Positions 1-64,000 of a stretch of DNA of 64,000 bases are shown here, piece after piece. Position 1 is the stretch's first letter, and every line of letters begins with the position of its first letter. Both the position numbers and the translations under genes were made by a program. The notes below the pieces were generated by a model, which saw only the letters and a list, made by a program, of their open reading frames with translations, was not told the origin of the DNA and searched no databases. The stretch comes from Pseudoxanthomonas winnipegensis (GTDB taxonomy: Bacteria; Pseudomonadota; Gammaproteobacteria; Xanthomonadales; Xanthomonadaceae): assembly GCF_004283755.1 (NCBI RefSeq), contig NZ_SHMH01000002.1, positions 496,001 to 560,000 on the forward strand, in the 5' to 3' direction.

Positions 1-1
1 G

Positions 2-340
2 CTGGCGCTGGCCGACCGGCCCAGCGCGATCTTCGCCGCCGACGACGACATGGCCACCGGCGCCATCTGGGCCGCCGCCGAGGCCGGGGTGTCGGTGCCG
101 CGCGAGCTGTCGATCTGCGGCTTCGACGACACCAACATCGCCACCCAGATCTGGCCGCCGCTGACCACCATCCACCAGCCGGTGCGCGAGATGGGCCAGT
201 GCGCCACCGACCAGCTGCTGCTGCACATCCAGGGCCGGGAAGGCGCCAGCATGGTCGAGGTGGGCTACCAGATGCGCCTGCGCGCCTCGACCGCGCCGCC
301 GCCGGACGCGCCCGGCTCCGACCCACGCTCCCGCCAGTGA
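2..340 (+). CDS. LacI-family transcriptional regulator, C-terminal fragment (cut by window start)
   Basis: About 112 codons are visible, with no start inside the window. The residues IFAADDDMATGAI, a hydrophobic segment, ISICGFDDT-like text and PPLTTIHQP are the hallmark of the end of the periplasmic-binding-protein-like effector domain in LacI/GalR repressors, where the FDD and LTT segments line the sugar pocket hinge. The DNA-binding part lies upstream, so target and ligand cannot be inferred. It ends with a Pro/Arg-rich tail eight bases before the next gene on the same strand, suggesting cotranscription with the sulfotransferase. Confidence 0.85.
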   Translation: MALADRPSAIFAADDDMATGAIWAAAEAGVSVPRELSICGFDDTNIATQIWPPLTTIHQPVREMGQCATDQLLLHIQGREGASMVEVGYQMRLRASTAPPPDAPGSDPRSRQ

Positions 341-348
341 CCGCCGCC

Positions 349-1185
349 ATGTCCGATCAGCCCGCATCGCCCCGCGCCTTCCACTTCATCTCCGGCCTGC
401 CGCGCTCGGGCAGCACGCTGCTGGCCGCCATCCTCAACCAGAACCCACGCTTCAGCGCCGGCATGACCAGCCCGCTGGCCGACATCATGGGCCTGGTGAT
501 GGCCGAGGCCAGCAGCCGCAACGACTTCGCCTTCGACGTCAGCGATGCGCAGCGCGCCGCGCTGCTGCGCGGGCTGGTCGAGAACTTCTACAGCGTCAAT
601 GCGACGCCGCAGGTGGTGTTCGACACCAGCCGGCTGTGGTGCAGCCGCATGGGGCTGCTGGCCACGCTGTTCCCCGGCGCGCGGGTCATCGCCTGCGTGC
701 GGCCGCTGGCCTGGGTGCTGGACAGCATGGAGCGCCTGGTGCGCGCCCAGCCGCTGAGCGTCAGCAAGGTCTTCCGCTACGACACCAACACCACGGTGTA
801 CTCGCGCGCGGAGGCGCTGACCGACCCGCGCGGCATGGTCGGCTTCGCCTTCCAGGCCACCAAGGAAGCCTTCTACGGGCCGCATGCCGCCCAGCGCCTG
901 ATGCTGCTCAACTACGACACGCTGGCGCGCGATCCGGGCACGGCGATGCGCGCGGTGTATGCGTTCCTGGGCGAGCCGTGGTTCGAGCACGACTTCGACC
1001 ACGTGCACTACAGCGCCGACGAATTCGACGCCCGCGTCGGCATGCCCGGCCTGCATGCGGTCAAGCCGAAGATCCAGGCGATCGAGCGCACGCCGGTGCT
1101 GCCGCGCGAGATCTTCGCCCGCTTCGCCAACGAGTCGTTCTGGCTCGACCCCCGCAACAATCTCAACCAGGTCCAGGTGGTCTGA
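349..1185 (+). CDS. Sulfotransferase family protein
   Basis: A 278-residue protein. Near the N-terminus it has HFISGLPRSGSTLLAAIL, the 5'-phosphosulfate-binding loop of PAPS-dependent sulfotransferases (GxPRSGST). Further in are FPGARVIACVRPLAWVLDS, matching the 3'-phosphate-binding region (R followed by a P-loop-like helix), and YDTLARDPGTAMRAVYAFLGEPW, a standard family C-terminal block. No signal peptide or membrane segment is visible, so it should be cytosolic, transferring sulfate from PAPS to an unknown acceptor. ATG 349 was chosen because the homology begins directly after it; a longer reading frame upstream overlaps the LacI gene. Acceptor identity is not predictable. Confidence 0.85.
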   Translation: MSDQPASPRAFHFISGLPRSGSTLLAAILNQNPRFSAGMTSPLADIMGLVMAEASSRNDFAFDVSDAQRAALLRGLVENFYSVNATPQVVFDTSRLWCSRMGLLATLFPGARVIACVRPLAWVLDSMERLVRAQPLSVSKVFRYDTNTTVYSRAEALTDPRGMVGFAFQATKEAFYGPHAAQRLMLLNYDTLARDPGTAMRAVYAFLGEPWFEHDFDHVHYSADEFDARVGMPGLHAVKPKIQAIERTPVLPREIFARFANESFWLDPRNNLNQVQVV

Positions 1186-1191
1186 AGGCCG

Positions 1192-1211
1192 CGCGCCGCC
1201 GCGGCGGCGCG
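1192..1211. terminator. Perfect 20-base GC palindrome between convergent genes
   Basis: Bases 1192-1211 read identically on both strands (only G and C). The palindrome lies between the convergent ends of the sulfotransferase gene and pyrF. It could act as a bidirectional transcription stop, but there is no T tract, so this is an inference from position only. Confidence 0.3.
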
Positions 1212-1272
1212 ATTCCAGGCGGCGTGATTGCGGTGCAGGGCGCCGCTGCGGCGCGCCCGCACCGGGCGACGC

Positions 1273-1992
1273 TTACGCGGCCTGCTGCGCGGCGAGGATC
1301 TGCTGCTGGATCGCCTCGGCCGCCGCGCGCGGATCGCTGGCCTGGCGGATCGGCCGGCCCACCACGATGGCATCGGCGCCGGCGGCGAAGGCCTGCGCCA
1401 CGTCCAGCACGCGCTTCTGGTCGCCCACCGCGCTGCCGGTCGGGCGGATGCCGGGGCAGACGATGTCGAAGCCGGCGCCGGCCGCCGCGCGCACCGGCGC
1501 GGCCTCCAGGCCCGAACAGATCACCCCGTCGATGCCGGCGGCCTGCGCGGCCAGCGCGCGCTGCACCACCACCGCCTGCGGATCGGCGTCGATGCCCATC
1601 GCGGCCAGGTCGCCGCGGTCCATCGAGGTCAGCACCGTCACCGCCAGCAGGCGCAGCTCGCCGCGGCGCGCCTGCGCGGCGGCCTGCATCATCGGCGCGT
1701 GCCAGCCGTGGATCGTGGCGAAGGTCACCGGCCAGCGCGACAGCCCGGCGATCACCCCGGCCACCGTGGCCGGGATGTCGAAGAACTTCAGGTCGACGAA
1801 GATCTTCTTGTCGCGCTTGGCCAGCGCGTCGAGCACGCTGAAGTAGTCGCCCGAGGCCAGCAGTTCCATGCCGATCTTGTAGAAGCTCACCGCATCGCCC
1901 AGGCGATCGACCCACTCTAGCGCCTGGGCGCCGGTGGGCTCGTCCAGGGCGACGATCAGGCGCTCGCGCGGCGCCAGCTGCAGCGCGCTCAT
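1273..1992 (-). CDS. pyrF: Orotidine 5'-phosphate decarboxylase
   Basis: A 239-residue OMP decarboxylase that converts orotidine monophosphate to UMP, the last step of de novo pyrimidine synthesis, in the cytosol. It shows LIVALDEP at the N-terminus, the DLKFFDIP active-site block (the DxKxxD catalytic motif with its Lys and two Asp), VTVLTS in the middle, and [17 protein letters not shown] plus VVGRPI at the phosphate-binding end. The length is normal for the bacterial type. The start codon overlaps the stop of the upstream acid phosphatase gene by four bases, so translation is likely coupled. Confidence 0.97.
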
Positions 1993-2915
1993 GGCGCCAC
2001 GTCCAGCTGCGCGCGCTTGGCGGCGCGGCGCGCCTCGCGCGGCTGCTGCCAGTCGTTGTTGAACAGCGCCGGCTCCCACGAGCCGTAGGTCGGGCCGGCC
2101 AGCATCCACCAGCGCTCGCCGAACCAGTCGCGGTACTGCGTCAGCAGCTTCTCGCGGTCGGCCTGTGTGTTGGCGACCACCTGCACGAAGTCGCCCAGCT
2201 GGTCGCCGAACTGCATCAGCACGCGGTACTTCTGCCCGGCCAGCTTGCGCCGGCAGTTCTTCTCGGTGCCGTTCTGCTCGCAGCCCGGCACGTTGGTGCC
2301 CAGGCCCAGGAACACGCTGTCGTCGGCCACCGGCAGGCCGACCGCCTTGAGGTTGGCGATGGTGGCGTCCTTGAGGTGCACGGCGCGGTTGGAGACGTAC
2401 AGCAGGGTCACGCCCTTGGCGTTGGCGGCCTTGGCGAAGTCGACCACGCCCGGCACGGCCTTGGCCTTCTTCTCGGCCACCCAGCGGTCCCAGCTGACCT
2501 CGTCGTACTCGGCGTTGTCGCGGATCAGGCGCGCCTGGTAGGGCGAGTTGTCCAGCACGGTCTCGTCCACGTCCAGGATCACCGCCGGCTTCAGGCCGGT
2601 GGCGGCGTTGCCGCGCTCCTCCGGCACCAGCGCGTCCCAGTGCTTCTCCTTCAGCGCCGCGTCCAGGTGGTCCGCGGCGGCGCGATAGGTCTGGATCGAC
2701 AAGGCCTGGTATTCGACCGAACGCTGCACCCACAGCACCGCGTTGAGGTTGTCGTCGGCCGGCGCGGTGGGCGTGGTCGGCACGGGCTGGGTCGCCGCGG
2801 CGGTGGCCGGGGCCGGCGTGGAGGCGGCCGGCGTGGCGGCCGGGTCGGTGCGCTTGCAGGCGGCCAGGGCCAGCACGGTGCAGAGGCTCAGGAGCAGCGG
2901 TCGGGTTGCGGTCAC
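1989..2915 (-). CDS. Acid phosphatase lipoprotein, 5'-nucleotidase e(P4)/HAD class B-C type
   Basis: About 308 residues from a GTG start at 2915. An N-terminal hydrophobic stretch ends in LAAC, a lipobox, so the protein is probably anchored in the outer membrane facing the periplasm. A Thr/Pro/Ala-rich linker follows. The catalytic core has [11 protein letters not shown] (the HAD DxDxT nucleophile motif), LLYVSNRA (motif 2), and a Lys/QFGDQLGDF segment (motif 3 acidic pair). Family members dephosphorylate nucleotides such as NMN or AMP. A GTG 60 bases upstream would add residues before the signal sequence; the inner start is preferred because it places the signal peptide at the very N-terminus. 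It is followed by pyrF with a four-base overlap. Confidence 0.85.
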
Positions 2916-3038
2916 GTGAGAGGGATCGACGCGAAGGAGACCGGCAAGTTTACCGGCTGGCGGTGACAGCCTCACTTCGGCGCCGGCCGCGCGCGGCGGC
3001 TATCCTTGCCGGTCCCTTGAACCGTTCCCAGGTGCCTT

Positions 3039-3710
3039 GTGACCGACGCCGCCGACCTGCCCGTGCTCGACACCGCTCAGGCCCGCCTGCTGGGCTGCCT
3101 GATCGAGAAGGAAGCCACCACGCCGGATGTCTACCCGCTGACGGTCAATGCCGCGGTCTCGGCCGCCAACCAGAAGACCGCGCGCGATCCGGTCATGAAC
3201 CTGCAGGCCGGCGCCGTGCAGCACGCGCTGCGCGCGCTGGAGGCGCTCGGCCTGGCGCGCCAGCAGTTCTCCTCGCGCGCCGAACGCTACGAACACCTCA
3301 CCGGCAAGGCCTTCAGCCTGCCCAACCAGCAGGTCGCGCTGCTCGGCCTGCTGCTGCTGCGCGGCCCGCAGACCGCGGGCGAGCTGCTGGCCCGCGCCGA
3401 GCGCCTGGCCTCGTTCGCCGATGCCGAGGACGTGCGCCATCACCTCGAGCGCCTGGCCCATCGCGCGCCGGCGCTGGTGGTGCAGATCCCGCGCGGCCCC
3501 GGCCAGCGCGAAGACCGCTGGATGCACCTGCTGGCAGGCCCGGTGGACGTGGCGGCGATCAGCGCGCGCGTCGCCAGCGGCGCGGCCGGCGAGGGCGCGC
3601 CCAGCGCGCTGGAGCACCGCATCGCCGAGCTGGAGGCGCGCGTGGCCGACCTCGAGGCGCGCCTGGCGCAGCTGCAGCCGGCCGGGCCTGCGGTGCCTCA
3701 GCTGTCCTGA
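3039..3710 (+). CDS. yceH: YceH family protein (DUF480)
   Basis: A 223-residue protein starting at GTG 3039. The N-terminal half has [19 protein letters not shown] and [13 protein letters not shown], the signature of the DUF480/YceH family, which folds as tandem winged helices. A heptad-like C-terminal stretch rich in Glu, Leu and Arg (residues about 185-215) looks like a coiled coil. Its biological role is not established; it is conserved across gammaproteobacteria. It is divergent from the acid phosphatase-pyrF pair, with about 120 bases between them. Confidence 0.9.
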
Positions 3711-3773
3711 GCGCGCCGCCTTCGGCGTGACATTCCAGGACGCGCCCCGCGCGCTGCCCTCGGAATCGATCCA

Positions 3774-5759
3774 ATGCGCACCCCTCTGACCGCCGGCGTC
3801 GTGCTGCTGCTGGCGCTGGCCGGCTGCGACCGCCCTCGGCCGGCCGCCGCGGCGGGCGACGCCGCGGCCGAGGAGGCGCTGCCGGACACGCCGGCCCCGC
3901 CGGTGACGGTCCGGGCCTCGTTCCAGTGCCCCAGGCCGGCGATCGAGGGCGAGCCGGCCCTGCCGCTGGACGCGCCGCTGAGCGCGCTGCAGCGGCTGAT
4001 TTGCGCCCAGCCCGACCTGGCCCTGCTGGACCGGCGCGTGCACGAGGCCTATCTGGCCACCCGCCTGCGCAGCGGCGTGGACCGCGGCAACCTGGCCAAG
4101 CGGCAGACGCAGTGGCAGGCCGACCGCGACACCTGCCTGAGGGCGGCCGACCCGAGCGCGTGCGTGGACGAGGCCCTGCGCACGCGGCTGGTCGAACTGG
4201 CGCTGCAGGACCCGCAGACCGTGGCCGGCACGCGCGTGGCGTTCGTCTGCGAAGGCTCCGGCACGCCGTTGACCGCGGCGTTCTACAGCCGCTTCGACCC
4301 ACCCTTCGCCGTGCTGGGCTTCGGCAAGCAGCAGGCAGTGGTGTTCCTGCGACCGACCAACGCCGGCCTCAAGTACGAGCGCAGCGGCGCCAACCTGTTC
4401 GTCCACCAGGGCCGGGTCGAGGCCGAGCTGTACGGCCGCACGCTGAACTGCGTGTTGCCGTCTTCGCCGTGGTTGCGGGCCCCGGCGCCGGCGGTGGCTG
4501 CGGCGGCTGGGGCTGGGGCCGAGCGAACCGAAGCGGCGCCGGTGGCGGGAACCTTACGCGCCGAAGCGGCGCCTGCGGGCGGAGCAGCTGCCGTCCAGGC
4601 GACGCCCGCGCCTGGAGCAGCGCCCATCCCAGCGGCGCCGGTGGCTGGCGCGGCATCGGCCAAAGTGACGCCTGGGGCTGGAACCGCATCGGCCAAGGCC
4701 GCGCCTGCGGCTGGGATGGTGTCGGCCGAAGCCGTTTCTGTCGCGCCTACCCCGCCCGCTGCGTCCGCCAGGCCCGCCATCCCAGCGAGGCCTCCCGCAC
4801 CGGCGCTCACCGCGCCGACTGTCCCTATGGTGACGCCCGCCGCTGTGGCGACTCCGGCTTCTGCGGTCGCGGCCGCGCAGGGACCGCGCGCGACATCGCC
4901 GCAGCCCGCAGCGCAGCGCCCGTCGACGCCCGCTTCGACCTCGACTTCGACACCCAGATCTGCGGCTACCAAGCCACCCACCACCGCGATTGCCACCGCT
5001 GCGCCATCCAGGCCTGCGCCAGCGGCCGTGTCAGCCGCTGCCGGTGCGGCGAGTGCCCCCGCGCCGGTCCGCGCACCGCCGACAAGAGCGATCTCCGGCC
5101 AACCCCAGGCGCCGTTGCTCGCACTGGCCTCCAGGCCGGCACCGGCCGCCTCGTTCTCCGCACCCGCGTGGTCGCTACCAGTTTCAGCCGCTTCGCCTGT
5201 CGCAGGCACGGCGCCGACGGCCATTGCACAAGCCACGCCACGCCGCGCCGCTGTGCAAGCTCCAGTCCTGGTATCGGCACACCCAACGACACCCGCCCCA
5301 AGCAGAGTCCCGACGGTGCTGGCACAAGCCCCGGTGGCGCGTATCTCCGCATCACCATCATCACCATCACCATCACCATCAACAGCATCACCATCAGCAC
5401 CCGCGCCATCCGCAGCGAAGGCGCCGGTGGCCGCAACGCCCGCAGTCAACACCAGTGCATTGCCGAAGCCTGCGTCCCCGCTGCCTGTCGCCGCACCCGT
5501 TGCCTCGGCCGCCTCGCCGATGGAAGCGCGTGCGAGTGGCGCAACTGCCGCGGCGATGACAACCCCCAAACCGTCCAGGGCGGCCGTTAATGCGGCCGCC
5601 GCCGCGGCTACGGCCGCGTTGATCCAGCAGGTGCTGGCCGAAGTGCAGGCTGGCTCGGCCGAAGCCGCGCGCGCCAGGTCTGCACCTGCTGCTGTACCGA
5701 GCGCGGCCGCGGTGTCGTCTACCGCGCCGACGCCGACGCCCGTGCAGGCCGAGCCTTGA
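3774..5759 (+). CDS. Lipoprotein with LprI-like and MliC-like lysozyme-inhibitor domains and a very long Ala/Pro tail
   Basis: A 661-residue predicted lipoprotein: hydrophobic N-terminus ending in LAGC. Residues about 65-140 have the DUF1311/LprI pattern (Cys, LD, Tyr, Q-W-RD-C). Residues about 145-225 have the MliC pattern (VAFVCEGSG, a core with YERSG, final Cys). Both domains are associated with inhibition of c-type lysozyme at the cell envelope. The remaining 420 or so residues are almost only Ala, Pro, Ser, Thr and Val with repeated AGxASAK-type units, probably disordered and perhaps spanning the cell wall. This tail is far longer than in ordinary MliC proteins. Extreme base composition leaves other frames open here too, so an unseen frameshift in the tail is possible. 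Confidence 0.7.
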   Translation: MRTPLTAGVVLLLALAGCDRPRPAAAAGDAAAEEALPDTPAPPVTVRASFQCPRPAIEGEPALPLDAPLSALQRLICAQPDLALLDRRVHEAYLATRLRSGVDRGNLAKRQTQWQADRDTCLRAADPSACVDEALRTRLVELALQDPQTVAGTRVAFVCEGSGTPLTAAFYSRFDPPFAVLGFGKQQAVVFLRPTNAGLKYERSGANLFVHQGRVEAELYGRTLNCVLPSSPWLRAPAPAVAAAAGAGAERTEAAPVAGTLRAEAAPAGGAAAVQATPAPGAAPIPAAPVAGAASAKVTPGAGTASAKAAPAAGMVSAEAVSVAPTPPAASARPAIPARPPAPALTAPTVPMVTPAAVATPASAVAAAQGPRATSPQPAAQRPSTPASTSTSTPRSAATKPPTTAIATAAPSRPAPAAVSAAAGAASAPAPVRAPPTRAISGQPQAPLLALASRPAPAASFSAPAWSLPVSAASPVAGTAPTAIAQATPRRAAVQAPVLVSAHPTTPAPSRVPTVLAQAPVARISASPSSPSPSPSTASPSAPAPSAAKAPVAATPAVNTSALPKPASPLPVAAPVASAASPMEARASGATAAAMTTPKPSRAAVNAAAAAATAALIQQVLAEVQAGSAEAARARSAPAAVPSAAAVSSTAPTPTPVQAEP

Positions 5760-5816
5760 AGCCGCCGGCAGCGTCGGTGTCGTCGTTCGAAAGCCTCGGA
5801 AGCGAAAAGCAAAAGC

Positions 5817-5862
5817 ACCCCTCCCCGGCCCTCCCCTTCGCCTTCGGCGAAAGGGAGGGGGC
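5817..5862. repeat. Dispersed GC palindrome, copy 1
   Basis: The hairpin arms are CCCTCCCCTTCGCC and GGCGAAAGGGAGGG around a short loop, preceded by the extra half-unit CCCCTCCCC. It belongs to the repeat family found ten times in this window (also near 6, 31 and 55 kb). It directly follows the lysozyme-inhibitor gene and could stop transcription or protect mRNA ends. Confidence 0.75.
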
Positions 5863-6019
5863 AAAGCGCCGGCAGGCCAAACAGGACTGAGCCCAGGAGC
5901 AGACAGCCCGCAGCTCAACGCTCCGTTACTTGCGCGCAGCGCAGCTCGAAGTCGCGGCTAACGACTGACGCGGAGGGAGCCGGGGCTTTCTCAATTGGCT
6001 AGAAGCCCGCGGCGGAATA

Positions 6020-6063
6020 CCCCCTCCCTTGCGCGCAGCGCAGGGGAGGGCTGGGGAGGGGTT
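6020..6063. repeat. Dispersed GC palindrome, copy 2
   Basis: CCCTCCC-TTGCGC and GCGC-GGGGAGGG arms, followed by the half-unit CTGGGGAGGGGTT. It is the same family as copy 1, but the inner stem is GCGC instead of TTCGCC, so two inner-stem types exist. Confidence 0.75.
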
Positions 6064-6102
6064 AGGGGCTTTCCCGATAGACCAGGAGCCAGCTGCGTTG
6101 TG

Positions 6103-6135
6103 CCCCTCCCTTGCGCGTAGCGCGGGGGAGGGGTC
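6103..6135. repeat. Dispersed GC palindrome, copy 3
   Basis: A short version: CCCCTCCCTTGCGC, loop, GCGCGGGGGAGGGG. No trailing half-unit. Confidence 0.7.
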
Positions 6136-6339
6136 CGTGCTTTCCCATCAAACGTCAGCAACAATCGCGCTTCGTCGTTACCGTCAAAGCGCGAGCCCGG
6201 TGGCTATCACATTGGGACGTTGAAGACACTGAGTTGCTGTCTTCTCAGAAGCGGAACGGCTCGTGACGTCAGCGCCACGTCTTAGCCTTGCTCAACGTCG
6301 CGACGTCTCAACATCACGCCGCTCCCAACCCCACCCCCA

Positions 6340-8319
6340 CTAATCATCAAACAACGCCTGGATCGCAGCCAGTCCCGCCTTGGCGCGCTCCTGCTTGTGC
6401 GCCGCGTCGGCCACCGGATCGGCGCCGTCGCGCTGCAGTTCGGCCGCGGGCAATTCGTCGAGGAAGCGGCTGGGCTGCAGGCGCATCAGCTCGCGGAACT
6501 TGCGCGTGGTGCGGCTGTGGCTCAGGTACAGGCCTTCCTTGGCGCGGGTGATGCCCACGTACATCAGCCGGCGCTCCTCCTCCAGCGAGCCTTCCTCCAG
6601 CGCGGTCTCGTGCGGCAGCACGCCGTCCTCGCAGCCGACGATGAACACATAGCGGAACTCCAGTCCCTTGGCCGCGTGCAGGGTCATCATCCGCACCTGG
6701 TTGCCGCCGTCGTCCTTGTCGTTGCGCGACAGCAGCGCCAGCTGCGCGGCCAGGTCGCCTGCGCTGGCGCCGCGCGGGCCGCCGCCGAACCAGTCCGCCA
6801 GCTCGTCCAGGTTGGCCTTGCGCCGCTGGAACGAGGCCTCGTCCTTGGACTGCACGCGCAGGTCGGCCAGCAGGCCCGAGCGCTCGGCCAGCAGCCGCAC
6901 CAGATCGGCCGCCGAGGTGCGCGGCGCCTGCTCGCGCAGGCTGCGCAACGCGTCGTTGAAGCTGGCCAGGCCGTTGGCCGCGCGCGGCGGCAGCGCCTGC
7001 AGCGCGCCGGTGATCTCGGCCACGCGCGCCATCGGCAGGTGGCGCTGCTGGGCCATCTCGGCCAGGCGCGCCAGCGAGGTCGCGCCGACCTCGCGCTTGG
7101 GGTTCTGCACCGCGCGCAGGAAGGCCGCATCGTCGTCGGGATTGGCCACCAGCCGCAGCCAGCTCAGCGCGTCCTTGACCTCCTGCCGGTCCAGGAACGC
7201 GGTGCCGCCGGTGAGGTGGTAGGGGATGCGCAGCAGCTGCAGCGCCTTCTCGATCACCCGCGACTGGAAGTTGCCGCGGAACAGGATGCAGAACTCGTTC
7301 CACGGCACCTGCTTGGCCGCCTGCAGGAAGGCGATCTCCGCGGCGACCTTCTCCGCCTCGTGGTCGTTGTCGCGGCATTCCCACACGCGGATGCGCTCGC
7401 CATCGGCCTGGTCGGACCACAGCTGCTTGAGGTGCTCGTGCGGGTTGTGCGCGATCAGCGCATTGGCCGCGCGCAGCACGCGGTTGGAGCAGCGGTAGTT
7501 CTGCTCCAGCTTGATGATCTCCATCTGCGGATAGTCGCGACCCATCTGCAGCAGGTTTTCCGGGTTGGCGCCGCGCCAGGCGTAGATGCTCTGGTCGTCG
7601 TCGCCCACGCAGGTGAAGTCGCCGCGCGGTCCGGCGATGGCCTTGAGCAGGCGGTACTGCGCGTCGTTGGTGTCCTGGCACTCGTCCACCAGCAGGTAGC
7701 CGATGCGCTCGCGCCAGCCGGCGGTGATCTCGGCATTGCCTTCCAGGATCTGCACCGGCAGCCGGATCAGGTCGTCGAAATCCACCGCGTTGAAGCTCGC
7801 CAGCCGCGCCTGGTAGCGCGCGTACAGCGCGGCGGCCTCGACCTCGCGCGGGCTCTTGGCCAGCTCGGCGGCGGCCTCGGGCGAGAGGCCCATGTTCTTG
7901 GCGCGCGAGACCAGCGACTTCATCAGCTCGATCGCGTCCGGCTTGGCGCCCGGCATCAGGTCCTTGATCTGCGCGGCCGAATCGTCGGCGTCGAAGATGG
8001 AGAAGTTGCGCTTCAGCCCGGCCGCGGCGTGCTCGATCTGCAGGAACTTCAGCCCCAGCGCATGGAAGGTACAGATGGTCAGGCCTTCGGCCGCGTCGCC
8101 CTTGACCCGCTTGGCCAGGCGCTCGCGCATTTCCTTGGCCGACTTGTTGGTGAAGGTGATCGCCGCGATGCGCTTGGCCGGCATGCGCTTTGATGCGATC
8201 AGGTGCGCGATCTTCTCGATGATCACGCGCGTCTTGCCGCTGCCCGCGCCGGCCAGCACCAGCAGCGGGCCATGGACGTGCAGCACCGCGGCGCGTTGCG
8301 GGGGGTTGAGGAAATCCAT
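6340..8319 (-). CDS. rep: ATP-dependent DNA helicase Rep (UvrD/Rep superfamily 1)
   Basis: A 659-residue 3'-5' helicase that unwinds DNA ahead of stalled or restarting replication forks. It starts with LNPPQRAAV (Q motif), then [10 protein letters not shown] (Walker A, residues about 21-30), [11 protein letters not shown] (Ia), LLVDECQD (Walker B), [14 protein letters not shown] (motif III), LEQNYR (motif IV), [11 protein letters not shown] (motif V) and [11 protein letters not shown] (motif VI). Length and motif order fit Rep rather than UvrD, which is longer. The ATG at 8319 places the Q motif at residue 5. It is divergent from tdk with about 120 bases between. Confidence 0.95.
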
Positions 8320-8442
8320 GGGTCCAAAGCGTTACGAGAAACGAGGAAGGGCAGGAGCGTTCCCGCTGCGGGTATTCTCTCATCCCTTGAGGCGCGACCG
8401 CTGTCGCGCGTTCCTCGGCCCTTCCTCCTCGTTCCTCGCCTC

Positions 8443-9069
8443 ATGGCCAAGCTCTACTTCTATTACTCGGCAATGAACGCCGGCAAGACCACCACGCTGC
8501 TGCAGTCGGCGCACAACTACCGCGAGCGCGGGATGCGGGTGCTGATCCTGACGCCGCGGCTGGACGATCGCGCCGGCACGGGCGTGGTGGCCTCGCGCAT
8601 CGGCCTGCGCGCGGAGGGCAGGGCGTTCACGGCCGAGGACGACCTGCTGGCCGTGGTCGATGCCGACATCGCCGCGCACGGCGCGCTGCACTGCGTGCTG
8701 GTGGACGAGGCGCAGTTCCTCAGCCGCGCGCAGGTGTGGCAGCTGAGCGAGGTGGTCGATCAGCGCCGCATCCCGGTGCTGTGCTACGGCCTGCGCACGG
8801 ATTTCCGCGGTGAGCTGTTCGAAGGCAGCCAGGCGCTGCTGGCCTGGGCCGACGAGCTCAGCGAGATCAAGACCATCTGCCACACCGGCGCCAAGGCCAC
8901 CATGACCGTGCGCGTGGACGATCAGGGGCGCGTGGTCCAGGACGGGCCGCAGGTGGAGATCGGCGGCAACGAGTCCTACGTCTCGGTCAGCCGCGCCGAA
9001 TACAAGCGGATCACCCGCGGCGAGTCGTCCATGCAGCCGCTGCAGGCGCCGCTGCCGCTACCCGAGTAA
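8443..9069 (+). CDS. tdk: Thymidine kinase
   Basis: A 208-residue type II thymidine kinase that phosphorylates thymidine to dTMP in the salvage pathway. It has [15 protein letters not shown] (P-loop), VLVDEAQF (Walker B with the catalytic Glu) and [14 protein letters not shown] (substrate lasso region). The C-terminal zinc-binding area is altered: where E. coli-type enzymes carry CxxC and a later Cys, this one has CHTGAK and VSVSRAEY, so at least two structural zinc ligands are missing. This is probably a lineage trait. ATG 8443 was chosen because the family N-terminus ([12 protein letters not shown]) begins there. Confidence 0.95.
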
Positions 9070-9085
9070 GCCGCCGGGACAGGCC

Positions 9086-11893
9086 CTAGCGGTTGCCTGC
9101 CAGCAGGCGCGCGTTGCAGGCCCGGGCGATGTCGTCGATCTCGCGGACCAGCGTGCCGCCTTCGGGCTGGGCGTCGTGCAGTTCGTCCTGCAGGGCCTTC
9201 AGCTCGGCGGCCGAGGACGGCGCGGCGCCGTCGCAGCGCGATTCGGCCAGGTAGGCGCGGGCGCGCCAGACCAGGCGCTGGGTCTCGCTGGTGTCGATGG
9301 GCAGCCGGGTCATGGCCGCCAGCGCCGCCTGCGCCGGCGCGGTCTGGCCCAGCCGCGCCCGGTTGCGGGCCTGGGCCAGCACGGCGCTGCGCTGGCGCAG
9401 CGGCATCGCGGTCTTGGCCGCGGTCAGCCGCACAGCGCTGTCGAACCACGGCGCGGCCTGGTCCGGCGTGCCGGCGTCGGCCAGTGCCTGGCCGATCATG
9501 CGGTCGGCCTCGCCGACGATCTCGGACTGCGCGCCATAGCGCTCGACGCGCAGCTGGCGGCAGGCCTGGAACGCGCCCAGCGCCTGCTCGGGGTGGCCGG
9601 CGGCCAGCTGCGCCAGGCCGATGTTGAAGAGCCCGCCATGCAGCAGCCCCTCGTTGCCCGGCGCGCGCCAGATGGCTACCGCCTGTTCGATATTGGTCAG
9701 CGCCTGGGCGCTGTCGCCGCGCTCCATGGCGATGATGCCCAGGCTGTTCCAGGCCAGGCCGGTGTTGCGATGCTGTGGGCCCAGCCGCCGCTGCACGTTG
9801 GCCAGCAGGGTGCGCGCCTGGCGCTCGGCCTGGGCGTAGCGTCCGCGGTCCACGTCCAGCGCCATCAGATAGGCGCGCAGGTTGCCCACGGTCGGGTGCT
9901 GCGGGCTGTAGAACGCCTCGGCCAGGGTCAGCGCGCGGTTGAAGCTGGCCTGCGCCGCGTCGGTCTCGCCACGCAGCCGCTGGGCCGCGCCGAAGCCGCG
10001 CAGCACGTCGATCTCCAGCGCTGTGTCGCTTTGGCCGTGCAGCTGGGCCAGCGCCTGGCGGTACAGCTCGAAGGCCGCCGGCTCGTCGCCGCGGTCGGTC
10101 GCCGTCTGCGCCAGATCGAGCAGGCTCTGGGCCTGGTTGGTCGGCAGCCCGGCCAGCCGCTGGCGCGCCAGCACCTGCTCGAACAGCGTCCGGGCCTCAT
10201 CGCGTCGGCCGATCTGGCGCAGGCAGCGCGCGTACTGGGACAGGAACTCGTTGGCGACGCCCTGTTCGGGGCCCCGGCGCGACTGGGCCAGCGGTTCCAG
10301 CGGGCCCAGCACCGCCACGCACTCGGCGCCGCGGTCCAGCTGGGCCAGGGCGCGGCCGCGCTGGGTGGCCAGCTGCAGGCGCAGCTGCGCGGGCGGGTCG
10401 GGCGTGGCGTCCAGCAGCGCCTGGCCGCGCCTGAGCAGGGCCAGGGCCTGTTCGTAGTCGCCCAGGCCCAGGCGCAGGCGGCCGACCACGGCCAGCAGCT
10501 CGGCATGCGCCAGCGGCTGGCCGGCCAGCTCGCGCTCGCCGCGCGCCACGCCGTCCTCCAGCAGCTTGCGCGTGTCCAGCGCATCGCCGCGCGGGGCCGC
10601 GCCGGTGTTGTCGAACAGGCCGATCACGAAGTTCTGCATCGCCTGCGCGCGCTGCGCCTCGCGCATGGCCTCGCGCGCCTGGCGCAGGCTGACCGCCGCC
10701 GCGCCGACCAGCACGAAGATCGTCAGCGAGGCGGCCAGCAGCCACCAGCGCTGGCGCGTGGCGTACTTGCCCAGGCGGTAGGCCAGGCTCTGCCGCTGCG
10801 CCTGCACCGGCAGGCCTTCCATGTGCCGCCCCAGGTCGGCCGACAGCGCCTCGACCGACGGATAGCGATCCTCCGGGCGCTTGGCCAGCGCCTTGAGCAC
10901 GATGCGGTCCAGATCGCCGCGCAGGCGCCGCGCCTGGCGGTGCGCGTCCAGGCCGACCTCGCCGGTCTCGCTGGCGCTCAGCACCATCTGCGAGGGGCGC
11001 TGCGGGTCCACCGCGATGATGGCCTGCTCCCACTGCAGCGGGTTCTCGCCGCGCAGCCGATAGGGCTTGTGGCCGGTCAGCATCTCGTACAGCACCACGC
11101 CCAGCGCGTAGACGTCGGTGCGGGTGGTGACCGGCTCGCCGCGGACCTGCTCGGGCGCGGCGTAGTGCAGGGTGAAGGCGCGCAGCTCGGTCCTGGCGAC
11201 CGCGCCGTCGGGCGTGTCGAGCAGCTTGGCGATGCCGAAGTCCAGCAGCCGGGTCTGGCCGTGGACGGTGACCATGATGTTGGAGGGCTTCAGGTCGCGG
11301 TGCACGATCAGGTTGGCGTGCGCGTGGCTCACCGCCTGGCAGACCTGGCGGAACAGCGCCAGCCGCGCCTCCAGCGCCAGCCCGTGCTGGCGGCAGTAGT
11401 CGGTGATGGGCAGGCCTTCGACGTATTCCAGCGCCAGGTAGGGCTGGCCCTGGTCGCCGACGCCGGCGTCCAGCAGGCGGCCGATGTGCGGATGCTCCAG
11501 CCGCGCCAGGATGTCGCGTTCGCGCGAGAAGCGCAGGCGCAGGCGGTGGTCGGCGAAGCCCGGGCGCAGCAGCTTCAGCGCCACCCGCCGCTGGTAGCCG
11601 CCCTCGGCGCGCTTGGCGCGCCAGACCATGCCCATGCCGCCTTCGCCCAGCACGTGCTCGAGCACGTAGGGGCCGATGCGCGTGCCCGGGCGCAGGGTGG
11701 GCTGAGGTTCGTGCAGCGGCGGCGGGAAGTTGTCGTCGGCATCCTCTTCCAGCGCCAGCAGCGCGGCCAGCTCGTCGGCCAGCGCCGGGTCCAGCTGCCG
11801 GTGACGGGACAGCTCCTGCTCGCGCTGCGCCGGACTCATGTCCAGCAGCAGGTCCAGCAGGGGCGACAGGCGCTGCCAGCGCGCGGGATCCAT
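9086..11893 (-). CDS. Membrane Ser/Thr protein kinase with TPR-like C-terminal region
   Basis: 935 residues. The kinase domain covers about 75-345: glycine loop GEGGMG (83-88), catalytic Lys in VALKLL (107), HRDLKPSN (198-205), DFG (218-220) and APE (246-248). All residues needed for catalysis are present. A hydrophobic helix at about 383-403 (LLAASLTIFVLVGAAAVSL) is the single membrane span, putting the kinase in the cytoplasm. Residues about 420-900 are rich in Ala/Leu helical repeats of TPR type and would lie in the periplasm. The gene follows the ECF sigma gene after 18 bases on the same strand, the arrangement of sigma/kinase pairs such as EcfK-PknS of Xanthomonas citri. Confidence 0.92.
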   Translation of the reverse strand: MDPARWQRLSPLLDLLLDMSPAQREQELSRHRQLDPALADELAALLALEEDADDNFPPPLHEPQPTLRPGTRIGPYVLEHVLGEGGMGMVWRAKRAEGGYQRRVALKLLRPGFADHRLRLRFSRERDILARLEHPHIGRLLDAGVGDQGQPYLALEYVEGLPITDYCRQHGLALEARLALFRQVCQAVSHAHANLIVHRDLKPSNIMVTVHGQTRLLDFGIAKLLDTPDGAVARTELRAFTLHYAAPEQVRGEPVTTRTDVYALGVVLYEMLTGHKPYRLRGENPLQWEQAIIAVDPQRPSQMVLSASETGEVGLDAHRQARRLRGDLDRIVLKALAKRPEDRYPSVEALSADLGRHMEGLPVQAQRQSLAYRLGKYATRQRWWLLAASLTIFVLVGAAAVSLRQAREAMREAQRAQAMQNFVIGLFDNTGAAPRGDALDTRKLLEDGVARGERELAGQPLAHAELLAVVGRLRLGLGDYEQALALLRRGQALLDATPDPPAQLRLQLATQRGRALAQLDRGAECVAVLGPLEPLAQSRRGPEQGVANEFLSQYARCLRQIGRRDEARTLFEQVLARQRLAGLPTNQAQSLLDLAQTATDRGDEPAAFELYRQALAQLHGQSDTALEIDVLRGFGAAQRLRGETDAAQASFNRALTLAEAFYSPQHPTVGNLRAYLMALDVDRGRYAQAERQARTLLANVQRRLGPQHRNTGLAWNSLGIIAMERGDSAQALTNIEQAVAIWRAPGNEGLLHGGLFNIGLAQLAAGHPEQALGAFQACRQLRVERYGAQSEIVGEADRMIGQALADAGTPDQAAPWFDSAVRLTAAKTAMPLRQRSAVLAQARNRARLGQTAPAQAALAAMTRLPIDTSETQRLVWRARAYLAESRCDGAAPSSAAELKALQDELHDAQPEGGTLVREIDDIARACNARLLAGNR

Positions 11894-11911
11894 GGGTCTT
11901 GGGCTCGCGCG

Positions 11912-12481
11912 CTACTCGTCCTGCATCGCCGCCAGCAGGAACAGCCGCGCCTTCTGCCAGTCGCGGCGCACGCTGCGCTCCGAGCGCTGCATCAGCTCGG
12001 CGATCTCCAGCTCGGACAGGCCGCCGAAGTAGCGCATCTCCACCACCTTGGCCAGGCGCGGGTCGGCATCGGCCAGCCGGTCCAGCGCGGTGTTGAGCGC
12101 CAGGGTGGTCTCGTCCAGGCGCAGCAGGTTGCTCTCCACGTCCTCCGGGATCTCGGCCACGCGCTTGAGGTCGCCGCCGCGCTTGCGCGCCAGCCGGCTA
12201 CGGGCGTAGTCTACCACCACCGAGCGCATCGCCGAGGCGGCGTAGGCGAAGAAGTGCGCGCGGTCGTCGAAATGCGCCGCGCCCTGGGCGCCGAGCAGCT
12301 TCAGATAGGACTCGTGCACCAGGGCGGTCGCGTCCAGGGTGTGGCCCTGCTGGCCGGCCAGCTGGCGCCGCGCCATGCCGTGCAGCTCCTGGTAGAGCGT
12401 GGCCAGCACGCGGTCCAGCGCGGCGCGGTCGCCGCCGCGCGCCGAGTCCAGCAGCAAGGTGATATCGGTACCGACTTCCAT
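11912..12481 (-). CDS. ECF sigma factor, TIGR02999/ECF43-like, partner of the adjacent kinase
   Basis: 189 residues from ATG 12481; an AGGA ribosome site nine bases upstream decides this start over one 27 bases further out. Region 2 (residues about 25-95) has LVHESYLKLL and HFFAYAASAMRSVVVDYAR; region 4 (about 130-185) has VVEMRYFGGLSELEIAELMQRSERSVRRDW. No zinc anti-sigma or membrane anti-sigma gene is adjacent; the next gene is a Ser/Thr kinase. In the position where typical ECF factors carry an acidic DxED motif this protein has LDATALVHES (Thr48 and Thr52 nearby). This fits the class activated by threonine phosphorylation in place of anti-sigma release. Confidence 0.88.
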   Translation of the reverse strand: MEVGTDITLLLDSARGGDRAALDRVLATLYQELHGMARRQLAGQQGHTLDATALVHESYLKLLGAQGAAHFDDRAHFFAYAASAMRSVVVDYARSRLARKRGGDLKRVAEIPEDVESNLLRLDETTLALNTALDRLADADPRLAKVVEMRYFGGLSELEIAELMQRSERSVRRDWQKARLFLLAAMQDE

Positions 12482-12565
12482 GCGTCGACATCCTGAGTCG
12501 ATCCCCACGAGGTCCGACTATAGCCGGTGGAACCGGAATAGCACAGAATTTTCGTTACTTTTCCG

Positions 12566-13378
12566 CTACCGCTGGCAGCGCGGGCACCACACCGTGGTGC
12601 GCTGGCCGATCTGTTCGACCTTCAGCGCGGTGCCGCAGCGCTTGCAGGGCTGGCCCTGGCGCCCGTAGACCCACAGCTCCTGCTCGAAATAGCCCGGCGC
12701 GCCGTCGGGGCTGATGAAGTCGCGCAGCGTGGTGCCGCCGCGGGTGATGGCGTAGGTCAGGACGGCCTTGATCGCCGCGGCCAGGGCCTCGTAGCGCTCG
12801 CGCGAGACCTTGCCAGCGGCGCGCAGCGGGTGGACGCCGGCGCTGAACAGGCTCTCGGCCGCGTAGATGTTGCCCACCCCGACCACGATGCGCTGGTCCA
12901 TCAGGAAGGTCTTCACCGAGGCGCTGCGGCCGCGGCTGCGCGCGAACAGGTAGTCGCCGTCGAAGTCCTCCGACAGCGGCTCGGGCCCCAGCCCCTGCAG
13001 CAGCGGATGCACGCTGCCCGGTTCCTGCCACAGCAGGCTGCCGAAGCGGCGCGGGTCGTTGAAGCGCAGCACCCGGCCCCCGTCCAGGGCCAGGTCGACG
13101 TGGTCGTGCGCCTTCACCGGCGTGGCCGCCGGCAGCACGCGCAGGCTGCCGCTCATGCCCAAGTGCAGCAGCGCGCTGCCGGCCTGGGTGTCCAGCAGCA
13201 GGTACTTGGCGCGGCGGCGCACCGCGTCGATGCGCGCGCCGGGCAGGTGGGCGCGGACCTGCGGCGGGATCGGCCAGCGCAGGTCGTCGCGCCGCTGCAG
13301 CACCGCGCGCACCACCGCGCCCTCCAGGTGCGGGGCCAGGCCGCGGCGCGTGGTTTCGACTTCGGGCAGTTCGGGCAT
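12566..13378 (-). CDS. mutM: Formamidopyrimidine-DNA glycosylase
   Basis: 270 residues. The mature N-terminus PELPEVE carries the catalytic Pro and Glu that excise 8-oxoguanine and formamidopyrimidines in base excision repair. Also present are the VRRRAKYLL block (catalytic Lys, and an Arg-rich DNA-contact strand), VGNIYAAESLF (helix-two-turn-helix) and a C-terminal zinc finger with CKRCG and WCPRCQR. Length is standard for MutM/Fpg. It stands alone between the ECF sigma gene and an ABC ATPase gene, all on the same strand. Confidence 0.97.
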   Translation of the reverse strand: MPELPEVETTRRGLAPHLEGAVVRAVLQRRDDLRWPIPPQVRAHLPGARIDAVRRRAKYLLLDTQAGSALLHLGMSGSLRVLPAATPVKAHDHVDLALDGGRVLRFNDPRRFGSLLWQEPGSVHPLLQGLGPEPLSEDFDGDYLFARSRGRSASVKTFLMDQRIVVGVGNIYAAESLFSAGVHPLRAAGKVSRERYEALAAAIKAVLTYAITRGGTTLRDFISPDGAPGYFEQELWVYGRQGQPCKRCGTALKVEQIGQRTTVWCPRCQR

Positions 13379-13449
13379 GGCGGGGCGCGCGAGGGGCAGG
13401 GCGGACTAGGCAAGATGGGTCTGCAACCCGCCCGCGGCAAGCCTGCCGC

Positions 13450-14271
13450 TCAGCCGGCGATGGCCCGGTACACGGCGCCGTCGCGCTGCACGCGTACCGG
13501 CGCGCCGTAGGCCTGCGACAGCCGCTCCGCGGTCAGCACCTCGGCGCGCGGGCCGTCGGCCAGGATCCGGCCTTCGCGCATCAGCACCACGCGGTCGATC
13601 TCCGGCACGATCTCCTCCAGGTGGTGGGTCACCAGCACCAGGGTCACGCCCTGCCGGGCCAGCTCGCCCATCAGCGCGCAGAACTGCTGCTGGGCCACCA
13701 CGTCCAGGCCGGCGGTGGGCTCGTCCAGCAGCAGCGCCTGCGGCCGATGGACCAGCGCCCGGGCGATCAGCACCCGGCGCATCTGGCCGGTGGACAGCTC
13801 GGCCACCGGCCGGCCGGACAGCGCCTGGGCGCCGACCCGCTCCAGCGCCTCGGCCGCCCGGGCGCGCATCTGCGCGGTGACGTCCTGGTCGATCGGCAGC
13901 ACGAAGCTGGAGAAGAACCCGGTCACCACCGCATCGTCCACGCCCAGCTGCGGCATGTCCTGCAGCAGCGCGGTGGCATCGGAGGTGACCACGCCCAGGC
14001 GCGTGCGCAGCTGGGCCACGTTCCAGCGGCTCTGGCCGAACACGCGCACCGGCGCCTCGCCCTCGCGCGCCAGCGGATACAGCTCGCGGTTGATCAGCTT
14101 GATGAAGGTCGACTTGCCGCAGCCGTTGGGGCCCAGCAGCGCGACGTGCTGGCCGAGCTGGATGCGCAGGTCCAGCGCCTCCAGCACGGGCGTGCCGCCG
14201 CGCACCACGGTGGCGCGGTCCAGTTCGATCAGGGGCTCGGAAACGGGCGTGGAATCTGACGATGCTGACAT
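13450..14271 (-). CDS. ABC transporter ATP-binding protein
   Basis: 273 residues from ATG 14271. Walker A is GPNGCGKS, the signature is LSTGQMRR, Walker B is ALLLDEPTAGLD, and the switch is VTHHLEE. An N-terminal Ser/Thr-rich stretch precedes the domain. No permease gene is next to it, so the substrate is unknown; the sequence resembles ATPases annotated as ModF/YlmA-type iron or molybdate-associated components, but that is weak. A longer open frame upstream runs into the desaturase gene on the other strand and was not used. Confidence 0.88.
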   Translation of the reverse strand: MSASSDSTPVSEPLIELDRATVVRGGTPVLEALDLRIQLGQHVALLGPNGCGKSTFIKLINRELYPLAREGEAPVRVFGQSRWNVAQLRTRLGVVTSDATALLQDMPQLGVDDAVVTGFFSSFVLPIDQDVTAQMRARAAEALERVGAQALSGRPVAELSTGQMRRVLIARALVHRPQALLLDEPTAGLDVVAQQQFCALMGELARQGVTLVLVTHHLEEIVPEIDRVVLMREGRILADGPRAEVLTAERLSQAYGAPVRVQRDGAVYRAIAG

Positions 14272-14401
14272 AAGGCGGGCGCTGCGCCCGCGGGGCTGAA
14301 CGCCATACGCGGGCGACGGGTGAAGTTTGCGGGGGCAGCCTGCATTATGGACGCCAGCGGTGGGCGTGTTGCCTGCGCTTAGGTCCCTGGAGGGGGAACC
14401 C

Positions 14402-15601
14402 ATGCATCCGTCCCTGATCGACTTCCTGACCGGCGGCCTGACCCAGTTCACCTGGTGGGAGCTGGCCCTGGTGCTGCTGGTGTGCACCCAGCTGACCATC
14501 TTCTCGGTCACCCTGTACCTGCACCGCAGCCAGGCCCACCGCGGCGTGGATTTCCATCCCGTGCTGAACCATTTCTTCCGGTTCTGGACCTGGCTCACCA
14601 CCTCGATGATCACCAAGGAGTGGGTGGCGATCCATCGCAAGCACCACGCCAAGGTCGAGACCGAGGAAGACCCGCACAGCCCGCAGACGCGCGGCATCGG
14701 CAAGGTGTTCTGGGAGGGCGTGGAGCTGTACCGCGAGGCGCGCTGGAACCGCGGCGACATCGAGCAGTACGGCCGCGGCGCGCCGGAGGACTGGCTCGAG
14801 CGCCACCTCTACACCCCGCGCGCCAACTGGGGCCCGATCGTGCTGGCCGTGGCCTACGTGGTGCTGTTCGGCCTGCCGGGCGTGGCGATGTGGGCGATCC
14901 AGATGGCGTGGATCCCGTTCTGGGCCGCCGGCGTGGTCAACGGCCTGGGCCACTGGTGGGGCTATCGCAATTTCGAATCGGCCGACACCTCGACCAACCT
15001 GACGCCGTGGGCGTTCTGGATCGGCGGTGAGGAGCTGCACAACAACCATCACGCCTTCCCCAGCTCGGCGCGCTTCGCCATGCGCCGCTTCGAGTTCGAC
15101 ATCGGCTGGGCCGCGATCAAGGGCCTGGAGGCGCTGCGCCTGGCCAAGGTGCTGCGCGTGGCGCCGCGCCTGGACATCCGCCCCAACATCGCCGTGCCCG
15201 ACGCCGACACGCTCAAGGCGCTGCTCTCGCACCGCTTCCAGGCCATGACCGACTACCAGCGCAACGTGTTCCGCCCGGTGCTGGCCGAGGAGGCCTCCAT
15301 CGCCGGACAGAAGCTGCGCCAGCTGTTGCCGCGCCGCCTGCGCCGCGGCCTGGTCGACGACGGGCGCTGGCTCAAGCCCGAGGCGCGCGACGCGCTGCAG
15401 CACTGGATCGCCCAGCGTCCGCGCATGGCCGCCCTGGTCGAACACCGCAAGCGCCTGGCCACCCTGCTGGAGGCCCGCTCGCACGACGCGGCCGAACGCC
15501 TGCGCCAGCTGCAGGCCTGGTGCAAGGAGGCCGAGGAAAGCGGCATCGCCTCGCTGCAGGCCTATTCGCAGCGGCTGAAGGGTTACGCGCTGGCGCATTG
15601 A
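14402..15601 (+). CDS. Delta-9 type acyl-CoA/fatty acid desaturase
   Basis: 399 residues. The three histidine boxes of membrane di-iron desaturases are present: LHRSQAHR (HxxxxH), HRKHHAK (HxxHH) and GGEELHNNHHAFP (HxxHH), with hydrophobic spans between them (about residues 15-40, 60-75, 150-200). The enzyme introduces a double bond into acyl chains in the inner membrane, adjusting fluidity. After about residue 290 there is an extra 100-residue Arg/Leu/Ala-rich helical extension of unknown role. The start ATG 14402 has a GGGGGAA ribosome site just upstream (CCTGGAGGGGGAACCC). Confidence 0.92.
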   Translation: MHPSLIDFLTGGLTQFTWWELALVLLVCTQLTIFSVTLYLHRSQAHRGVDFHPVLNHFFRFWTWLTTSMITKEWVAIHRKHHAKVETEEDPHSPQTRGIGKVFWEGVELYREARWNRGDIEQYGRGAPEDWLERHLYTPRANWGPIVLAVAYVVLFGLPGVAMWAIQMAWIPFWAAGVVNGLGHWWGYRNFESADTSTNLTPWAFWIGGEELHNNHHAFPSSARFAMRRFEFDIGWAAIKGLEALRLAKVLRVAPRLDIRPNIAVPDADTLKALLSHRFQAMTDYQRNVFRPVLAEEASIAGQKLRQLLPRRLRRGLVDDGRWLKPEARDALQHWIAQRPRMAALVEHRKRLATLLEARSHDAAERLRQLQAWCKEAEESGIASLQAYSQRLKGYALAH

Positions 15602-15604
15602 TTG

Positions 15605-15655
15605 GGGGCCAGGGGCCAGGGGCCGGAGGTCAGGGGCCGGAGGTCAGGGGTCAGG
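15605..15655. repeat. Short tandem repeats of GGGGCCA / GGAGGTCA
   Basis: Imperfect tandem copies of AGGGGCC and GGAGGTCAGGGG directly after the desaturase stop codon. G-rich on the + strand, with several runs of four G, so it could form a quadruplex. No gene here. Confidence 0.6.
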
Positions 15656-15670
15656 GCGCCGTTGTTGCTC

Positions 15671-15697
15671 GTCATCCCCGCGAAGGCGGGGATCCAG
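15671..15697. repeat. REP-like palindrome GTCATCCCCGC..GCGGGGATCCAG
   Basis: An 8-base-pair stem ATCCCCGC / GCGGGGAT with loop GAAG. The GTCATCCCCGCGAAGGCGGGG unit is a well-known dispersed palindrome in proteobacterial genomes. Its position between the desaturase and the EF-hand gene is consistent with an extragenic repeat. Confidence 0.7.
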
Positions 15698-15766
15698 TGG
15701 CTTTACCGGCGCTCTCATCTCGCGCACGCGGCGTTCGAAGCACGCCATAGCTGCGACACTGTCGGC

Positions 15767-16120
15767 ATGACTCGATGTCGCGTGATGCACGCATCCTTGG
15801 CCGCCGCGCTGGCGCTGGCCTTCGTCCCCGGCGCGTCCGCGCAGCAGCCGGCCGGCACGTCCGACTACCTGGCGCGCATGGACAGCGACCACGACGGCCG
15901 GGTCAGCGTCGAGGAGTACGTGTCCTGGATGACCTACGCCTTCGACGAACGCGACGCCAACCACGACGGCGTGCTCGAAGGCGCCGAGCTGCCCGGCAGC
16001 CGCGGCAAGCCGGTCACGCGTGCGGCGCTGGTGCAGCAGCTGCGCGCGCGCTTCGCCCGGCAGGACCGCAATCACGATGGTTTTCTCGACGCGCGGGAGC
16101 TGGCTGCGCCGCCGCAGTAG
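15767..16120 (+). CDS. Secreted EF-hand calcium-binding protein
   Basis: 117 residues with a signal peptide (hydrophobic SLAAALALAFVPGASAQQ). Three EF-hand loops follow: DSDHDGRVSVEE, DANHDGVLEGAE and DRNHDGFLDARE, each with the DxDxDG calcium-ligand pattern and a terminal Glu. It is probably periplasmic and binds calcium. An internal ATG at 15785 would give a more compact signal peptide and is an equally possible start. The gene stands alone on the + strand; no enzyme domain is present. Confidence 0.8.
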   Translation: MTRCRVMHASLAAALALAFVPGASAQQPAGTSDYLARMDSDHDGRVSVEEYVSWMTYAFDERDANHDGVLEGAELPGSRGKPVTRAALVQQLRARFARQDRNHDGFLDARELAAPPQ

Positions 16121-16288
16121 AAACACGGAAGCGCGCGACGCCTGACGAAGCGAGGCGCGTGGAGGTGAGGCGCTGCGCCTTGCGCGGGCTTCCGGCCAGC
16201 TTTCTTTTCGTCGCACACAATCCCGCCGCCCGAGCCAGCGCGCGCTGCGATAATGCGCGGCCCTGAAACGCGCGCACGGCGGTGATCG

Positions 16289-17146
16289 ATGTGGTGGCTT
16301 GCCCTGGCGGTGCTGTGCAGCGTGGCGGTGTCGGTCCTGTTCCGCCTGGCGCCGCGCTGGCGGCTGGATGTGCCGCAGGCGGTGACCTGGAACTACCTGG
16401 CCGGCGTGCTGCTGGCGCTGGGCCTGCTGCATCCGCCGCTGCAGGCGCTGGCCGGCGAACACGCGCCATGGCGCTGGTGGCTGCCGCTGGGCCTGCTGCT
16501 GCCCGGGCTGTTCCTGGTGCTGGCCGCCTCGGTGCGTCGCGCCGGCGTGGTGCGCACCGACATCGCCCAGCGCCTGTCGCTGCTGCTGTCGCTGATCGCC
16601 GCCTTCACCCTGTTCGGCCAGCGCGCCGGTACGGCGCAGCTGCTCGGCCTGGCGCTGGGGCTGGTGGCCATCCCCTGCCTGCTGGCGCGCCCGCGCGGCG
16701 GGCCGACGCCGCAGTCCACCGGGTGGCGCCTGCCGCTGGTGGTGCTGGTGGGCTGGGCAACCACCGATGTGCTGTTCAAGCGCATCGCCGCCGATGGCGC
16801 GCCGCTGTCGGCCTCGCTGCTGGCGACCTTCGCCGTGGCCTTCGTGCCGATGCTGGGCTGGCAGCTGTGGCGGCATGCGCGCGGCGTGCGGCTGCAGTGG
16901 CGCAGCTTCGTCGGCGGGCTGGCGCTGGGCGCGCTCAACTTCGCCAATATCGGCTTCTACCTGGCCGCGCACCGCGCGCTGCCGCAGGCGCCGGCCACCG
17001 TGTTCGCGGCGATGAACATCGGCGTGGTGCTGCTCGGCACGGCGGTGGGCGTGGGCGTGTTCGGTGAACGCCTGGGCCGGTTGAACCTGCTCGCCATCCC
17101 GCTGGCGCTGGCCTCCATCGTGCTGATCAGTCGCGGCATGGGTTGA
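16289..17146 (+). CDS. EamA/DMT-superfamily transporter
   Basis: 285 residues with about ten hydrophobic helices in two similar halves, the arrangement of the drug/metabolite transporter (EamA, RhaT-like) superfamily. Typical family text includes AAMNIGVVLLGTAVGVGVFGERLGRLNLLAIPLALASIVLIS at the C-terminus, where the conserved FGE precedes the last helices. Substrate is unknown. The ATG at 16289 is directly before the first helix; 168 bases separate it from the EF-hand gene. Confidence 0.85.
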   Translation: MWWLALAVLCSVAVSVLFRLAPRWRLDVPQAVTWNYLAGVLLALGLLHPPLQALAGEHAPWRWWLPLGLLLPGLFLVLAASVRRAGVVRTDIAQRLSLLLSLIAAFTLFGQRAGTAQLLGLALGLVAIPCLLARPRGGPTPQSTGWRLPLVVLVGWATTDVLFKRIAADGAPLSASLLATFAVAFVPMLGWQLWRHARGVRLQWRSFVGGLALGALNFANIGFYLAAHRALPQAPATVFAAMNIGVVLLGTAVGVGVFGERLGRLNLLAIPLALASIVLISRGMG

Positions 17147-17374
17147 TCGTCGCGGCGCTGGCGGCGCCTCTTCGACGATCGTCCTCCCCCGAAAGAGGGA
17201 AGAGCCACCACACCGATCGTGGGTAGACGCCCCTGCAGCGGCGTTCGAGGATGCGTGACGCAGCGTCACCGTCCAGCTTTGGCATCGGTTGACGATTGCG
17301 TCCGTTCCGCACGGCGTTGAGTCCATTTCGCGTCGCGGCTGGTGCGCCGATGTTTCTCTCGCTGGAGCACGCCC

Positions 17375-18283
17375 ATGAAGCCTCGCCTACCGCTGCTGGC
17401 CATCGCCTTGATCGCCTTGACCGCACCGTGGACGCCGCCAGCGCGAGCCGGCGCGCCTGCGGCCGACGCCTCCTATGCCGTCGGCCCGCAGTACGACTCC
17501 ACCCACGTCTATGTGCAGGCGGAGGACTTCGATCGCTTCGTACGCAGCTTCGTGGCGACCTTCGGCGGGACGGTCGGCAAGCAGGCCGTCGTCCAGGTCA
17601 CGCCGACGCCGAGCCAGACGCTCTCGCAGCTGGTGCGCTCGCCCGTCGGCACGCTCTCGGTGTTCGGCTTCAAGACGCCGATCCCTTATCCCTTCGGCGT
17701 CGAACGCACCGGCTACCTGGTCACCGACATCGACGCGGCCGCCGCCGCCGCCGTCTCGCTCGGCGCCACGCGCCTGGTGGAGACCTTCCCCGATCCGATC
17801 GGGCGCGACGTGGTGGTGCAATGGGCCGGCGGGGTCAACATGCAGTTCTACTGGCACACCGCGCCGCCGTCCTATTCCGCGCTGACCAGCGTGCCGGAGA
17901 ACCGCCTCTATCTCACCGCCGACGCGGCCGATGCGTTCATCAGGCAATGGCTTGCGTTCTCGCACGGGCAGGTCGTGTCGGATGAGGCCGCGGCCAGCGG
18001 GACGGAGATCGGCCGTCCCGACGCCACCGTGCGCCGCGTGCTGCTGCAGTCCGGCTACGGCAAGGTGCTGCTGCTGGTCTCCGATGGCCATCTGCCGTGG
18101 CCCTATGGTCGGGAGCTGACCGGCTACGAGGTGCAGGATCTGGCCGCCACGCTGCGCCGCGCCCAGGACGCCGGCGTCGAGGTGCTGGTGGGCCCGTACA
18201 CGGTCGGCGGCCGGCGCGCGGCGATGCTGCGTTTCCCCGGAGGCTATATCGCGGAAGTCCACCAGCCCGGCGCCACGCCCTGA
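17375..18283 (+). CDS. Secreted VOC/glyoxalase-fold protein, two domains
   Basis: 302 residues. A signal peptide (LPLLAIALIALTAPWTPPARA) shows export to the periplasm, which is unusual for this fold. Two vicinal-oxygen-chelate modules are suggested by STHVYVQAEDFDRFVRSFVATFGG near the N-terminus and by NRLYLTADAADAFIRQWLAFSHG later, each followed by a strand with R-T/E-GYLV or RELTGYEVQDL. Metal ligands are not fully conserved, so enzymatic activity is uncertain. ATG 17375 has GGAG seven bases upstream, which decides it over an earlier GTG. Confidence 0.75.
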   Translation: MKPRLPLLAIALIALTAPWTPPARAGAPAADASYAVGPQYDSTHVYVQAEDFDRFVRSFVATFGGTVGKQAVVQVTPTPSQTLSQLVRSPVGTLSVFGFKTPIPYPFGVERTGYLVTDIDAAAAAAVSLGATRLVETFPDPIGRDVVVQWAGGVNMQFYWHTAPPSYSALTSVPENRLYLTADAADAFIRQWLAFSHGQVVSDEAAASGTEIGRPDATVRRVLLQSGYGKVLLLVSDGHLPWPYGRELTGYEVQDLAATLRRAQDAGVEVLVGPYTVGGRRAAMLRFPGGYIAEVHQPGATP

Positions 18284-18392
18284 CGACCAGCGCGTCGCGG
18301 CGGGGTGGATCGGCCAAGCAGCTGGCGACCGCTCGGGGACGGCCGAGCCCTATGACATCGCCCGCCTTGGTTTTGGTCGCCCGCCGCCCGTG

Positions 18393-18437
18393 TTGACACC
18401 GGGGCTTGACACCTCCTGTATTGTTACTAAGTAACAA
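18393..18437 (+). promoter_or_regulatory. Promoter with Zur-like palindromic operator before the MerC-like gene
   Basis: Two TTGACA hexamers (18393-18398 and 18406-18411) precede a perfect 17-base palindrome TTGTTACTAAGTAACAA at 18421-18437. The palindrome sits where the -10/start region should be, so a bound repressor would block transcription. Its core TGTTAC-N3-GTAACA resembles the Zur consensus TGTTATA-N-TATAACA of gammaproteobacteria. A GGAG ribosome site follows at 18440-18443. Confidence 0.6.
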
Positions 18438-18451
18438 ATGGAGAAGTCGCC

Positions 18452-18847
18452 ATGAAACTGTCCTCAACCCAGGCCGCCGATGCCTCGGCCATCGGCCTGT
18501 CGATGCTGTGCCTGGCCCACTGCCTGCTGCTGCCCGTGCTGGCGGCGCTGCTGCCGGTGTTCGGCGCCTGGGCGCATGCCGAATGGGTCCACATCGTGTT
18601 CGTCGCCATCGCCGCGCCGCTGGCCGGCTTCGCGCTGTGGCGCGCGCACCGGGCCCGGCCGCTGCCCTGGCCGCTGGTCACGCTGGCCGCGCTGGGCCTG
18701 ATCGGGCTGCTCGCCGGGGCGGTCGGCTGGCCCTCGCACGAGGTCGAGACGCCCGTGACCGTGGCCGGCAGCCTGCTGCTGGCCAGCGCCCACGTCTGGA
18801 ACTGGCGCCGCCGCCCGCACGCGCCGCCGTGCGAGGCCTGCCACTGA
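18452..18847 (+). CDS. MerC-domain membrane protein
   Basis: 131 residues with four hydrophobic helices. The N-terminal part (SAIGLSMLCLAHCLLLPVLAALLP) has the Cys and CxxP-like pattern of MerC-type proteins, and the C-terminus ends in CEACH, a possible metal-binding tail. MerC proteins of mercury operons transport Hg(II), but no merA, merR or merP is nearby. The Zur-like operator directly upstream suggests control by zinc status rather than by mercury. Start ATG 18452 is eight bases from GGAG. Confidence 0.8.
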   Translation: MKLSSTQAADASAIGLSMLCLAHCLLLPVLAALLPVFGAWAHAEWVHIVFVAIAAPLAGFALWRAHRARPLPWPLVTLAALGLIGLLAGAVGWPSHEVETPVTVAGSLLLASAHVWNWRRRPHAPPCEACH

Positions 18848-18851
18848 GCCT

Positions 18852-18872
18852 GCGCGGCCTCGTCGGCCGCGC
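18852..18872. terminator. Hairpin between convergent merC-like and nuclease genes
   Basis: GCGCGGCC (18852-18859), loop TCGTC, GGCCGCGC (18865-18872): a perfect 8-base-pair GC stem four bases after the MerC-like stop and just before the end of the convergent nuclease gene. There is no T tract, so activity as a terminator is inferred from position. Confidence 0.45.
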
Positions 18873-18881
18873 GCTCATCCG

Positions 18882-20591
18882 CTAGAGATCGAACCCCAGC
18901 AGCATCGGGTCATGGTCCGAGCTGCGCCACGGGCCCGGCGTGGCGTCGCGCGCGTCGCCGCGCGGCTCGGGCTCGTCGGCGTTGACGTGCCATTCGGCCG
19001 CGCCGCGCAGCAGCGGCGCCAGCGCCGGCGAGAGCAGGGCGTGGTCCAGCCGCCCGCGCTGGCCGTCGTAGACATAGCTGTAGGGCGCCGCCACGTGGGC
19101 CGCGGCGAAGGCGTCGGCCCAGCCGGCCTGGCGCAGCGTGCGCAGCGGCTGCTCCTGCGCATAGGCGTTGAGATCGCCCACGATCAGCGCGCGGGTCGCG
19201 CCGGTGCCGGTGGGGTCCGACTTGAGCCAGGCATCCACGCGCCTGGCCGACTCGGTGCGCGTCGCATTCCAGCAGCCGGCGCCGTCGTGCGCATCGGCGT
19301 CGCCGCCGCTGGCCTCATTGCAGCCCTTGGACTTGAAGTGGTTGGCCGCGACCACGAACAGCGCGCCGTCGCCGCGGCGGAAGGCCTGCGCCAGCGGCAC
19401 GCGGCTGTGTTCGACGAACGGGCCACCTTCCAGGGTGACCGGCCTGCCCACCGGCGTGACCCGCGAGGCGCGATAGATCAGCCCGACCCGGATCGGGTTG
19501 TCGCCCGGGCCGCTGCCGGCATCGATGTAGCGCCAGTCGCCGCCGGCGGCGTTGAGCGCCTCGACGAACTGCGCCAGCGAGGACTGCGGCCCGTAGCCGT
19601 CGTTCTCCAGTTCCATCAGCGCGGCGATGTCGGCGCGCAGCGGCGTCAGTGTCGCCACCAGCCTAGCGACCTGGGCGCGGTATTCGGCCTCGGTTTTGGC
19701 GCCGCGCTTGGTCGGGAAGCCGCCGCCCGCGCCGTCGCCGTTGAACAGGTTCTCCAGGTTGAACACCGCGATCCTGACGCTGCCCGGCACGTCCGGCGCC
19801 GCCGGGCGCGCGGCCGCCTGCACCTGCAGCGGTGTCAGCGCCTGCAGGCGCCAGGCGCCGTGGCGGAAGTCGACCACCCCGCTCGCGCCGGTCGCGGTCG
19901 AGCCGCTGCGCACCGCGCCACCGGGCAGGTAGGGCAGGACCGCCGGATCGCGCGCATCGCTGCCATCGTCCAGCAGCAGGCGGCGATGCGCGTTGTCCGC
20001 CGCGAGGGCGGCATAGCCGGGCGTGCCCGGCACTTCGCGTTCGGACGGCGTCCACAGCGGCCCGCCGAAGCTGCCGATGGTCTGGCCAAAGCGCATGTCG
20101 GTGCCGTTCAAGGTCAGCGGCGCGTCAATGCGCACCCGCATGCCTTCCAGCGCGGCCCAGTCGGCGGGCGGGGCGGTCAGCACAACGGGCGCGGGCGTGG
20201 CGATCGCCGCGCGGAGGGCCTTGGCGTCGGCGAGCTGCAGCGTGGTCAGGGTGTGCGGGCCATCGCCGGTCTCGGCCACGGTGCCGGTGAGCTGCCAGCG
20301 CTGACCGGTGTGAATGTCCGGAAGCGCCCCGCCGGCGCCGGCCACGACCCACAGCGCATCGGAGGTCGCCGCATCGCCATCGCCGGCGTCCTGCACGAAG
20401 AAGCCCTGCAGCCCTGCACGCAGGTCCGCGGTCACCGTGCCGGTGACCGTCACGGTCTGGCCCACCAGCGCACTGCGCGCCTGGCTGCCCTGGACCTGAC
20501 CGATCGGCAGCGGCGTCTCTTTCGCGTAGGCCGGCAAGGTGCAGCACAGCGCCAAGGCGGAAGACAGCAGCAGCGGACGGATCGAAGGCAT
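18882..20591 (-). CDS. ExeM/NucH-family extracellular endonuclease/exonuclease/phosphatase
   Basis: 569 residues with a signal peptide (LLLSSALALCCTLPAYA). Residues about 30-260 form the OB-fold-like region typical of ExeM/NucH nucleases (VGQTVTVTGTVTADL, GFFVQD). The C-terminal EEP domain has the metal and active-site motifs VFNLENLF, LMELENDGYG, AANHFKSKG, VGDLNAY and a final SSDHDPML. It should cut extracellular DNA, possibly for nutrient use or biofilm turnover. No LPXTG or rhombosortase tail is visible at the C-terminus. It sits alone, upstream of a cytochrome gene on the same strand. Confidence 0.9.
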   Translation of the reverse strand: MPSIRPLLLSSALALCCTLPAYAKETPLPIGQVQGSQARSALVGQTVTVTGTVTADLRAGLQGFFVQDAGDGDAATSDALWVVAGAGGALPDIHTGQRWQLTGTVAETGDGPHTLTTLQLADAKALRAAIATPAPVVLTAPPADWAALEGMRVRIDAPLTLNGTDMRFGQTIGSFGGPLWTPSEREVPGTPGYAALAADNAHRRLLLDDGSDARDPAVLPYLPGGAVRSGSTATGASGVVDFRHGAWRLQALTPLQVQAAARPAAPDVPGSVRIAVFNLENLFNGDGAGGGFPTKRGAKTEAEYRAQVARLVATLTPLRADIAALMELENDGYGPQSSLAQFVEALNAAGGDWRYIDAGSGPGDNPIRVGLIYRASRVTPVGRPVTLEGGPFVEHSRVPLAQAFRRGDGALFVVAANHFKSKGCNEASGGDADAHDGAGCWNATRTESARRVDAWLKSDPTGTGATRALIVGDLNAYAQEQPLRTLRQAGWADAFAAAHVAAPYSYVYDGQRGRLDHALLSPALAPLLRGAAEWHVNADEPEPRGDARDATPGPWRSSDHDPMLLGFDL

Positions 20592-20633
20592 GCGGGATTT
20601 CCGTAAGACGCGAGCGAGGACGGCGGTGAACGC

Positions 20634-20658
20634 AAAAACGCCGCCCGAAGGCGGCGTT
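20634..20658 (-). terminator. Intrinsic terminator downstream of the cytochrome c gene
   Basis: On the minus strand, AACGCCGCC, loop TTCG, GGCGGCGTT, then further T residues. The 9-base-pair stem and T run 27 bases past the cytochrome stop codon make a standard rho-independent terminator. Confidence 0.8.
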
Positions 20659-20684
20659 CTCGGCCAGGCATTGTGCCTGCGCGA

Positions 20685-21203
20685 TTACTTCGATTGTTCG
20701 AGCATCCAGTCCACGGTGGCGTGGATCTGGGCCTCGCTCAGCCCCGGGTTGCCGCCCTTGGGCGGCATCACCCCGCCGTCCGGGCCGGTGAAGCCCTCGA
20801 TGGCGTGCTTGTAGAGCGTCTCCTTGCCCTTGGCCAGGCGCGCGCCGAAGCCGGCGGCGTTGAGCATCGGCGCATTGCCGATGCCGGCGGTATGGCAGGC
20901 GGTGCACAGCTGGTCGAAGATGGTCTTGCCGTCCAGCGTGCCGCCGTAGGCGCCCTGCGCGGCGGCGGCGGCTTCGGCGGCCGCCTTGGCCGCGGCCTGG
21001 GCCGCCGCACCGGTGGCGCCGGCATAGACCGCGCCGACCGGCGCGATGCGCGCCTGGGTCTGCTTGGCCGCCACCGGCGAGACTTCGGCCGGAATGACCT
21101 TGGACAGGAAGAACGCGCCGACGATCAGGCCGACGGTGACCACCGCCAGGATGCCGATCACCATCGAAAAGCGCTTGAGGAACTCCAGGTCGTGATTGCG
21201 CAC
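20685..21203 (-). CDS. Membrane-anchored cytochrome c5-like protein
   Basis: 172 residues from a GTG start. An N-terminal membrane helix (MVIGILAVVTVGLIVGAFFL, residues about 14-33) is followed by an Ala-rich linker (residues about 60-88) and a single heme c domain with CTACH and a distal Met in GGVMPPKGG. The domain resembles cytochrome c5 (CycB type), which passes electrons in the periplasm, for example to terminal oxidases. The GTG was chosen because the membrane helix begins soon after it; no earlier start in frame keeps it N-terminal. Confidence 0.87.
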   Translation of the reverse strand: MRNHDLEFLKRFSMVIGILAVVTVGLIVGAFFLSKVIPAEVSPVAAKQTQARIAPVGAVYAGATGAAAQAAAKAAAEAAAAAQGAYGGTLDGKTIFDQLCTACHTAGIGNAPMLNAAGFGARLAKGKETLYKHAIEGFTGPDGGVMPPKGGNPGLSEAQIHATVDWMLEQSK

Positions 21204-21430
21204 AGTCCACCTTTGGCAGCGCCGTTGCCGGCGTGGCTGAAAACACTCGTCGGTTGTTGCGAATGTTCCGGACGTGGGGGTGACCGGGATGCCGCACCGG
21301 CGAGCCGGGCGGCGGGGGGATTATAAGCAGGCCCGTCGGGTGGGAGCGAGGAGTGCGTGGCAAGGCGAGGATCGAGCAAAGCCCGATCCCGCTTTCGCTC
21401 ACGCCTCACTCTTCTCCACGCACTCCTGGC

Positions 21431-22144
21431 TCAAGGGCACCAGTAGGTCTGCACCGGCGTGCTGGCGGCGCGCAGCATCACTGCGATCGGCGGCGGGTTC
21501 TGCGCGGCCAGGGCCTCCTGCAGCGTGCGCGCCTTCTGCTCGCCCTCGATGTGCAGGTACAGGTGCCGGGCGGCGGCCAGCACCGGCAGGGTCAGGGTGA
21601 TGCGCGCCTCGCCGGCGGCGGTGGCGTGCATGGGCAGCACGCGCGCGGTGCCTGCCGGGTCCAGCGCCTGGGCCAGGTAATCGCCGCCGGGGAAGAACGA
21701 GGCGGTATGCCCATCGGTGCCCATGCCCAGCACGGCCACGTCCAGCGGCAGGGTCTGCGCCAGTTCGGCCTCCAGCTCGGGCAGGGCCGCCTCGGGGCCG
21801 TCGTCGTAGCTGCGGTACAGCGGCACGAAGCGCGCCACCGCCGCCGCGCCGTACATCAGGTGCTGGCGCACCAGCGCGGCGTTGGAACGGGCGTTGGACT
21901 CGTCCACCCAGCGCTCGTCGACCAGGGTGATGGTGACCTGCTTCCACGGCAGCGGCTGCTCGGCCAGCGCCTGGAAGAAGCGCACCGGCGTGGTGCCGCC
22001 GGACAGGGCCACGGTGGCCCGGCCGCGCTCGGCCAGGGCCGCGCGCAGGTCGTCGGCCACCTGCGCGGCCAGCGCCTGCGCCAGTGCATCGTGGTCGGGC
22101 CAGGCGTGGACCTGGGTCAGGGTCTGATCGATCTGCAGGCTCAC
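21431..22144 (-). CDS. pgl: 6-phosphogluconolactonase
   Basis: 237 residues of the DevB/NagB-like type. It has VALSGGTTPVRFFQAL, TLVDERWV and VLGMGTDGHTASFFPGG, the three conserved blocks around the active site. It hydrolyses 6-phosphogluconolactone in the pentose phosphate and Entner-Doudoroff pathways. The start overlaps the stop of zwf by four bases, so the two enzymes that act in sequence are translated as a coupled pair. Confidence 0.95.
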   Translation of the reverse strand: MSLQIDQTLTQVHAWPDHDALAQALAAQVADDLRAALAERGRATVALSGGTTPVRFFQALAEQPLPWKQVTITLVDERWVDESNARSNAALVRQHLMYGAAAVARFVPLYRSYDDGPEAALPELEAELAQTLPLDVAVLGMGTDGHTASFFPGGDYLAQALDPAGTARVLPMHATAAGEARITLTLPVLAAARHLYLHIEGEQKARTLQEALAAQNPPPIAVMLRAASTPVQTYWCP

Positions 22145-23625
22145 GTGCCGGCGTCCTCATGCCAGGTGCGGCCGTCGCGCTCGATCAGCGCCACGGCGGC
22201 GTTGGGGCCCCACGAGCCGGCGGTGTAGGACTTGGGCGCCTCGGGCAGCTGTTCCCAGGCGTCCAGGATCGGGTCGATCCATGCCCAGGCCGCCTCGACC
22301 TCGTCGCGACGCATGAACAGCGACTGGTTGCCACGCACCACGTCCATCAGCAGGCGCTCGTAGGCCTCCGGCTGATGCACGCCGAAGGCCTCGGCGAAGC
22401 TCATGTCCAGCGGCACATACTTCATGCGCAGCCCGCCCGGGCCCGGGTCCTTGATCATCAGCCACAGCTTGACGCCCTCGTCCGGCTGCAGGCGCAGCAC
22501 CAGCCGGTTGGGCTGGGCCGGGCCGACGCTGGCGTCGAAGATCGAGTGCGGCACCGGGCGGAAGGCCACCACGATCTCCGACACGCGCTCGGGCAGGCGC
22601 TTGCCGGTGCGCAGGTAGAACGGCACCCCGGCCCAGCGCCAGTTGGACACCTCGGCCTTGATCGCCACGAAGGTCTCGGTGCGCGAGTCGTTGCGGCCCA
22701 GCTCGTCCAGGTAGCCCGGCACGGCCGCGCCGCCCGAGGCGCCGGCGCGGTACTGGCCGCGCACGGTGACGTGGCTGACCTCGGCGGCGGTGATCGGCTT
22801 GAGCGAGCGCAGCACCTTGAGCTTCTCATCGCGCAGCGCATTGGCCTGCAGCGTGGCCGGCGGCTCCATGGCCACCATGCACAGCAGCTGCAGCAGATGG
22901 TTTTGCACCATGTCGCGCAGCGCGCCGGAGGTGTCGTAGTAGCCGGCGCGCTTCTCAAGGCCGACGGTCTCGGCCACGGTGATCTGCACGTGGTCGATGC
23001 GGTTGGCGTTCCACAGCGGCTCGAACAGGATGTTGGCGAAGCGCAGCGCCAGCAGGTTCTGCACCGTCTCCTTGCCCAGGTAATGGTCGATGCGGAAGAT
23101 CTGGTGCTCGGAGAACACCGCGCCGACCGCGTCGTTGATCGCCGCGGCGCTGGCCGAATCCTTGCCGATCGGCTTCTCCAGCACCACGCGCGCATTGCCG
23201 TCGTTGAGGCCGGCATCGCGCAGGCGCGTGCACAGGTCCACGAACAGGCTCGGGCTGGTGGACAGGTAGAACACGCGGATGCGCTCGGCCCCGGTCTGCT
23301 TGAGCAGCTCGGCGAACTCGTCCCAGCCCTCGTCCTTGGTCGCATCCAGCGGGCGGTAGTCCAGCAGTTGCAGGAAGGCCGGGATGCGCGCGCGTAGCAG
23401 CGGATCGTCGCTGGCGATCTTCTCCAGCGCCTCGCCCACGCGGGTGCGGTAGTCGGCGCCGGTCTGCGGATCGCGCGCCACGCCGATGATGCGGCTGTCC
23501 TGCGGGATCTGGCCGTCGGCATAGCGGCGCAGCAGGCCGGGCAGCAGCTTGCGCAGGGCCAGGTCACCGGTGCCGCCGAAGATCACCAGGTCGAAGCTGT
23601 CCACGGGTACGGTCTTGGCGCTCAC
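22141..23625 (-). CDS. zwf: Glucose-6-phosphate 1-dehydrogenase
   Basis: 494 residues. The nucleotide-binding motif is VIFGGTGDLALRKLLPGL, and the substrate-binding and catalytic block is FRIDHYLGKETVQNLLALRFAN. The enzyme oxidises glucose-6-phosphate to the lactone with NADP+ and supplies NADPH. It is first in the zwf-pgl pair; a GntR regulator is transcribed divergently from a start 138 bases away, so both may be controlled from that spacer. The ATG at 23625 places the Rossmann motif at about residue 15. Confidence 0.97.
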   Translation of the reverse strand: MSAKTVPVDSFDLVIFGGTGDLALRKLLPGLLRRYADGQIPQDSRIIGVARDPQTGADYRTRVGEALEKIASDDPLLRARIPAFLQLLDYRPLDATKDEGWDEFAELLKQTGAERIRVFYLSTSPSLFVDLCTRLRDAGLNDGNARVVLEKPIGKDSASAAAINDAVGAVFSEHQIFRIDHYLGKETVQNLLALRFANILFEPLWNANRIDHVQITVAETVGLEKRAGYYDTSGALRDMVQNHLLQLLCMVAMEPPATLQANALRDEKLKVLRSLKPITAAEVSHVTVRGQYRAGASGGAAVPGYLDELGRNDSRTETFVAIKAEVSNWRWAGVPFYLRTGKRLPERVSEIVVAFRPVPHSIFDASVGPAQPNRLVLRLQPDEGVKLWLMIKDPGPGGLRMKYVPLDMSFAEAFGVHQPEAYERLLMDVVRGNQSLFMRRDEVEAAWAWIDPILDAWEQLPEAPKSYTAGSWGPNAAVALIERDGRTWHEDAGT

Positions 23626-23735
23626 GGTGAAGCCTTGTCAGGATGCGGGGAGATCGGCACAGACGATACCACCGCCCTACCACGCGGCCCAGCCCTGCAT
23701 ATGAACGGGCCCGTGAGTGCCGCGTGATTGCACTC

Positions 23736-23753
23736 TTGGTATCCCATTGGTAT
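23736..23753. promoter_or_regulatory. Tandem TTGGTAT sites between zwf and the GntR gene
   Basis: TTGGTAT occurs at 23736-23742 and again at 23747-23753, 11 bases apart (one helical turn), just 9 bases before the GntR start codon. TGGTAT half-sites resemble those of DasR/NagR-type GntR-UTRA regulators. Likely autoregulation; effect on zwf is possible. Confidence 0.45.
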
Positions 23754-23762
23754 TTTCGCGGC

Positions 23763-24512
23763 ATGCTGTCCGCCATCGCCACCGAATACGCCCGCCTGCA
23801 GCAGGCCGAGACCAGCCGCACCCTGGCCTATCTGCGCCTGCGCCGCGCCCTGCAGCACCTGATCGACACCGGTGTGCTCGGCCCGGGCCACGGCCTGCCC
23901 AGCGAGCGCGACCTGGCCACTGGTCTGCAGCTCTCGCGCGTGACCGTGCGCAAGGCGCTGTCCGGGCTGATCGACCAGGGCCTGCTGAGCCAGCGCCAGG
24001 GCGCGGGCACCTTCGTGTCCGAGCGGATCGTGCGCAGCTTCTCGCGCCTGACCAGCTTCACCGACGACCTGCGCGAGCGCGGGCTGGACCCGCAGGTGAC
24101 CTTCCTCGAGCGCGGCATCGGCGGCGTTACCCCGGAGGAAGCGATGGCGCTGAACCTCTCGCCCGGCAGCGGCGTGGTGCGCCTGTACCGCCTGCGCCAC
24201 GTCGACGGCGCGCCGATCGCGGCCGAGCGCACCCTGGTGCCGCACAGCCTGCTGCCCGACCCCGAGCGCATCGGCGCCTCGCTCTACGAGGCGCTGGATG
24301 CCTACGGCCATCGCCCGCGACGCGCGCTGCAGCGCCTGCGCGCGGTGGCGCTGGAGCGCGAGGCCGCGACCCTGCTGCAGCTGGAGCCCGGCGCGCCGGG
24401 CCTGCTGGTCGAGCGCCGCGCCTTCCTCGCCGACGGGCGCGTGGTCGAGTTCACCCGCTCGTTCTATCGCGGCGACGCCTACGACTTCGTGGCCGAACTG
24501 CAGAGCGACTGA
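23763..24512 (+). CDS. GntR-family transcriptional regulator with UTRA domain (HutC subfamily)
   Basis: 249 residues. The winged-helix part (about 20-90) has LPSERDLATGLQLSRVTVRKALSGLIDQGLLSQRQGAGTFV, a textbook GntR helix-turn-helix and wing. The UTRA ligand domain (about 95-245) has SFTDDLRERGLDP, VVRLYRLRHVDGAPIAAERTLVP and VVEFTRSFYRGDAYDF, the last forming the effector pocket. Members respond to small phosphorylated sugars or amino compounds. Divergence from zwf-pgl suggests control of sugar metabolism, but the effector is unknown. Confidence 0.9.
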   Translation: MLSAIATEYARLQQAETSRTLAYLRLRRALQHLIDTGVLGPGHGLPSERDLATGLQLSRVTVRKALSGLIDQGLLSQRQGAGTFVSERIVRSFSRLTSFTDDLRERGLDPQVTFLERGIGGVTPEEAMALNLSPGSGVVRLYRLRHVDGAPIAAERTLVPHSLLPDPERIGASLYEALDAYGHRPRRALQRLRAVALEREAATLLQLEPGAPGLLVERRAFLADGRVVEFTRSFYRGDAYDFVAELQSD

Positions 24513-24521
24513 GCGGCGCGT

Positions 24522-24785
24522 TCAGCCCTGAGTGCCCGCACCGACCGGCAGCGGGCTGCGCTGGCCGGTGGACAGCAGCCGCTGCGCGTCCACGCCGACC
24601 GCATCGAAGATCGCGTCGATCCGCTCGATCGCATAGCGCGCCTGGGCCGCATCGTCCACGTGCGCCAGGATCGCCGAGGCCTCGGCCGCGCAGGCGTCGA
24701 AGAAGGCCTGGTCCAGGGGCGGCGCGCCGTCAGCCACCTTGTCGTGCAGGGCATGCAGTTGCTGGTCGAGTTGGTCCTGGCGCAT
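24522..24785 (-). CDS. Small hypothetical protein, 87 residues
   Basis: Starts at ATG 24785 behind a strong GGAGG ribosome site six bases upstream, which supports it as a real gene. The sequence is helical and acidic (LDQQLHALHDKVADG, FFDACAAEASAILAHVDDAAQARYAIERIDAIFDAVG), with no signal peptide, membrane segment or known motif. It converges on the GntR gene. I do not recognise the family. Confidence 0.65.
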   Translation of the reverse strand: MRQDQLDQQLHALHDKVADGAPPLDQAFFDACAAEASAILAHVDDAAQARYAIERIDAIFDAVGVDAQRLLSTGQRSPLPVGAGTQG

Positions 24786-25242
24786 CTGGGGCCTCCGGTG
24801 CGTGTGCGGCTTGAGCGAACACAGTGCCGCCTTTCGCGCGGTCGTGCGCACCCGGCAAGGCGTTTCTGGAACCCGTCTCACGTCGCGCCGCCGTTTGCCG
24901 CCAGGTCCAGGTCGCGATGGTCATCAGCCCCGTCGCGATTGTCATATCGGCGCCCACGCGGCTTCGCACAGGATTTACGTGCCGCGGTAATACTCGGCGC
25001 CAGGGGATCGCGCATCTGCGCAGGCAACAGCAGACCAGGCAGATCGTCCTCGCGTCACCGCACGGGTTCGTCGTCCAGTTCGCGCATCACCCACGGCTAC
25101 ACGCAGCACCCCATCGGGCCCTTGGCGGCCACCACCTGCAACACGCAGTCCCGCGCTTCACCGCCTGCGCCGCAGGCGCCTTCGCACCGGGCCGCTTCGT
25201 GTGGCCTGGTGCCTTCGTTCCTCCCACCCCCGAGGGAAGACC
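24786..25242. other. Intergenic region without gene, carrying two phased direct repeats
   Basis: This 457-base spacer lies between the divergent small protein gene and the DUF3182 gene. Reading frames in it have no recognisable content. The only structure seen is a 14-base direct repeat (next entry). Confidence 0.6.
24911..24945. promoter_or_regulatory. Direct repeat GTCGCGATkGTCAT, 21-base spacing
   Basis: GTCGCGATGGTCAT at 24911-24924 and GTCGCGATTGTCAT at 24932-24945, one mismatch, exactly two helical turns apart. Read on the minus strand the unit is ATGACNATCGCGAC. Such phased direct repeats are typical of response-regulator or activator binding sites, here between two divergent genes. 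Confidence 0.45.
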
Positions 25243-26385
25243 ATGGTCGCCATCATCGAATCCCGTCCCGCGCCGGCCAACGCGATCACGCTGCCGCGTC
25301 CGTACGCGCCGGCGGTCACGCCGCTGTTCACCGATCCGCGCCGCGCCGCGCACGAACGCGCCAGCGTGGACTGCATGGGCCGCCGCCTGGCGCGGCTGCT
25401 CGGGCGCGAGTTTCGTGCCCAGGCGCTGCCCGGCCTGCCCGGCTATTTCATCCCGATGGAAACGCTGACCCGCGAGGAAGCGGCGATGCGCGGCATCGGC
25501 TGCGCCGCGCATCTGTTCGGCGGCGTGGTGCCGCAGGCCTTCGTGGCCAGCAAGCTGGTCACCCATGGCCTGATCGATGGCGGTACGCGTGCGCCCGAGG
25601 GCTGGGCGCATGCGCTCGGCGACGCGCTGGGCGAGGCCGTGCTACCCGGCTACTCGGTGTTCACCGACGCCGACCTGCGTAGCGCCGTCGCCCGCCTGCT
25701 GGAACGGGGCCGCGTGCGCTGCAAGCTCAGCCACGCGCGTGGCGGCAACGGCCAGCGCGTGGTCGATTCGCTCGGCGCGCTGGAGGCCTGGCGCGCCACG
25801 CTGGACGCCGATGAGATCGAAGCCGGCGTGGTGGTCGAGCTGAATCTCGAGGACGCGGTCACCTTCAGCGTCGGCTGCGTGGAGGTGGGCGGCCAGTCCA
25901 TCGCCTACTTCGGCACCCAGCACACCGTGCGCACGCCGCGCGGCGATGAGGTCTACGGCGGCTCGCGGCTGCGCGTGGCCCGCGGCGGCCTGGACCAGCT
26001 GCAGCACGTGCCGCTGCCGGCGCAGGCGCACGAGGCGATCGCCAAGGTGCAGCACTACGAGGCGCAGATCAGCGCGGCCTATCCGGGCTTCTACGCCTCG
26101 CGTCGCAACTACGACCTGGTGCATGGGTGCGATATGCAGGGCCATACGCGCTGCGGCGTGCTCGAGCAGTCCTGGCGCTTCGGCGGGGCCAGCCCGGCCG
26201 AGATCCTCGCCATGGAGGCGCTGGCCGCGCAGCCGCAGGTCGCCTGGCTCGATGCGCTCACTCACGAGAGCTGGAGCGATGAGTCGGTGCCCGACGATGC
26301 GGTGGTGTACTTCGACGGGCAGGTGGGTTCACTCGGGAGACTGCTGAAATACGCTAGGGTCGCAGTCGATGGATGTCACCCTTGA
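25243..26385 (+). CDS. DUF3182 family protein (ATP-grasp-like)
   Basis: 380 residues. The whole length matches my recollection of the DUF3182 family: an N-terminal [15 protein letters not shown] segment, VCKLSH-like [38 protein letters not shown] and a C-terminal [15 protein letters not shown]. The alternation of Lys, Glu-rich strands and a Gly-rich loop resembles an ATP-grasp ligase, but function is not established. ATG 25243 has GAGGGAAGA upstream. Its last 17 bases overlap the next gene, so the two are translated together. Confidence 0.75.
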
Positions 26386-27211
26386 GCACATCGCGTTCGA
26401 AGTAGAAGACGCCGCGCTGTCCGGCACGCTTCTGGCGCCGGCGCGCGCCTTGCCCGGTGTGCTGTTCGTCCACGGTTGGGGCGGCAGCCAGGACCACGAT
26501 CTGGCCCGCGCACGCGAGGCCGCCGGCCTGGGCGTGGTCTGCCTGACCTTCGACCTGCGCGGCCACGAAGGCGATGCGCAGATGCTGGAGCGGGTCACGC
26601 GCCAGCAGAACCTGGACGACCTGCTGGCCGCCTACGACTGGTTCGTGCAGCAGCCCAATGTCGATGGCAACGCGATCACCGTGGTGGGCATCAGCTATGG
26701 CGCCTACCTGGCCGCGATCCTGTCCTCGCTGCGGCCGGTGCGCTGGCTCGCCCTGCGCACGCCGGCGCTGTACAAGGACGAGGGCTGGGAGCTGCCCAAG
26801 CGCCAGCTGCACCAGGACCCGGACCTGATCCCGTTCCGTCATCGCCAGGTGGCCTGGAAGGACAACCGCGCGCTGCGCGCCTGCGCCGAGTTCCGCGGCG
26901 ATGCGCTGATCGTGGAGGCCGAGCTGGACCAGATCATCCCGCACCAGGTGATCGAGAACTACATGGCCGCCTTCACCCGCGCCCGCTCGCGCACCTCGCG
27001 GGTGATCGCCGGCGCCGACCATGCCTTCTCCGAAAAGCCGGCCCAGCGCACCTACACCACGGTGCTGGTGAAGTGGCTGACGGAGATGGTGGTCGGCGCG
27101 CGCGAGCAGGCCGCCCGCGAGAAGATCGACGAGCGCAAGCGGGTGCGGGATGGGAAGGCCCCGTCCGCCTCGACGCACGCGGTGGCCAAGGCCGACGCTT
27201 CGACGAAGTAG
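26369..27211 (+). CDS. Alpha/beta hydrolase, partner of the DUF3182 protein
   Basis: 280 residues with [14 protein letters not shown] (oxyanion-hole HGW), [14 protein letters not shown] (nucleophile elbow GxSxG), an acidic residue in [13 protein letters not shown] and a terminal His in AGADHAFSE, which complete a Ser-Asp/Glu-His triad. It lacks a signal peptide. The overlap with the DUF3182 gene indicates a joint role, perhaps acyl or peptide hydrolysis opposite a ligase. The C-terminus has a Lys/Arg-rich tail of about 35 residues. Confidence 0.85.
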
Positions 27212-27274
27212 GGCGCGGACGCTGTATGCGCAGGGGCTTGCGGCGCGGATTGCTGGACGCGTGCGGCGCCTAAA

Positions 27275-27640
27275 TCAGCACGCAGGCGCCAGGTAGCGAC
27301 GCAGCAGCGTCATCGCCTCCTCCAATGCCTGCGCCTGCGCATCCTGGCCGAGCTGCCGATAGGTGGCCGCGGCGTCGCGACGGGCGTGGATCTCATCTTC
27401 GATCAGACGGCGCAGCGCAGCGTCGTCCAGCGACCGGCGCGGAACTTCCACCGTCGGGTCGCCGAAGGCATGGACCACGTAGGTCGCGTGGCGATCGCCC
27501 ACCGCCACCGCCTGGGCGTTATCGATCGCGGCGATCAGCTGACGCAGGAGCGCGACCTCGGCGGCGTTGCGGCTCCGCATCGCCACGGTCAGGTCGGCCT
27601 TGAGGTGCGCCACGAAGCGCTGGGCAGCATCGGCGGTCAT
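27275..27640 (-). CDS. YqeY/GatB-like domain protein
   Basis: 121 residues. The sequence LKADLTVAMRSRNAAEVALLRQLIAAIDNAQ followed by LRRLIEDEIHARRDAAATYRQLGQDAQA and ALEEAMTLLRRYL follows the YqeY pattern, a helical domain shared with the tail of the tRNA amidotransferase subunit GatB. YqeY proteins have been proposed to act on aminoacyl-tRNA, without a proven reaction. ATG 27640 is taken because upstream residues do not resemble the family. Confidence 0.75.
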   Translation of the reverse strand: MTADAAQRFVAHLKADLTVAMRSRNAAEVALLRQLIAAIDNAQAVAVGDRHATYVVHAFGDPTVEVPRRSLDDAALRRLIEDEIHARRDAAATYRQLGQDAQAQALEEAMTLLRRYLAPAC

Positions 27641-27743
27641 CGCCGCATGATGGCCGCGCGGCGGAAGCGCACGCAACCGTGGCGCGCGCGCTCGATGCCG
27701 AACTCCCGCGCCTCGGTGTCCCGTTGCGCGCACCTGACTCGCG

Positions 27744-30700
27744 CTACTTCAACGACACCGGCACATGCGGGGCCAGCAGCTGGATCTCGGCCAGCTCGGT
27801 GCGCCCCGGCGCCTCCAGGCGCAGGCGGTACGCGTCGAAACTGCCCGGCTTGGCGATGCGGAAGGGCCGGGTCTGCAGCGTCCACGGGAAGGCCTCGTCG
27901 CTGCGCGTGTCGATCGCCTGCCAGTTGCCGTTGCCGCGCCGCGCTTCCAGCGTCCACCTGGCGTGCTCGATGGCGCGACCGCCGCTGGTGAGCGTGTAGA
28001 AGCTCGGCTGCGCGGGCTGGGTCAGCGCGATGTCGATTTGCGTCTGCGCGCCGGGCAGCGCCATCACCGTGCTGCCATCGTCGTCGACCAGGGCCGGCGC
28101 GTCCTTGCCCGCCACGGTCACGTGCGCGTCGCGGCCGATCACATCGGCCAGCGTGGTCGGCGCCTGGCCGGCCGGTGTCAGCGAGGGCGGCGCATCCTGC
28201 GGCGCGCTGCCCCACTTGGACGGCGTCGGCCCCATCACGAAGTCCAGCGTCGCGCCCTGCGCCAGCAGCGCATGCGGGATCCAGGTGCGGGTCCACGGCT
28301 TGCCGTTGACCTTGAGCGACTGCACGTAGACGTTCTCGGGTGAGTTGTTCGCCGCGCGCACGATCAGCTCCCGCCCGCCCGGCAGCGCCAGCGTGGACTG
28401 CTTGAACAGCGGCGAGCCGATCACATAGTCCGGCGAGCCCATGCGCAGCGGATACAGGCCCATCGAGGCCAGCACGTACCACGCCGACATCTCGCCGTTG
28501 TCCTCATCGCCCGGATAGCCCTGGCCGATCTCGCTGCCCAGGTACAGCCGCGACAGCACCTCGCGGGTGAGCGCCTGCGTCTTCCACGGCTGGCCGGCGT
28601 AGAGGTACATCCAGGCGATGTGGTGCGCGGTCTGGTTGCTGTGCGCGTACATGCCCATGCGCACATCGCGCGCTTCGGTCATCTCGTGAATCACGCCGCG
28701 GTAGGAGCCGCTGAACTTCGGGTCGGCCGTTTCCGGCGTGGCGAAGTACTGATCGAGCTTGCGCGCCAGCGCCTCTCGACCGCCGTACAGCGCGGCCAGG
28801 CCGTTGCCGTCGTGCGCGGCGGTGAAGGCGAAGGTCCAGCCGGAGGACTCGGTGTAGTCGTTGCCCCACACGCGCGGATCGTAGTCCTTCGCGTCCACGC
28901 GCCAGTCACCGTCGGGCTTGCGGCCCTGGAAGAAGCCCACGCCGCGATCGAACAGGTTGGCATACTCGGCCGCGCGGTAGCGGAAGTACTCGGCCTCCTC
29001 GTCGTAGCGCTGCTTGTCCTGGGCCGAAGTCGCGCTCCTGGACAGGCCCTGGGCCATGGTGGCGATGCCGAAATCGTTGAGCGTGCCTTCCAGCGTCCAG
29101 GACATGCCCTCGTGCGTCTCGGTGTCGGCATAGCCGCGGAACAGCGAGTGCGCCATGCCCTTGCGGCCGACATGCCGGTCCGGCGAGACCACCGTGGCGT
29201 TCTTCAGCGCCGCCTCGTAGGCGAGCCTGGCGTCGAAGCCCGCGATGCCCTTGGCGTACGCATCGGCGAAAGCCACGTCCGAGCTGGTGCCCACCATCAG
29301 GTCGGCATAGCCCGGCGAGGACCAGCGCGCCACCCAGCCCCCGGCGCGGTACTGCTCCAGGAAGCCGTCGATCAGCGCGCCGGCATGCGGCGCATCCAGC
29401 AGGCCATAGGCCGGCCACGCGGTGCGGAAGGTGTCCCACAGCCCGTTGTTGACGTAGACCTTGCCGTCGCGGATCGGCGCGAAGCTGCGCACCGCGCTGC
29501 CTTCGGTGGCCTTGTCCGACCAGCTGTTCTGGCTGGCGTAGCGCCACTGCGGCTGCGCCTGGCTGCCCACGTTCTCGAAGGCGGAGTTGGGATACAGGTG
29601 CAGGCGATACAGGTTGGAATACAGCGTGGTGCGCTGATCCTCGCTGGCCCCGTCCACCTGCAGCTTGCCCAGCAGCGCGTCCCACTGCTGCTGCGCGCGC
29701 GCGGCCACGCTGGCCACGGTGTCGTCCTCGCCCACTTCCAGCGCCAGGTTGTGCCGGGCCTGTTCGAGCGAGATCAGCGAGGTGGCGATGCGCATGCTCA
29801 CCTTGCGCGTGCCCTTGGCGAACTTGATGTAGCCGGTGGGCCGGCCGGTCTCGATGCGGCCACTGCGCTGCCACGGCGCATCGAAACTCGCATACACGAA
29901 CATGCGCGTGGCGCCGGTGGACAGGCCGCTGCGCACATCGGTATAGCCCGACAGCGTCTGCGTCTTGGCGTCCAGCGTCAGCCCGGCGCGCGCATCGACA
30001 TTGTCGAACAGCAGGTTGGCATCGCTGCCTTCGGGAAAGTCGAACTCGAACACCGCCGCATGATTGGTCGGCGCCAGCGCGGCGACGATGCCGTTGTCGA
30101 AGCGCACCCGGTACTGCTGCGGGCGCGCCAGCTCATTGTCGTGGGAGAAGGCCAGCGCCCGCTTGGCGCGGTCGGCTTCCGGCACACCGCGCTCCAGCGA
30201 CGGCATGACCTGGAAGGTCTGGCGATCGCCCATCCACGGGCTGGGTTCGTGGCTCAGCGCCAGCGCCTGCAGGCGCGGCCGGTTGGCGGCATCGTTCTTC
30301 TCGTTCCAGTGGTAGAGCCAGGACAGCGAGCCGGCATCGGTCACCGGCGTCCAGAAATTGAAGCCGTGCGGCACCGCCGTGGCCGGGAAGTTGTTGCCGC
30401 GCGAGAAGGTGCTGTTGGCCTGCGTGCCGCGCGTGGTCAGCACCCAGTCGGTGGGCGCGCTGCGCTTGGGTTGCGCAAGCTCGCCCAGCGCGACATCGTC
30501 GATCCAGCCGCGCGCGGTCTTGCCGGCGCCGGGCTGCAGCTCCAGCTCGATCGCCACCACGCGCTTGCCGCGCAGCGCCGGCACATCGCCCAGTCGCACC
30601 GCCTTGCGCGCCCACTGCTGCGGATACAGCGATTTCGACTCGCCCTGCGCCTTGGCCCCCAGCGCGAAGCCATGCTGATCGCGCGCCGGCGTGGCGGACA

Positions 30701-31133
30701 CGCGCGTGCCGTCGTCCAGCACCGCATCCAGCGAGACATAGGTGGAGGCCACGGTGTCGCCGTCGACGATCTCCGGCAGCACCAGCCACGACAGCGTGGT
30801 GTCCGCCCCGATGACCGTATCGACCTTGAACAGGGCCGTACGCCCGCCACTGCCGCTATAGCCCAGCGCCCTGACACCACTGTAACCCGCATTGGCCTTG
30901 GCCGTGTACGGCGTCTGCGGCCCGCTGCCGATCCGCAGCTGCGTGCCGCTGCCTGCCGTTGCGACCGGAGCCGGCTGGCCCTCCTCGAACGACGTGGAGA
31001 ACCCCGTCTGCGCCGACGCGCCGACCGGAAGCCACAGCGCCGCCGCGACGGCCAGCGTCAGCAGACCCTGGCGTCTGGCGTAAGCAGGCGCACGACGAAG
31101 CGCGGACGAGGAAGGCGAGGCAGATGGGTACAT
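27744..31133 (-). CDS. GH92-family alpha-mannosidase, secreted
   Basis: 1129 residues. An N-terminal signal peptide (LLTLAVAAALWLPVGASAQ) is followed by a beta-sandwich of about 200 residues and the GH92 catalytic region. Recognisable blocks are FSRGNNFPATAVPHGFNFWTP, NNGLWDTFRTAWPAYGL, HVGRKGMAHSLFRGYADT, YAHSNQTAHHIAWMY and YPGDEDNGEMSAWYVLASMGLYP, the last containing the acidic residues that bind calcium and activate water. The C-terminal 150 residues (ITLTQPAQPSFYTLTSGGRAIEHARWTLEA) look like a discoidin-type carbohydrate module. Family members trim alpha-linked mannose from glycans in an exo manner. Confidence 0.93.
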   Translation of the reverse strand: MYPSASPSSSALRRAPAYARRQGLLTLAVAAALWLPVGASAQTGFSTSFEEGQPAPVATAGSGTQLRIGSGPQTPYTAKANAGYSGVRALGYSGSGGRTALFKVDTVIGADTTLSWLVLPEIVDGDTVASTYVSLDAVLDDGTRVSATPARDQHGFALGAKAQGESKSLYPQQWARKAVRLGDVPALRGKRVVAIELELQPGAGKTARGWIDDVALGELAQPKRSAPTDWVLTTRGTQANSTFSRGNNFPATAVPHGFNFWTPVTDAGSLSWLYHWNEKNDAANRPRLQALALSHEPSPWMGDRQTFQVMPSLERGVPEADRAKRALAFSHDNELARPQQYRVRFDNGIVAALAPTNHAAVFEFDFPEGSDANLLFDNVDARAGLTLDAKTQTLSGYTDVRSGLSTGATRMFVYASFDAPWQRSGRIETGRPTGYIKFAKGTRKVSMRIATSLISLEQARHNLALEVGEDDTVASVAARAQQQWDALLGKLQVDGASEDQRTTLYSNLYRLHLYPNSAFENVGSQAQPQWRYASQNSWSDKATEGSAVRSFAPIRDGKVYVNNGLWDTFRTAWPAYGLLDAPHAGALIDGFLEQYRAGGWVARWSSPGYADLMVGTSSDVAFADAYAKGIAGFDARLAYEAALKNATVVSPDRHVGRKGMAHSLFRGYADTETHEGMSWTLEGTLNDFGIATMAQGLSRSATSAQDKQRYDEEAEYFRYRAAEYANLFDRGVGFFQGRKPDGDWRVDAKDYDPRVWGNDYTESSGWTFAFTAAHDGNGLAALYGGREALARKLDQYFATPETADPKFSGSYRGVIHEMTEARDVRMGMYAHSNQTAHHIAWMYLYAGQPWKTQALTREVLSRLYLGSEIGQGYPGDEDNGEMSAWYVLASMGLYPLRMGSPDYVIGSPLFKQSTLALPGGRELIVRAANNSPENVYVQSLKVNGKPWTRTWIPHALLAQGATLDFVMGPTPSKWGSAPQDAPPSLTPAGQAPTTLADVIGRDAHVTVAGKDAPALVDDDGSTVMALPGAQTQIDIALTQPAQPSFYTLTSGGRAIEHARWTLEARRGNGNWQAIDTRSDEAFPWTLQTRPFRIAKPGSFDAYRLRLEAPGRTELAEIQLLAPHVPVSLK

Positions 31134-31144
31134 GTCAATTTAGA

Positions 31145-31158
31145 TCGATTGAAATCGA
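31145..31158. promoter_or_regulatory. TCGATT-GA-AATCGA palindrome upstream of the GH92 gene
   Basis: An inverted repeat with 6-base arms only 12 bases upstream of the GH92 start codon, in an A+T-richer pocket. It could be an operator for a sugar-responsive repressor; no regulator gene is adjacent. Confidence 0.35.
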
Positions 31159-31220
31159 CCCGATCCTGCGTCAAACGCGCCCCACCTGCAATCCGCACTG
31201 CAGCGAAACCTCGCCTTCGC

Positions 31221-31268
31221 CCCCCTCCCTTTCGCCGCAGGCGAAGGGGAGGGCTGGGGAGGGGTTGG
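31221..31268. repeat. Dispersed GC palindrome, copy 4
   Basis: CCCCCTCCCTTTCGCC, loop GCA, GGCGAAGGGGAGGG, followed by the half-unit CTGGGGAGGGGTTGGC. Identical over the core to copy 6. Confidence 0.75.
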
Positions 31269-31349
31269 CTTTTGCTGTTGCTGTTGCTCCTGCACTGCGT
31301 CGACAGCGTCCGAGCGCAACAACAACAACAACAGCAAGATCAAGAGCGA

Positions 31350-31394
31350 CCCCCTCCCAACCTCCCCCTTGCGCTACGCGCAAAGGGGAGGGGC
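31350..31394. repeat. Dispersed GC palindrome, copy 5 (inverted orientation)
   Basis: The half-unit CCCCCTCCCAACC comes first, then CTCCCCCTTGCGC, loop, GCGCAAAGGGGAGGGG, so this copy lies opposite to copies 4 and 6. Confidence 0.75.
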
Positions 31395-31435
31395 ACTTCG
31401 GCGGCATCAGAGCGAGCTGGACGAGCGCCGGATTC

Positions 31436-31491
31436 GCCCCCTCCCTTTCGCCGCAGGCGAAGGGGAGGGCTGGGGAGGGGTTGGCTTTTGC
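31436..31491. repeat. Dispersed GC palindrome, copy 6
   Basis: The same sequence as copy 4, including the trailing CTGGGGAGGGGTTGGCTTTTGC. Copies 4 and 5 repeat as 6 and 7 with a CAACAG-type stretch between, so the whole unit of about 210 bases looks duplicated. Confidence 0.75.
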
Positions 31492-31538
31492 TATTGCCGT
31501 TGCTCCGGCTTTGCGTCGACGGCGCCCGAGCGCAACAA

Positions 31539-31630
<92 letters not shown>

Positions 31631-31676
31631 CCCCCTCCCAACCTCCCCCTTGCGCTGCGTGCAAAGGGGAGGGGCG
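31631..31676. repeat. Dispersed GC palindrome, copy 7 (inverted orientation)
   Basis: The half-unit CCCCCTCCCAACC followed by CTCCCCCTTGCGC and GTGCAAAGGGGAGGGGCG. Directly adjoins the end of the CAACAG array. Confidence 0.75.
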
Positions 31677-31821
31677 TGACTTCGGATGCATCAGGACGAG
31701 CTTCCGGGCTTCTCCTCTCCATTCACCTGGCTACGCACCGGGCTCACGCTTACTTCTGTCCCCCTTACCTCCCCCGCTCACACTTACTCCCCCCCCACTC
31801 ACTCCACGCACTCCCACCCGC

Positions 31822-32616
31822 TCAATCTTCATCATCCTCACTATCCGCATGCTTCCAGTACCCGGTGGACTTGATCCACGTCTTGGGCACGCTGCGGTGG
31901 CCTTCGAGGAACTTGCGCATCACCCGCGCGCGGCGCGATTCGCAGGCGATCCACCAGAACGTATCGCCGGCGGGCGACACATCGTCCAGCGCCTGCTCCA
32001 GCCGTTCGCTGCGCTGGGCGGGCACGCCGTTGCGCGGCAGCCAGTGCACGGTGGCCTCGGCCTTGGTGGGCAGATCCTGGCGGTCGGCGTCTTCGGGGAT
32101 CTCGATCAGCACCGTGGCCTTGCGGCCGGCCGGCATCTCGCTCAGCCAGCGGCCGATGGCCGGCAGCGCCGTCTCATCGCCCACCAGCACGTAGTGATCG
32201 AAGTCGTCGGCCACCAGGAACGAGCCGCGTGGCCCGCCCATGGCCAGCGCATCGCCCACCTTGGCCTGCGCGGCCCAGGTGCTGGCCGGGCCGTCGCCGT
32301 GCAGCACGAAGTCGATCGCCAGCGTGCCGGCCTGCGCGTCGTACAGGCGCGGGGTGTAGTCGCGCATCGGCGAGGGCGTCTTGCCGGGCGGGAACTCCGG
32401 GCCGTTGGGGCCGGGCGTGGGCGTGACGAACTCGCCGTCCGCGTTGGGGAAGAACAGCTTGACGTGGTCCTCCGGCGAGGCGCTCACGAAGCCTTCGAGC
32501 TCACGCCCGCCGACCACGATGCGGCGCATGTGCGGGGTAAGGTCAATCGCCTCCGTCACTTCGAGGCGGCGGAACACGACCGGGTGTTGAATCCTGCGGC
32601 TTTCATGCAAGGACAT
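31822..32616 (-). CDS. Siderophore-interacting protein / ferric-chelate reductase (NfeF/YqjH, ViuB-like)
   Basis: 264 residues. The FAD-binding region has PMRDYTPRLYD (the RxYTxR flavin motif) and the strand-loop DFVLHGDGPASTWAAQAKVGDALAMGGPRGSF. The NAD(P)H-side region has VLVGDETALPAIGRWL and a C-terminal WIACESRRARVMRKFL. These enzymes reduce ferric siderophores in the cytosol and release Fe(II). It is the last gene of a three-gene unit with a Fur-like and a PadR-like regulator, which matches E. coli NfeR-NfeF (YqjI-YqjH), where nickel stress controls the reductase. GGAG lies nine bases before the ATG. Confidence 0.9.
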   Translation of the reverse strand: MSLHESRRIQHPVVFRRLEVTEAIDLTPHMRRIVVGGRELEGFVSASPEDHVKLFFPNADGEFVTPTPGPNGPEFPPGKTPSPMRDYTPRLYDAQAGTLAIDFVLHGDGPASTWAAQAKVGDALAMGGPRGSFLVADDFDHYVLVGDETALPAIGRWLSEMPAGRKATVLIEIPEDADRQDLPTKAEATVHWLPRNGVPAQRSERLEQALDDVSPAGDTFWWIACESRRARVMRKFLEGHRSVPKTWIKSTGYWKHADSEDDED

Positions 32617-32652
32617 GGTGAATCACTCCATAGAGAGGTAAGCCCGGCGCGG

Positions 32653-33003
32653 TCAGTGCAACGGCACCAGGCGATAGCCCAGCTCGGCGGCGAGCGAGCG
32701 CAACCAGACGCTCGTAGCCACCGCATCGAAGGGCGCGGAAGGCGCGGGCTGGCACAGGCGCAACAAGGTGCGGCCGTGCGGGCTGGCGATGGCAATCGCC
32801 AGCTGCCGGTCCTCCAGGACCCGCAGCAGGCGATACACGGTGCCCAGGCTCACGCGGCGGCCCTGGCCGCGCAGCTGCTGGTGCAGGGACATGGCGTCGC
32901 AGGCCACCGGCTGTTTGGCGAGTAGCGCCAGCAGCGCCCGGCGCGGCGCGGTCAGGCGCAGGCCCGCGGACTGCAGCGCCGCGTGGTAGGCGTCAGTCGC
33001 CAC
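32653..33003 (-). CDS. Short Fur-like regulator lacking the metal-binding half
   Basis: 116 residues, about 30 shorter than normal Fur. The DNA-binding part is intact: GLRLTAPRRALLALLA and GRRVSLGTVYRLLRVLEDRQLA, the recognition helix region. After residue 75 or so the usual HHHH, CxxC and further His/Asp/Glu metal ligands are missing; only LLRLCQPAPSAPFDAV and a His at the end remain. It probably cannot bind metal in the normal way. It may bind DNA constitutively or pair with another regulator. It overlaps the PadR gene by 11 bases. Confidence 0.8.
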   Translation of the reverse strand: MATDAYHAALQSAGLRLTAPRRALLALLAKQPVACDAMSLHQQLRGQGRRVSLGTVYRLLRVLEDRQLAIAIASPHGRTLLRLCQPAPSAPFDAVATSVWLRSLAAELGYRLVPLH

Positions 33004-33685
33004 GGGGCACCTGCGCGATCTGCGCGGCGGCCTGCTGCAGGATCCGTGCGATCGCCTCGCCCGACTCCGCTGTCCAGTGACCGTGGTGGGCCAGCAGGGC
33101 GCGCTTGACCCCGCTCATGCCGCTGCGCACGGGCGCGGGCAGGCCGGCCTTGACCAGCGAGCGCGCGCTGCGCTCGGTGCGCAGGCGGGCGTGGTCCAGC
33201 GCCTCGGCATGGGTCTGGGCGAAGGCGCGGCCGGCGTCGGTCAGCGCATGCAGGCGGCGCGCGCCGTCCTCGCTGCTCACCACCAGGCCGTCGTCCTGCA
33301 GCTGGGCCAGCGCCGGGTAGACCGCGCCGGCCGAGGGTGCGTACTGCCCCAGGAACATCTCGCCGATCAGCTGGATCAGCTCGTAGCCGTGGCGCGGTTG
33401 GGCCTCCAGCAGGCCGAGCAGCAGCAGGCGCAGATCGCCGTGGGCAAGCCGGCGCGGGCTGCGCGGCCCGTCGCCGCGCTCGCCACGGCGACCGTGACGC
33501 TCGTGGCGCTCGCCGCGCTCATGACGCTCGCGGCGTGCCTCGTCGGCCCCTGAGGCAGGGGCGCCCGCATCGGACAGGTCGGCGGCGGCGTCGCGACCGC
33601 GCCGCCCGCGACCCTCGCGCGGCGCGTGGCGGTCCAGGCCGTCCTCGTCGGGGATGCGGCCGCGATGGCGTGAACGTGGATGCAT
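32993..33685 (-). CDS. PadR-family regulator with His/Arg-rich N-terminus (NfeR/YqjI-like)
   Basis: 230 residues from ATG 33685, which has GGAGGG eight bases upstream. Residues 1-80 are rich in His, Arg, Asp and Glu (RRERHERGERHERHGRRGERG) and could bind nickel or another metal, as in NfeR. Residues about 85-165 are a PadR winged helix: LLLLGLLEAQPRHGYELIQLIGEMF, YPALAQLQDDGLV and RLHALTDAGRAF. The C-terminal helix would mediate dimerisation. Two GATATATC sites lie upstream. With the reductase gene downstream, it probably represses this operon and releases on metal binding. Confidence 0.88.
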   Translation of the reverse strand: MHPRSRHRGRIPDEDGLDRHAPREGRGRRGRDAAADLSDAGAPASGADEARRERHERGERHERHGRRGERGDGPRSPRRLAHGDLRLLLLGLLEAQPRHGYELIQLIGEMFLGQYAPSAGAVYPALAQLQDDGLVVSSEDGARRLHALTDAGRAFAQTHAEALDHARLRTERSARSLVKAGLPAPVRSGMSGVKRALLAHHGHWTAESGEAIARILQQAAAQIAQVPRGD

Positions 33686-33789
33686 GGCAATCCCTCCTGG
33701 TCGAGCGCGGCACCGAAGGTCTGGGCACGGCGCGGGTGTTTGGACACTGGCATGGGCGAGGCCACAGGCCACGCCGCTCCGGCGGCGAA

Positions 33790-33825
33790 AAAAAGATATA
33801 TCTAATTTACGTAAAAAGATATATC
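33790..33825. promoter_or_regulatory. Twin AAAAAGATATATC operator in the padR-aceE spacer
   Basis: AAAAAGATATATC occurs at 33790-33802 and 33813-33825. Each contains the palindrome GATATATC. The A+T-rich pocket (33787-33831) stands out in otherwise GC-rich DNA and should hold the padR operon promoter. The 364-base spacer otherwise shows only a weak TACAAT box at 33982-33987 that could serve aceE. Confidence 0.6.
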
Positions 33826-34049
33826 GAATTGTGGCGCCGTCGCCACATCTGACACTTCCTCGTCATACGAAATCCTCACAACTGCAAGCTTCCCGACCCC
33901 GTCAGGACGAAATCTCGTCAGAAACGCCGTCCCCAACCGTCTACCTCCAAGGTCGAACCGACGCGCCCTTGCGCCCTGGCTTACAATCGCCGGCTCAGAC
34001 AGACACCGATGCCGCAAACACGTCGCGGCGCACAGGCGAGGAGATGGCA

Positions 34050-36743
34050 ATGAATTGGTTGAACGAGATGCTGCAGAGCGATCCGGATCCGGCCGAGACC
34101 CAGGAGTGGATCCAGTCGCTCAAGGCGGTCATCGATGCCGAAGGCCCGCTGCGCGCCCACCAGCTGCTGGAGGATCTGGTCGAACTGACCCGCCGCTCCG
34201 GCGCCTACCTGCCGTTCTCGCCCACCACCGAGTACGTCAACACCATCGCCCCCAACCTGGAGGCCAAGAGCCCCGGCGACAGCGCGCTGGAGTGGAAGAT
34301 CCGCTCGATCATCCGCTGGAACGCCATGGCCATGGTCGTGCGCGCCAACCGCAAGCCGGGCGACCTGGGCGGCCACATCGCCTCCTTCGCCTCGGCCGCC
34401 ACGCTCTATGACGTGGGCTTCAACCACTTCTGGCGCGCCCCGTCGGAGAACCACCCCGGCGACCTGCTCTACATCCAGGGCCACAGCGCCCCGGGCATCT
34501 ACGCCCGCGCTTTCCTGGAAGGCCGCATCACCGAGACCCAGCTGGACAACTTCCGCATGGAGTGCGAAGGCAAGGGCATCTCGTCCTATCCGCACCCCTG
34601 GCTGATGCCCGACTTCTGGCAGACCCCGACCGTGTCGATGGGCTTAGGCCCGCTGAGCGCCATCTACCAGGCGCAGTTCATGAAGTACCTCGAGCACCGC
34701 GGCCTGATCGAGAAGTCCGACCGCAAGGTGTGGTGCTTCATCGGTGACGGCGAGAGCGACGAGCCGGAGACCCTGGGCGCCATCGCCCTGGCCGGCCGCG
34801 AGGGCCTGGACAACCTGATCTTCGTGGTCAACTGCAACCTGCAGCGCCTGGACGGCCCGGTGCGCGGCAACGGCAAGATCATCCAGGAGCTGGAAGGCGT
34901 GTTCCGCGGCGGCGGCTGGAACGTGATCAAGCTGCTGTGGGGCTCGTACTGGGATCCGCTCCTGGCCCGCGACACCGACGGCGTGCTGCGCAAGCTGATG
35001 ATGGAAACCGTCGACGGCGAGTACCAGAACTGCAAGGCCTTCGGCGGCGCCTACACGCGCGCCAACTTCTTCGGCAAGTACCCGGAGACCGCCGCCATGG
35101 TCGCCAACCTGTCCGATGACGACATCTGGCGCCTCAACCGCGGCGGCCACGACCCGCACAAGGTCTACGCGGCCTACCACGCGGCGGTGAACACCAAGGG
35201 CATGCCCACCGTGATCCTGGCCAAGACGGTCAAGGGCTATGGCATGGGCAGCGCCGGCGAGTCGCTCAACCCGACCCACCAGACCAAGAAGCTCGACGAC
35301 GACGCGGTGCGCACCTTCCGCGACCGCTTCAACATCCCCTTAAGCGACAAGCAGCTGGCCGAAGCCGAGCAGGTGCCCTTCTACAACCCGGGCCCGGACT
35401 CGCCGGAAGTGCGCTACATGAAGGAGCGTCGCGCCGCGCTGGGCGGCTACCTCCCCGCGCGCCGCCGCAAGGCCGACAAGTCCTTCACCGTGCCGCCGCT
35501 TTCGACCTACGAGCGCCTGCTCAAGGACAGCGGCGAGCGCAAGTACTCCACCACCATGGCCTTCGTGCAGACGCTCAACATCGCCCTGCGCGACAAGGAG
35601 CTGGGCCCGCGCATCGTGCCGATCGTGGCCGACGAGGCACGCACCTTCGGCATGGAGGGCATGTTCCGCCAGATCGGCATCTACGCCCCGTTCGGCCAGA
35701 AGTACAAGCCGGTCGACGCCGACCAGCTGATGTACTACCGCGAGGACCAGTCCGGCCAGGTGCTGCAGCAGGGCATCAGCGAGCCGGGCGCCATCTCGTC
35801 CTGGCTGGCCGCCGGCACCAGCTACTCGGTGTCCAACGTGCCGATGCTGCCGTTCTACATCTACTACTCGATGTTCGGCTTCCAGCGCGTGGGCGACATC
35901 GCCTGGCAGGCCGCCGACATGCGCACCCGCGGCTTCCTGCTGGGCGGCACCGCCGGGCGCACCACGCTCAACGGCGAAGGCCTGCAGCACGAGGACGGCT
36001 TCAGCCTGGTCATCGCCGGCTCCATCCCCAACGTGCGCAGCTATGACGCGACCTTCGGCTACGAGGTCACCGTCATCCTCCAGCACGGCATGAAGTCGAT
36101 GATGGAAGAGCAGAAGGACGAGTACTACTACCTGACCCTGATGAACGAAAACTACACCCACCCGGAAATGCCGGCGGGTGCGGAGGAAGGCATCATCAAG
36201 GGCATGTACCTGCTCACCGACGCCGGCAAGCCGAAGAAGGGCGAGCTGCGCGTGCAGCTGCTGGGCAGCGGCACCATCCTGCGCGAGGCCATCGCCGCGG
36301 CCGAGCTGCTGGACAAGGATTTCGGCGTGACCGCCGACATCTGGTCCTGCCCCAGCTTCAACGAGCTGCGCCGCGACGGCTTCGCCGCCGAGCGCTGGAA
36401 CCGCCTGCATCCGGAAGGCGAACAGCGCAAGCCCTACGTCACCCAGTGCCTGGAAGGCCGCCAGGGCCCGGTCATCGCCGCCACCGATTACGTGCGCGCC
36501 TACAGCGACCAGATCCGCGCCTTCCTGCCCACCACCAACTACACCGTGCTGGGCACCGACGGCTTCGGTCGCAGCGACACCCGCGCCAACCTGCGCCGCT
36601 TCTTCGAGGTGGACCGCTACTACATCGCCCACGCCGCCATCGCGGCTTTGGCGAAGGACGGCAAGATGACCGGGAAAGATGTGGCCCGCGCGATCAAGCA
36701 GTACAAGATCGACGTGGACAAGGTGAATCCGGACGGGGCGTGA
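34050..36743 (+). CDS. aceE: Pyruvate dehydrogenase E1 component, homodimeric type
   Basis: 897 residues. It decarboxylates pyruvate with thiamine diphosphate and passes the acetyl group to the E2 lipoyl domain. The ThDP motif is split over FIGDGESDEPETLGAIALA (GDG) and VVNCNLQRLDGPVRGN (NCN). Other family blocks are HFWRAPSENHPGDLLYIQGHSAPGIYAR, DEARTFGMEGMFRQIGIY and LLGSGTILREA. ATG 34050 was chosen over ATG 34044 because GAGGAG is six bases before it but directly abuts the earlier one. aceF is not next to it; the end of the gene is followed by a terminator and accessory DNA. A decayed copy of its last 250 bases lies at 45229-45480. Confidence 0.96.
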   Translation: MNWLNEMLQSDPDPAETQEWIQSLKAVIDAEGPLRAHQLLEDLVELTRRSGAYLPFSPTTEYVNTIAPNLEAKSPGDSALEWKIRSIIRWNAMAMVVRANRKPGDLGGHIASFASAATLYDVGFNHFWRAPSENHPGDLLYIQGHSAPGIYARAFLEGRITETQLDNFRMECEGKGISSYPHPWLMPDFWQTPTVSMGLGPLSAIYQAQFMKYLEHRGLIEKSDRKVWCFIGDGESDEPETLGAIALAGREGLDNLIFVVNCNLQRLDGPVRGNGKIIQELEGVFRGGGWNVIKLLWGSYWDPLLARDTDGVLRKLMMETVDGEYQNCKAFGGAYTRANFFGKYPETAAMVANLSDDDIWRLNRGGHDPHKVYAAYHAAVNTKGMPTVILAKTVKGYGMGSAGESLNPTHQTKKLDDDAVRTFRDRFNIPLSDKQLAEAEQVPFYNPGPDSPEVRYMKERRAALGGYLPARRRKADKSFTVPPLSTYERLLKDSGERKYSTTMAFVQTLNIALRDKELGPRIVPIVADEARTFGMEGMFRQIGIYAPFGQKYKPVDADQLMYYREDQSGQVLQQGISEPGAISSWLAAGTSYSVSNVPMLPFYIYYSMFGFQRVGDIAWQAADMRTRGFLLGGTAGRTTLNGEGLQHEDGFSLVIAGSIPNVRSYDATFGYEVTVILQHGMKSMMEEQKDEYYYLTLMNENYTHPEMPAGAEEGIIKGMYLLTDAGKPKKGELRVQLLGSGTILREAIAAAELLDKDFGVTADIWSCPSFNELRRDGFAAERWNRLHPEGEQRKPYVTQCLEGRQGPVIAATDYVRAYSDQIRAFLPTTNYTVLGTDGFGRSDTRANLRRFFEVDRYYIAHAAIAALAKDGKMTGKDVARAIKQYKIDVDKVNPDGA

Positions 36744-36768
36744 TGCCGCGTTGAGGTGAAGTAAAAGG

Positions 36769-36795
36769 AAGCGGCCTTCGGGCCGCTTTCTATTT
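36769..36795 (+). terminator. Terminator after aceE (probably bidirectional)
   Basis: AAGCGGCC, loop TTCG, GGCCGCTT, then TCTATTT. It lies 26 bases after the aceE stop. The A-rich upstream side (AAAAGG) makes it usable on the minus strand, where it would end the Fic gene, whose stop codon lies within the hairpin's tail. Confidence 0.8.
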
Positions 36796-38166
36796 GGAGC
36801 CGGCGTGCAAAGCCTGCCAGCTGCGGAACTGCGAGGGCCTGATCCGGTAGCGCGCGATGTTGCCTTCGTGCAGCTGGTTCAGTTCGTTGATGGTCAATGC
36901 GAGGACATCGTCGATGTCTTCCGCGTCGACCAGCGCCTCCACGCGTGCACGGATGCGGCCGACATCAGTGCGGCGAACACCGCCATCGATGAGCTCGGCA
37001 ATCAGGGTGCGCACCACCTCGCGGTGCTTCAGCCGCAGTGGGTCCGGCGCCGGCAATGCATCGCGCAGCACCGTGTAGCGCTGGCAGGAGCGCTCGTAAG
37101 CCCAGACGAAGACATCGCGCAGCAGTGCCACCTCATTGAGCTCGTACACGCCGAGCGTCCCATCCAGGTACAGCGACTCTGGGACATCGACGAAGGACAG
37201 CGGGGCCAGATTGCCGCGGATCAAGGGGATGTTGGCGGCAAGCCGGGAGGTGCGCTTGTGCACGTCATCGAAGGGTTGCAGATACGGAAGCTGCACCATC
37301 ACAAAGAACGCCTGCTCGAATGGATCGGCGATGGCAGCGGCCTTGGCGAGGAGCGTGTCGAAGTGCTCTTCGATCAACTGCGGCACCGACAGCGGCACAT
37401 AGACCGATCCGGAGATGGCGACCTCGGTCTGCCGGAGCCGTCCGCCGGCCACGGGATCGGGCAGCAGGTTCTCGGACAGCAGCGCGTGCAGGTTCTGCAG
37501 GGTGTACCGGTTAAAGCCGATCTCCTGTGCCTGCTCGACCAGCATCTCGATCGCCGCCTTGTGGTTGAGGATCATCTGCGCTTCCAGCTGATCCTTGCCG
37601 GTGGCCGCCAGGCCGAACTGAATCAGGTTCTGCGTATCCAGCCGACTGTAGGTATTGCCTTCCAGTCGGCTGGAGGACCAGGACAGGTCTATCAGCAATC
37701 GGTCGAAGATCTGCCTGGCATAGGTGCCGGCAGGCCGGTCTTCGACCGGCGAGCGCCCCATCTGGTGCAGATGCCTGCGGATCTGGGGCGTCAGGTAGGC
37801 CGTCCGATTGGGCTGGTACTGCGACAGGAAATCGGCTTGGTACCCCACCGGCGTGCGTTGGGTCAGGGGGCGGTGTACTAGGGTGCGTACGCTTGCCGCT
37901 TCGGAAGTCAGAGGGATTCCGAAATCGTCGGGTTTCGCCGGCGGGGATGCGGGGGTGATCCTCGCAATGACGTGGTAGCGGCGCGCCCGCCCAGCCCCGC
38001 TCGCGCGCAACTGCCCGTGTTTCACCAGTGAAGCCGCAAGGCGTTGGAGGTTGCGACGTGGTGTGGCCGGGAACTGCGCTTCCAAAGCCTCCATGCCCAG
38101 CCCTTCAGGACTGGAGGCGATCAGCTCGACCAGCCTGTCTGGATTCAGCGAGGGCTTTCGCGCCAT
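36790..38166 (-). CDS. Fic-domain protein with altered active site
   Basis: 458 residues. Residues 1-70 look like a winged helix (NLQRLAASLVKHGQLRASGAGRARRYHVI). The Fic core (about 140-340) has the inhibitory-helix signature SSSRLEGN (164-171, S/TxxxEG/N). At the place of the catalytic HPFxxGNGRxxR it has QPFDDVHKRTSR (297-308): the His is Gln and the GNG loop is VHK, while both Arg remain. The surrounding text LAANIPLIRGNLAPLSFVDVP is typical of a conserved subfamily of such proteins. AMP transfer by the usual mechanism is therefore doubtful. Four phased GGCGC repeats lie just upstream. Confidence 0.85.
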   Translation of the reverse strand: MARKPSLNPDRLVELIASSPEGLGMEALEAQFPATPRRNLQRLAASLVKHGQLRASGAGRARRYHVIARITPASPPAKPDDFGIPLTSEAASVRTLVHRPLTQRTPVGYQADFLSQYQPNRTAYLTPQIRRHLHQMGRSPVEDRPAGTYARQIFDRLLIDLSWSSSRLEGNTYSRLDTQNLIQFGLAATGKDQLEAQMILNHKAAIEMLVEQAQEIGFNRYTLQNLHALLSENLLPDPVAGGRLRQTEVAISGSVYVPLSVPQLIEEHFDTLLAKAAAIADPFEQAFFVMVQLPYLQPFDDVHKRTSRLAANIPLIRGNLAPLSFVDVPESLYLDGTLGVYELNEVALLRDVFVWAYERSCQRYTVLRDALPAPDPLRLKHREVVRTLIAELIDGGVRRTDVGRIRARVEALVDAEDIDDVLALTINELNQLHEGNIARYRIRPSQFRSWQALHAGSK

Positions 38167-38187
38167 AGGAGCGCCTCAGCGTGGTTG

Positions 38188-38260
38188 ATTCCGGCGCATT
38201 TATACTAAATTCCGGCGCGAAAACCACAATTGCGGCGCGATTTCTCGGGAATTGTGGCGC
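38188..38260. repeat. Four helix-phased ATTnYGGCGC repeats upstream of the Fic gene
   Basis: ATTCCGGCGC at 38188 and 38209, ATTGCGGCGC at 38229 and ATTGTGGCGC at 38251, all in the same direction and 20-22 bases apart, so every copy faces the same side of the helix. Each is followed by an A/T-rich tail (ATTTA, GAAAA, GATTT, ATTTC). They occupy the region from 22 to 94 bases upstream of the Fic start codon and look like a multimeric binding site. Confidence 0.8.
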
Positions 38261-38371
38261 ATTTCCTCCCGCACCTGGGTGCAGGCCTTCGCTGTTGCTG
38301 CCGTCAAGCTGCTCCAACATGATTCCTGGCGCGTTGCGACGTACTGAGCATTAAACCGGCGCCTGCGGGCA

Positions 38372-38857
38372 TCAATGCGCGACCTGTTTCCCGCGGCGAT
38401 ACAGCGCCAGCAGTTGCAGCGGAACGCCAATCACCAGTGCAAGCAACAGCGCACCGAGCACGCCAAGCAGCAAGGGCGCCTTGGGGTCCTGCGCCAGCGG
38501 GTGGCTGACGGGGAGGCGTCGCAGGGTTTCCGAGACGGTGGGCACCATGAGCAGGAACACGCTCAGGCTGAGTGCGATGGTCTGCACATAGGTCCACAAC
38601 CGCGCGGCGGGGCGGGCGAGGGCGATGCCGTAGCCCACCAGCAAGGTCGCCAGGGTCACGGTCGCGGCGAGCTTGCTGACCGGCTGGTGCGCGATGGGGT
38701 ACACCGTCAGCACGCCCAGCAGCATGAACCAGAAATAGGCCCGGCCCGCCTTGCTGGCCGGCGTGATGCGGCCGTGCTTCGCGAGCATGTAAGCGGCCAG
38801 GGGGATGGCGGGCAGGCTGCCGAGCGTGTGCAGCCAGCCAATCGGGGAGATGGCCAT
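38372..38857 (-). CDS. Hypothetical membrane protein, four helices
   Basis: 161 residues with four hydrophobic stretches (WLHTLGSLPAIPLAAYML, AYFWFMLLGVLTVYPIA, AATVTLATLLVGYGIAL with WTYVQTIALSLSVFLLM, and LLLGVLGALLLALVIGVPLQLLALY). No enzymatic motif. AGGA lies 9 bases before ATG 38857. It may be a small conserved integral membrane protein, but the family is not recognised. No neighbour suggests a role. Confidence 0.7.
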   Translation of the reverse strand: MAISPIGWLHTLGSLPAIPLAAYMLAKHGRITPASKAGRAYFWFMLLGVLTVYPIAHQPVSKLAATVTLATLLVGYGIALARPAARLWTYVQTIALSLSVFLLMVPTVSETLRRLPVSHPLAQDPKAPLLLGVLGALLLALVIGVPLQLLALYRRGKQVAH

Positions 38858-39015
38858 CGAGGCGGTTCCTTGTGGGTGAGAAAGATTGAATCGCGTGGTC
38901 GGGGGTAGGACGCCTCAAGCGCCTGCGTATTCCATCTGCCCGTGGAGACGCTTCTCAGAGCAGCCCGGGAAGGGCGTCCCGCGTTCACCCCAGAGGTGCG
39001 CGGCCGAACACGGTC

Positions 39016-40460
39016 TCACGGGCCTTCCCGCACGACGCGGGCGCCCTTGGTAGCGCGGTGCTGCCGCGGCCAGCTCAGGGCCGCGGCGATCGCCAGCGAA
39101 GCGGCGATGAGCAGCGATGCGAAGGCGAACCCGTCGGCGACCACGTTTGCGCCCGCACCGTCACGCACCATCGAGAAGAACACGCCGCCCACCAGGGCGA
39201 CCGACAGCGCCGCGCTGATCTGCAGCACCGCGCTGACCACGCCGGCCGCCAGCCCCGCCCATCGCGCCTCCACCTGGTCCACGTTGAGCCGCACCAGCGC
39301 CGGGTGCGCGATCCCTTGCCCAATGCCGATCAGCGCCAGGGGAAGGGGCAGCCACGCGGGCGCGGCGCACGCCGCCAGCACGGCCGCGACCGTCAGCCCT
39401 GCCGCTTCCAGACCCATGGCGAAGGCGGCCGTGCGCGCATGCAGCCGCCGCGCAACGCGTGGACCACTCAGTGCGCCCAGCAGCAGCCCCAGCCCCACCG
39501 GCAGAATCGCAATGCCCGCAGCCAAGGGCCCGTGGTGCAGCCCCGCCTGCTGGTACACCGCAAAAATCAGGAAGAACGCCGCCAGCGCATAGAAGAACAG
39601 CGTCGCCAGCAGCGTGCGGCGAAGCGCCCGCGACGAGAGCGCCGCCGGAGAGACCAGCGGTGAGGCGCCAGAGCGCTCCCGGCCCTTCTGGTGCTGCCAG
39701 AAGACGAACAGCAGCAGCGGCGCCAGCGCCAGCACGCCCAGGCTCCACACCGGCCAACCGCGCTCGCGTCCCTCGATCAGCGGCACCACCAGCGCCAGCA
39801 GCCCCAACGCCAGCAGCGCCGCGCCGGCCATGTCCAGGCGATCGGGGTTCACCGCCTTGCGCTCGGGCAGCAGCACGAGCGCCGCGGGCATCGCGACCGC
39901 GATGACCGGCAGGTTGACCAGGAAGACGCTCTGCCAGCCAAGGCCCCACGGGCTGGCCGCCACCAGCAGCCCGCCCAGCAGTTGGCCGGCGGCCGAGGCA
40001 AGCCCGAACGTCGCCCCGTACCAGCTGAGCGCGCGGTTCTTCTCGCTCGCCTGGAACAGCGCATGGATGAAGGCCAGCGACTGCGGCGCCATCACCGCGG
40101 CCGAGATGCCTTGCAGCAGCCTGCCCGCCACCAGCACCTCGGCCGAGGGCGCAAAGCCGCACAGCGCGGAGGCCACGCCAAAGCCGGCCATGCCCGCCAG
40201 GAACGTGCGCTTGCGACCCAGATGTCGCCCAGCCGCCCGCCCAGTACCAGCGTGACCGCATAGGCCGTGGCGTACACCGACACCACCAGCTGCGACACGC
40301 CCGGCGCGGCCCGTAGGTCCTCGCGAATGGCCGGCAACGCCACATTGACGATGAAGAAATCCAGCGGCGGCAGCAGCGTCCCGGCCAGCAGCACGACCAG
40401 GGCGATCCAGCGACGCGCCTCGGGGCGCGCCACGTTTGCGTCGGTGATGGATGAGTTCAT
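39016..40460 (-). pseudogene. MFS drug-efflux transporter (DHA2-like) broken by a single-base deletion
   Basis: The N-terminal part starts at ATG 40460 (MNSSITDANVARPEARRW, helix PPLDFFIVNVALPAIREDL) and reads LVLGGRLGDIW, then goes out of frame. The rest continues in the next frame from GRKRTFLAGMAGFGVASALCGFAPS to the end, giving 14-helix MFS topology overall. Adding one base within the CCC run at 40217-40219 (plus strand) would restore the motif GGRLGDIWGRKR. This is either a recent loss-of-function or a sequencing error. The SDR gene lies just upstream on the same strand, with LysR divergent. Confidence 0.85.
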
Positions 40461-40500
40461 GGGCTAGGCCTTGTCTTGCGCGCCAGGGCGAAGGCCCGCC

Positions 40501-41247
40501 TCAGCGCATGCCACCGGAGGCGATGAGGCATTCGCCGGTCACCCAGCCCGCCTCGTCGGAGGCCAGGAACGCGACGATCGACGCCACGTCCTTGACCTGG
40601 CCGATGCGACCAAGCGGCGTCTGCGCCTGATTCCACGCATGGAACTCGGAACCCATGACCCCCGCGGCGTGGGTGCCGTCGGTCTCGATCAGCCCCGGGT
40701 TGACCGCATTGACGCGGATCCCGCGCGGGCCCAGCTCGCGCGACAGCACGCCGGTGATCGCATCGAGCGCGCCCTTGGTGCCGCTGTAGATCGCGCTTTC
40801 GGCCGGCAGCACGCGCGTGACGAACGAGCTGATGTTGACGATGCTCGCGGCCTCGCTGAGAAACGGCACCGCGGCACCGGTGACCAGCAGCGGCCCAAGC
40901 ACATTGAGGTCGAACTGCTGGCGATACAGCGCTTCGCTGCTGTCCTCGATCCTGGCGAACCGATAGACGCCCGAGTTGTTCACCAGCACATCCAGCCGAC
41001 CGAAGTGGTCGAGCGTCGCCTTGACCAGCGCCTCGACCTCGGCCTGCTGGCGCACATCGGCCTGCACCGCCACCGCGCGCCCACCCGCGGCCTCGATGTC
41101 GGCGACGACCTGCTGCGCGCCATGCCGGTCGGTGGCGTAGTTGACGACGACCTGCGCGCCGTCAGCGGCCAACCGGCGCGCGATGCCCGCGCCGACGCCT
41201 TTCGAAGCGCCCGTCACCAGGGCGGCCTTGCCGTTCAATCTGCGCAT
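40501..41247 (-). CDS. Short-chain dehydrogenase/reductase
   Basis: 248 residues from ATG 41247. It has the cofactor motif LVTGASKGVGAGIAR (TGxxxGxG), the stabilising LDVLVNNSGVY (NNAG variant), the catalytic Ser in IVNISSFV, and IYSGTKGALDA (YxxxK), with the full SDR ending GECLIASGGMR. NAD(P)-dependent oxidation or reduction of an unknown carbonyl/alcohol. It appears to be first in an operon with the MFS gene 40 bases downstream, under the divergent LysR regulator. A paralog lies at 54183-54929. Confidence 0.9.
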   Translation of the reverse strand: MRRLNGKAALVTGASKGVGAGIARRLAADGAQVVVNYATDRHGAQQVVADIEAAGGRAVAVQADVRQQAEVEALVKATLDHFGRLDVLVNNSGVYRFARIEDSSEALYRQQFDLNVLGPLLVTGAAVPFLSEAASIVNISSFVTRVLPAESAIYSGTKGALDAITGVLSRELGPRGIRVNAVNPGLIETDGTHAAGVMGSEFHAWNQAQTPLGRIGQVKDVASIVAFLASDEAGWVTGECLIASGGMR

Positions 41248-41465
41248 GTTCTCTGACTCCAATGGGATCGCCGGGATCGGCGCGCGCGGCCCATGCAGGC
41301 TGCGCGTCCCTGCCGGGCGGCGCAGGCGCACCAGGCGCCGCGCCGCGTCCACCGACCCGGCGCACAGCAGGCGCGATGCAGGGGCGGGCATCGTGCGATG
41401 AACAACATTGTTTGTGCACTGCCATTCCTGCATATTCTGCGTACAGATTTGAACGGCTGAAGGCG

Positions 41466-42329
41466 ATGGAATGGAGCGATGTCAGGATCCTGCTGGCGGT
41501 CGCGCGCGCGGGCTCGCTGGGTGAGGCGGCCCGCCGCCTCGGCGTGAGCCACCCCACGGTGGGCCGGCGGATCAAAGCGCTGGAAGACGAAGCCGAGCAG
41601 CCGCTCTTCCGCCGCACCCGCGAGGGCCTGGTGCTCACCGATGCGGGCGACCGCGTGCTGTCGCTGGCCGAGTCCATGGAGAACGCCGCGCTCTGCATGG
41701 AGCGCCGCCTGGCGGGCAACCACGACCGGCTCGAAGGCCTGCTGCGGATCTCGTCAGCGGACTGGTTCGCCGCCTTCGTGCTGGCGCCGGTCTTCGTGGA
41801 GCTGGGGCGGCTGCACCCGGCCGTGGTGCCCGAAGTCATCGCCAGCTACCGCCTGCTGGATCTCACCCGGCGCGAGGCCGACGTGGCCTTCCGCCTGGTC
41901 CCCTTCAGCGAGCCCGACCTCGTCCAGCGCCGCCTGATGACCCTGCACTACGGCCTGTACGCCACGGCGCAGACGGCCGCGGCGGCGCAAGCCGACCCCG
42001 CCTCCGTCGGCCTGATCCTGATGAACACCGCGCAGAGCCATTTCCCGGACGTGGCCTGGCTGATCGAGCGCTTCCCCGAGGCGCCGCGCGTCTTCACCAG
42101 CACCAGCCGCAGCGTGCAGGCGCAGATGTGCCTGCGCGGGCGGGGCCTGGCCGTGCTGCCGCGCCCGCTGGGCGATGCAACGGCGGGCCTGCAGCGCATC
42201 GAAACGCGCGGCACCCCGCCCACCCGCGACATCTGGGTCGGCTATCACCAGGACCTCAGGCACATGGACCGGCTGCGGGCCATGCTCGAGATCACGGACA
42301 GGCTGTTGGGCGGCGAGCCGCCCGGCTAG
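41466..42329 (+). CDS. LysR-family regulator, divergent from the SDR-MFS unit
   Basis: 287 residues. Helix-turn-helix near the N-terminus: ILLAVARAGSLGEAARRLGVSHPTVGRRIKALEDEAEQPLF. The effector domain contains GLLRISSADWF (start of the substrate-binding region) and MCLRGRGLAVLPRPLGD (hinge return). ATG 41466 places the DNA-binding domain at the N-terminus. It lies 219 bases from the SDR gene, so it likely controls that unit; the inducer is unknown. Confidence 0.9.
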   Translation: MEWSDVRILLAVARAGSLGEAARRLGVSHPTVGRRIKALEDEAEQPLFRRTREGLVLTDAGDRVLSLAESMENAALCMERRLAGNHDRLEGLLRISSADWFAAFVLAPVFVELGRLHPAVVPEVIASYRLLDLTRREADVAFRLVPFSEPDLVQRRLMTLHYGLYATAQTAAAAQADPASVGLILMNTAQSHFPDVAWLIERFPEAPRVFTSTSRSVQAQMCLRGRGLAVLPRPLGDATAGLQRIETRGTPPTRDIWVGYHQDLRHMDRLRAMLEITDRLLGGEPPG

Positions 42330-42397
42330 CGGCCTATTCCGCGCTGAAGGGCGTCGTGCGCGGATGCGCGCTTCAGTGGTGCGCCAGCGCCCGGGGC

Positions 42398-42736
42398 TTA
42401 CTTGGAGGTCTTGCCCGTCGAGCGTGCGCCTGCGCGCTTGGCGACTTTCTTGGTCGTTTTCCTGGTCGCCTTCTTCGCGGTCCTCTTCGCCGTCTTCTTG
42501 ACTGTCTTCTTGGCGGTCTTCTTTGCGGCTTTCTTCGCAGTCTTCTTGGTCGCCTTCTTGGTGGTCTTCTTCGCGACCGCCATGTTGTCGACCAGGTTGG
42601 GGTAGGGCCGCCCGGCCTTCTTCGCCAGGGACTTGGCCTCGGCTTTCTGGCCGCTGGAGAGCGTCTTGCTGGCCGACTTCTTGGCCGGGTTGGCCTTCTT
42701 CCAGGGGGCTTTCTTGGCTTGCTTGGTCGTCGCCAT
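42398..42736 (-). CDS. Lys/Ala-rich histone H1-like protein
   Basis: 112 residues from ATG 42736. The N-terminal 50 residues (APWKKANPAKKSASKTLSSGQKAEAKSLAKKAGRPYPNLVDNM) form a short module seen in small bacterial proteins of unknown function. The remaining part consists of repeated KKTAKK/KKATKK units, resembling eukaryotic H1 tails or AlgP-like DNA-binding tails. Very high charge suggests DNA or RNA binding. It follows the next gene upstream with a one-base gap, so they form an operon. Confidence 0.8.
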   Translation of the reverse strand: MATTKQAKKAPWKKANPAKKSASKTLSSGQKAEAKSLAKKAGRPYPNLVDNMAVAKKTTKKATKKTAKKAAKKTAKKTVKKTAKRTAKKATRKTTKKVAKRAGARSTGKTSK

Positions 42737-42737
42737 G

Positions 42738-43085
42738 TCAGGTCGCCTCCGCCTTGCGCATGCGCTGCTCGATCCGCTCGGCCCAGCGCTGGCCCGCATC
42801 GCCACCCCACAGCAGCCAGGCGATATAGCCGGCGGAGGGGTGCGTGCGGTCGGCCCAGCCCTTGCCCTGCTTGTCCACGCCGTGACGCGCGAAGTAGGAG
42901 GTCATGCGGCGCACCGTCGCCGGGGACAGCGTGGTCTGCGCCGCCAGGTCGCGCGCCCGCGCGACCCCCACCGCCGTGCCGCCCCGGCCATGCGCCTCCC
43001 GCAGCTTGAGGCCCCGGCTCGCCGCCTGCGCGGCGCCCTTGGGCGGAGTGAAGTCAATCGCGTCGTAGCGGGTCGATCGGGCCAC
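42738..43085 (-). CDS. Phage-like small protein (VRRM..FARHGVDKQGKGW type)
   Basis: 115 residues. The text VARARDLAAQTTLSPATVRRMTSYFARHGVDKQGKGW and PSAGYIAWLLWGGDAGQRWAERI is shared with short proteins found in phages and in bacterial genomes near phage genes; there it may bind DNA or protein. The second part is a helix with conserved Trp residues. First gene of the two-gene unit with the H1-like protein. Function is not known to me. Confidence 0.7.
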   Translation of the reverse strand: MARSTRYDAIDFTPPKGAAQAASRGLKLREAHGRGGTAVGVARARDLAAQTTLSPATVRRMTSYFARHGVDKQGKGWADRTHPSAGYIAWLLWGGDAGQRWAERIEQRMRKAEAT

Positions 43086-43516
43086 TGCGGAGTCTCCTAC
43101 CAGCGAAAATCCCAGTGTGCGTAGGCTGTAAAGGGGGCGGTGTGAAGGGGTTAGTCAACGCTCGGCGCCCATTCAAGTTTCAACGAGCTGCGCCGCGACG
43201 GCTCTGTCGACTAATCAGCCCTTCCGGTCCAGCGAGAATCTGCGCGCCGCCGGAGCGGCGCGATCAGCCGGATTGCGGCGCATTTTTATACTCCGGCGCG
43301 AAGCCCAAAATTCTGGCGCGACCTGCGGTGACCGCGGCGCGCCTCTTCGAGCGATACGGTATGCGCGCGGGCAGGATGCCGGAGCTCAAGTCACCTCCTT
43401 CCGGACCACGCTACGCTGGCGCGGCACCGCGACTTTGTTTCGCGGCGCAACCATGAGACGCTCATGCACCGGAGCGGCAACAGTGTGCCGCGGCCGGCGA
43501 TTTACAAGGAGGCGGT
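43086..43516. other. Intergenic spacer with GGCGC repeats and a strong ribosome site
   Basis: A 431-base region between divergent operons. The phased repeat block is listed separately. The lipoprotein gene start at 43517 follows a perfect AAGGAGG. No further gene seen. Confidence 0.6.
43257..43340. repeat. Five GGCGC-centred repeats, second phased array
   Basis: GGCGC cores at 43257, 43277, 43295, 43315 and 43336 in the same direction, with 20, 18, 20 and 21 base spacing. The flanks resemble the array upstream of the Fic gene: ATTGCGGCGCATTTTTATACT-CCGGCGCGAA here versus CCGGCGCATTTATACT there. It lies 180-260 bases upstream of the lipoprotein/effector pair. Confidence 0.65.
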
Positions 43517-44167
43517 ATGCCGACCGGCAAGGGAACAATCCGGATCGCCCTCATGGCAATGGCCATGGTCATGCTGGCGGGCTGCCACGAGCAACCGCAG
43601 CCTCCGACGCCGGCAGGCGAATCCACCACCAAGGAGCCCAGCGACATGCGGACCGTCATCCCGTTGGTGCGTCGGCTTGCGCCGACCGACACAGGCCCGA
43701 TTGAACTGGAGTTCGATGTCCCCGCGCTGCCTGACGATGACACCCCGCCCATCTTCATTGGGGTGCGGGTTGCCGGCCCCGATCCAACGGCGTCGGCCGC
43801 AGTGGCGGATCGTCTGGTGGATGCTGAGGTCTCGTCACGCTTGCATTTGTTCCGTCTCGGACCATCAGGCCCGGTGCCCGTAACGCTGCTGCGCAGCGAT
43901 ACGACGCCTGGGAGCGGGACAGAGCCTCTCAGGCTTCCCCCCGACGGCCAGGTGTCCGGCCTGATGCGCTTCGATGCTGACTACACGACGATGCAGGGTG
44001 CGGGCCTCTTGGAGCAGAACGTCGACTATCGGGATCTCGCCTTTACCTTCGTCCCGGAGCTGGCCGCCGGCCGCTACAGGCTGGAGCTGCAATTCACCGC
44101 GCATCGCCAGACGCTGACAGAAGCGAACGCCGAACTTCTGGTGGCCTATACCGCCAAGGGCAAGTAG
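43517..44167 (+). CDS. Lipoprotein, probable immunity protein for the adjacent XVIPCD effector
   Basis: 216 residues. N-terminal hydrophobic helix ending in MLAGC (Cys23), so it is a lipoprotein of the periplasm. The mature part is acidic with beta-strand character (GPIELEFDVPALPDD, FIGVRVAGPDP, YRLELQFTAHRQTL). No known domain. It has a perfect AAGGAGG ribosome site and ends 12 bases before the effector gene. Immunity proteins of Xanthomonadales type IV effectors are typically lipoproteins encoded beside the effector and act in the periplasm. The assignment rests on that order and localisation. Confidence 0.75.
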   Translation: MPTGKGTIRIALMAMAMVMLAGCHEQPQPPTPAGESTTKEPSDMRTVIPLVRRLAPTDTGPIELEFDVPALPDDDTPPIFIGVRVAGPDPTASAAVADRLVDAEVSSRLHLFRLGPSGPVPVTLLRSDTTPGSGTEPLRLPPDGQVSGLMRFDADYTTMQGAGLLEQNVDYRDLAFTFVPELAAGRYRLELQFTAHRQTLTEANAELLVAYTAKGK

Positions 44168-44179
44168 GAGCAGTACCTC

Positions 44180-45187
44180 GTGGACCAGCAGACGCCCCAC
44201 TACTCCGTCACCATCTACATCGCCGCGCCGGGGACGCCGCTCGTGCGTTCTGGCGGCACCTCGGCCGCTGGCCACATGTACTACGCCATCTCCGATGGCA
44301 AGCAGGAGCGGAGCTACGGATTCGCGCCCAAAGAGCATGGCCGGTCGAGTGGCCCGGGCAAGGTGTATGACACCGACCTAAAGGATTACAAGGACCCCTA
44401 CTATTCCCGCACGATCGAGATCACGAAGGACCAGTACGACAAGCTGCGGGAGTTCGGCAATGATCCTGCCAAGTACAAGTTCGACATGGAGTACAGAGGC
44501 GCGCGCAACAGTTGCATCGACTTCACATGGGGTGCGCTGAATCACGCAGGCCTCCAGCGTCAGACGTTCTTCGGCATCGGCGACAAGGGCTTCGAAGGCG
44601 ACCTCAAGCCGCTGCAGAACATCGACGACATCAAGACCATCAAGGCGCCGTTCCCCGACAGCCCGCTCAATGCGGAACATCAGAACAAGTTGCCCTCGCG
44701 CACCTTCCTGCAGTGGCTGATCACCGAGCAGGAGCAGGGCCGCGACGCCCGCGACATAACGGCTGGCCTGGCGACGGGGCAAGGCAAGGCGGGGCGCACT
44801 GGCCCTCCCGATCCGTTGCTTTCCCAGGCCGAAGAGGCAGTCCGGCGCCTGGAGAAAGGCCTGGGCCGCGACTACGACCAAAGCAGCGCATGCCTGGCGG
44901 CAAGCGCGGCCTGTTTGGCAAAGGAGCACGGGTTCTCCCGGATCGACCACGTGGCCCTCAGTCGGGATATCGGCACGGTCCGCCAGGGCGAGCACATCTT
45001 TGTCGTCCAGGGCGGGCTGAACGATCCCGCGCACCTTCGCGCGCACATGCGCACCGACGATGCGCTGGCCAAGCCGGTGGAGCAATCACTGGCGCAGCTG
45101 CAGACACTGAACGACCCGAAGCATCAACCGCCGGCACCTCAGGTCGTACAGCCGGAGAAGGTTGTTCAGCAACACCGCATGACCTGA
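44180..45187 (+). CDS. Putative antibacterial type IV secretion effector (C-terminal XVIPCD-like domain)
   Basis: 335 residues from GTG 44180 with TAGGAG nine bases upstream. Residues about 211-325 match the XVIPCD, the VirD4-interacting secretion signal of X-T4SS effectors: DPLLSQAEEAVRRLEKG, SSACLAASAACLAKEHGFSRIDHVALS, IFVVQGGLNDPAHLR and PVEQSLAQL. The tail is Gln-rich, as in that class. Residues 1-185 are the toxic part: AAGHMYYAI (His32) and NSCIDFTWGALNHAGL (Cys112) suggest a His/Cys pair as in permuted NlpC/P60-type peptidoglycan hydrolases, although the order and spacing need checking. No signal peptide. No VirB/VirD4 genes are in the window. Confidence 0.8.
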   Translation: MDQQTPHYSVTIYIAAPGTPLVRSGGTSAAGHMYYAISDGKQERSYGFAPKEHGRSSGPGKVYDTDLKDYKDPYYSRTIEITKDQYDKLREFGNDPAKYKFDMEYRGARNSCIDFTWGALNHAGLQRQTFFGIGDKGFEGDLKPLQNIDDIKTIKAPFPDSPLNAEHQNKLPSRTFLQWLITEQEQGRDARDITAGLATGQGKAGRTGPPDPLLSQAEEAVRRLEKGLGRDYDQSSACLAASAACLAKEHGFSRIDHVALSRDIGTVRQGEHIFVVQGGLNDPAHLRAHMRTDDALAKPVEQSLAQLQTLNDPKHQPPAPQVVQPEKVVQQHRMT

Positions 45188-45717
45188 GGCACCCGGCCTG
45201 GGATGGCCTGCCAAGGATCAGCTATCGGACGTGCGCGCCTGCAGCGACCAGATCCGCGCCTTCGCGCCCACAACCAATTACACCGTGCTGGACACCGACG
45301 GCGTCGGCCGCAGCCACACTCGCACCAACCTGCGCCGCTTCTTCGAGGTGGACCGCTACTGCATCGCGCACGCAGCCATCGCGAGGCTGCCGAAGGATGG
45401 CAAGATGACCGGCAAGGACGTGGCCCCGAGCGGTCAAACAGTACAAGATCGATGTGGACAAGGTGAATTTGGACGGGGCGAAATTTAGAGTAAAAAGGCA
45501 GCTCTACACCTGCCTTTATTTGCATAGCGCGCTATTGCGTATTGTTCAAGCCTGCCGCCAATACCAATTGAGCTTGCGTTGGCTTAATTCGGAAACTTAC
45601 TTGTTCAGCTTAAAGGTTGGGAGCTCTGGGTTCATGTAAGCTCGAGGCGCCGGGCCTTAGCTGAGTGATGTGCCAGCTATTGCTTTTAAGAAAAATCATA
45701 CCTGAAGGGGTTTCGAG
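45188..45717. other. Junction: aceE remnant then A+T-rich spacer
   Basis: Contains the aceE pseudogene (45229-45480) and about 240 bases of lower GC (45481-45717) with an AAGGGG ribosome site at its end. Reading frames in the second part are short and without recognisable content. Confidence 0.65.
45229..45480 (+). pseudogene. aceE: Second, decayed copy of the 3' end of aceE
   Basis: Matches 36490-36740 over 252 bases with about 29 mismatches and one inserted base by hand count (near 88% identity). The translation DQIRAFAPTTNYTVLDTDG, NLRRFFEVDRYCIAHAAIA and KMTGKDV is plainly AceE until the inserted base at about 45427. There is no start and no stop equivalent (GGCGAAA where aceE has GGCGTGA). 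Same direction as aceE. It marks one edge of the accessory region whose other edge is the true aceE end. Confidence 0.92.
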
Positions 45718-46842
45718 ATGTTTAAGGCGATAGGCGTTGATTTTGATGGGCGAATTAATGCTTGGTGTGTGACCGCCCAATGCAGCTACGCTTGGTTCCT
45801 TGAGGCCGTAAGCGGCTCCGAAGCAAATTTTGAAATTCAACGCGCCGTGATCAAAGGGCGCAAAGCTTATGCCACATTGCGTGAAGATTTGCGAAAGGGA
45901 TGCGTTTTGCCGCCTATCGTTTTGGCCGAGGCCGGGGGGGGTATCAGTCCTCTGGAGGGTGAGAACGTCAAGTCGTTGGATTCGCTGTCCTCAGAGCTGA
46001 AAATGCTTAGGGGTGATGCCGTATATATAATTGACGGGCTTCAAAGAACAAATGCTATCCGTCAGACAATGGCCGAACTAGATGGAAGTGATAGAGAGCA
46101 ATTTCTATCACGCCAGTTACGCGTTGAGTGCTGGCTCGGAGCGAGCTTCGGGGCTATTGCCTATAGGATGTTGCTGCTTAACGCGGGGCAGCGGCCTATG
46201 TCAATGAAACACCAAATTGAAGTTCTTAGCTCGCGCCTTGGCCATGAACTTAGCAACATACCGGGCGTCGAGATATTTACTGTGGGTGACGCTCGTCGGC
46301 GGTTTAGACCTGGTCAGTTCCAGTTAGCCAAGCTCTCGATGGCTTTTCAGGCGTGGTTGCAGGGGCAGCCAAACGTAGATGTGCGCAACGTGGTCATGGA
46401 GGAGTTGCTCGCGGAAGGCGCCGTCGAAACACTCGGCAGTTCAGTGGGGTCGAATGGAAGTGGCCCTGGATTTAAGAAGATTTTCGAATGGGTTGTGGAG
46501 ATGGATAGAGCGCTTGGGGGCGATTATCTTCATTTCTTCGGCAACGAAACCGTGCTCCAAGGGTTCTGTGCTGCAGTTGGGAGTTCTGAGCGGCATCCGA
46601 AGATTGCGGATCGGGTTTGGCCGGCGCTTGAGTCATTACGCGAGGAGGCGCGAAGAACCTCTGCACAAGACGTCCTGGGCGTCGAGGTCTTTACATCTCT
46701 AAGGACTGGCTTCGACGTAAGCAAAATCAATGTTGGATCTGCGACGCGCGAACTGGTTTTCGGTGCATTTCAAGAACAATTTTTTTCCGGGGGCCTGCGT
46801 TCAATGGTGGAGTGCTGGGAGATTGCGGCTTCGAGGATTTAA
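45718..46842 (+). CDS. DGQHR/DndB-like protein of unknown function, first of a two-gene module
   Basis: 374 residues. It has IKGRKAYATLREDLRKGCVLPPIVLA followed by YIIDGLQRTNAI (residues 103-114). This matches the DGQHR-type motif of DndB-like and DUF262-like proteins of DNA phosphorothioation and defence systems. A further block LLLNAGQRPMS (152-162) resembles the N-x-G-x-x-x-x-S element of that group. The C-terminal 200 residues are helical. The gene is in A+T-richer DNA. A three-base gap leads to the next gene, so the two are one operon. Confidence 0.7.
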   Translation: MFKAIGVDFDGRINAWCVTAQCSYAWFLEAVSGSEANFEIQRAVIKGRKAYATLREDLRKGCVLPPIVLAEAGGGISPLEGENVKSLDSLSSELKMLRGDAVYIIDGLQRTNAIRQTMAELDGSDREQFLSRQLRVECWLGASFGAIAYRMLLLNAGQRPMSMKHQIEVLSSRLGHELSNIPGVEIFTVGDARRRFRPGQFQLAKLSMAFQAWLQGQPNVDVRNVVMEELLAEGAVETLGSSVGSNGSGPGFKKIFEWVVEMDRALGGDYLHFFGNETVLQGFCAAVGSSERHPKIADRVWPALESLREEARRTSAQDVLGVEVFTSLRTGFDVSKINVGSATRELVFGAFQEQFFSGGLRSMVECWEIAASRI

Positions 46843-46845
46843 TTT

Positions 46846-47913
46846 ATGCCTTTACCTAACCATGTTGCGCAGGCGCTCGGCTGTGATGTGGATATTGAGC
46901 GCGGAGAGTTCGAAGGTCTTCTTGAATCCCTGCCGGGTGAAGCTTTGCCGTGGCTTTTGCGCGATCAACAGGCTCGCGAGGAGTTCATCGGATGCTGTTT
47001 TGGTGATATCCAACTCGTCAGCTTGAAAATTTGCGATGTGGTAGAGGTCATTGATAGCTACGAGTATCGAAGGCTCGTCGAATTTTCTGGTGGGGTAAGA
47101 GAGCTCATTGCTTTTCCAGCCGTTCTCGATGAGACAAAAACACTTCCAACTGGGGCATCCACCTCCTTAGCGAAGGCATGGTTGTCCGCGGAGATGTTGC
47201 TCTCAAAGGATGGGCTTGAAATACCAATTGAATTTCTCGGCCAACTACTAATTATCGATACTCTCATAGAGAGTGAATTGCGATCGTCTGATCTCGTCGA
47301 GCTTTCGGTCGCGTTATCCGGCTATCGAGTTAAACTGGCTGCTTTGAGTGTTGCTGCTCCGGCGTGGTCAAAATTCACTCGTTTTGATGTGCAGCAGGGG
47401 GCACTTGCGACGCAGTCGACGTTGATGGCCGGTCGCCTGCTCACCGAAGTACTGTCTGAGGTAAGAGTTAGGTGGCGATTCGTATCGATATACAGAATTT
47501 TTGAAGCCGCATATCTTGTTAACGTAAAAGAGCGGCTGCTTGCGGACTTTATGAGTAGGCCAAATGAAGTACTAGCTGCCGCTCAGGAGGCGTTGGCATC
47601 AGAGTTAGCTAGCTTCCAAAAGGTTGTCGTGGAGGGGAGGCTCTCTGCGCACTTTGACTTGGTGCGTCAGGCGGTAGATGCTGATAAGGAAAATAAATTT
47701 CTCCACGCGATTAAAAGATCTCTCTATAGATCTAAACTTTCCGCTCATGAGAAAGGCGTTGCCTATTGCTACAAGGTGCGGTGTGCGATCGTGCACGCTG
47801 GTCAGCATGACGTTGTTTTTGATCGATTTGACGACGCCGAGGCCGGCGTTAATTTGCTTGTTCCGCTATTAGAGCCAGCGATTCTCGATCTTCTTGGGCT
47901 TAGGGCCGCCTGA
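46846..47913 (+). CDS. Protein with C-terminal HEPN-like Rx4H motif, second of the two-gene module
   Basis: 355 residues, mostly helical. Near the C-terminus KVRCAIVHAGQ (Arg312, His317) gives the Rx4H motif of HEPN ribonucleases, preceded by a helical segment with AHEKGVAYCY. The N-terminal 250 residues show no known domain; FGDIQLVSLKICDVVEVIDSYEY and WRFVSIYRIFEAAYLV are helices with aromatic residues. HEPN proteins in such gene pairs are often RNA-cutting effectors held in check or triggered by a partner. Low GC and codon use differ from the host genes. Confidence 0.6.
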   Translation: MPLPNHVAQALGCDVDIERGEFEGLLESLPGEALPWLLRDQQAREEFIGCCFGDIQLVSLKICDVVEVIDSYEYRRLVEFSGGVRELIAFPAVLDETKTLPTGASTSLAKAWLSAEMLLSKDGLEIPIEFLGQLLIIDTLIESELRSSDLVELSVALSGYRVKLAALSVAAPAWSKFTRFDVQQGALATQSTLMAGRLLTEVLSEVRVRWRFVSIYRIFEAAYLVNVKERLLADFMSRPNEVLAAAQEALASELASFQKVVVEGRLSAHFDLVRQAVDADKENKFLHAIKRSLYRSKLSAHEKGVAYCYKVRCAIVHAGQHDVVFDRFDDAEAGVNLLVPLLEPAILDLLGLRAA

Positions 47914-48190
47914 AGCTCAGCAAGCGGTCACGGCGGAAACATGGTTCGATGTCGGCGAAGAAGCAGGGCTGCCGATCATTGCCACGCTGCAGAAGGTGCT
48001 GGGGCGCGCCGGGCGGATCCAGGCGGGGTGGTCGAGGCATGGGCGATCCTTTGCATCCGAGGTGCCGTTAGCGTTTCACCCGTGCATGGTCAGTAGAATC
48101 GGGCGATGGCTGGGCTCCATTTAGGAAATGGTGCACTCTGCCCCCGGTTTCAATGCCGGCAAGCAACGGGAACGCACCCTCCTGCCGGCA
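47914..48190. other. GC-rich stretch between A+T-rich genes, no gene assigned
   Basis: About 277 bases; the first 150 are GC-rich like the host genome, unlike both neighbours. A frame there reads VTAETWFDVGEEAGLPIIATLQKVLGRAGRIQ, which may be a gene remnant. I cannot match it to a family. The rest holds only CGGGAACGCACCCTCC-like text before the methyltransferase stop. Confidence 0.4.
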
Positions 48191-49546
48191 TTAGCCAGGA
48201 TGGTGGCTTTCTGCTGCGATATTCTGGTCCCCATTTTGCGCTTGATTGGTTCGCGCAAAATCGATGTGAACCTGCTGCGGATTGGGGTTTTTTCTATTGC
48301 GCTGAGCGATAGGGCTGATGATTCCCCAATGCCGCGCAGCCTCGGCTGTACTAAGTCTCAGCAATGCCTCGTCGCCCATAGAAAGGGAGCGCTTCGGGCG
48401 CACAGCTTTCATGCCGAGCGCCTTGAGAACCGAAGTGGCAACCGCGCGAGCAAGCGGAGGGGGAACCGAATTGCCGATTTGGCGCGCACCATGCCACTTG
48501 GTCTCGTTGAAACGAAACCAATCTGGGAAGCCATGCAGGCGCGCCATCTCCCGAACGGTGATACACCGGTTCCACTTGTAATGGATCGGGCGCGGGCTAG
48601 TGAAAGCTCCCCTTGCGGAGTCCGTGCCGGCTCGGAGGGTATTACTTACGCCTGTTGGCGAGAGCTTGAGAAACCTAGAAACTGGCTCAACTTCGCCAGG
48701 AGTGGTCTCGCCGAATCGTTTCCTCGACAGCTCGGTGTGCTCGGATCGCATGCTTGAGGTGAGTAGGAGCGGATCCCACTCGCGGCGGTAGCCGAAATAC
48801 CAACCCCTATCATCAGCGCAACGGATTATCTGAGCGTAATCATTCAGCTTCGCCCACCGCCTGACGCGGACTTCGTCGGTGAACTTGAGTTCGTCGAAAC
48901 GCTCCGCATCTGGAAGGTCTTCTAATGCGCTCTTGCATGTAGGCCCGAAAGGAAGCTCGCCAGGCATCGTTCCCGGCTTCGCAGTGATGGGAGACGGATA
49001 CTCGGGGACTCTTAGGCCCTTTTTTGCTCCCAGCAAAAACAGCCTTTGCCGATCTTGTGGGACGCCATACATGCAGGCGTTGAGCACCTTCCAGTCATTA
49101 ACCACGTCGTAGCCCGCAGCATCGAATGTCTCGATAATCTCCTCGAGAAACTTTCGGTGCTTTCCGACGGTGAGGCCTTTTACATTTTCGAAAACGAAAT
49201 AGTTGGCGTCGAGCTCACTAACCAGGCGCACGAAATCCTTAACGAGCGAATTGCGTGGATCGTCGAGGGCGCGCTGCCCGATGAGCGAAAATCCCTGGCA
49301 AGGGGCTCCCCCAAAGACAACATCGATTTTCTTACCCTTCAAGTTGGCGGCCGCCCGAATTTGTTCACCCGTCAAGGCGGTGACCGAGCGGGGGATGACC
49401 GCGCAATTCGGGAAGTTGTACGCATGAACTGCTGCGTGCACAGGGTCGATTTCGACCGCTGCGACTACATCGAAGCCCGCTTGTTCGAAGCCAAGGCTTA
49501 GGCCGCCTGCTCCCGCGAAAAGATCGATCCCGATAGGTCTGCTCAT
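48191..49546 (-). CDS. DNA cytosine-5 methyltransferase (type II modification enzyme)
   Basis: 451 residues with the C5-methyltransferase motifs in order: IDLFAGAGGLSLGF (I, SAM binding), VFGGAPCQGFSLIGQR (IV, catalytic Cys), FVFENVKGL (VI), QDRQRLFLLG (VIII), a target-recognition region about 190-310, and GNSVPPPLARAV (X). The C-terminus after about residue 385 is an extra 65-residue tail rich in Arg, Asn and Gln. It is divergent from the vsr-endonuclease pair. The recognition sequence cannot be read from this. Confidence 0.95.
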   Translation of the reverse strand: MSRPIGIDLFAGAGGLSLGFEQAGFDVVAAVEIDPVHAAVHAYNFPNCAVIPRSVTALTGEQIRAAANLKGKKIDVVFGGAPCQGFSLIGQRALDDPRNSLVKDFVRLVSELDANYFVFENVKGLTVGKHRKFLEEIIETFDAAGYDVVNDWKVLNACMYGVPQDRQRLFLLGAKKGLRVPEYPSPITAKPGTMPGELPFGPTCKSALEDLPDAERFDELKFTDEVRVRRWAKLNDYAQIIRCADDRGWYFGYRREWDPLLLTSSMRSEHTELSRKRFGETTPGEVEPVSRFLKLSPTGVSNTLRAGTDSARGAFTSPRPIHYKWNRCITVREMARLHGFPDWFRFNETKWHGARQIGNSVPPPLARAVATSVLKALGMKAVRPKRSLSMGDEALLRLSTAEAARHWGIISPIAQRNRKNPNPQQVHIDFARTNQAQNGDQNIAAESHHPG

Positions 49547-49679
49547 GAGGGGAAGTATAGAGTGAAGTCTGGTCGTTGTCGATCGGAAGAGTCTGCAAAC
49601 CTTGTAGCCGAACGACTCGGTCGTGCTGCTATGCTGGCATGTGTCGATCTCAGAAGTTGCGACCGTGTGAGGCGTCTCG

Positions 49680-50132
49680 ATGGATAGACTGAGTCAAGAG
49701 CATCGCAGCTGGCTGATGGCTCGAATTCCTGCGAAGAACACCAAGCCGGAGCTCGCCGTCCGTTCGATGCTCCATCGGCTAGGCTACCGTTTTCGCCTTC
49801 ACAAGCGGGATCTTCCTGGGTCGCCTGATGTGGTCCTTGCCGGACGCGGTGCAGTGGTGTTCGTGCATGGATGCTTCTGGCACGGCCATGCTTGCAAGAG
49901 AGATAAGATGCCGAAATCGCGCACCGACTACTGGCTTCCGAAGATCGACGCGAACCGGGAGCGGGATTTGCGTAAGCGAAGGCAACTAGCTGCACTTGGG
50001 TGGAGAGTAGTGGTCGTATGGGAGTGCGAGCTAAAATATCCGGAACGACTGGCGCGCAAGCTCGAACGCCTGTTGGGCCGTGAAAAGTTAAAGGCCGGGC
50101 AATTGAAGAGGAATGTACGTGACCGCGAGTAA
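49680..50132 (+). CDS. vsr: Very short patch repair endonuclease Vsr
   Basis: 150 residues. Diagnostic text: RSWLMARIPAKNTKPELAVRSMLHRLGYRFRLHKRDLPGSPDVVL (PD-(D/E)XK-like core with catalytic Asp in SPDVVL) and VFVHGCFWHGHACKRDKMPKSRTDYWLPKI (zinc and aromatic wedge residues). It nicks DNA next to T:G mismatches that arise when 5-methylcytosine deaminates, offsetting the mutagenic effect of the neighbouring methyltransferase. Its last 20 bases overlap the next gene. Confidence 0.95.
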   Translation: MDRLSQEHRSWLMARIPAKNTKPELAVRSMLHRLGYRFRLHKRDLPGSPDVVLAGRGAVVFVHGCFWHGHACKRDKMPKSRTDYWLPKIDANRERDLRKRRQLAALGWRVVVVWECELKYPERLARKLERLLGREKLKAGQLKRNVRDRE

Positions 50133-50925
50133 GAAGCCTAATCGATATTCCGAGATAATTGGCGAGGTATTTCGCAATAACTACCGGGTCGGTGCGTGCA
50201 CGGTGGCTTTCGAGCGGGACGAGTTCGTGGCCGCAGCGGAGCGTCGCGGAGTGGTTCTCCCCAAGAATCTTGGGGATGCGATTTATTCCTTTAAGTATCG
50301 CAGCCCGCTCCCGGAAGCGATCGTAGAGACCGCGCCGGAAGGTTTCGAGTGGGGTATTTATGGCGCGGGGCGCGCGCGCTACGAGTTCCGATTGAAGCGA
50401 CCGCTTTCTATCGTCCCCAGGCAGAATCAGCTCATCGTTAAGATTCCGGACGCTACTCCTGAGATTATCTCCGCTAACGCACTTGGCGATGAGCAGGCGC
50501 TGCTGGCGAAGGTCAGATACAATCGATTGATCGACATATTTCTTGGCATCACTGTATCTTCGCTTCAAAATCACTTGAGAACGACCGTAAAATCAATCGG
50601 TCAAATCGAGATCGATGAGCTATATGTTGGGTTGGACAGAAATGGTGCCCAGTATGTAGTGCCCGTACAGGCGAAGGGCGGAAAAGATAAGCATGGCAGG
50701 CAACAAACGGAGCAAGATATCGAATGTTGCCGAGAGAAGTTTCCGTTTCTCATATGCCGCCCCGTATCCGCTCAATTTATTAGCTCGAACAAGATCGCCA
50801 TGTTCGAGCTCGCTGTTCAGGACGATGAGATAAAAGTGGTGTCTGAGGAGCATTATGAGCTTGTGCCGTCCGCAGAAATTTCCGTCGGCGACCTAGACAT
50901 CTACAAAAACAGAAGGCGAGTCTAA
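50113..50925 (+). CDS. Putative type II restriction endonuclease
   Basis: 270 residues. A possible PD-(D/E)XK core lies at EIDELYVGLDRNGAQYVVPVQAKGG (Asp168/Glu169, Gln186-Ala-Lys188), where a Gln replaces the usual Glu of the ExK motif. The N-terminus has IIGEVFRNNYRVGACTVAFERDEFV. Position next to vsr and opposite the cytosine methyltransferase, with a 20-base overlap, is the main evidence that it is the restriction partner. An alternative GTG start lies at 50119. A+T-rich like the other genes of this block. No close family is recognised. Confidence 0.75.
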   Translation: MYVTASKKPNRYSEIIGEVFRNNYRVGACTVAFERDEFVAAAERRGVVLPKNLGDAIYSFKYRSPLPEAIVETAPEGFEWGIYGAGRARYEFRLKRPLSIVPRQNQLIVKIPDATPEIISANALGDEQALLAKVRYNRLIDIFLGITVSSLQNHLRTTVKSIGQIEIDELYVGLDRNGAQYVVPVQAKGGKDKHGRQQTEQDIECCREKFPFLICRPVSAQFISSNKIAMFELAVQDDEIKVVSEEHYELVPSAEISVGDLDIYKNRRRV

Positions 50926-50968
50926 TAAATTGCGGTAGCTATGAGTCCTAAAGGGCTTGCCCTTAAGC

Positions 50969-51691
50969 CTACGCCGTTACATCGGTTCGGTTCGCTTCCT
51001 CTAGCAGCTGTTCGTAGCTCTGCACGCGGGTTCGCAGTCTGATGATGTGCCAGGACATCACGTAGGCGAGTAGCAGGAGGAAGGCGAGGCAGCCCTGGAT
51101 GAGGGTGACGTCGGCCAGGACGGTCCAGTCGCCCCAGTGCCAGCCTTTGAGCTGCAGGTAGAGGGCGAGGAGCAGTGGTAGGACGCCCAGCCGCTCCATC
51201 CCGCCGGTGAACAGGCCCAGGCGTTCGTGCATGTTCGATCCGCGGTTGCGGATGAAGGCTTCGCGCTGCAGGCGCTGCTCGCGGGGGAAGGCGCGTAGCG
51301 CCTGGACGATGTCTTGGTAGTGGTGGAATTCGTGCTCCATCTCCGCCGCATGCTGGGGGTAGGGATGGCGGAAGCTCGGCCACTCGCGTCTGATCTGCAG
51401 CACCAGCGTGACAAGAAGGCCGCCAATCTCCAGGGCGAGGCCCGTGGCGGCGAAAGCCAAGCCGGTCCGCCCTTCCAGGATCGAACCGAGCAGCATGCCG
51501 ACCCCGGCTCCGAGCAGTGCAACGACGAAGCTCCAGCGTTCAAGCCGGCCTGCGCGATTCGGGTCCGTGTCCTGGGTGTAGCGCGCCATCGCTTCGGCGA
51601 GCGAAGGAAAGGTCAAGTCCTTCACTAAAGCGGGCTGATGTTGCTTCGCGCTGACGGGCGTTTGCTGCGTGAGGTCCGGTGAGCCTTCCAT
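50969..51691 (-). CDS. Hypothetical membrane protein, about four helices
   Basis: 240 residues. Hydrophobic helices at about residues 52-70, 75-95, 165-185 and 195-215 (LLGAGVGMLLGSILEG, AATGLALEIGGLLVTLVLQI, LLLALYLQLKGW, GCLAFLLLLAYVMSW). A charged loop with HAAEMEHEFHHYQDIVQALRAFPREQRLQREAFIRNRG lies between the two pairs, and the tail is coiled-coil-like (RTRVQSYEQLLEEANR). No known domain. GC composition is host-like again, so the A+T-rich island ends just before it. Confidence 0.6.
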   Translation of the reverse strand: MEGSPDLTQQTPVSAKQHQPALVKDLTFPSLAEAMARYTQDTDPNRAGRLERWSFVVALLGAGVGMLLGSILEGRTGLAFAATGLALEIGGLLVTLVLQIRREWPSFRHPYPQHAAEMEHEFHHYQDIVQALRAFPREQRLQREAFIRNRGSNMHERLGLFTGGMERLGVLPLLLALYLQLKGWHWGDWTVLADVTLIQGCLAFLLLLAYVMSWHIIRLRTRVQSYEQLLEEANRTDVTA

Positions 51692-52048
51692 GCGTCGTGT
51701 GCCTCTTCCTGGGTGAGATGCGCGCGCCTTCTACTCTGTCGAATGAGCCGCGACGACACAACCGCATTCGCACGGACGGCACGTGTTGACAGGTAAATCT
51801 CGCAGGAGCAATCTCGCGATTAAGGAGCGTCGAAACTCCTCGTGCAGCGGTACCCACCTCCGTCAAACCGGTGGGTTTTTTGTGCCTGCATTCTTTGCAG
51901 GTGCAGCCGACGCGATGCCTGCGTCGGGAGGGCGGCTAATACAACACCCGCAAGGGGAATACGCCCGCCGACTGTGTGCGGTTTCGAACCTCCCGACTTC
52001 CCGTCCGCTACCCGCGGGCGGGCACTTCATGGTGACAAGGAGGCGACG
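51692..52048. other. Intergenic region with a possible small-RNA gene
   Basis: 357 bases. It contains TTGACA at 51786-51791, two GGA-containing stem-loop candidates (AGGAGC, AAGGAGCG with GGAG..CTCC at 51824-51839), and the terminator at 51852-51881. The latter half (51882-52048) is the leader of the next gene, with AGGAGG before its start. No protein gene seen. Confidence 0.5.
51852..51881 (+). terminator. Intrinsic terminator, no protein gene upstream
   Basis: ACCCACC (51852-51858), an 11-base loop, GGTGGGT (51870-51876) and a T run to 51881. A good rho-independent terminator on the plus strand. The nearest upstream gene is on the opposite strand, so it probably ends a short non-coding transcript or a leader. 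Confidence 0.7.
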
Positions 52049-52768
52049 ATGAACGAGCGCGCGTTCGGCGGGCACGGTGAGATGAGTTATCTGCTGCCCG
52101 AGGACAGCCAGCAGCGGCTGCGGCAGCTGAGGGAGCACTTGGAGTTCCTGGCGGGGCTGGTGCAGCAGCGGACTGCTGACGCGTCCGCTGCATGCCCGCC
52201 CGAGGTGCTCCTGAGCGAATGGAGATACTCCTTGGGTTTGGTCATCGAGCAACTCGCCCAAGTGCTCGACGCGGCGAAAGGGCCTGCACGTTACGCGCCG
52301 GCACACGCGTCCCCGGGTGAAGTAACGCATGAGGGTGCGCAGCCCTCACCGTCTGCATGCGCCGGCACACCGCACCCCAAGACTTACGACTTCAACGCCT
52401 CGCCGCGCATGTTGTTCGGCGTCACGCTCGATCAGGTCGATGCGCTCAACCTGCTGCTCGACACCATCCGGGCCTACGCCGATGCGGTCTCCGCCGAGGA
52501 CATGGCCGACTTCGCCGAGGGCACGCTGTCCCGGTTGGGGCATTCGATCTTCGACCGCGCCGGCGAGGCGCTGGCGCTGCTGGGCGAGATCCAGGACCAG
52601 CCGCTGCCCGATGAGCCGCATGTGCCGCCGTCCTCCGTCGGCGAGCCCCGGGCCACGTATCGCGTGTCGGGCGTCGCCTGCGGCGCTGACGCCATGCGGC
52701 CTTTGCCGGAGCTGCCAAGCCCTGCGTCGGCCGCCGACCCCTGGTCCACAGGCGTCTTGCTGCACTGA
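52049..52768 (+). CDS. XAC0095-like protein, 239 residues
   Basis: From ATG 52049, with AGGAGG seven bases upstream. The first 50 residues (SYLLPEDSQQRLRQLREHLEFLAGLVQ) resemble the short Xanthomonadaceae family named after XAC0095. A second helical segment (MLFGVTLDQVDALNLLLDTIRAYADAVS, with LGHSIFDRAGEALALLGEI) begins at about residue 120 after a Pro/Ala/Ser linker and may be a related fold. No signal peptide. Function is unknown; the lineage restriction supports the taxonomic call. Confidence 0.7.
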   Translation: MNERAFGGHGEMSYLLPEDSQQRLRQLREHLEFLAGLVQQRTADASAACPPEVLLSEWRYSLGLVIEQLAQVLDAAKGPARYAPAHASPGEVTHEGAQPSPSACAGTPHPKTYDFNASPRMLFGVTLDQVDALNLLLDTIRAYADAVSAEDMADFAEGTLSRLGHSIFDRAGEALALLGEIQDQPLPDEPHVPPSSVGEPRATYRVSGVACGADAMRPLPELPSPASAADPWSTGVLLH

Positions 52769-53067
52769 ATGCGGCGGCGGGCCAGGGTGGGGGCGCCGGG
52801 GCGCCGCGCCGCAGCGGTCCTGGGGCGCTTGACCTGGCGGACGCCCTCAGGCGTTTCCGCGCCCGCGCTCGGCGACTGGGTGCGCCGGAAGGCACCAGGC
52901 CTACGTGTCCACGCTGGCGTCTCTCTGACGGGCGTGCGCCTGCGCGAATCTATTCACGGCGGTCGCTTGGCGGCCAGGCGAATCGGGCGTAACGGTTTGA
53001 GGCGCAAGGCTTTTCGGCAGCCTTGGCGGTCGATTATCTATTCAAATATCTATTCAAACCGACGGCT
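52769..53067. other. Spacer, no gene seen
   Basis: 299 bases, GC-rich at first, then A+T-rich at 53033-53060 with the repeated TCTATTCAAA. A hairpin GACGGC-TTCA-GCCGTC (53061-53076) overlaps the end of the EAL gene and may help terminate it. Confidence 0.5.
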
Positions 53068-53862
53068 TCAGCCGTCCAGGCACTTGGCCCATAGCGCCGG
53101 GTCCACCTCGCCCAGCTGTTCGAGCAGCGGGCGGCCGAACAGGTAGCCCTGGAACAGGGCGATGCCCAGGCCGTGCAGGTATCGGAATTCCTCCACGGTC
53201 TCCACGCCTTCGGCCAGCGGCTGGCAGCCCAGTGCGTTGGCGATGCTCACGACGCCGCGCGCGATGGCCTGGCGCGCGGGGTCGCGGTCGACGTCGCGGA
53301 TCAGGGCCATGTCCAGCTTGATCAGGTCGGGCTGGAAGTTGGCCAGCAGCTTCAGGCCGGCGTAGCCGGCGCCGAAGTCGTCCATCGCGGTGAGGAAGCC
53401 GCGCTCGCGGTAGTCGCGGAAGATGCGGGTCAGGTGCGCCTCGTCGCGCACCTGTTCGGACTCGGCGGTCTCGAAGATCAGCCGCTCGGTCGGGAAGCCG
53501 TAGCGCCGCGCGGCCTGCAGCGTCAGCTGGATGCAGGTGGCCGGCTCGTACACGGCGTTGGGCAGGAAGTTGATCGACAGATAGCCCTGCAGGCCCAGGC
53601 GCGCGGCGGTCTCGATCGCCTTGACCCGGCAGGTCTGGTCGAAGCGGTACAGCTGCTCGGGCGTGACGCGCGCCAGCACCTCGAGGGCGCCGCCGCCCTC
53701 GGCGGTGCGCACCAGCGCCTCGTAGCCGTAGATGGAACGCGTGCGCGCATCGACGATGGGCTGGAAGGCCATCCGGATCTGGAAATCCAGTGGCTGGCCG
53801 GTGCCGCAATTGGCGCACGGCGCTGCGTTGCCTTTCGGGTTGGAGGGGCGCGCCGGTTCCAT
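53068..53862 (-). CDS. EAL-domain cyclic-di-GMP phosphodiesterase
   Basis: 264 residues from ATG 53862. After a 30-residue N-terminus with CANCGTG, the EAL domain has YGYEALVR (EAL), INFLP (Asn ligand), FETAESE (Glu), TAMDDFGAGYAGL (DDFGxG), IKLDMALIRDV (Lys), PLAEGVET and FQGYLFGRP. All residues needed for metal binding and hydrolysis of c-di-GMP appear present. No sensory or membrane domain is attached. It is divergent from an SDR gene with 320 bases between. An earlier in-frame start would add an Arg-rich, non-homologous stretch and was rejected. Confidence 0.88.
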   Translation of the reverse strand: MEPARPSNPKGNAAPCANCGTGQPLDFQIRMAFQPIVDARTRSIYGYEALVRTAEGGGALEVLARVTPEQLYRFDQTCRVKAIETAARLGLQGYLSINFLPNAVYEPATCIQLTLQAARRYGFPTERLIFETAESEQVRDEAHLTRIFRDYRERGFLTAMDDFGAGYAGLKLLANFQPDLIKLDMALIRDVDRDPARQAIARGVVSIANALGCQPLAEGVETVEEFRYLHGLGIALFQGYLFGRPLLEQLGEVDPALWAKCLDG

Positions 53863-54182
53863 GCGATGTGTGCCTTCGGCAGCGACAAGTGACGAGCAGG
53901 ATACGCCGGCCGCGTGCGGAAAACGGTGCGTTGCGACTTTCGTTGCGCCGCCGTTGCGCAAGGGCCGCGTGCCCGTTCTCGGGAGGGCGCGCGATGCGGC
54001 GCCGCGCCGGCGCGAAGGCGCGCCTCGCATCACGCGAGCGCGCCGCGCTTATCCCGCAGACGGGATGCTTTCTCCCCCGATTGCCGGCTTATCCGGGCCG
54101 TCCCCGCGCCCCATTCTTTTGGCCGCACGCCGCCTGCGTTTGGCAGGGCGCGCGTTTTCCCCCTTCTTCAGGAAGCATCAAG
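53863..54182. other. Divergent promoter spacer, nothing recognised
   Basis: 320 bases between the divergent EAL and SDR genes. Contains GC-rich text with CGCGCCGC repeats and no clear operator or promoter hexamers that I would defend. Confidence 0.5.
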
Positions 54183-54929
54183 ATGAGCAAGCTCGCAGGA
54201 AAAGTCGCCCTGGTCACCGGGGCCTCCAAGGGCATCGGCGCGGCGATCGCCTCGGCGCTGGGCGCCGCCGGCGCGTCGGTGGTGGTCAATTACGCGTCTA
54301 GCCGCAGTGGCGCCGATGCGGTGGTGGCGCGCATTACGCAGGCCGGCGGCCAGGCGGTGGCGGTGCAGGGCGATGTGGCCGATGCGCAGCAGGCCAAGGC
54401 GCTGGTGGCCGCGGCCGTCGAGCGCTTCGGTCGGCTCGATGTGGTGGTCAACAATTCGGGCGTGTATGAGGCGGCGCCGCTGGAGGACGTCACGCCGGCG
54501 CACTTCCATCGTCATTTCGACATCAATGTGCTGGGTCTGCTGCAGGTGACGCAGGCGGCGTTGCCGCATCTGGGGCAGGGCGCCAGTGTCATCAACATCG
54601 GTTCGACGGTCAGTGCGATGGAGCCGCCGGGTCTGGTGGTCTACACCGCGACCAAGGGCGCGGTGGATGCGATCACCGGCGTGCTCTCGCGCGAGCTGGG
54701 CCCGCGCGGGATCCGCGTCAACAGCATCAATCCGGGCATGGTCGATACCGAGGGCGCGCAGACCGCGGGCTTCATCGGCTCGCCGATGCAGACGCAGATC
54801 GTGGCGCAGACGCCGCTGGGCCGCGTTGGTGCGCCTGATGACATCGCCGATGTCGCGGTGTTCCTGGCCTCGGACGCGGCGCGCTGGCTGACCGGCGAGC
54901 GCATCAAGGCGGGCGGCGGGCTGCGCTAA
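54183..54929 (+). CDS. Short-chain dehydrogenase/reductase, paralog of the 40.5 kb gene
   Basis: 248 residues. Cofactor motif LVTGASKGIGAAIAS, LDVVVNNSGVY, catalytic Ser in VINIGSTVS and VYTATKGAVDA (YxxxK). It aligns along its whole length with the SDR at 40501-41247: both share VVVNYAS/T, AVAVQ-DV, GRLDV-VNNSGVY and DAITGVLSRELGPRGIRVN. ATG 54183 was chosen from the family N-terminus (MSKLAGKVALVTG). Substrate unknown; no partner gene adjacent. Confidence 0.9.
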   Translation: MSKLAGKVALVTGASKGIGAAIASALGAAGASVVVNYASSRSGADAVVARITQAGGQAVAVQGDVADAQQAKALVAAAVERFGRLDVVVNNSGVYEAAPLEDVTPAHFHRHFDINVLGLLQVTQAALPHLGQGASVINIGSTVSAMEPPGLVVYTATKGAVDAITGVLSRELGPRGIRVNSINPGMVDTEGAQTAGFIGSPMQTQIVAQTPLGRVGAPDDIADVAVFLASDAARWLTGERIKAGGGLR

Positions 54930-54983
54930 AGCTGTCTAGCTTGGTGGGAGCAACTGTCTCTCAGTTCAAGCCGCGGCCTTTTT

Positions 54984-55057
54984 GTAGAGCGGAGCTTGCT
55001 CCGCTGCTCTTCGTTCGGTTCGTGGGGGAGGCTCCAGCGGAGCGAGCTCCGCTCTAC
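54984..55057. repeat. Inverted repeat GTAGAGCGGAGCT ... AGCTCCGCTCTAC
   Basis: The arms at 54984-54996 and 55045-55057 are perfect 13-base complements separated by 48 bases; each arm is itself followed by a smaller GGAGC/GCTCC palindrome. GTAGAGCGGAGC-type units are known as dispersed extragenic palindromes in Xanthomonadaceae and pseudomonads. Confidence 0.75.
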
Positions 55058-55059
55058 AG

Positions 55060-55126
55060 GTGGGAGCCGCCATGGCGGCGAGGGGCTTTACCGCTAAAGC
55101 CTCATCGCCGCCATGGCGGCTCCCAC
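55060..55126. repeat. Near-perfect 67-base hairpin GTGGGAGCCGCCATGGCGGCGA ...
   Basis: The 22-base arms (55060-55081 and 55105-55126) are exact complements, and the loop contains a second stem GGCTTTA/TAAAGCC (55084-55090, 55095-55101). Each arm also includes the inner palindrome GCCGCCATGGCGGC. It belongs to the GTGGGAGCC extragenic-repeat type. Confidence 0.85.
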
Positions 55127-55203
55127 GGGGGTTTGGTGGCTTGCGGCTGTGGTGCTGCTCGATGTCGGCGCAAAGCAAAGGCAACAGCAACAGCAACAGC
55201 CAA

Positions 55204-55250
55204 CCCATCCCCAGCCCTCCCCTTCGCCTTCGGCGAAAGGGAGGGGGCGG
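55204..55250. repeat. Dispersed GC palindrome, copy 8
   Basis: The half-unit CCATCCCCAGC then CCTCCCCTTCGCC, loop, GGCGAAAGGGAGGGGG, directly after a CAACAG-like tract. Same inner stem as copy 1. Confidence 0.75.
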
Positions 55251-55304
55251 GATGCTGCTCCGTCAGGTCCTCCAGTGAACCGGCCTGCGCTTGCTTTGCC
55301 GAGC

Positions 55305-55354
55305 GCCCCTCCCCTTTGCGCGTAGCGCAAGGGGGAGGCTGGGAGGGGGTTGCT
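55305..55354. repeat. Dispersed GC palindrome, copy 9
   Basis: CCCCTCCCCTTTGCGC, loop GTA, GCGCAAGGGGGAGG, followed by CTGGGAGGGGGTTGCTCTTGCTGTTGC. The trailing TTGCTGTTGC is the complement of the CAACAG motif, so repeat and microsatellite recur together. Confidence 0.75.
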
Positions 55355-55408
55355 CTTGCTGTTGCTTGTTCGCTTTTGGCGCAGAGCAACAGCAGCGGCA
55401 ACGGCTAG

Positions 55409-55477
55409 CCCCTCCCTCTCAGTCGCTAGTTGGCGACTTCGGGCTCCCCTTCGCCTTCGGCGAATGGGAGGGGGCAG
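55409..55477. repeat. Dispersed GC palindrome, copy 10 (with insert)
   Basis: CCCCTCCCTCTCAGTCGCTAG-TTGGCGACTTC then CTCCCCTTCGCC, loop, GGCGAATGGGAGGGGG. An extra inverted repeat (GTCGC..GCGAC) sits between the half-unit and the hairpin. Confidence 0.65.
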
Positions 55478-55548
55478 AGCGCTGTTTCGTTACTTCCTTT
55501 AGCGATCTGCTGACGGGGGGCGTGGCGCTGGCGTTTCGGTCGTGCCGG

Positions 55549-57303
55549 TCAGGCGACCTGGCGCAGGCGGTCGATGTCGCGGGGGAGCAGGGGGCGGGAG
55601 AAGATGAAGCCCTGCGCTTCGCGGCAGCGCAGGGTCTTGAGGGCCACGGCTTCTTCCTCGGTCTCCACGCCCTCTGCCACGGTGTGGAAACCCAGGTCGT
55701 GGGCCAGGCCGATGATCGAGCGCACCATCGCGCCCTTCTGGATCGCACTGGGGAAGCCCTGCACCAGACTGCGGTCGATCTTGATGGTGTTGATCGGCAG
55801 GGTGGTGAGGTAGGCGAAGTTGCTGTAGCCGGCGCCGAAGTCGTCAACGGCGATGCGCACGCCCATCTGGCTGATCTCGCTGAGCTGGCGCGAGACTTCG
55901 GGCGTGCGTTCGAGCCATTCGCCTTCGGTAATCTCGATTTCCAGATGGCTCGGGTCCAGCCCGGTGCGCTTGAGCTCGGTCAACAGGCGGTCGGGCAGGT
56001 CCCCGCGGCGGAAGTCGGCCGGCGAGACGTTCAGCGACAGCGTCAGCTCCATGCCGCGGGCGATCCAGGTGCGCATCTGTGACAGGGATTGCCTGATGAC
56101 CCAGTCGGTCACCTGCGGCATCAGCGCGGTCCGTTCGATCACCGGGACGAACTCACCGGGCGAGACTTCGCCCAGCTCGTCGTGCTTCCAGCGCAGCAGG
56201 GCCTCGACGCCGACCATCCTGCGGGTGGCCAGTTCCACGCGCGGCTGAAACACCAGATACAGCTGGTCGTTGGCGATGGCCGCCGGCAGGTCGGTGGCCA
56301 GGCGGTAGTCGCGGCGCAGCTGGAGGTCGCGCGTGGGTTCGTAGCGTACCCAGGGCTGGCGCTGGTCCAGGGCCTGGTGCATGGCCACGATCGCCCGGCG
56401 CAGCGCGTCCTGGGCGTTGGAGGCATCGAAGGCGGTGATGCCGCCATGGCACATGGGCAGCATCTCCAGGCCATCGACCAGCACCGAGCGCGTGGCCACC
56501 CGGCGGACGCGTTCCAGGATCGCCTCGCGCTCGTCGCTGGACAGCTCGCTGAGCACGAAGGCGAAGCGCGACACGCCCACGTGGTAGAGCGGGGCGATGT
56601 CGGACAGCAGCTTGGACAGGCGCTCGCCGATCTGGCGGATCAGCGACTCCACCGGCGCCATGCCGCGCGCCTGGCCCAGCAGATGCGCGGCGTGCACGTC
56701 GAAGACGTCCAGGATCATCAGCGTATGGCGATCGTAGGGCCTGATATCGGCCAGCGCGTCCAGGTCCAGGGCGAACTGCTGGCGGTTGGGCAGGCCGGTG
56801 ACCGGCTCGCGCCGGCCGACCGAGCGCAGCAGGCTGATCTGGTCGATGGTCAGCGCCGCCAGCGTCTCCAGCTGGTGGCGCTGCTGTTCGGTGAGTTTGC
56901 GCGGCTTGTGGTCGAGCACGCACAGTGCGCCGATGGCGTAGCCGGAGGAGGTGATGAGCGGGGCGCCGGCGTAGAAGCGCAGATGCGGCGCGTCCACCAC
57001 CAGGCAGTTGTCGGCAAAGCGCGGATCCTGGGTCATGTCCTCGACTTCCAGGACCTCCCGGCCGCGGATGGTGAAGTCGCAGACCGAGGCGCTGCGATCG
57101 GTGGAACTGACCGGGAAACCCTCGCGGGAGATGAAGTACTGGTGTTCCTCACCGACGATGGAGATCAGCGCCATGGGCATGTCGAAGATCTCGCAGACCA
57201 GCTGGGTCATCCGCTTGAGCTCGGGCAGGTCGACGATCTTGAGCAGATCCAGGCTGCGGATCAGCGCGAGACGTTCCTCTTCGGTTTTCAGCGACTGGAC
57301 CAT
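55549..57303 (-). CDS. GAF - degenerate GGDEF - EAL protein
   Basis: 584 residues. An N-terminal GAF domain (about 25-160) has CEIFDMPMALISIVGEEHQYF and APLITSSGYAIGALCVLDHKPRKLT. The GGDEF region (about 165-320) keeps GLPNRQQFALDL but has YHVGVSRFAFVL where the signature GG(D/E)EF should be, so it should not make c-di-GMP. The EAL domain (about 335-580) is intact: VGVEALLRWKH, SLNVSP, IEITEGEW, VDDFGAGYSNFAYL, IKIDRSLV, AEGVETEEE. It is expected to be a phosphodiesterase gated by the GAF and GGDEF parts. Confidence 0.9.
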   Translation of the reverse strand: MVQSLKTEEERLALIRSLDLLKIVDLPELKRMTQLVCEIFDMPMALISIVGEEHQYFISREGFPVSSTDRSASVCDFTIRGREVLEVEDMTQDPRFADNCLVVDAPHLRFYAGAPLITSSGYAIGALCVLDHKPRKLTEQQRHQLETLAALTIDQISLLRSVGRREPVTGLPNRQQFALDLDALADIRPYDRHTLMILDVFDVHAAHLLGQARGMAPVESLIRQIGERLSKLLSDIAPLYHVGVSRFAFVLSELSSDEREAILERVRRVATRSVLVDGLEMLPMCHGGITAFDASNAQDALRRAIVAMHQALDQRQPWVRYEPTRDLQLRRDYRLATDLPAAIANDQLYLVFQPRVELATRRMVGVEALLRWKHDELGEVSPGEFVPVIERTALMPQVTDWVIRQSLSQMRTWIARGMELTLSLNVSPADFRRGDLPDRLLTELKRTGLDPSHLEIEITEGEWLERTPEVSRQLSEISQMGVRIAVDDFGAGYSNFAYLTTLPINTIKIDRSLVQGFPSAIQKGAMVRSIIGLAHDLGFHTVAEGVETEEEAVALKTLRCREAQGFIFSRPLLPRDIDRLRQVA

Positions 57304-57623
57304 GGAATTTCACCGGGCAAGACCACGAGGAGCTCAGCAAGAAACATGCCATACGGGGAGGCGGCGATCGGTACGGACACGTGGCCTTCGCTTGCCAAAC
57401 TACGCGCCCGCGCGCGGCGGGGATGCGACCGTTCGGCGGCTTGTGCAGCCTGCCTCACCGCAGGCGCCGGGTTGGGCCTCAGAGGCGCGGGCGGTGGGTG
57501 TTCAGCGGATGGAGGTGCCGGCCCAGGCCGGCGGTCGATCCGATCGCATCGTCGGTTCAGGAATCGACGCAATTGGCGCGCCGCCCCGTTAAGCTAGTGC
57601 CTGTCCAACCGAAGAAGCCGCCG
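57304..57623. other. Divergent promoter spacer, nothing recognised
   Basis: 320 bases between the GGDEF-EAL gene and the GAF gene. GC-rich, no defensible operator or hairpin. Confidence 0.5.
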
Positions 57624-58442
57624 ATGCCGCATACCCCGCCGATGCCGCATCTGCCGTTGATCGTCGGCTTCGAGGTGCCTGGCCCCGCTGCGGCGGGGCA
57701 CGACGACGTGCTGGTGGCGCTGCTGGACGCCGCGCCCGGCGCCGACTGGCTGACCCAGCTGTCCAAGCACGCGGCCGATTTCAAGCTTCGGCACGGGCTC
57801 AAGGATGTGCGTTGCGTGGGCCGGCATCTGTGCCTGGTTGGGCCCAACCAGATCGTGCGCAGCGTGGTCTCGGCCGTGCGCGGCTTCGTCGATCATCTGA
57901 CCATCCAGGTGCTGGCGGCGCGGATCCGGCGCGAGCGGGGCACGCCGACCCAGGCGGGCCAAGCGCGGGAATGGATCGATGCGCAGGTGGCCGAGCAGGT
58001 CGAGGGCGTGCCGCAGATGCTGCGCGCCATCCACGACCTCACCGGCATGCGCTTTACCGCGCTGTCCCAGGTCGACCAGACCCACTGGAACGCGCTGGCC
58101 TTCTACGACCAGCTGGATTTCGGCATGGCGCCGGGGCAGAAGCTGGAGCTGGAAGTCACCATCTGCGGCGATGCGCTCAAGTCGCGCGAGGTCATCGTCT
58201 TCGGCGCGGCGGCCGATCATCCGGTGTATGCCTGCAGCCCGCTGCCGGCGCTGTATGGCTTCAAGAGCTATATCTCGGTGCCGATCCTGCTGGAGGACGA
58301 CACCGTCTTTGGCACCGTGTGCGCGCTGGACGCCGAGGCGCGCACCGTTACCCCGGACATGATCCAGCTGATCCGCGCCTACGCGCGCAGGATCGCCAGT
58401 CAGGTGCAGCCTGCGACGGACAGGCCGGTTCAGGCGGGTTGA
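57624..58442 (+). CDS. GAF-domain protein
   Basis: 272 residues. The N-terminal 110 residues have LPLIVGFEVPGPAAAGHDDVLVALLDAAPGADW. The C-terminal GAF domain (about 125-260) has MLRAIHDLTGMRFTALSQVDQTHWNALAFYDQLDFGM and SYISVPILLEDDTVFGTVCALDAEARTV. The GAF part resembles that of the divergent GGDEF-EAL protein (both have the VCALD/LCVLD block), so the two could sense the same signal. No output domain is attached. ATG 57624 is used with weak ribosome site support. Confidence 0.8.
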   Translation: MPHTPPMPHLPLIVGFEVPGPAAAGHDDVLVALLDAAPGADWLTQLSKHAADFKLRHGLKDVRCVGRHLCLVGPNQIVRSVVSAVRGFVDHLTIQVLAARIRRERGTPTQAGQAREWIDAQVAEQVEGVPQMLRAIHDLTGMRFTALSQVDQTHWNALAFYDQLDFGMAPGQKLELEVTICGDALKSREVIVFGAAADHPVYACSPLPALYGFKSYISVPILLEDDTVFGTVCALDAEARTVTPDMIQLIRAYARRIASQVQPATDRPVQAG

Positions 58443-58550
58443 AGGCGACGCAGCAAAACGCCGAGGCGCCGGCCCGTTGTAGCAGGGCCTGACGCTTCGG
58501 CGCTGGTGTGTCGCGATGCCGGGGCCGTTAGAGCCCCGGCCTTGAGGTGT

Positions 58551-58772
58551 TCAGCTTTCGCCGAAGCCGCGGCTGGATTGCGCGGCCGGCGTGGCCGGTT
58601 CCGGTTCCCAGCTGGCGGTGGCCGCGCCGATCAGCGGATCGCCGTGCGGCGGAGTGACATCAGCACGATCGTAGGCGGGGGCGGCCGCGGCATCGCGCGC
58701 CTGGCGGTCCTTCCACAGCTTGTAGGCGATGGCGCCGGCGGTGCCGAGGGCGACGAGGCGGAACAGTCCCAT
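58551..58772 (-). CDS. Small membrane-associated hypothetical protein, 73 residues
   Basis: MGLFRLVALGTAGAIAYKLWKDR begins with a short hydrophobic helix and a basic end, and the rest is Ala/Pro/Asp-rich and probably flexible. No motif. GGAGAAG in the spacer upstream supports translation. Codon use is host-like. Confidence 0.6.
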   Translation of the reverse strand: MGLFRLVALGTAGAIAYKLWKDRQARDAAAAPAYDRADVTPPHGDPLIGAATASWEPEPATPAAQSSRGFGES

Positions 58773-58858
58773 GTGCTTCTCCCGAGGATGGATGCGCCGA
58801 CCTTGGCACCGGCCGGGTCATCGACAGGTGACGGTGCGCTGTCATCGCGGCAAGCTGT

Positions 58859-59485
58859 TCAGGGCAGCAGCACGCCGATGCGCTCCAGCGCCGGCGAGGC
58901 GGACATGTCGTTGGGATTGGTGCCTGGCGCGTCCTGCGGCACGGGCATGCCCTTGCCGCGGTAGAAGTCGACCCAGTACGGCGAAATCTGCCCGGTCTGC
59001 GGGTTCTTGAAGTTCATCGGCTGCAGCGCGAAGACATGGTGCGCGCGGAAGGCGCGTTCGATGAAGTCCGAGCAGTAGTAGCTGTCCTCGTTCTGCACGT
59101 AGGTGAAGTTGTACGGCTTGCCCAGCAGCGTGCGCGCCTTGGCGATGGCGTCGGGAATCGCGGCGCGCTGCTCGCGCTTGAGTCGGTAGACCACCACCTG
59201 CCGCTGCTTGGCCCGCGCCTGGTCGAGGAACTCCTTCAGCGGCTGCGCGCGCGAGCCTTCCTCGTCGGCATGCAGCACCACCTGGGTGCGGCCGTCGTGT
59301 GCGACCAGGCCCACGTGGTCGTAGCTCGGCTGGCCCTGCCTGGCGGTGGCGTCGTCGATGGCGCCGCTCAGCCCGGTCCTGGCGGCGGTCACGAACAGCA
59401 GGTCGCCGTCCTTGACCCGCACGCCGGCCTGCGCCGGTAGCGCGAAGGTCAGGGTCAATGCCAACAGCAACAGGAAGACACGCAT
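58859..59485 (-). CDS. YiiX/YebB-family permuted NlpC/P60-like hydrolase, secreted
   Basis: 208 residues with a signal peptide (VFLLLLALTLTFALPAQA). The permuted papain-like order is visible: KDGDLLFVTAARTG, then PSYDHVGLVAHDG (His), then LGKPYNFTYVQNEDSYYCSDFIERAF (Cys near the end). Such enzymes cut peptide or acyl bonds in the cell envelope. The ATG at 59485 keeps the signal peptide N-terminal; an alternative start at 59515 adds ten residues. Confidence 0.85.
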   Translation of the reverse strand: MRVFLLLLALTLTFALPAQAGVRVKDGDLLFVTAARTGLSGAIDDATARQGQPSYDHVGLVAHDGRTQVVLHADEEGSRAQPLKEFLDQARAKQRQVVVYRLKREQRAAIPDAIAKARTLLGKPYNFTYVQNEDSYYCSDFIERAFRAHHVFALQPMNFKNPQTGQISPYWVDFYRGKGMPVPQDAPGTNPNDMSASPALERIGVLLP

Positions 59486-59662
59486 CTGGGAGACCGCTGA
59501 GAAAGGGGCGCTCATTATCGCCGCCCGCGCCTGCGCGGTTGCGTGGCGTTCATCGCGCGGGGCAGTCGTTTGCGCCGCGTCACGACGCGCGCGACAAGCG
59601 CTCACGGCCCGCTTCGGGCGCGTCGGCAGACTGGCCCTCCCTTTGAATGCCAGGAGACACCC

Positions 59663-60118
59663 ATGTCCGTCGAGAAGCACACCGCCCACGCCGTCAACGA
59701 CCTGATCGAGATCGCCCGTGACGGCGAGAGCTTCTACCGCGATGCCGCCGAGAAGGTGAAGGACGCCGAGCTGGCGGGCCTGTTCAGCCGCATCGCCGGC
59801 ACCAAGGCCGACATCGTCAACCGCCTGACCAGCGTCGTGGCCGCCTCCGGCGAGAAGCCGGCCGAGCACGGCACCCTGGTCGGCAGCATGCAGGAGCTGT
59901 ACGGCAAGGTCCGCGCCGCCTTCGGCGACACCCAGTATGGCTATGTGGCCGAGCTGGAAGAGTCCGAAGACCGCCTGCTGAAGGCGTTCAAGGAAGCCGC
60001 CAACGACGCCGATCTGTCGGTCGCCGCCAAGCAGGAAATCGTCCAGCTGCTGCCCAAGGTGCAGGAGACCCACGCGGTCATGCGCGATCGCAAGCACGCG
60101 ATGAAGCAGGCCAGCTGA
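59663..60118 (+). CDS. PA2169 family four-helix bundle protein (DUF2383)
   Basis: 151 residues from ATG 59663 (CAGGAGACACCC upstream). The helical pattern VNDLIEIARDGESFYRDAAEKVKDAELAGLFSRIAGTKADIV, VGSMQELYGKVRAAFGD and ELEESEDRLLKAFKEAANDADLS is the DUF2383/PA2169 type, related to ferritin-like bundles. Usually linked to stress adaptation; no reaction known. It has its own terminator. Confidence 0.88.
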   Translation: MSVEKHTAHAVNDLIEIARDGESFYRDAAEKVKDAELAGLFSRIAGTKADIVNRLTSVVAASGEKPAEHGTLVGSMQELYGKVRAAFGDTQYGYVAELEESEDRLLKAFKEAANDADLSVAAKQEIVQLLPKVQETHAVMRDRKHAMKQAS

Positions 60119-60189
60119 TCCAGCGCCGCGTGCCGGTCTCGCTCCATGAGACCGGCGCGCGGCAGGCTGCACGCGTCCCATGTTCCTTC

Positions 60190-60218
60190 GGCCGGTTCTC
60201 ACCCCGGCCTTTTTTTTT
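60190..60218 (+). terminator. Intrinsic terminator after the PA2169-type gene
   Basis: GGCCGG (60190-60195), loop, CCGGCC (60204-60209), then nine T residues. A strong rho-independent terminator 71 bases after the stop codon. Confidence 0.9.
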
Positions 60219-60239
60219 GCCTGTTGCCCGTAACGCGCG

Positions 60240-61304
60240 CTACCAGGCGGCGCGGTTGCCGCCTTGATGCTTGGCGCGGTACTGCGCCTGGTCAACGCGC
60301 TGCATCAGCGTCGCGGGCGTGTCGTGCTCGGCGGCCAGCGCCATGCCCAGCGAAGCGGTGACGCGCGGCGTCGTCTCCAGCGTCAGTGCGGCAAGCGCCG
60401 CGCACAGCTGATCGGCGAAGTCCTGCAGCGCCGTGGAATCCAGCGACGGCAGGACGATCATGAACTCATCGCCGCCCCAGCGTGCAGCACAGGCATCGCG
60501 CGGGGCACGCGCCTGGCAGCAGTCCGCCACCGCCTGCAGCACCGCGTCGCCGGCCGCGTGGCCCAGGCTGTCGTTGATGGCCTTGAAGTTGTCCAGGTCG
60601 AACATCAGCAGCGCCACCGGCGCACGCCGCGCCAGCAGGTCCTGCAGCACGAGCTCGCAGAAGCGCCGGTTGTAGAGCTGGGTCAGCGCATCGCGATTGA
60701 CCATCGCCTCCATGCGCGTGCGTTCGTCCACCAGGTGGCGGATCCTGCCGGCCAGCCCTCGGTGCACCGGCAGCAGCACCATGATCATCACGAAGCACGG
60801 CCCGTAGGTCATGACCAGGTCGGCGCCGCGTGCGCTGTGCAGTTCCTGCGGATGGGTGAACAGATAGCCGAGCACGGGCCCGGCCACCAGCAGCCAGCAC
60901 AGCACCAGCGTGGGAATCGCCTGGCGCGGCGGCAGGAAGATCACCGTCGTCGCCAGCAGTGCCAGCAGCAGCGCACTGATCGGCGGATAGGTCTCGATCA
61001 GCCGCAGGTCCGGGTGCGTGGCGGCCTGCCAGGTGTAGAACCACGCCGGCGCGGCCAGCGCCAGCAGCGAGACCAGCACGGCCAGGCGCATGGTCGTGGC
61101 CAGGTGCTGCGGCCTGCGCTTGAGCGCGACGAACAGGCCGGCGAAGGCCAGGGAGACCAGCGGCGGCACGACGACGTCCATGGGCGCCTTGATCGGCCGC
61201 AGCCAGTTCACCAGCGTGGTGGCGCCGGCGGTGAACGAGGTCAGGGCCAGCGTGACGAGGCCCGCGCGCCGGATGAAATGTTCACGGGACAGCGTCAAGG
61301 GCAT
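60240..61304 (-). CDS. Membrane GGDEF diguanylate cyclase
   Basis: 354 residues from ATG 61304. About six hydrophobic helices (residues about 20-200) form the input region without a known sensor domain. The GGDEF domain (about 215-350) has DALTQLYNRRFCELVLQDLL, LLMFDLDNFKAINDSLGHAAGD and CAARWGGDEFMIVLPSL, so the signature GGDEF is intact and c-di-GMP synthesis is expected. There is no RxxD inhibitory site just before it (it reads APRDACAARWGGDEF, where RD is displaced). Confidence 0.9.
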   Translation of the reverse strand: MPLTLSREHFIRRAGLVTLALTSFTAGATTLVNWLRPIKAPMDVVVPPLVSLAFAGLFVALKRRPQHLATTMRLAVLVSLLALAAPAWFYTWQAATHPDLRLIETYPPISALLLALLATTVIFLPPRQAIPTLVLCWLLVAGPVLGYLFTHPQELHSARGADLVMTYGPCFVMIMVLLPVHRGLAGRIRHLVDERTRMEAMVNRDALTQLYNRRFCELVLQDLLARRAPVALLMFDLDNFKAINDSLGHAAGDAVLQAVADCCQARAPRDACAARWGGDEFMIVLPSLDSTALQDFADQLCAALAALTLETTPRVTASLGMALAAEHDTPATLMQRVDQAQYRAKHQGGNRAAW

Positions 61305-61664
61305 CGTGCGGCAGCCATGTCTGCAGTGGCGAAATGTTAGCCCGGGCCAGTGTGTCGGATGCAGCAAGAAACGGCGGGGTCGCCGAAGCTCGGGTGCCGA
61401 TCTTCCCCAGCGCGCGGGCGTCGCGGATCGCAGCGCCGCCTCGCTGCGTCGTGATGCGGTACGGGAAATCGGATGTGTTCGCGTGGGCCGGTATGGCTAG
61501 GCCGGACGCAAGGCGACGCAGAAGGCCGTCGGCTCGATGGCGCCGTCAGAAGGCCAGTGAGGTGGAGCGAGCGGGCCTGGCCATCGCCGCGCGCCTTCGC
61601 CCCTTCGTTTGGAGGAGGGCGCTGGCCGCCTGCCCTGCGATGCCGGGCATCGCGGAGCGGCCGG
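61305..61664. other. Spacer, no gene seen
   Basis: 360 bases upstream of the cyclase gene and downstream of the secreted Pro-rich protein gene. GC-rich, with no recognisable gene, repeat or promoter. Confidence 0.5.
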
Positions 61665-62330
61665 TCACTGGTAGCGGAGGTAGTGGCCGCTCAGCGCCAG
61701 GTACTGGCCCATGTCCACGCCGCCGGTGGCGATGGTGACGCGCGGTCCGGCGACGGCCATGTCGTAGTCGCGCGTCGGCAGGCGCGCCGCGCTCGCGGTG
61801 CGGGGCGCGGTGTCGAGCCGTGTGTGCCGGACCGGCGGCGCTGGCGGCGGGGCGACGATCTTGGGCGCGGCGGCCGCGATGACGACCGGGGGCGCCGGCG
61901 CCGGCGCGACGCTCGGCGCGGCTGGGATGAGCGGCGCCTGATCGTAGGACGGCACGGACACGGCGGCGCTGCGGCCGGCGTGGACCACGCGCGGGGACGT
62001 CGGTGCCGGCGTGGGTTGAACGGGGGGCGCGTCTTCCGCGAGCACCGTGCAGGTGGACGCCGGGGGCGCGGGTTGGGCCACGGTCGGCGCGGTCTCGAGC
62101 GTGGTCGCGGCGGTCGGCTCGGCGGGGGCCGTCGCCACGGCCATGGCGTGCGGCACGCCGAGCCCGGCCGTCGCCGTCGCCGCCACCGGCGCGGTCGGCA
62201 GCAGGCGCGCGTGCGCGTCGCGGCGGGCTTTCAGCCAGGCGTCGAAGGCGGGCGAAACGGTCTGGGCACCGGCCGGCGCGGCAAGGCTGACCAGCAGGCA
62301 GGCCAGCAGCGCTGCTGTGGATGTCTTCAT
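61665..62330 (-). CDS. Secreted Ala/Pro-rich protein sharing its N-terminus with the next gene
   Basis: 221 residues. A signal peptide (ALLACLLVSLAAPAGAQ) is followed by QTVSPAFDAWLKARR, a segment repeated nearly exactly in the neighbouring gene (QTVSPAFDAWLKSRR). The rest is Ala, Pro, Thr and Val, low complexity, without the barrel of the neighbour; it ends in VDMGQYLALSGHYLRYQ. Together with the shared upstream DNA, this points to a partial gene duplication. Function unknown. Confidence 0.7.
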   Translation of the reverse strand: MKTSTAALLACLLVSLAAPAGAQTVSPAFDAWLKARRDAHARLLPTAPVAATATAGLGVPHAMAVATAPAEPTAATTLETAPTVAQPAPPASTCTVLAEDAPPVQPTPAPTSPRVVHAGRSAAVSVPSYDQAPLIPAAPSVAPAPAPPVVIAAAAPKIVAPPPAPPVRHTRLDTAPRTASAARLPTRDYDMAVAGPRVTIATGGVDMGQYLALSGHYLRYQ

Positions 62331-62348
62331 GGCGGGCTCCCCCCCGGA

Positions 62349-62396
62349 CTGCAGGCTCGCACAGTGGCCGTGCGCCGGAGGGCTGTCAAGGCAAGC
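62349..62396 (-). promoter_or_regulatory. Conserved promoter-like block, copy 1
   Basis: Bases 62349-62396 match 63601-63647 closely. On the minus strand it reads TTGACA (62384-62389), a GC-rich spacer with GCGCACGGCC, then CACTGTGCGAGCCTGCAG. TTGACA is a perfect -35. It ends 18 bases upstream of the ATG at 62330. Confidence 0.6.
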
Positions 62397-62488
62397 GCGC
62401 CCGCCGCGCGTGCGGTCTGCACGTGCGGCGCTGGATCGGAATGCGCGCTGCCGGGGAGGTGTCCTTGCCGCCAGGTGGGTAAGGAGGT

Positions 62489-63403
62489 TTAGAAACGCAC
62501 CTCGAGCCCGAGATTGAGCGCGTCAGCGTAGTTGGGGTCGTACTCGTCGTAGTCGTAGCTGTTGGAGTAGACGTAACCGGTGTAGTTCAGGCTCAGGCTG
62601 GTGTGGCGGTTGAGATCCACGCCGATGCCGAAACCGGCGTAGGCACCATAGACGTGTTCGCGCGAGCTGTCGTATTTGATGTACGAGCTACCGTCTGGGC
62701 GATAGTAGCGGCCGCGCGTGTCGTACTGCGTCGTGTTGCCGTACCAGTAACCAAGGCGTGCAAGCGCGAACCAGGGGCTCCGACGCCCGAAGTTGAAGCG
62801 TGCGATGGCGCCCAGGCTGTAGAAATCGGAAGCGCCGTATTTATCGTCCTGCCGCTTCGTTTCCTGCAATTTGCCCGCCGCGGCCTCGATGCCGATCAAG
62901 GACACCGAACCGGCCCGCCAGCGATAGCCGGCGGTGAGGCCGTACATGGTCTGGTCCACGTCCTCATACACCCAGCCCTTGCCCGCCTGCACGCCCACGA
63001 AGGCGCCGCTGGCGTTGCGGGGCTGCTCGCGCGGCTTGCGCTGCACCGGCGGCGGCGGCGGGGCCGGCGCAGGCACCGCCGCGTAGGTCGCAGGGGCGGA
63101 GGCGACGGCCACGGGCGCATCGGCGCGCGGGGCCATCGGCGGGACCGGTGCGGCCGGCGGCACCGGCGGCACGGGAGTCGCCGGCGCGGGGCGCGCACTG
63201 GCATAGGCAGGGGCCTGGCTCGCCAGGTTTTCGGTCAGCGGGCGCTGCTCGGGCGAGGCAGGCGGCGTGGCCGCACCCGGCTGGGCCGGCGCGCGACGCG
63301 ACTTGAGCCAGGCGTCGAAGGCCGGCGACACGGTCTGGGCCTGCGCCTGCGAGGCCAGGCCGGCCAACAGGCACGCCAGCAATAGCGCGGGAGACTTGTT
63401 CAT
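62489..63403 (-). CDS. Outer-membrane beta-barrel protein with Pro-rich linker
   Basis: 304 residues from ATG 63403. Signal peptide (LLLACLLAGLASQAQAQ), then TVSPAFDAWLKSRR, a Pro/Ala-rich linker (about 40-130) and a C-terminal barrel domain (about 135-304) with GAFVGVQAGKGWVYEDV, YGLTAGYRWRAGS, YGAYAGFGIGVDL and a final LNLGLEVRF ending in Phe, as outer-membrane barrels do. It resembles small OmpA/OmpW-like barrels. The shared N-terminal motif may bind a common partner. Confidence 0.8.
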   Translation of the reverse strand: MNKSPALLLACLLAGLASQAQAQTVSPAFDAWLKSRRAPAQPGAATPPASPEQRPLTENLASQAPAYASARPAPATPVPPVPPAAPVPPMAPRADAPVAVASAPATYAAVPAPAPPPPPVQRKPREQPRNASGAFVGVQAGKGWVYEDVDQTMYGLTAGYRWRAGSVSLIGIEAAAGKLQETKRQDDKYGASDFYSLGAIARFNFGRRSPWFALARLGYWYGNTTQYDTRGRYYRPDGSSYIKYDSSREHVYGAYAGFGIGVDLNRHTSLSLNYTGYVYSNSYDYDEYDPNYADALNLGLEVRF

Positions 63404-63816
63404 GGCATTCCTTCTCTTTGGTCTCGTCCTGGATGTGCGTCCCCGCGGCGGCGTGCCACGAACGACTTGCCGGCACGTCTTCGACAGACGCGCCCTGCAG
63501 GCCAGGAGGCACGCGGTTCCCCTTGCCAGCCCCGGCGCCCGCGCGACACCGTAGCCCCGCCGCATCGGCTTGCGCCGCACGGCTCTTGCAGTTCCCCTGG
63601 CTGCAGGTTCGCACAGTGGCGTCACGCCCGAAGGCTGTCAAGACGAGCATGAACAGGCGGGTGCCTGGGCGGTCCTGCCGCCAGCCCCGCGGCGCGGTCC
63701 GCTGCCTGTGGGCTGCTTTGCCGGCAAGGGAGCTTGTGCAGCGAGACGGAGGACCGAAGGCGCGCTGGATCCAGGCCAGCCCTGCCACGCCGTCGGCGCG
63801 ACCGAAGGTGTGCCGC
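63404..63816. other. Leader and spacer region, no gene
   Basis: 413 bases between the start of the barrel gene and the end of the methyltransferase gene. It includes the second copy of the conserved promoter-like block, which is about 200 bases from the barrel start and so implies a long 5' leader. Confidence 0.55.
63601..63647 (-). promoter_or_regulatory. Conserved promoter-like block, copy 2
   Basis: On the minus strand it has TTGACA (63636-63641), then a GC-rich spacer, then CACTGTGCGAACCTGCAG, matching copy 1. Here it lies about 200 bases from the barrel gene instead of 18. Confidence 0.6.
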
Positions 63817-64000
63817 CTAGCGCCGCACCGCCAACACACCGTCCAGCGCCAGCTGCGCCTGGAAGCCGGCCTTCTCCAGGCGCCGGGCCACTTCCCGCGG
63901 CACGTCGCGGCCGCTGGTCAGCTTGTTGGGGCTGCCGGTGTAGTGGAACAGCCGGCCGCCGCGCCTGAGCACGCGCGCCAGCTGATCGTAGAAGGTCTGC
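63817..64000 (-). CDS. SAM-dependent methyltransferase, C-terminal fragment (cut by window end)
   Basis: 61 codons are visible. [28 protein letters not shown] then [18 protein letters not shown] and LDGVLAVRR follow the end of class I methyltransferases similar to COG2521, with a strand-loop after the SAM site. The start and motif I are beyond the window. Confidence 0.7.

Follow-up and report, generated by a model that had tools for sequence, protein, structure and literature searches.

Dazbog, a name that PMC10952713 credits to Millman et al. 2022, has been reported to confer phage resistance, and this resistance is lost when its DUF262 gene is mutated or deleted, according to the available text of the same review (PMC10952713). 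Excerpts of a further paper state that Dazbog can be activated by methylases, although how this happens is unclear (PMC12409349), and a 2026 review counts it, in the text available, among the systems of unknown mechanism (PMC12926258). An island of Stenotrophomonas maltophilia, described in excerpts of PMC11680222, carries Dazbog alongside a type II restriction-modification (R-M) system. The partners described for DUF262 sensors are mostly DNA nucleases, and HEPN domains are given for PD-T4-2, PD-T4-5, PD-T7-3 and ApeA but, within the available text, not for Dazbog (PMC10952713). A 2013 survey of HEPN proteins, also available in part, lists operons that combine ParB-type genes with members of HEPN families (MAE_28990, Ribo L-PSP-HEPN), so that a pairing of this kind was already foreseen.

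The gene pair and its family

We analysed two adjacent genes in a window of Pseudoxanthomonas winnipegensis DNA, meaning the whole stretch of 64,000 nucleotides under study (Table 1). The original prediction had taken the pair for an unnamed candidate module, but both proteins match the PADLOC models for Dazbog, in the same gene order; the DzbA model (PDLC03835) covers the first protein at full length (E 1.4e-89, residues 2-373 of 374), and the DzbB model (PDLC03836) covers only residues 197-350 of 355 in the second (E 5.9e-15). An unnamed new system is thus ruled out and, judged from sequence, the pair is a divergent branch of Dazbog, sharing the invariant residues of both of its proteins. 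The predicted arrangement of two genes with a 3-base gap, here between a TAA and an ATG, agrees with the coordinates, and the motifs and residue numbering given for the first protein, YIIDGLQRTNAI (Asp106) and LLLNAGQRPMS, are present. The second protein was said to end in RCAIVH; the motif was found, at residues 312-317, but it lies 38 residues ahead of the C-terminus.

Table 1. Positions of the gene pair, its predicted active site and its neighbours in the window
Feature	Position	Strand	Basis
dzbA homologue (gene 1)	45718-46842	+	ORF, 374 aa
dzbB homologue (gene 2)	46846-47913	+	ORF, 355 aa
Predicted active-site codons Y216 to H317 of DzbB (Y216, E220, R312, H317)	47491..47796	+	72-protein alignment, model DSSP
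C5-cytosine DNA methyltransferase, neighbour outside the pair	48191..49546	-	Pfam DNA_methylase E 2.7e-68; PADLOC MTase_II E 1.9e-172
Vsr mismatch endonuclease, neighbour outside the pair	49680..50132	+	Pfam Vsr E 2.9e-28; NCBIfam TIGR00632 E 4.5e-46
Type II restriction endonuclease, neighbour outside the pair	50113..50925	+	PADLOC REase_II E 7.3e-116
A+T-richer variable block with Dazbog and the R-M cluster	45190..50988	.	blastn vs L118, L119, L120

NCBIfam gave no match for either protein, and neither was named by Pfam, in which GmrSD_N scored 15.8 bits on DzbA against a cut-off of 33.2; the same profile matches 69/76 DzbA proteins at E <= 0.1 (best 4.9e-8). PDB sequence searches with DzbA and DzbB profiles returned no row below E 0.05, and scans for promoters and terminators gave no signal above that of shuffled sequences.

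Relatives, pairing and phylogeny

The DzbA model is rare, with matches in 7/395 genomes of the family and 2/398 of the phylum, the window's own genome being counted in each. A scan of genome contigs yielded 192 relatives, of which 80 were kept, 14 at 44-65% identity and 66 at 25-39%; one of the 14 close relatives is a MAG labelled Dehalococcoidia and the other 13 are Proteobacteria. Scans of viral contigs with the two window proteins found no relative, and DzbA matched 0 of 50,697 phage records and 10 of 72,556 plasmid records, all below 33% identity; DzbB had no plasmid match.

Complete DzbA ORFs were present at 77 loci (L029, L041 and L045, having none, were left out), and an ORF of more than 180 aa lies directly downstream in 72 of these. 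The exceptions are three contig ends (L030, L056 and L059, in which the stretch ends too soon), one decayed pair (L069, with broken dzbA and dzbB and an RCLVFH remnant recognised by eye) and one locus without a partner ORF (L043). The recurrent pairing that had been predicted, and for which co-location of homologues was the proposed check, is therefore strict. The gap between the genes is -1 to 11 bases in 54/72 pairs. The distances among DzbA and among DzbB proteins are strongly correlated (Mantel r 0.91, 72 pairs; 0/2000 permutations as high); the two proteins, as far as their sequences tell, are co-inherited. L059 and L069, with short DzbA, were left out of the 76-row DzbA alignment; L073, a further exception to the pairing in that a transposase-like ORF appears by eye to follow dzbA, was left out of the 72-row DzbB alignment. 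A further DzbA from the family search (L015) has no partner, and its C-terminal extension looks by eye unrelated.

The window protein falls, in a tree of 82 DzbA proteins, into a clade of 14 rows separate from canonical Dazbog (support 93/88, and 100/100 once unlabelled rows are set aside), the tree tool having flagged long branches as well as 11 rows, the window among them, with deviating residue composition. A large canonical clade contains 52 rows (98/95), and a third clade 15 rows (100/100). The very long-branched DzbA of L016, which together with a partner ORF lies at 7845-10447 in a family genome, is unsure in its placement. DzbB in the 15-row clade is about 290-310 aa long. Short partners of 286-309 aa with RNRYFH-like motifs accompany a distinct DzbA clade at loci L054, L057, L063, L064, L065, L070, L075, L077, L082, L083, L087, L093 and L095, and these proteins are probably most of the 14/72 DzbB left unmatched by the PADLOC model. 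Profile comparison with this short-partner clade was weak; it is the shared invariants that support its assignment to HEPN.

The predicted sensor and the HEPN-like domain

DzbA is predicted to be a nucleotide-binding sensor of the ParB/Srx type (DUF262/GmrS-like). Its ParB/Srx-type fold and DGxQR motif, features of DUF262/GmrSD_N membership, support the DUF262-type assignment first made, and it carries D106 G107 x Q109 R110 and Y149 R150 M151 ... N155 x G157 Q158. The nearest solved folds include BrxU, SspE and DndI, all from modification-dependent systems. These folds, the methylases reported as activators of Dazbog (excerpts of PMC12409349) and weak matches of single DzbA relatives to PADLOC restriction-enzyme models (E 0.002, 0.005) would fit a type IV restriction variant, in which the pair cuts modified phage DNA and DzbB, instead of being an RNase, either is an atypical DNA nuclease or assists by binding DNA. 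We consider this improbable, as Pfam detected no DUF1524 HNH domain in either window protein, no other DNase domain was found in them by Pfam or PADLOC, neither kind occurs among the 25 families listed for each set of relatives, and the invariant residues of DzbB are those of a HEPN RNase site. The window pair thus differs from BrxU and GmrSD in its separate HEPN-like partner and in that no DUF1524 HNH was found, and from the phosphorothioate-sensing SspE and DndI in that no fused nuclease was found in DzbA. The reported activator of Dazbog also sets it apart from SspE and DndI, being a methylase (PMC12409349, in excerpt).

DzbB consists of a branch-specific N-terminal half, which did not align to canonical DzbB (45-row canonical alignment, L049 left out), and a C-terminal helical HEPN-like domain, predicted to be a metal-independent RNase effector. 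Y216, E220, R312 and H317 are invariant in 72/72 DzbB, even though those outside the window clade share only 10-17% identity with the window protein. An Rx4H motif at 75-95% of protein length occurs in 71/72 of the ORFs downstream of dzbA in relatives, compared with 54/375 other neighbouring ORFs of 250-450 aa, 3/77 DzbA and 6% of shuffled DzbB. Since 7.7% of 5000 shuffles of the window DzbB itself contain a motif of this kind, its single occurrence in the window is weak evidence; its conservation across the family is strong evidence that the motif is not due to chance.

The predicted model of residues 201-350 (block pLDDT 86-97) places H317 just past helix 300-316 and E220 within helix 208-234, by DSSP, corresponding to the HEPN arrangement of a motif at the end of helix 3 and an acidic residue in helix 2. 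The Rx4-6H motif of HEPN proteins is formed by R312 and H317, and the typical Ex3[KR] form is missing. The residue after the motif arginine is N in 45, C in 25, S in 1 and H in 1 of the 72 proteins; the window has Cys313, and so lacks the polar residue (N, D or H) that is described as typical, not defining, for HEPN (PMC3710099). The original reading of the second protein as HEPN, for which structure prediction was the suggested check, is supported as probable by the invariant R312 and H317; the predicted structure fits the topology of HEPN, but solved HEPN folds match only weakly.

No HEPN profile matches the window DzbB at the Pfam curated cut-off, and HEPN_Apea matches 4/72 DzbB at E <= 0.1. 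When host genomes were searched with HEPN_Apea (45/71 relatives with DzbB were given, from the canonical clade only, and 44 genomes were searched, out of 72 rows), L085 was over the cut-off and L089 just under it. A search of the phylum for Apea-HEPN proteins to build a comparison profile found them in 1/150 genomes, too few for this use.

Among solved folds, DzbB is matched best by a HEPN toxin (7ae6), which we take to be HepT. The partner of HepT is a nucleotidyltransferase, and the partner of DzbB differs in being a ParB/Srx-type protein. DzbB thus resembles this toxin and the Apea-like HEPN proteins in its C-terminal domain, and, for the latter, in the L085 match. The match to a toxin, together with the close spacing of the two genes, raises the alternative of a toxin-antitoxin system, with DzbB as HEPN toxin and DzbA as antitoxin, in which loss or inhibition of DzbA frees the toxin independently of modified-DNA sensing. 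As the relative search was seeded on DzbA, it covers DzbB only beside DzbA. This alternative appears rather unlikely, as a pure antitoxin role would not predict the reported loss of resistance when the DUF262 gene is mutated or deleted (available text of PMC10952713).

MtlR was also among the best fold matches. This, and the cysteine after the motif arginine of the window protein, would suit a non-catalytic DzbB, a structural or RNA-binding helical protein of the kind that PMC3710099 proposes for MtlR, which we regard as very unlikely given that E220, R312 and H317 persist throughout so divergent a family. Of the described systems, PD-T4-2 has the same kinds of domain as the window pair, DUF262 and HEPN being both listed for it in the available text of PMC10952713. 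At E <= 1 the window proteins matched nothing assigned to PD-T4-2 in the PADLOC library, which may lack a model for that system.

Genomic setting and proposed mechanism

We identified a variable block around the gene pair. G+C content is 0.50-0.59 in the 1-kb bins at 45-51 kb and 0.63-0.76 in all other bins of the window, and a methyltransferase, a Vsr protein and a restriction enzyme adjoin the pair, as expected from the prediction of an A+T-richer locus beside an R-M system. In blastn comparisons, similarity to the window stops at 45162 (L118), 45190 (L119) and 43135 (L120), returning at 50988 in all three. Two of these loci, of the same genus and with collinear flanks, hold other, shorter DNA, about 2 kb in place of window 45162-50988 (L118) and about 2.6 kb in place of 43135-50988 (L120). 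In L119 the order of the flanking genes differs and an IS200-like transposase separates them, making this locus uninformative on the empty site. For the 243-aa ORF that L118 has at the site, neither Pfam nor PADLOC gave a match. The site looks like one that exchanges defence and mobile genes.

Several further observations concern this site. In L120 it holds, in a stretch of G+C 0.49, a 706-aa AAA-type P-loop protein (8989-11109) that weakly resembles the PADLOC candidate PDC-M36A (E 1.6e-8). Just ahead of the block, window 44180-45187 encodes a type IV secretion effector with an X-Tfes XVIPCD tail (Pfam E 2.2e-25), which has 7 matches in its own genome, itself included. Within window 47946-48150, past dzbB, 109-155 bases match elsewhere in two sibling stretches at 75-81%, perhaps as the remnant of an older gene. 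The protein at the right junction (window 50969-51691) matches SLATT_3 very weakly (E 0.6), and 22/38 genomes of the genus hold matches to it, many of them weak.

C5 methyltransferases were found by one phmmer query in 6/85 stretches including the window, and in no other stretch of the window clade, several stretches being short. Vsr was present in 4 stretches besides the window, and the window restriction enzyme had no relative in the 85. The ORF filter of this search discarded some genuine genes, including the Vsr and the restriction enzyme of the window itself, and the counts for all three genes are hence lower bounds. A C5 methyltransferase with Vsr, like that of the window, lies near DzbA of other clades in L014 (5471-7481) and L074 (17654-19738). 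In L061 a C5 methyltransferase (8537-9922; Pfam E 1.3e-54) ends 51 bases ahead of dzbA (at 9974), and it is odd to find a system triggered by methylation immediately after such an enzyme. The shared A+T-rich block in the window and the methyltransferases at 5 further loci, that of L061 among them, would fit a guard of the R-M cluster, the pair watching the adjoining C5 methyltransferase and stopping the cell if a phage blocks it. We find this highly improbable in view of the few stretches with such an enzyme and its lack in the rest of the window clade, as counted by one query with several short stretches and a lossy filter.

Run on 119 ORFs that neighbour the pair at the close loci, PADLOC matched 33 families at E <= 1e-10, of which the 25 listed are type I, II and IIG methyltransferases, an orphan methyltransferase, DrmMI and mads genes. 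As 24 of these 25 were matched by one ORF each, and the neighbour genes are few, enrichment in defence islands is only suggested; the defence context originally proposed is supported.

We think it likely that the pair acts as a divergent Dazbog in which DzbA, a modification sensor, controls DzbB, a HEPN RNase that stops phage growth. DzbA would be a ParB/Srx-fold sensor of the type that reads modified DNA in BrxU, SspE and DndI, without a recognisable nuclease domain, and the C-terminal HEPN domain of DzbB, with E220, R312 and H317 as its active site, would be the effector; the fast-changing N-terminal half of DzbB would probably dock onto either DzbA or the trigger. Upon infection DzbA would sense phage DNA methylation or a methylase, as reported for another Dazbog, would then bind or hydrolyse NTP, and would release or align the HEPN domain, probably a dimer. 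The HEPN domain would cut RNA, and phage growth would stop, likely via cell arrest.

More tentatively, and with greater reserve, Dazbog may constitute an unrecognised modification-dependent class of defence that couples a sensor of the GmrS/BrxU type to a HEPN effector cutting RNA in place of a DNA nuclease. The cell would then read phage DNA modification, or the modifying enzyme, and respond with RNA destruction, the window branch tolerating a resident C5 methyltransferase. A sensor tolerating the adjoining enzyme would need to tell self from phage methylation. The catalytic site proposed for DzbB, being invariant in 72 diverse proteins, brings the open mechanism of Dazbog within reach of a small set of loss-of-function mutants plus an RNA assay. 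If the proposal is true, DUF262 sensors would gain an RNA-cutting arm, and the question is raised of how a methylation-triggered system coexists with the host methyltransferase adjoining it.
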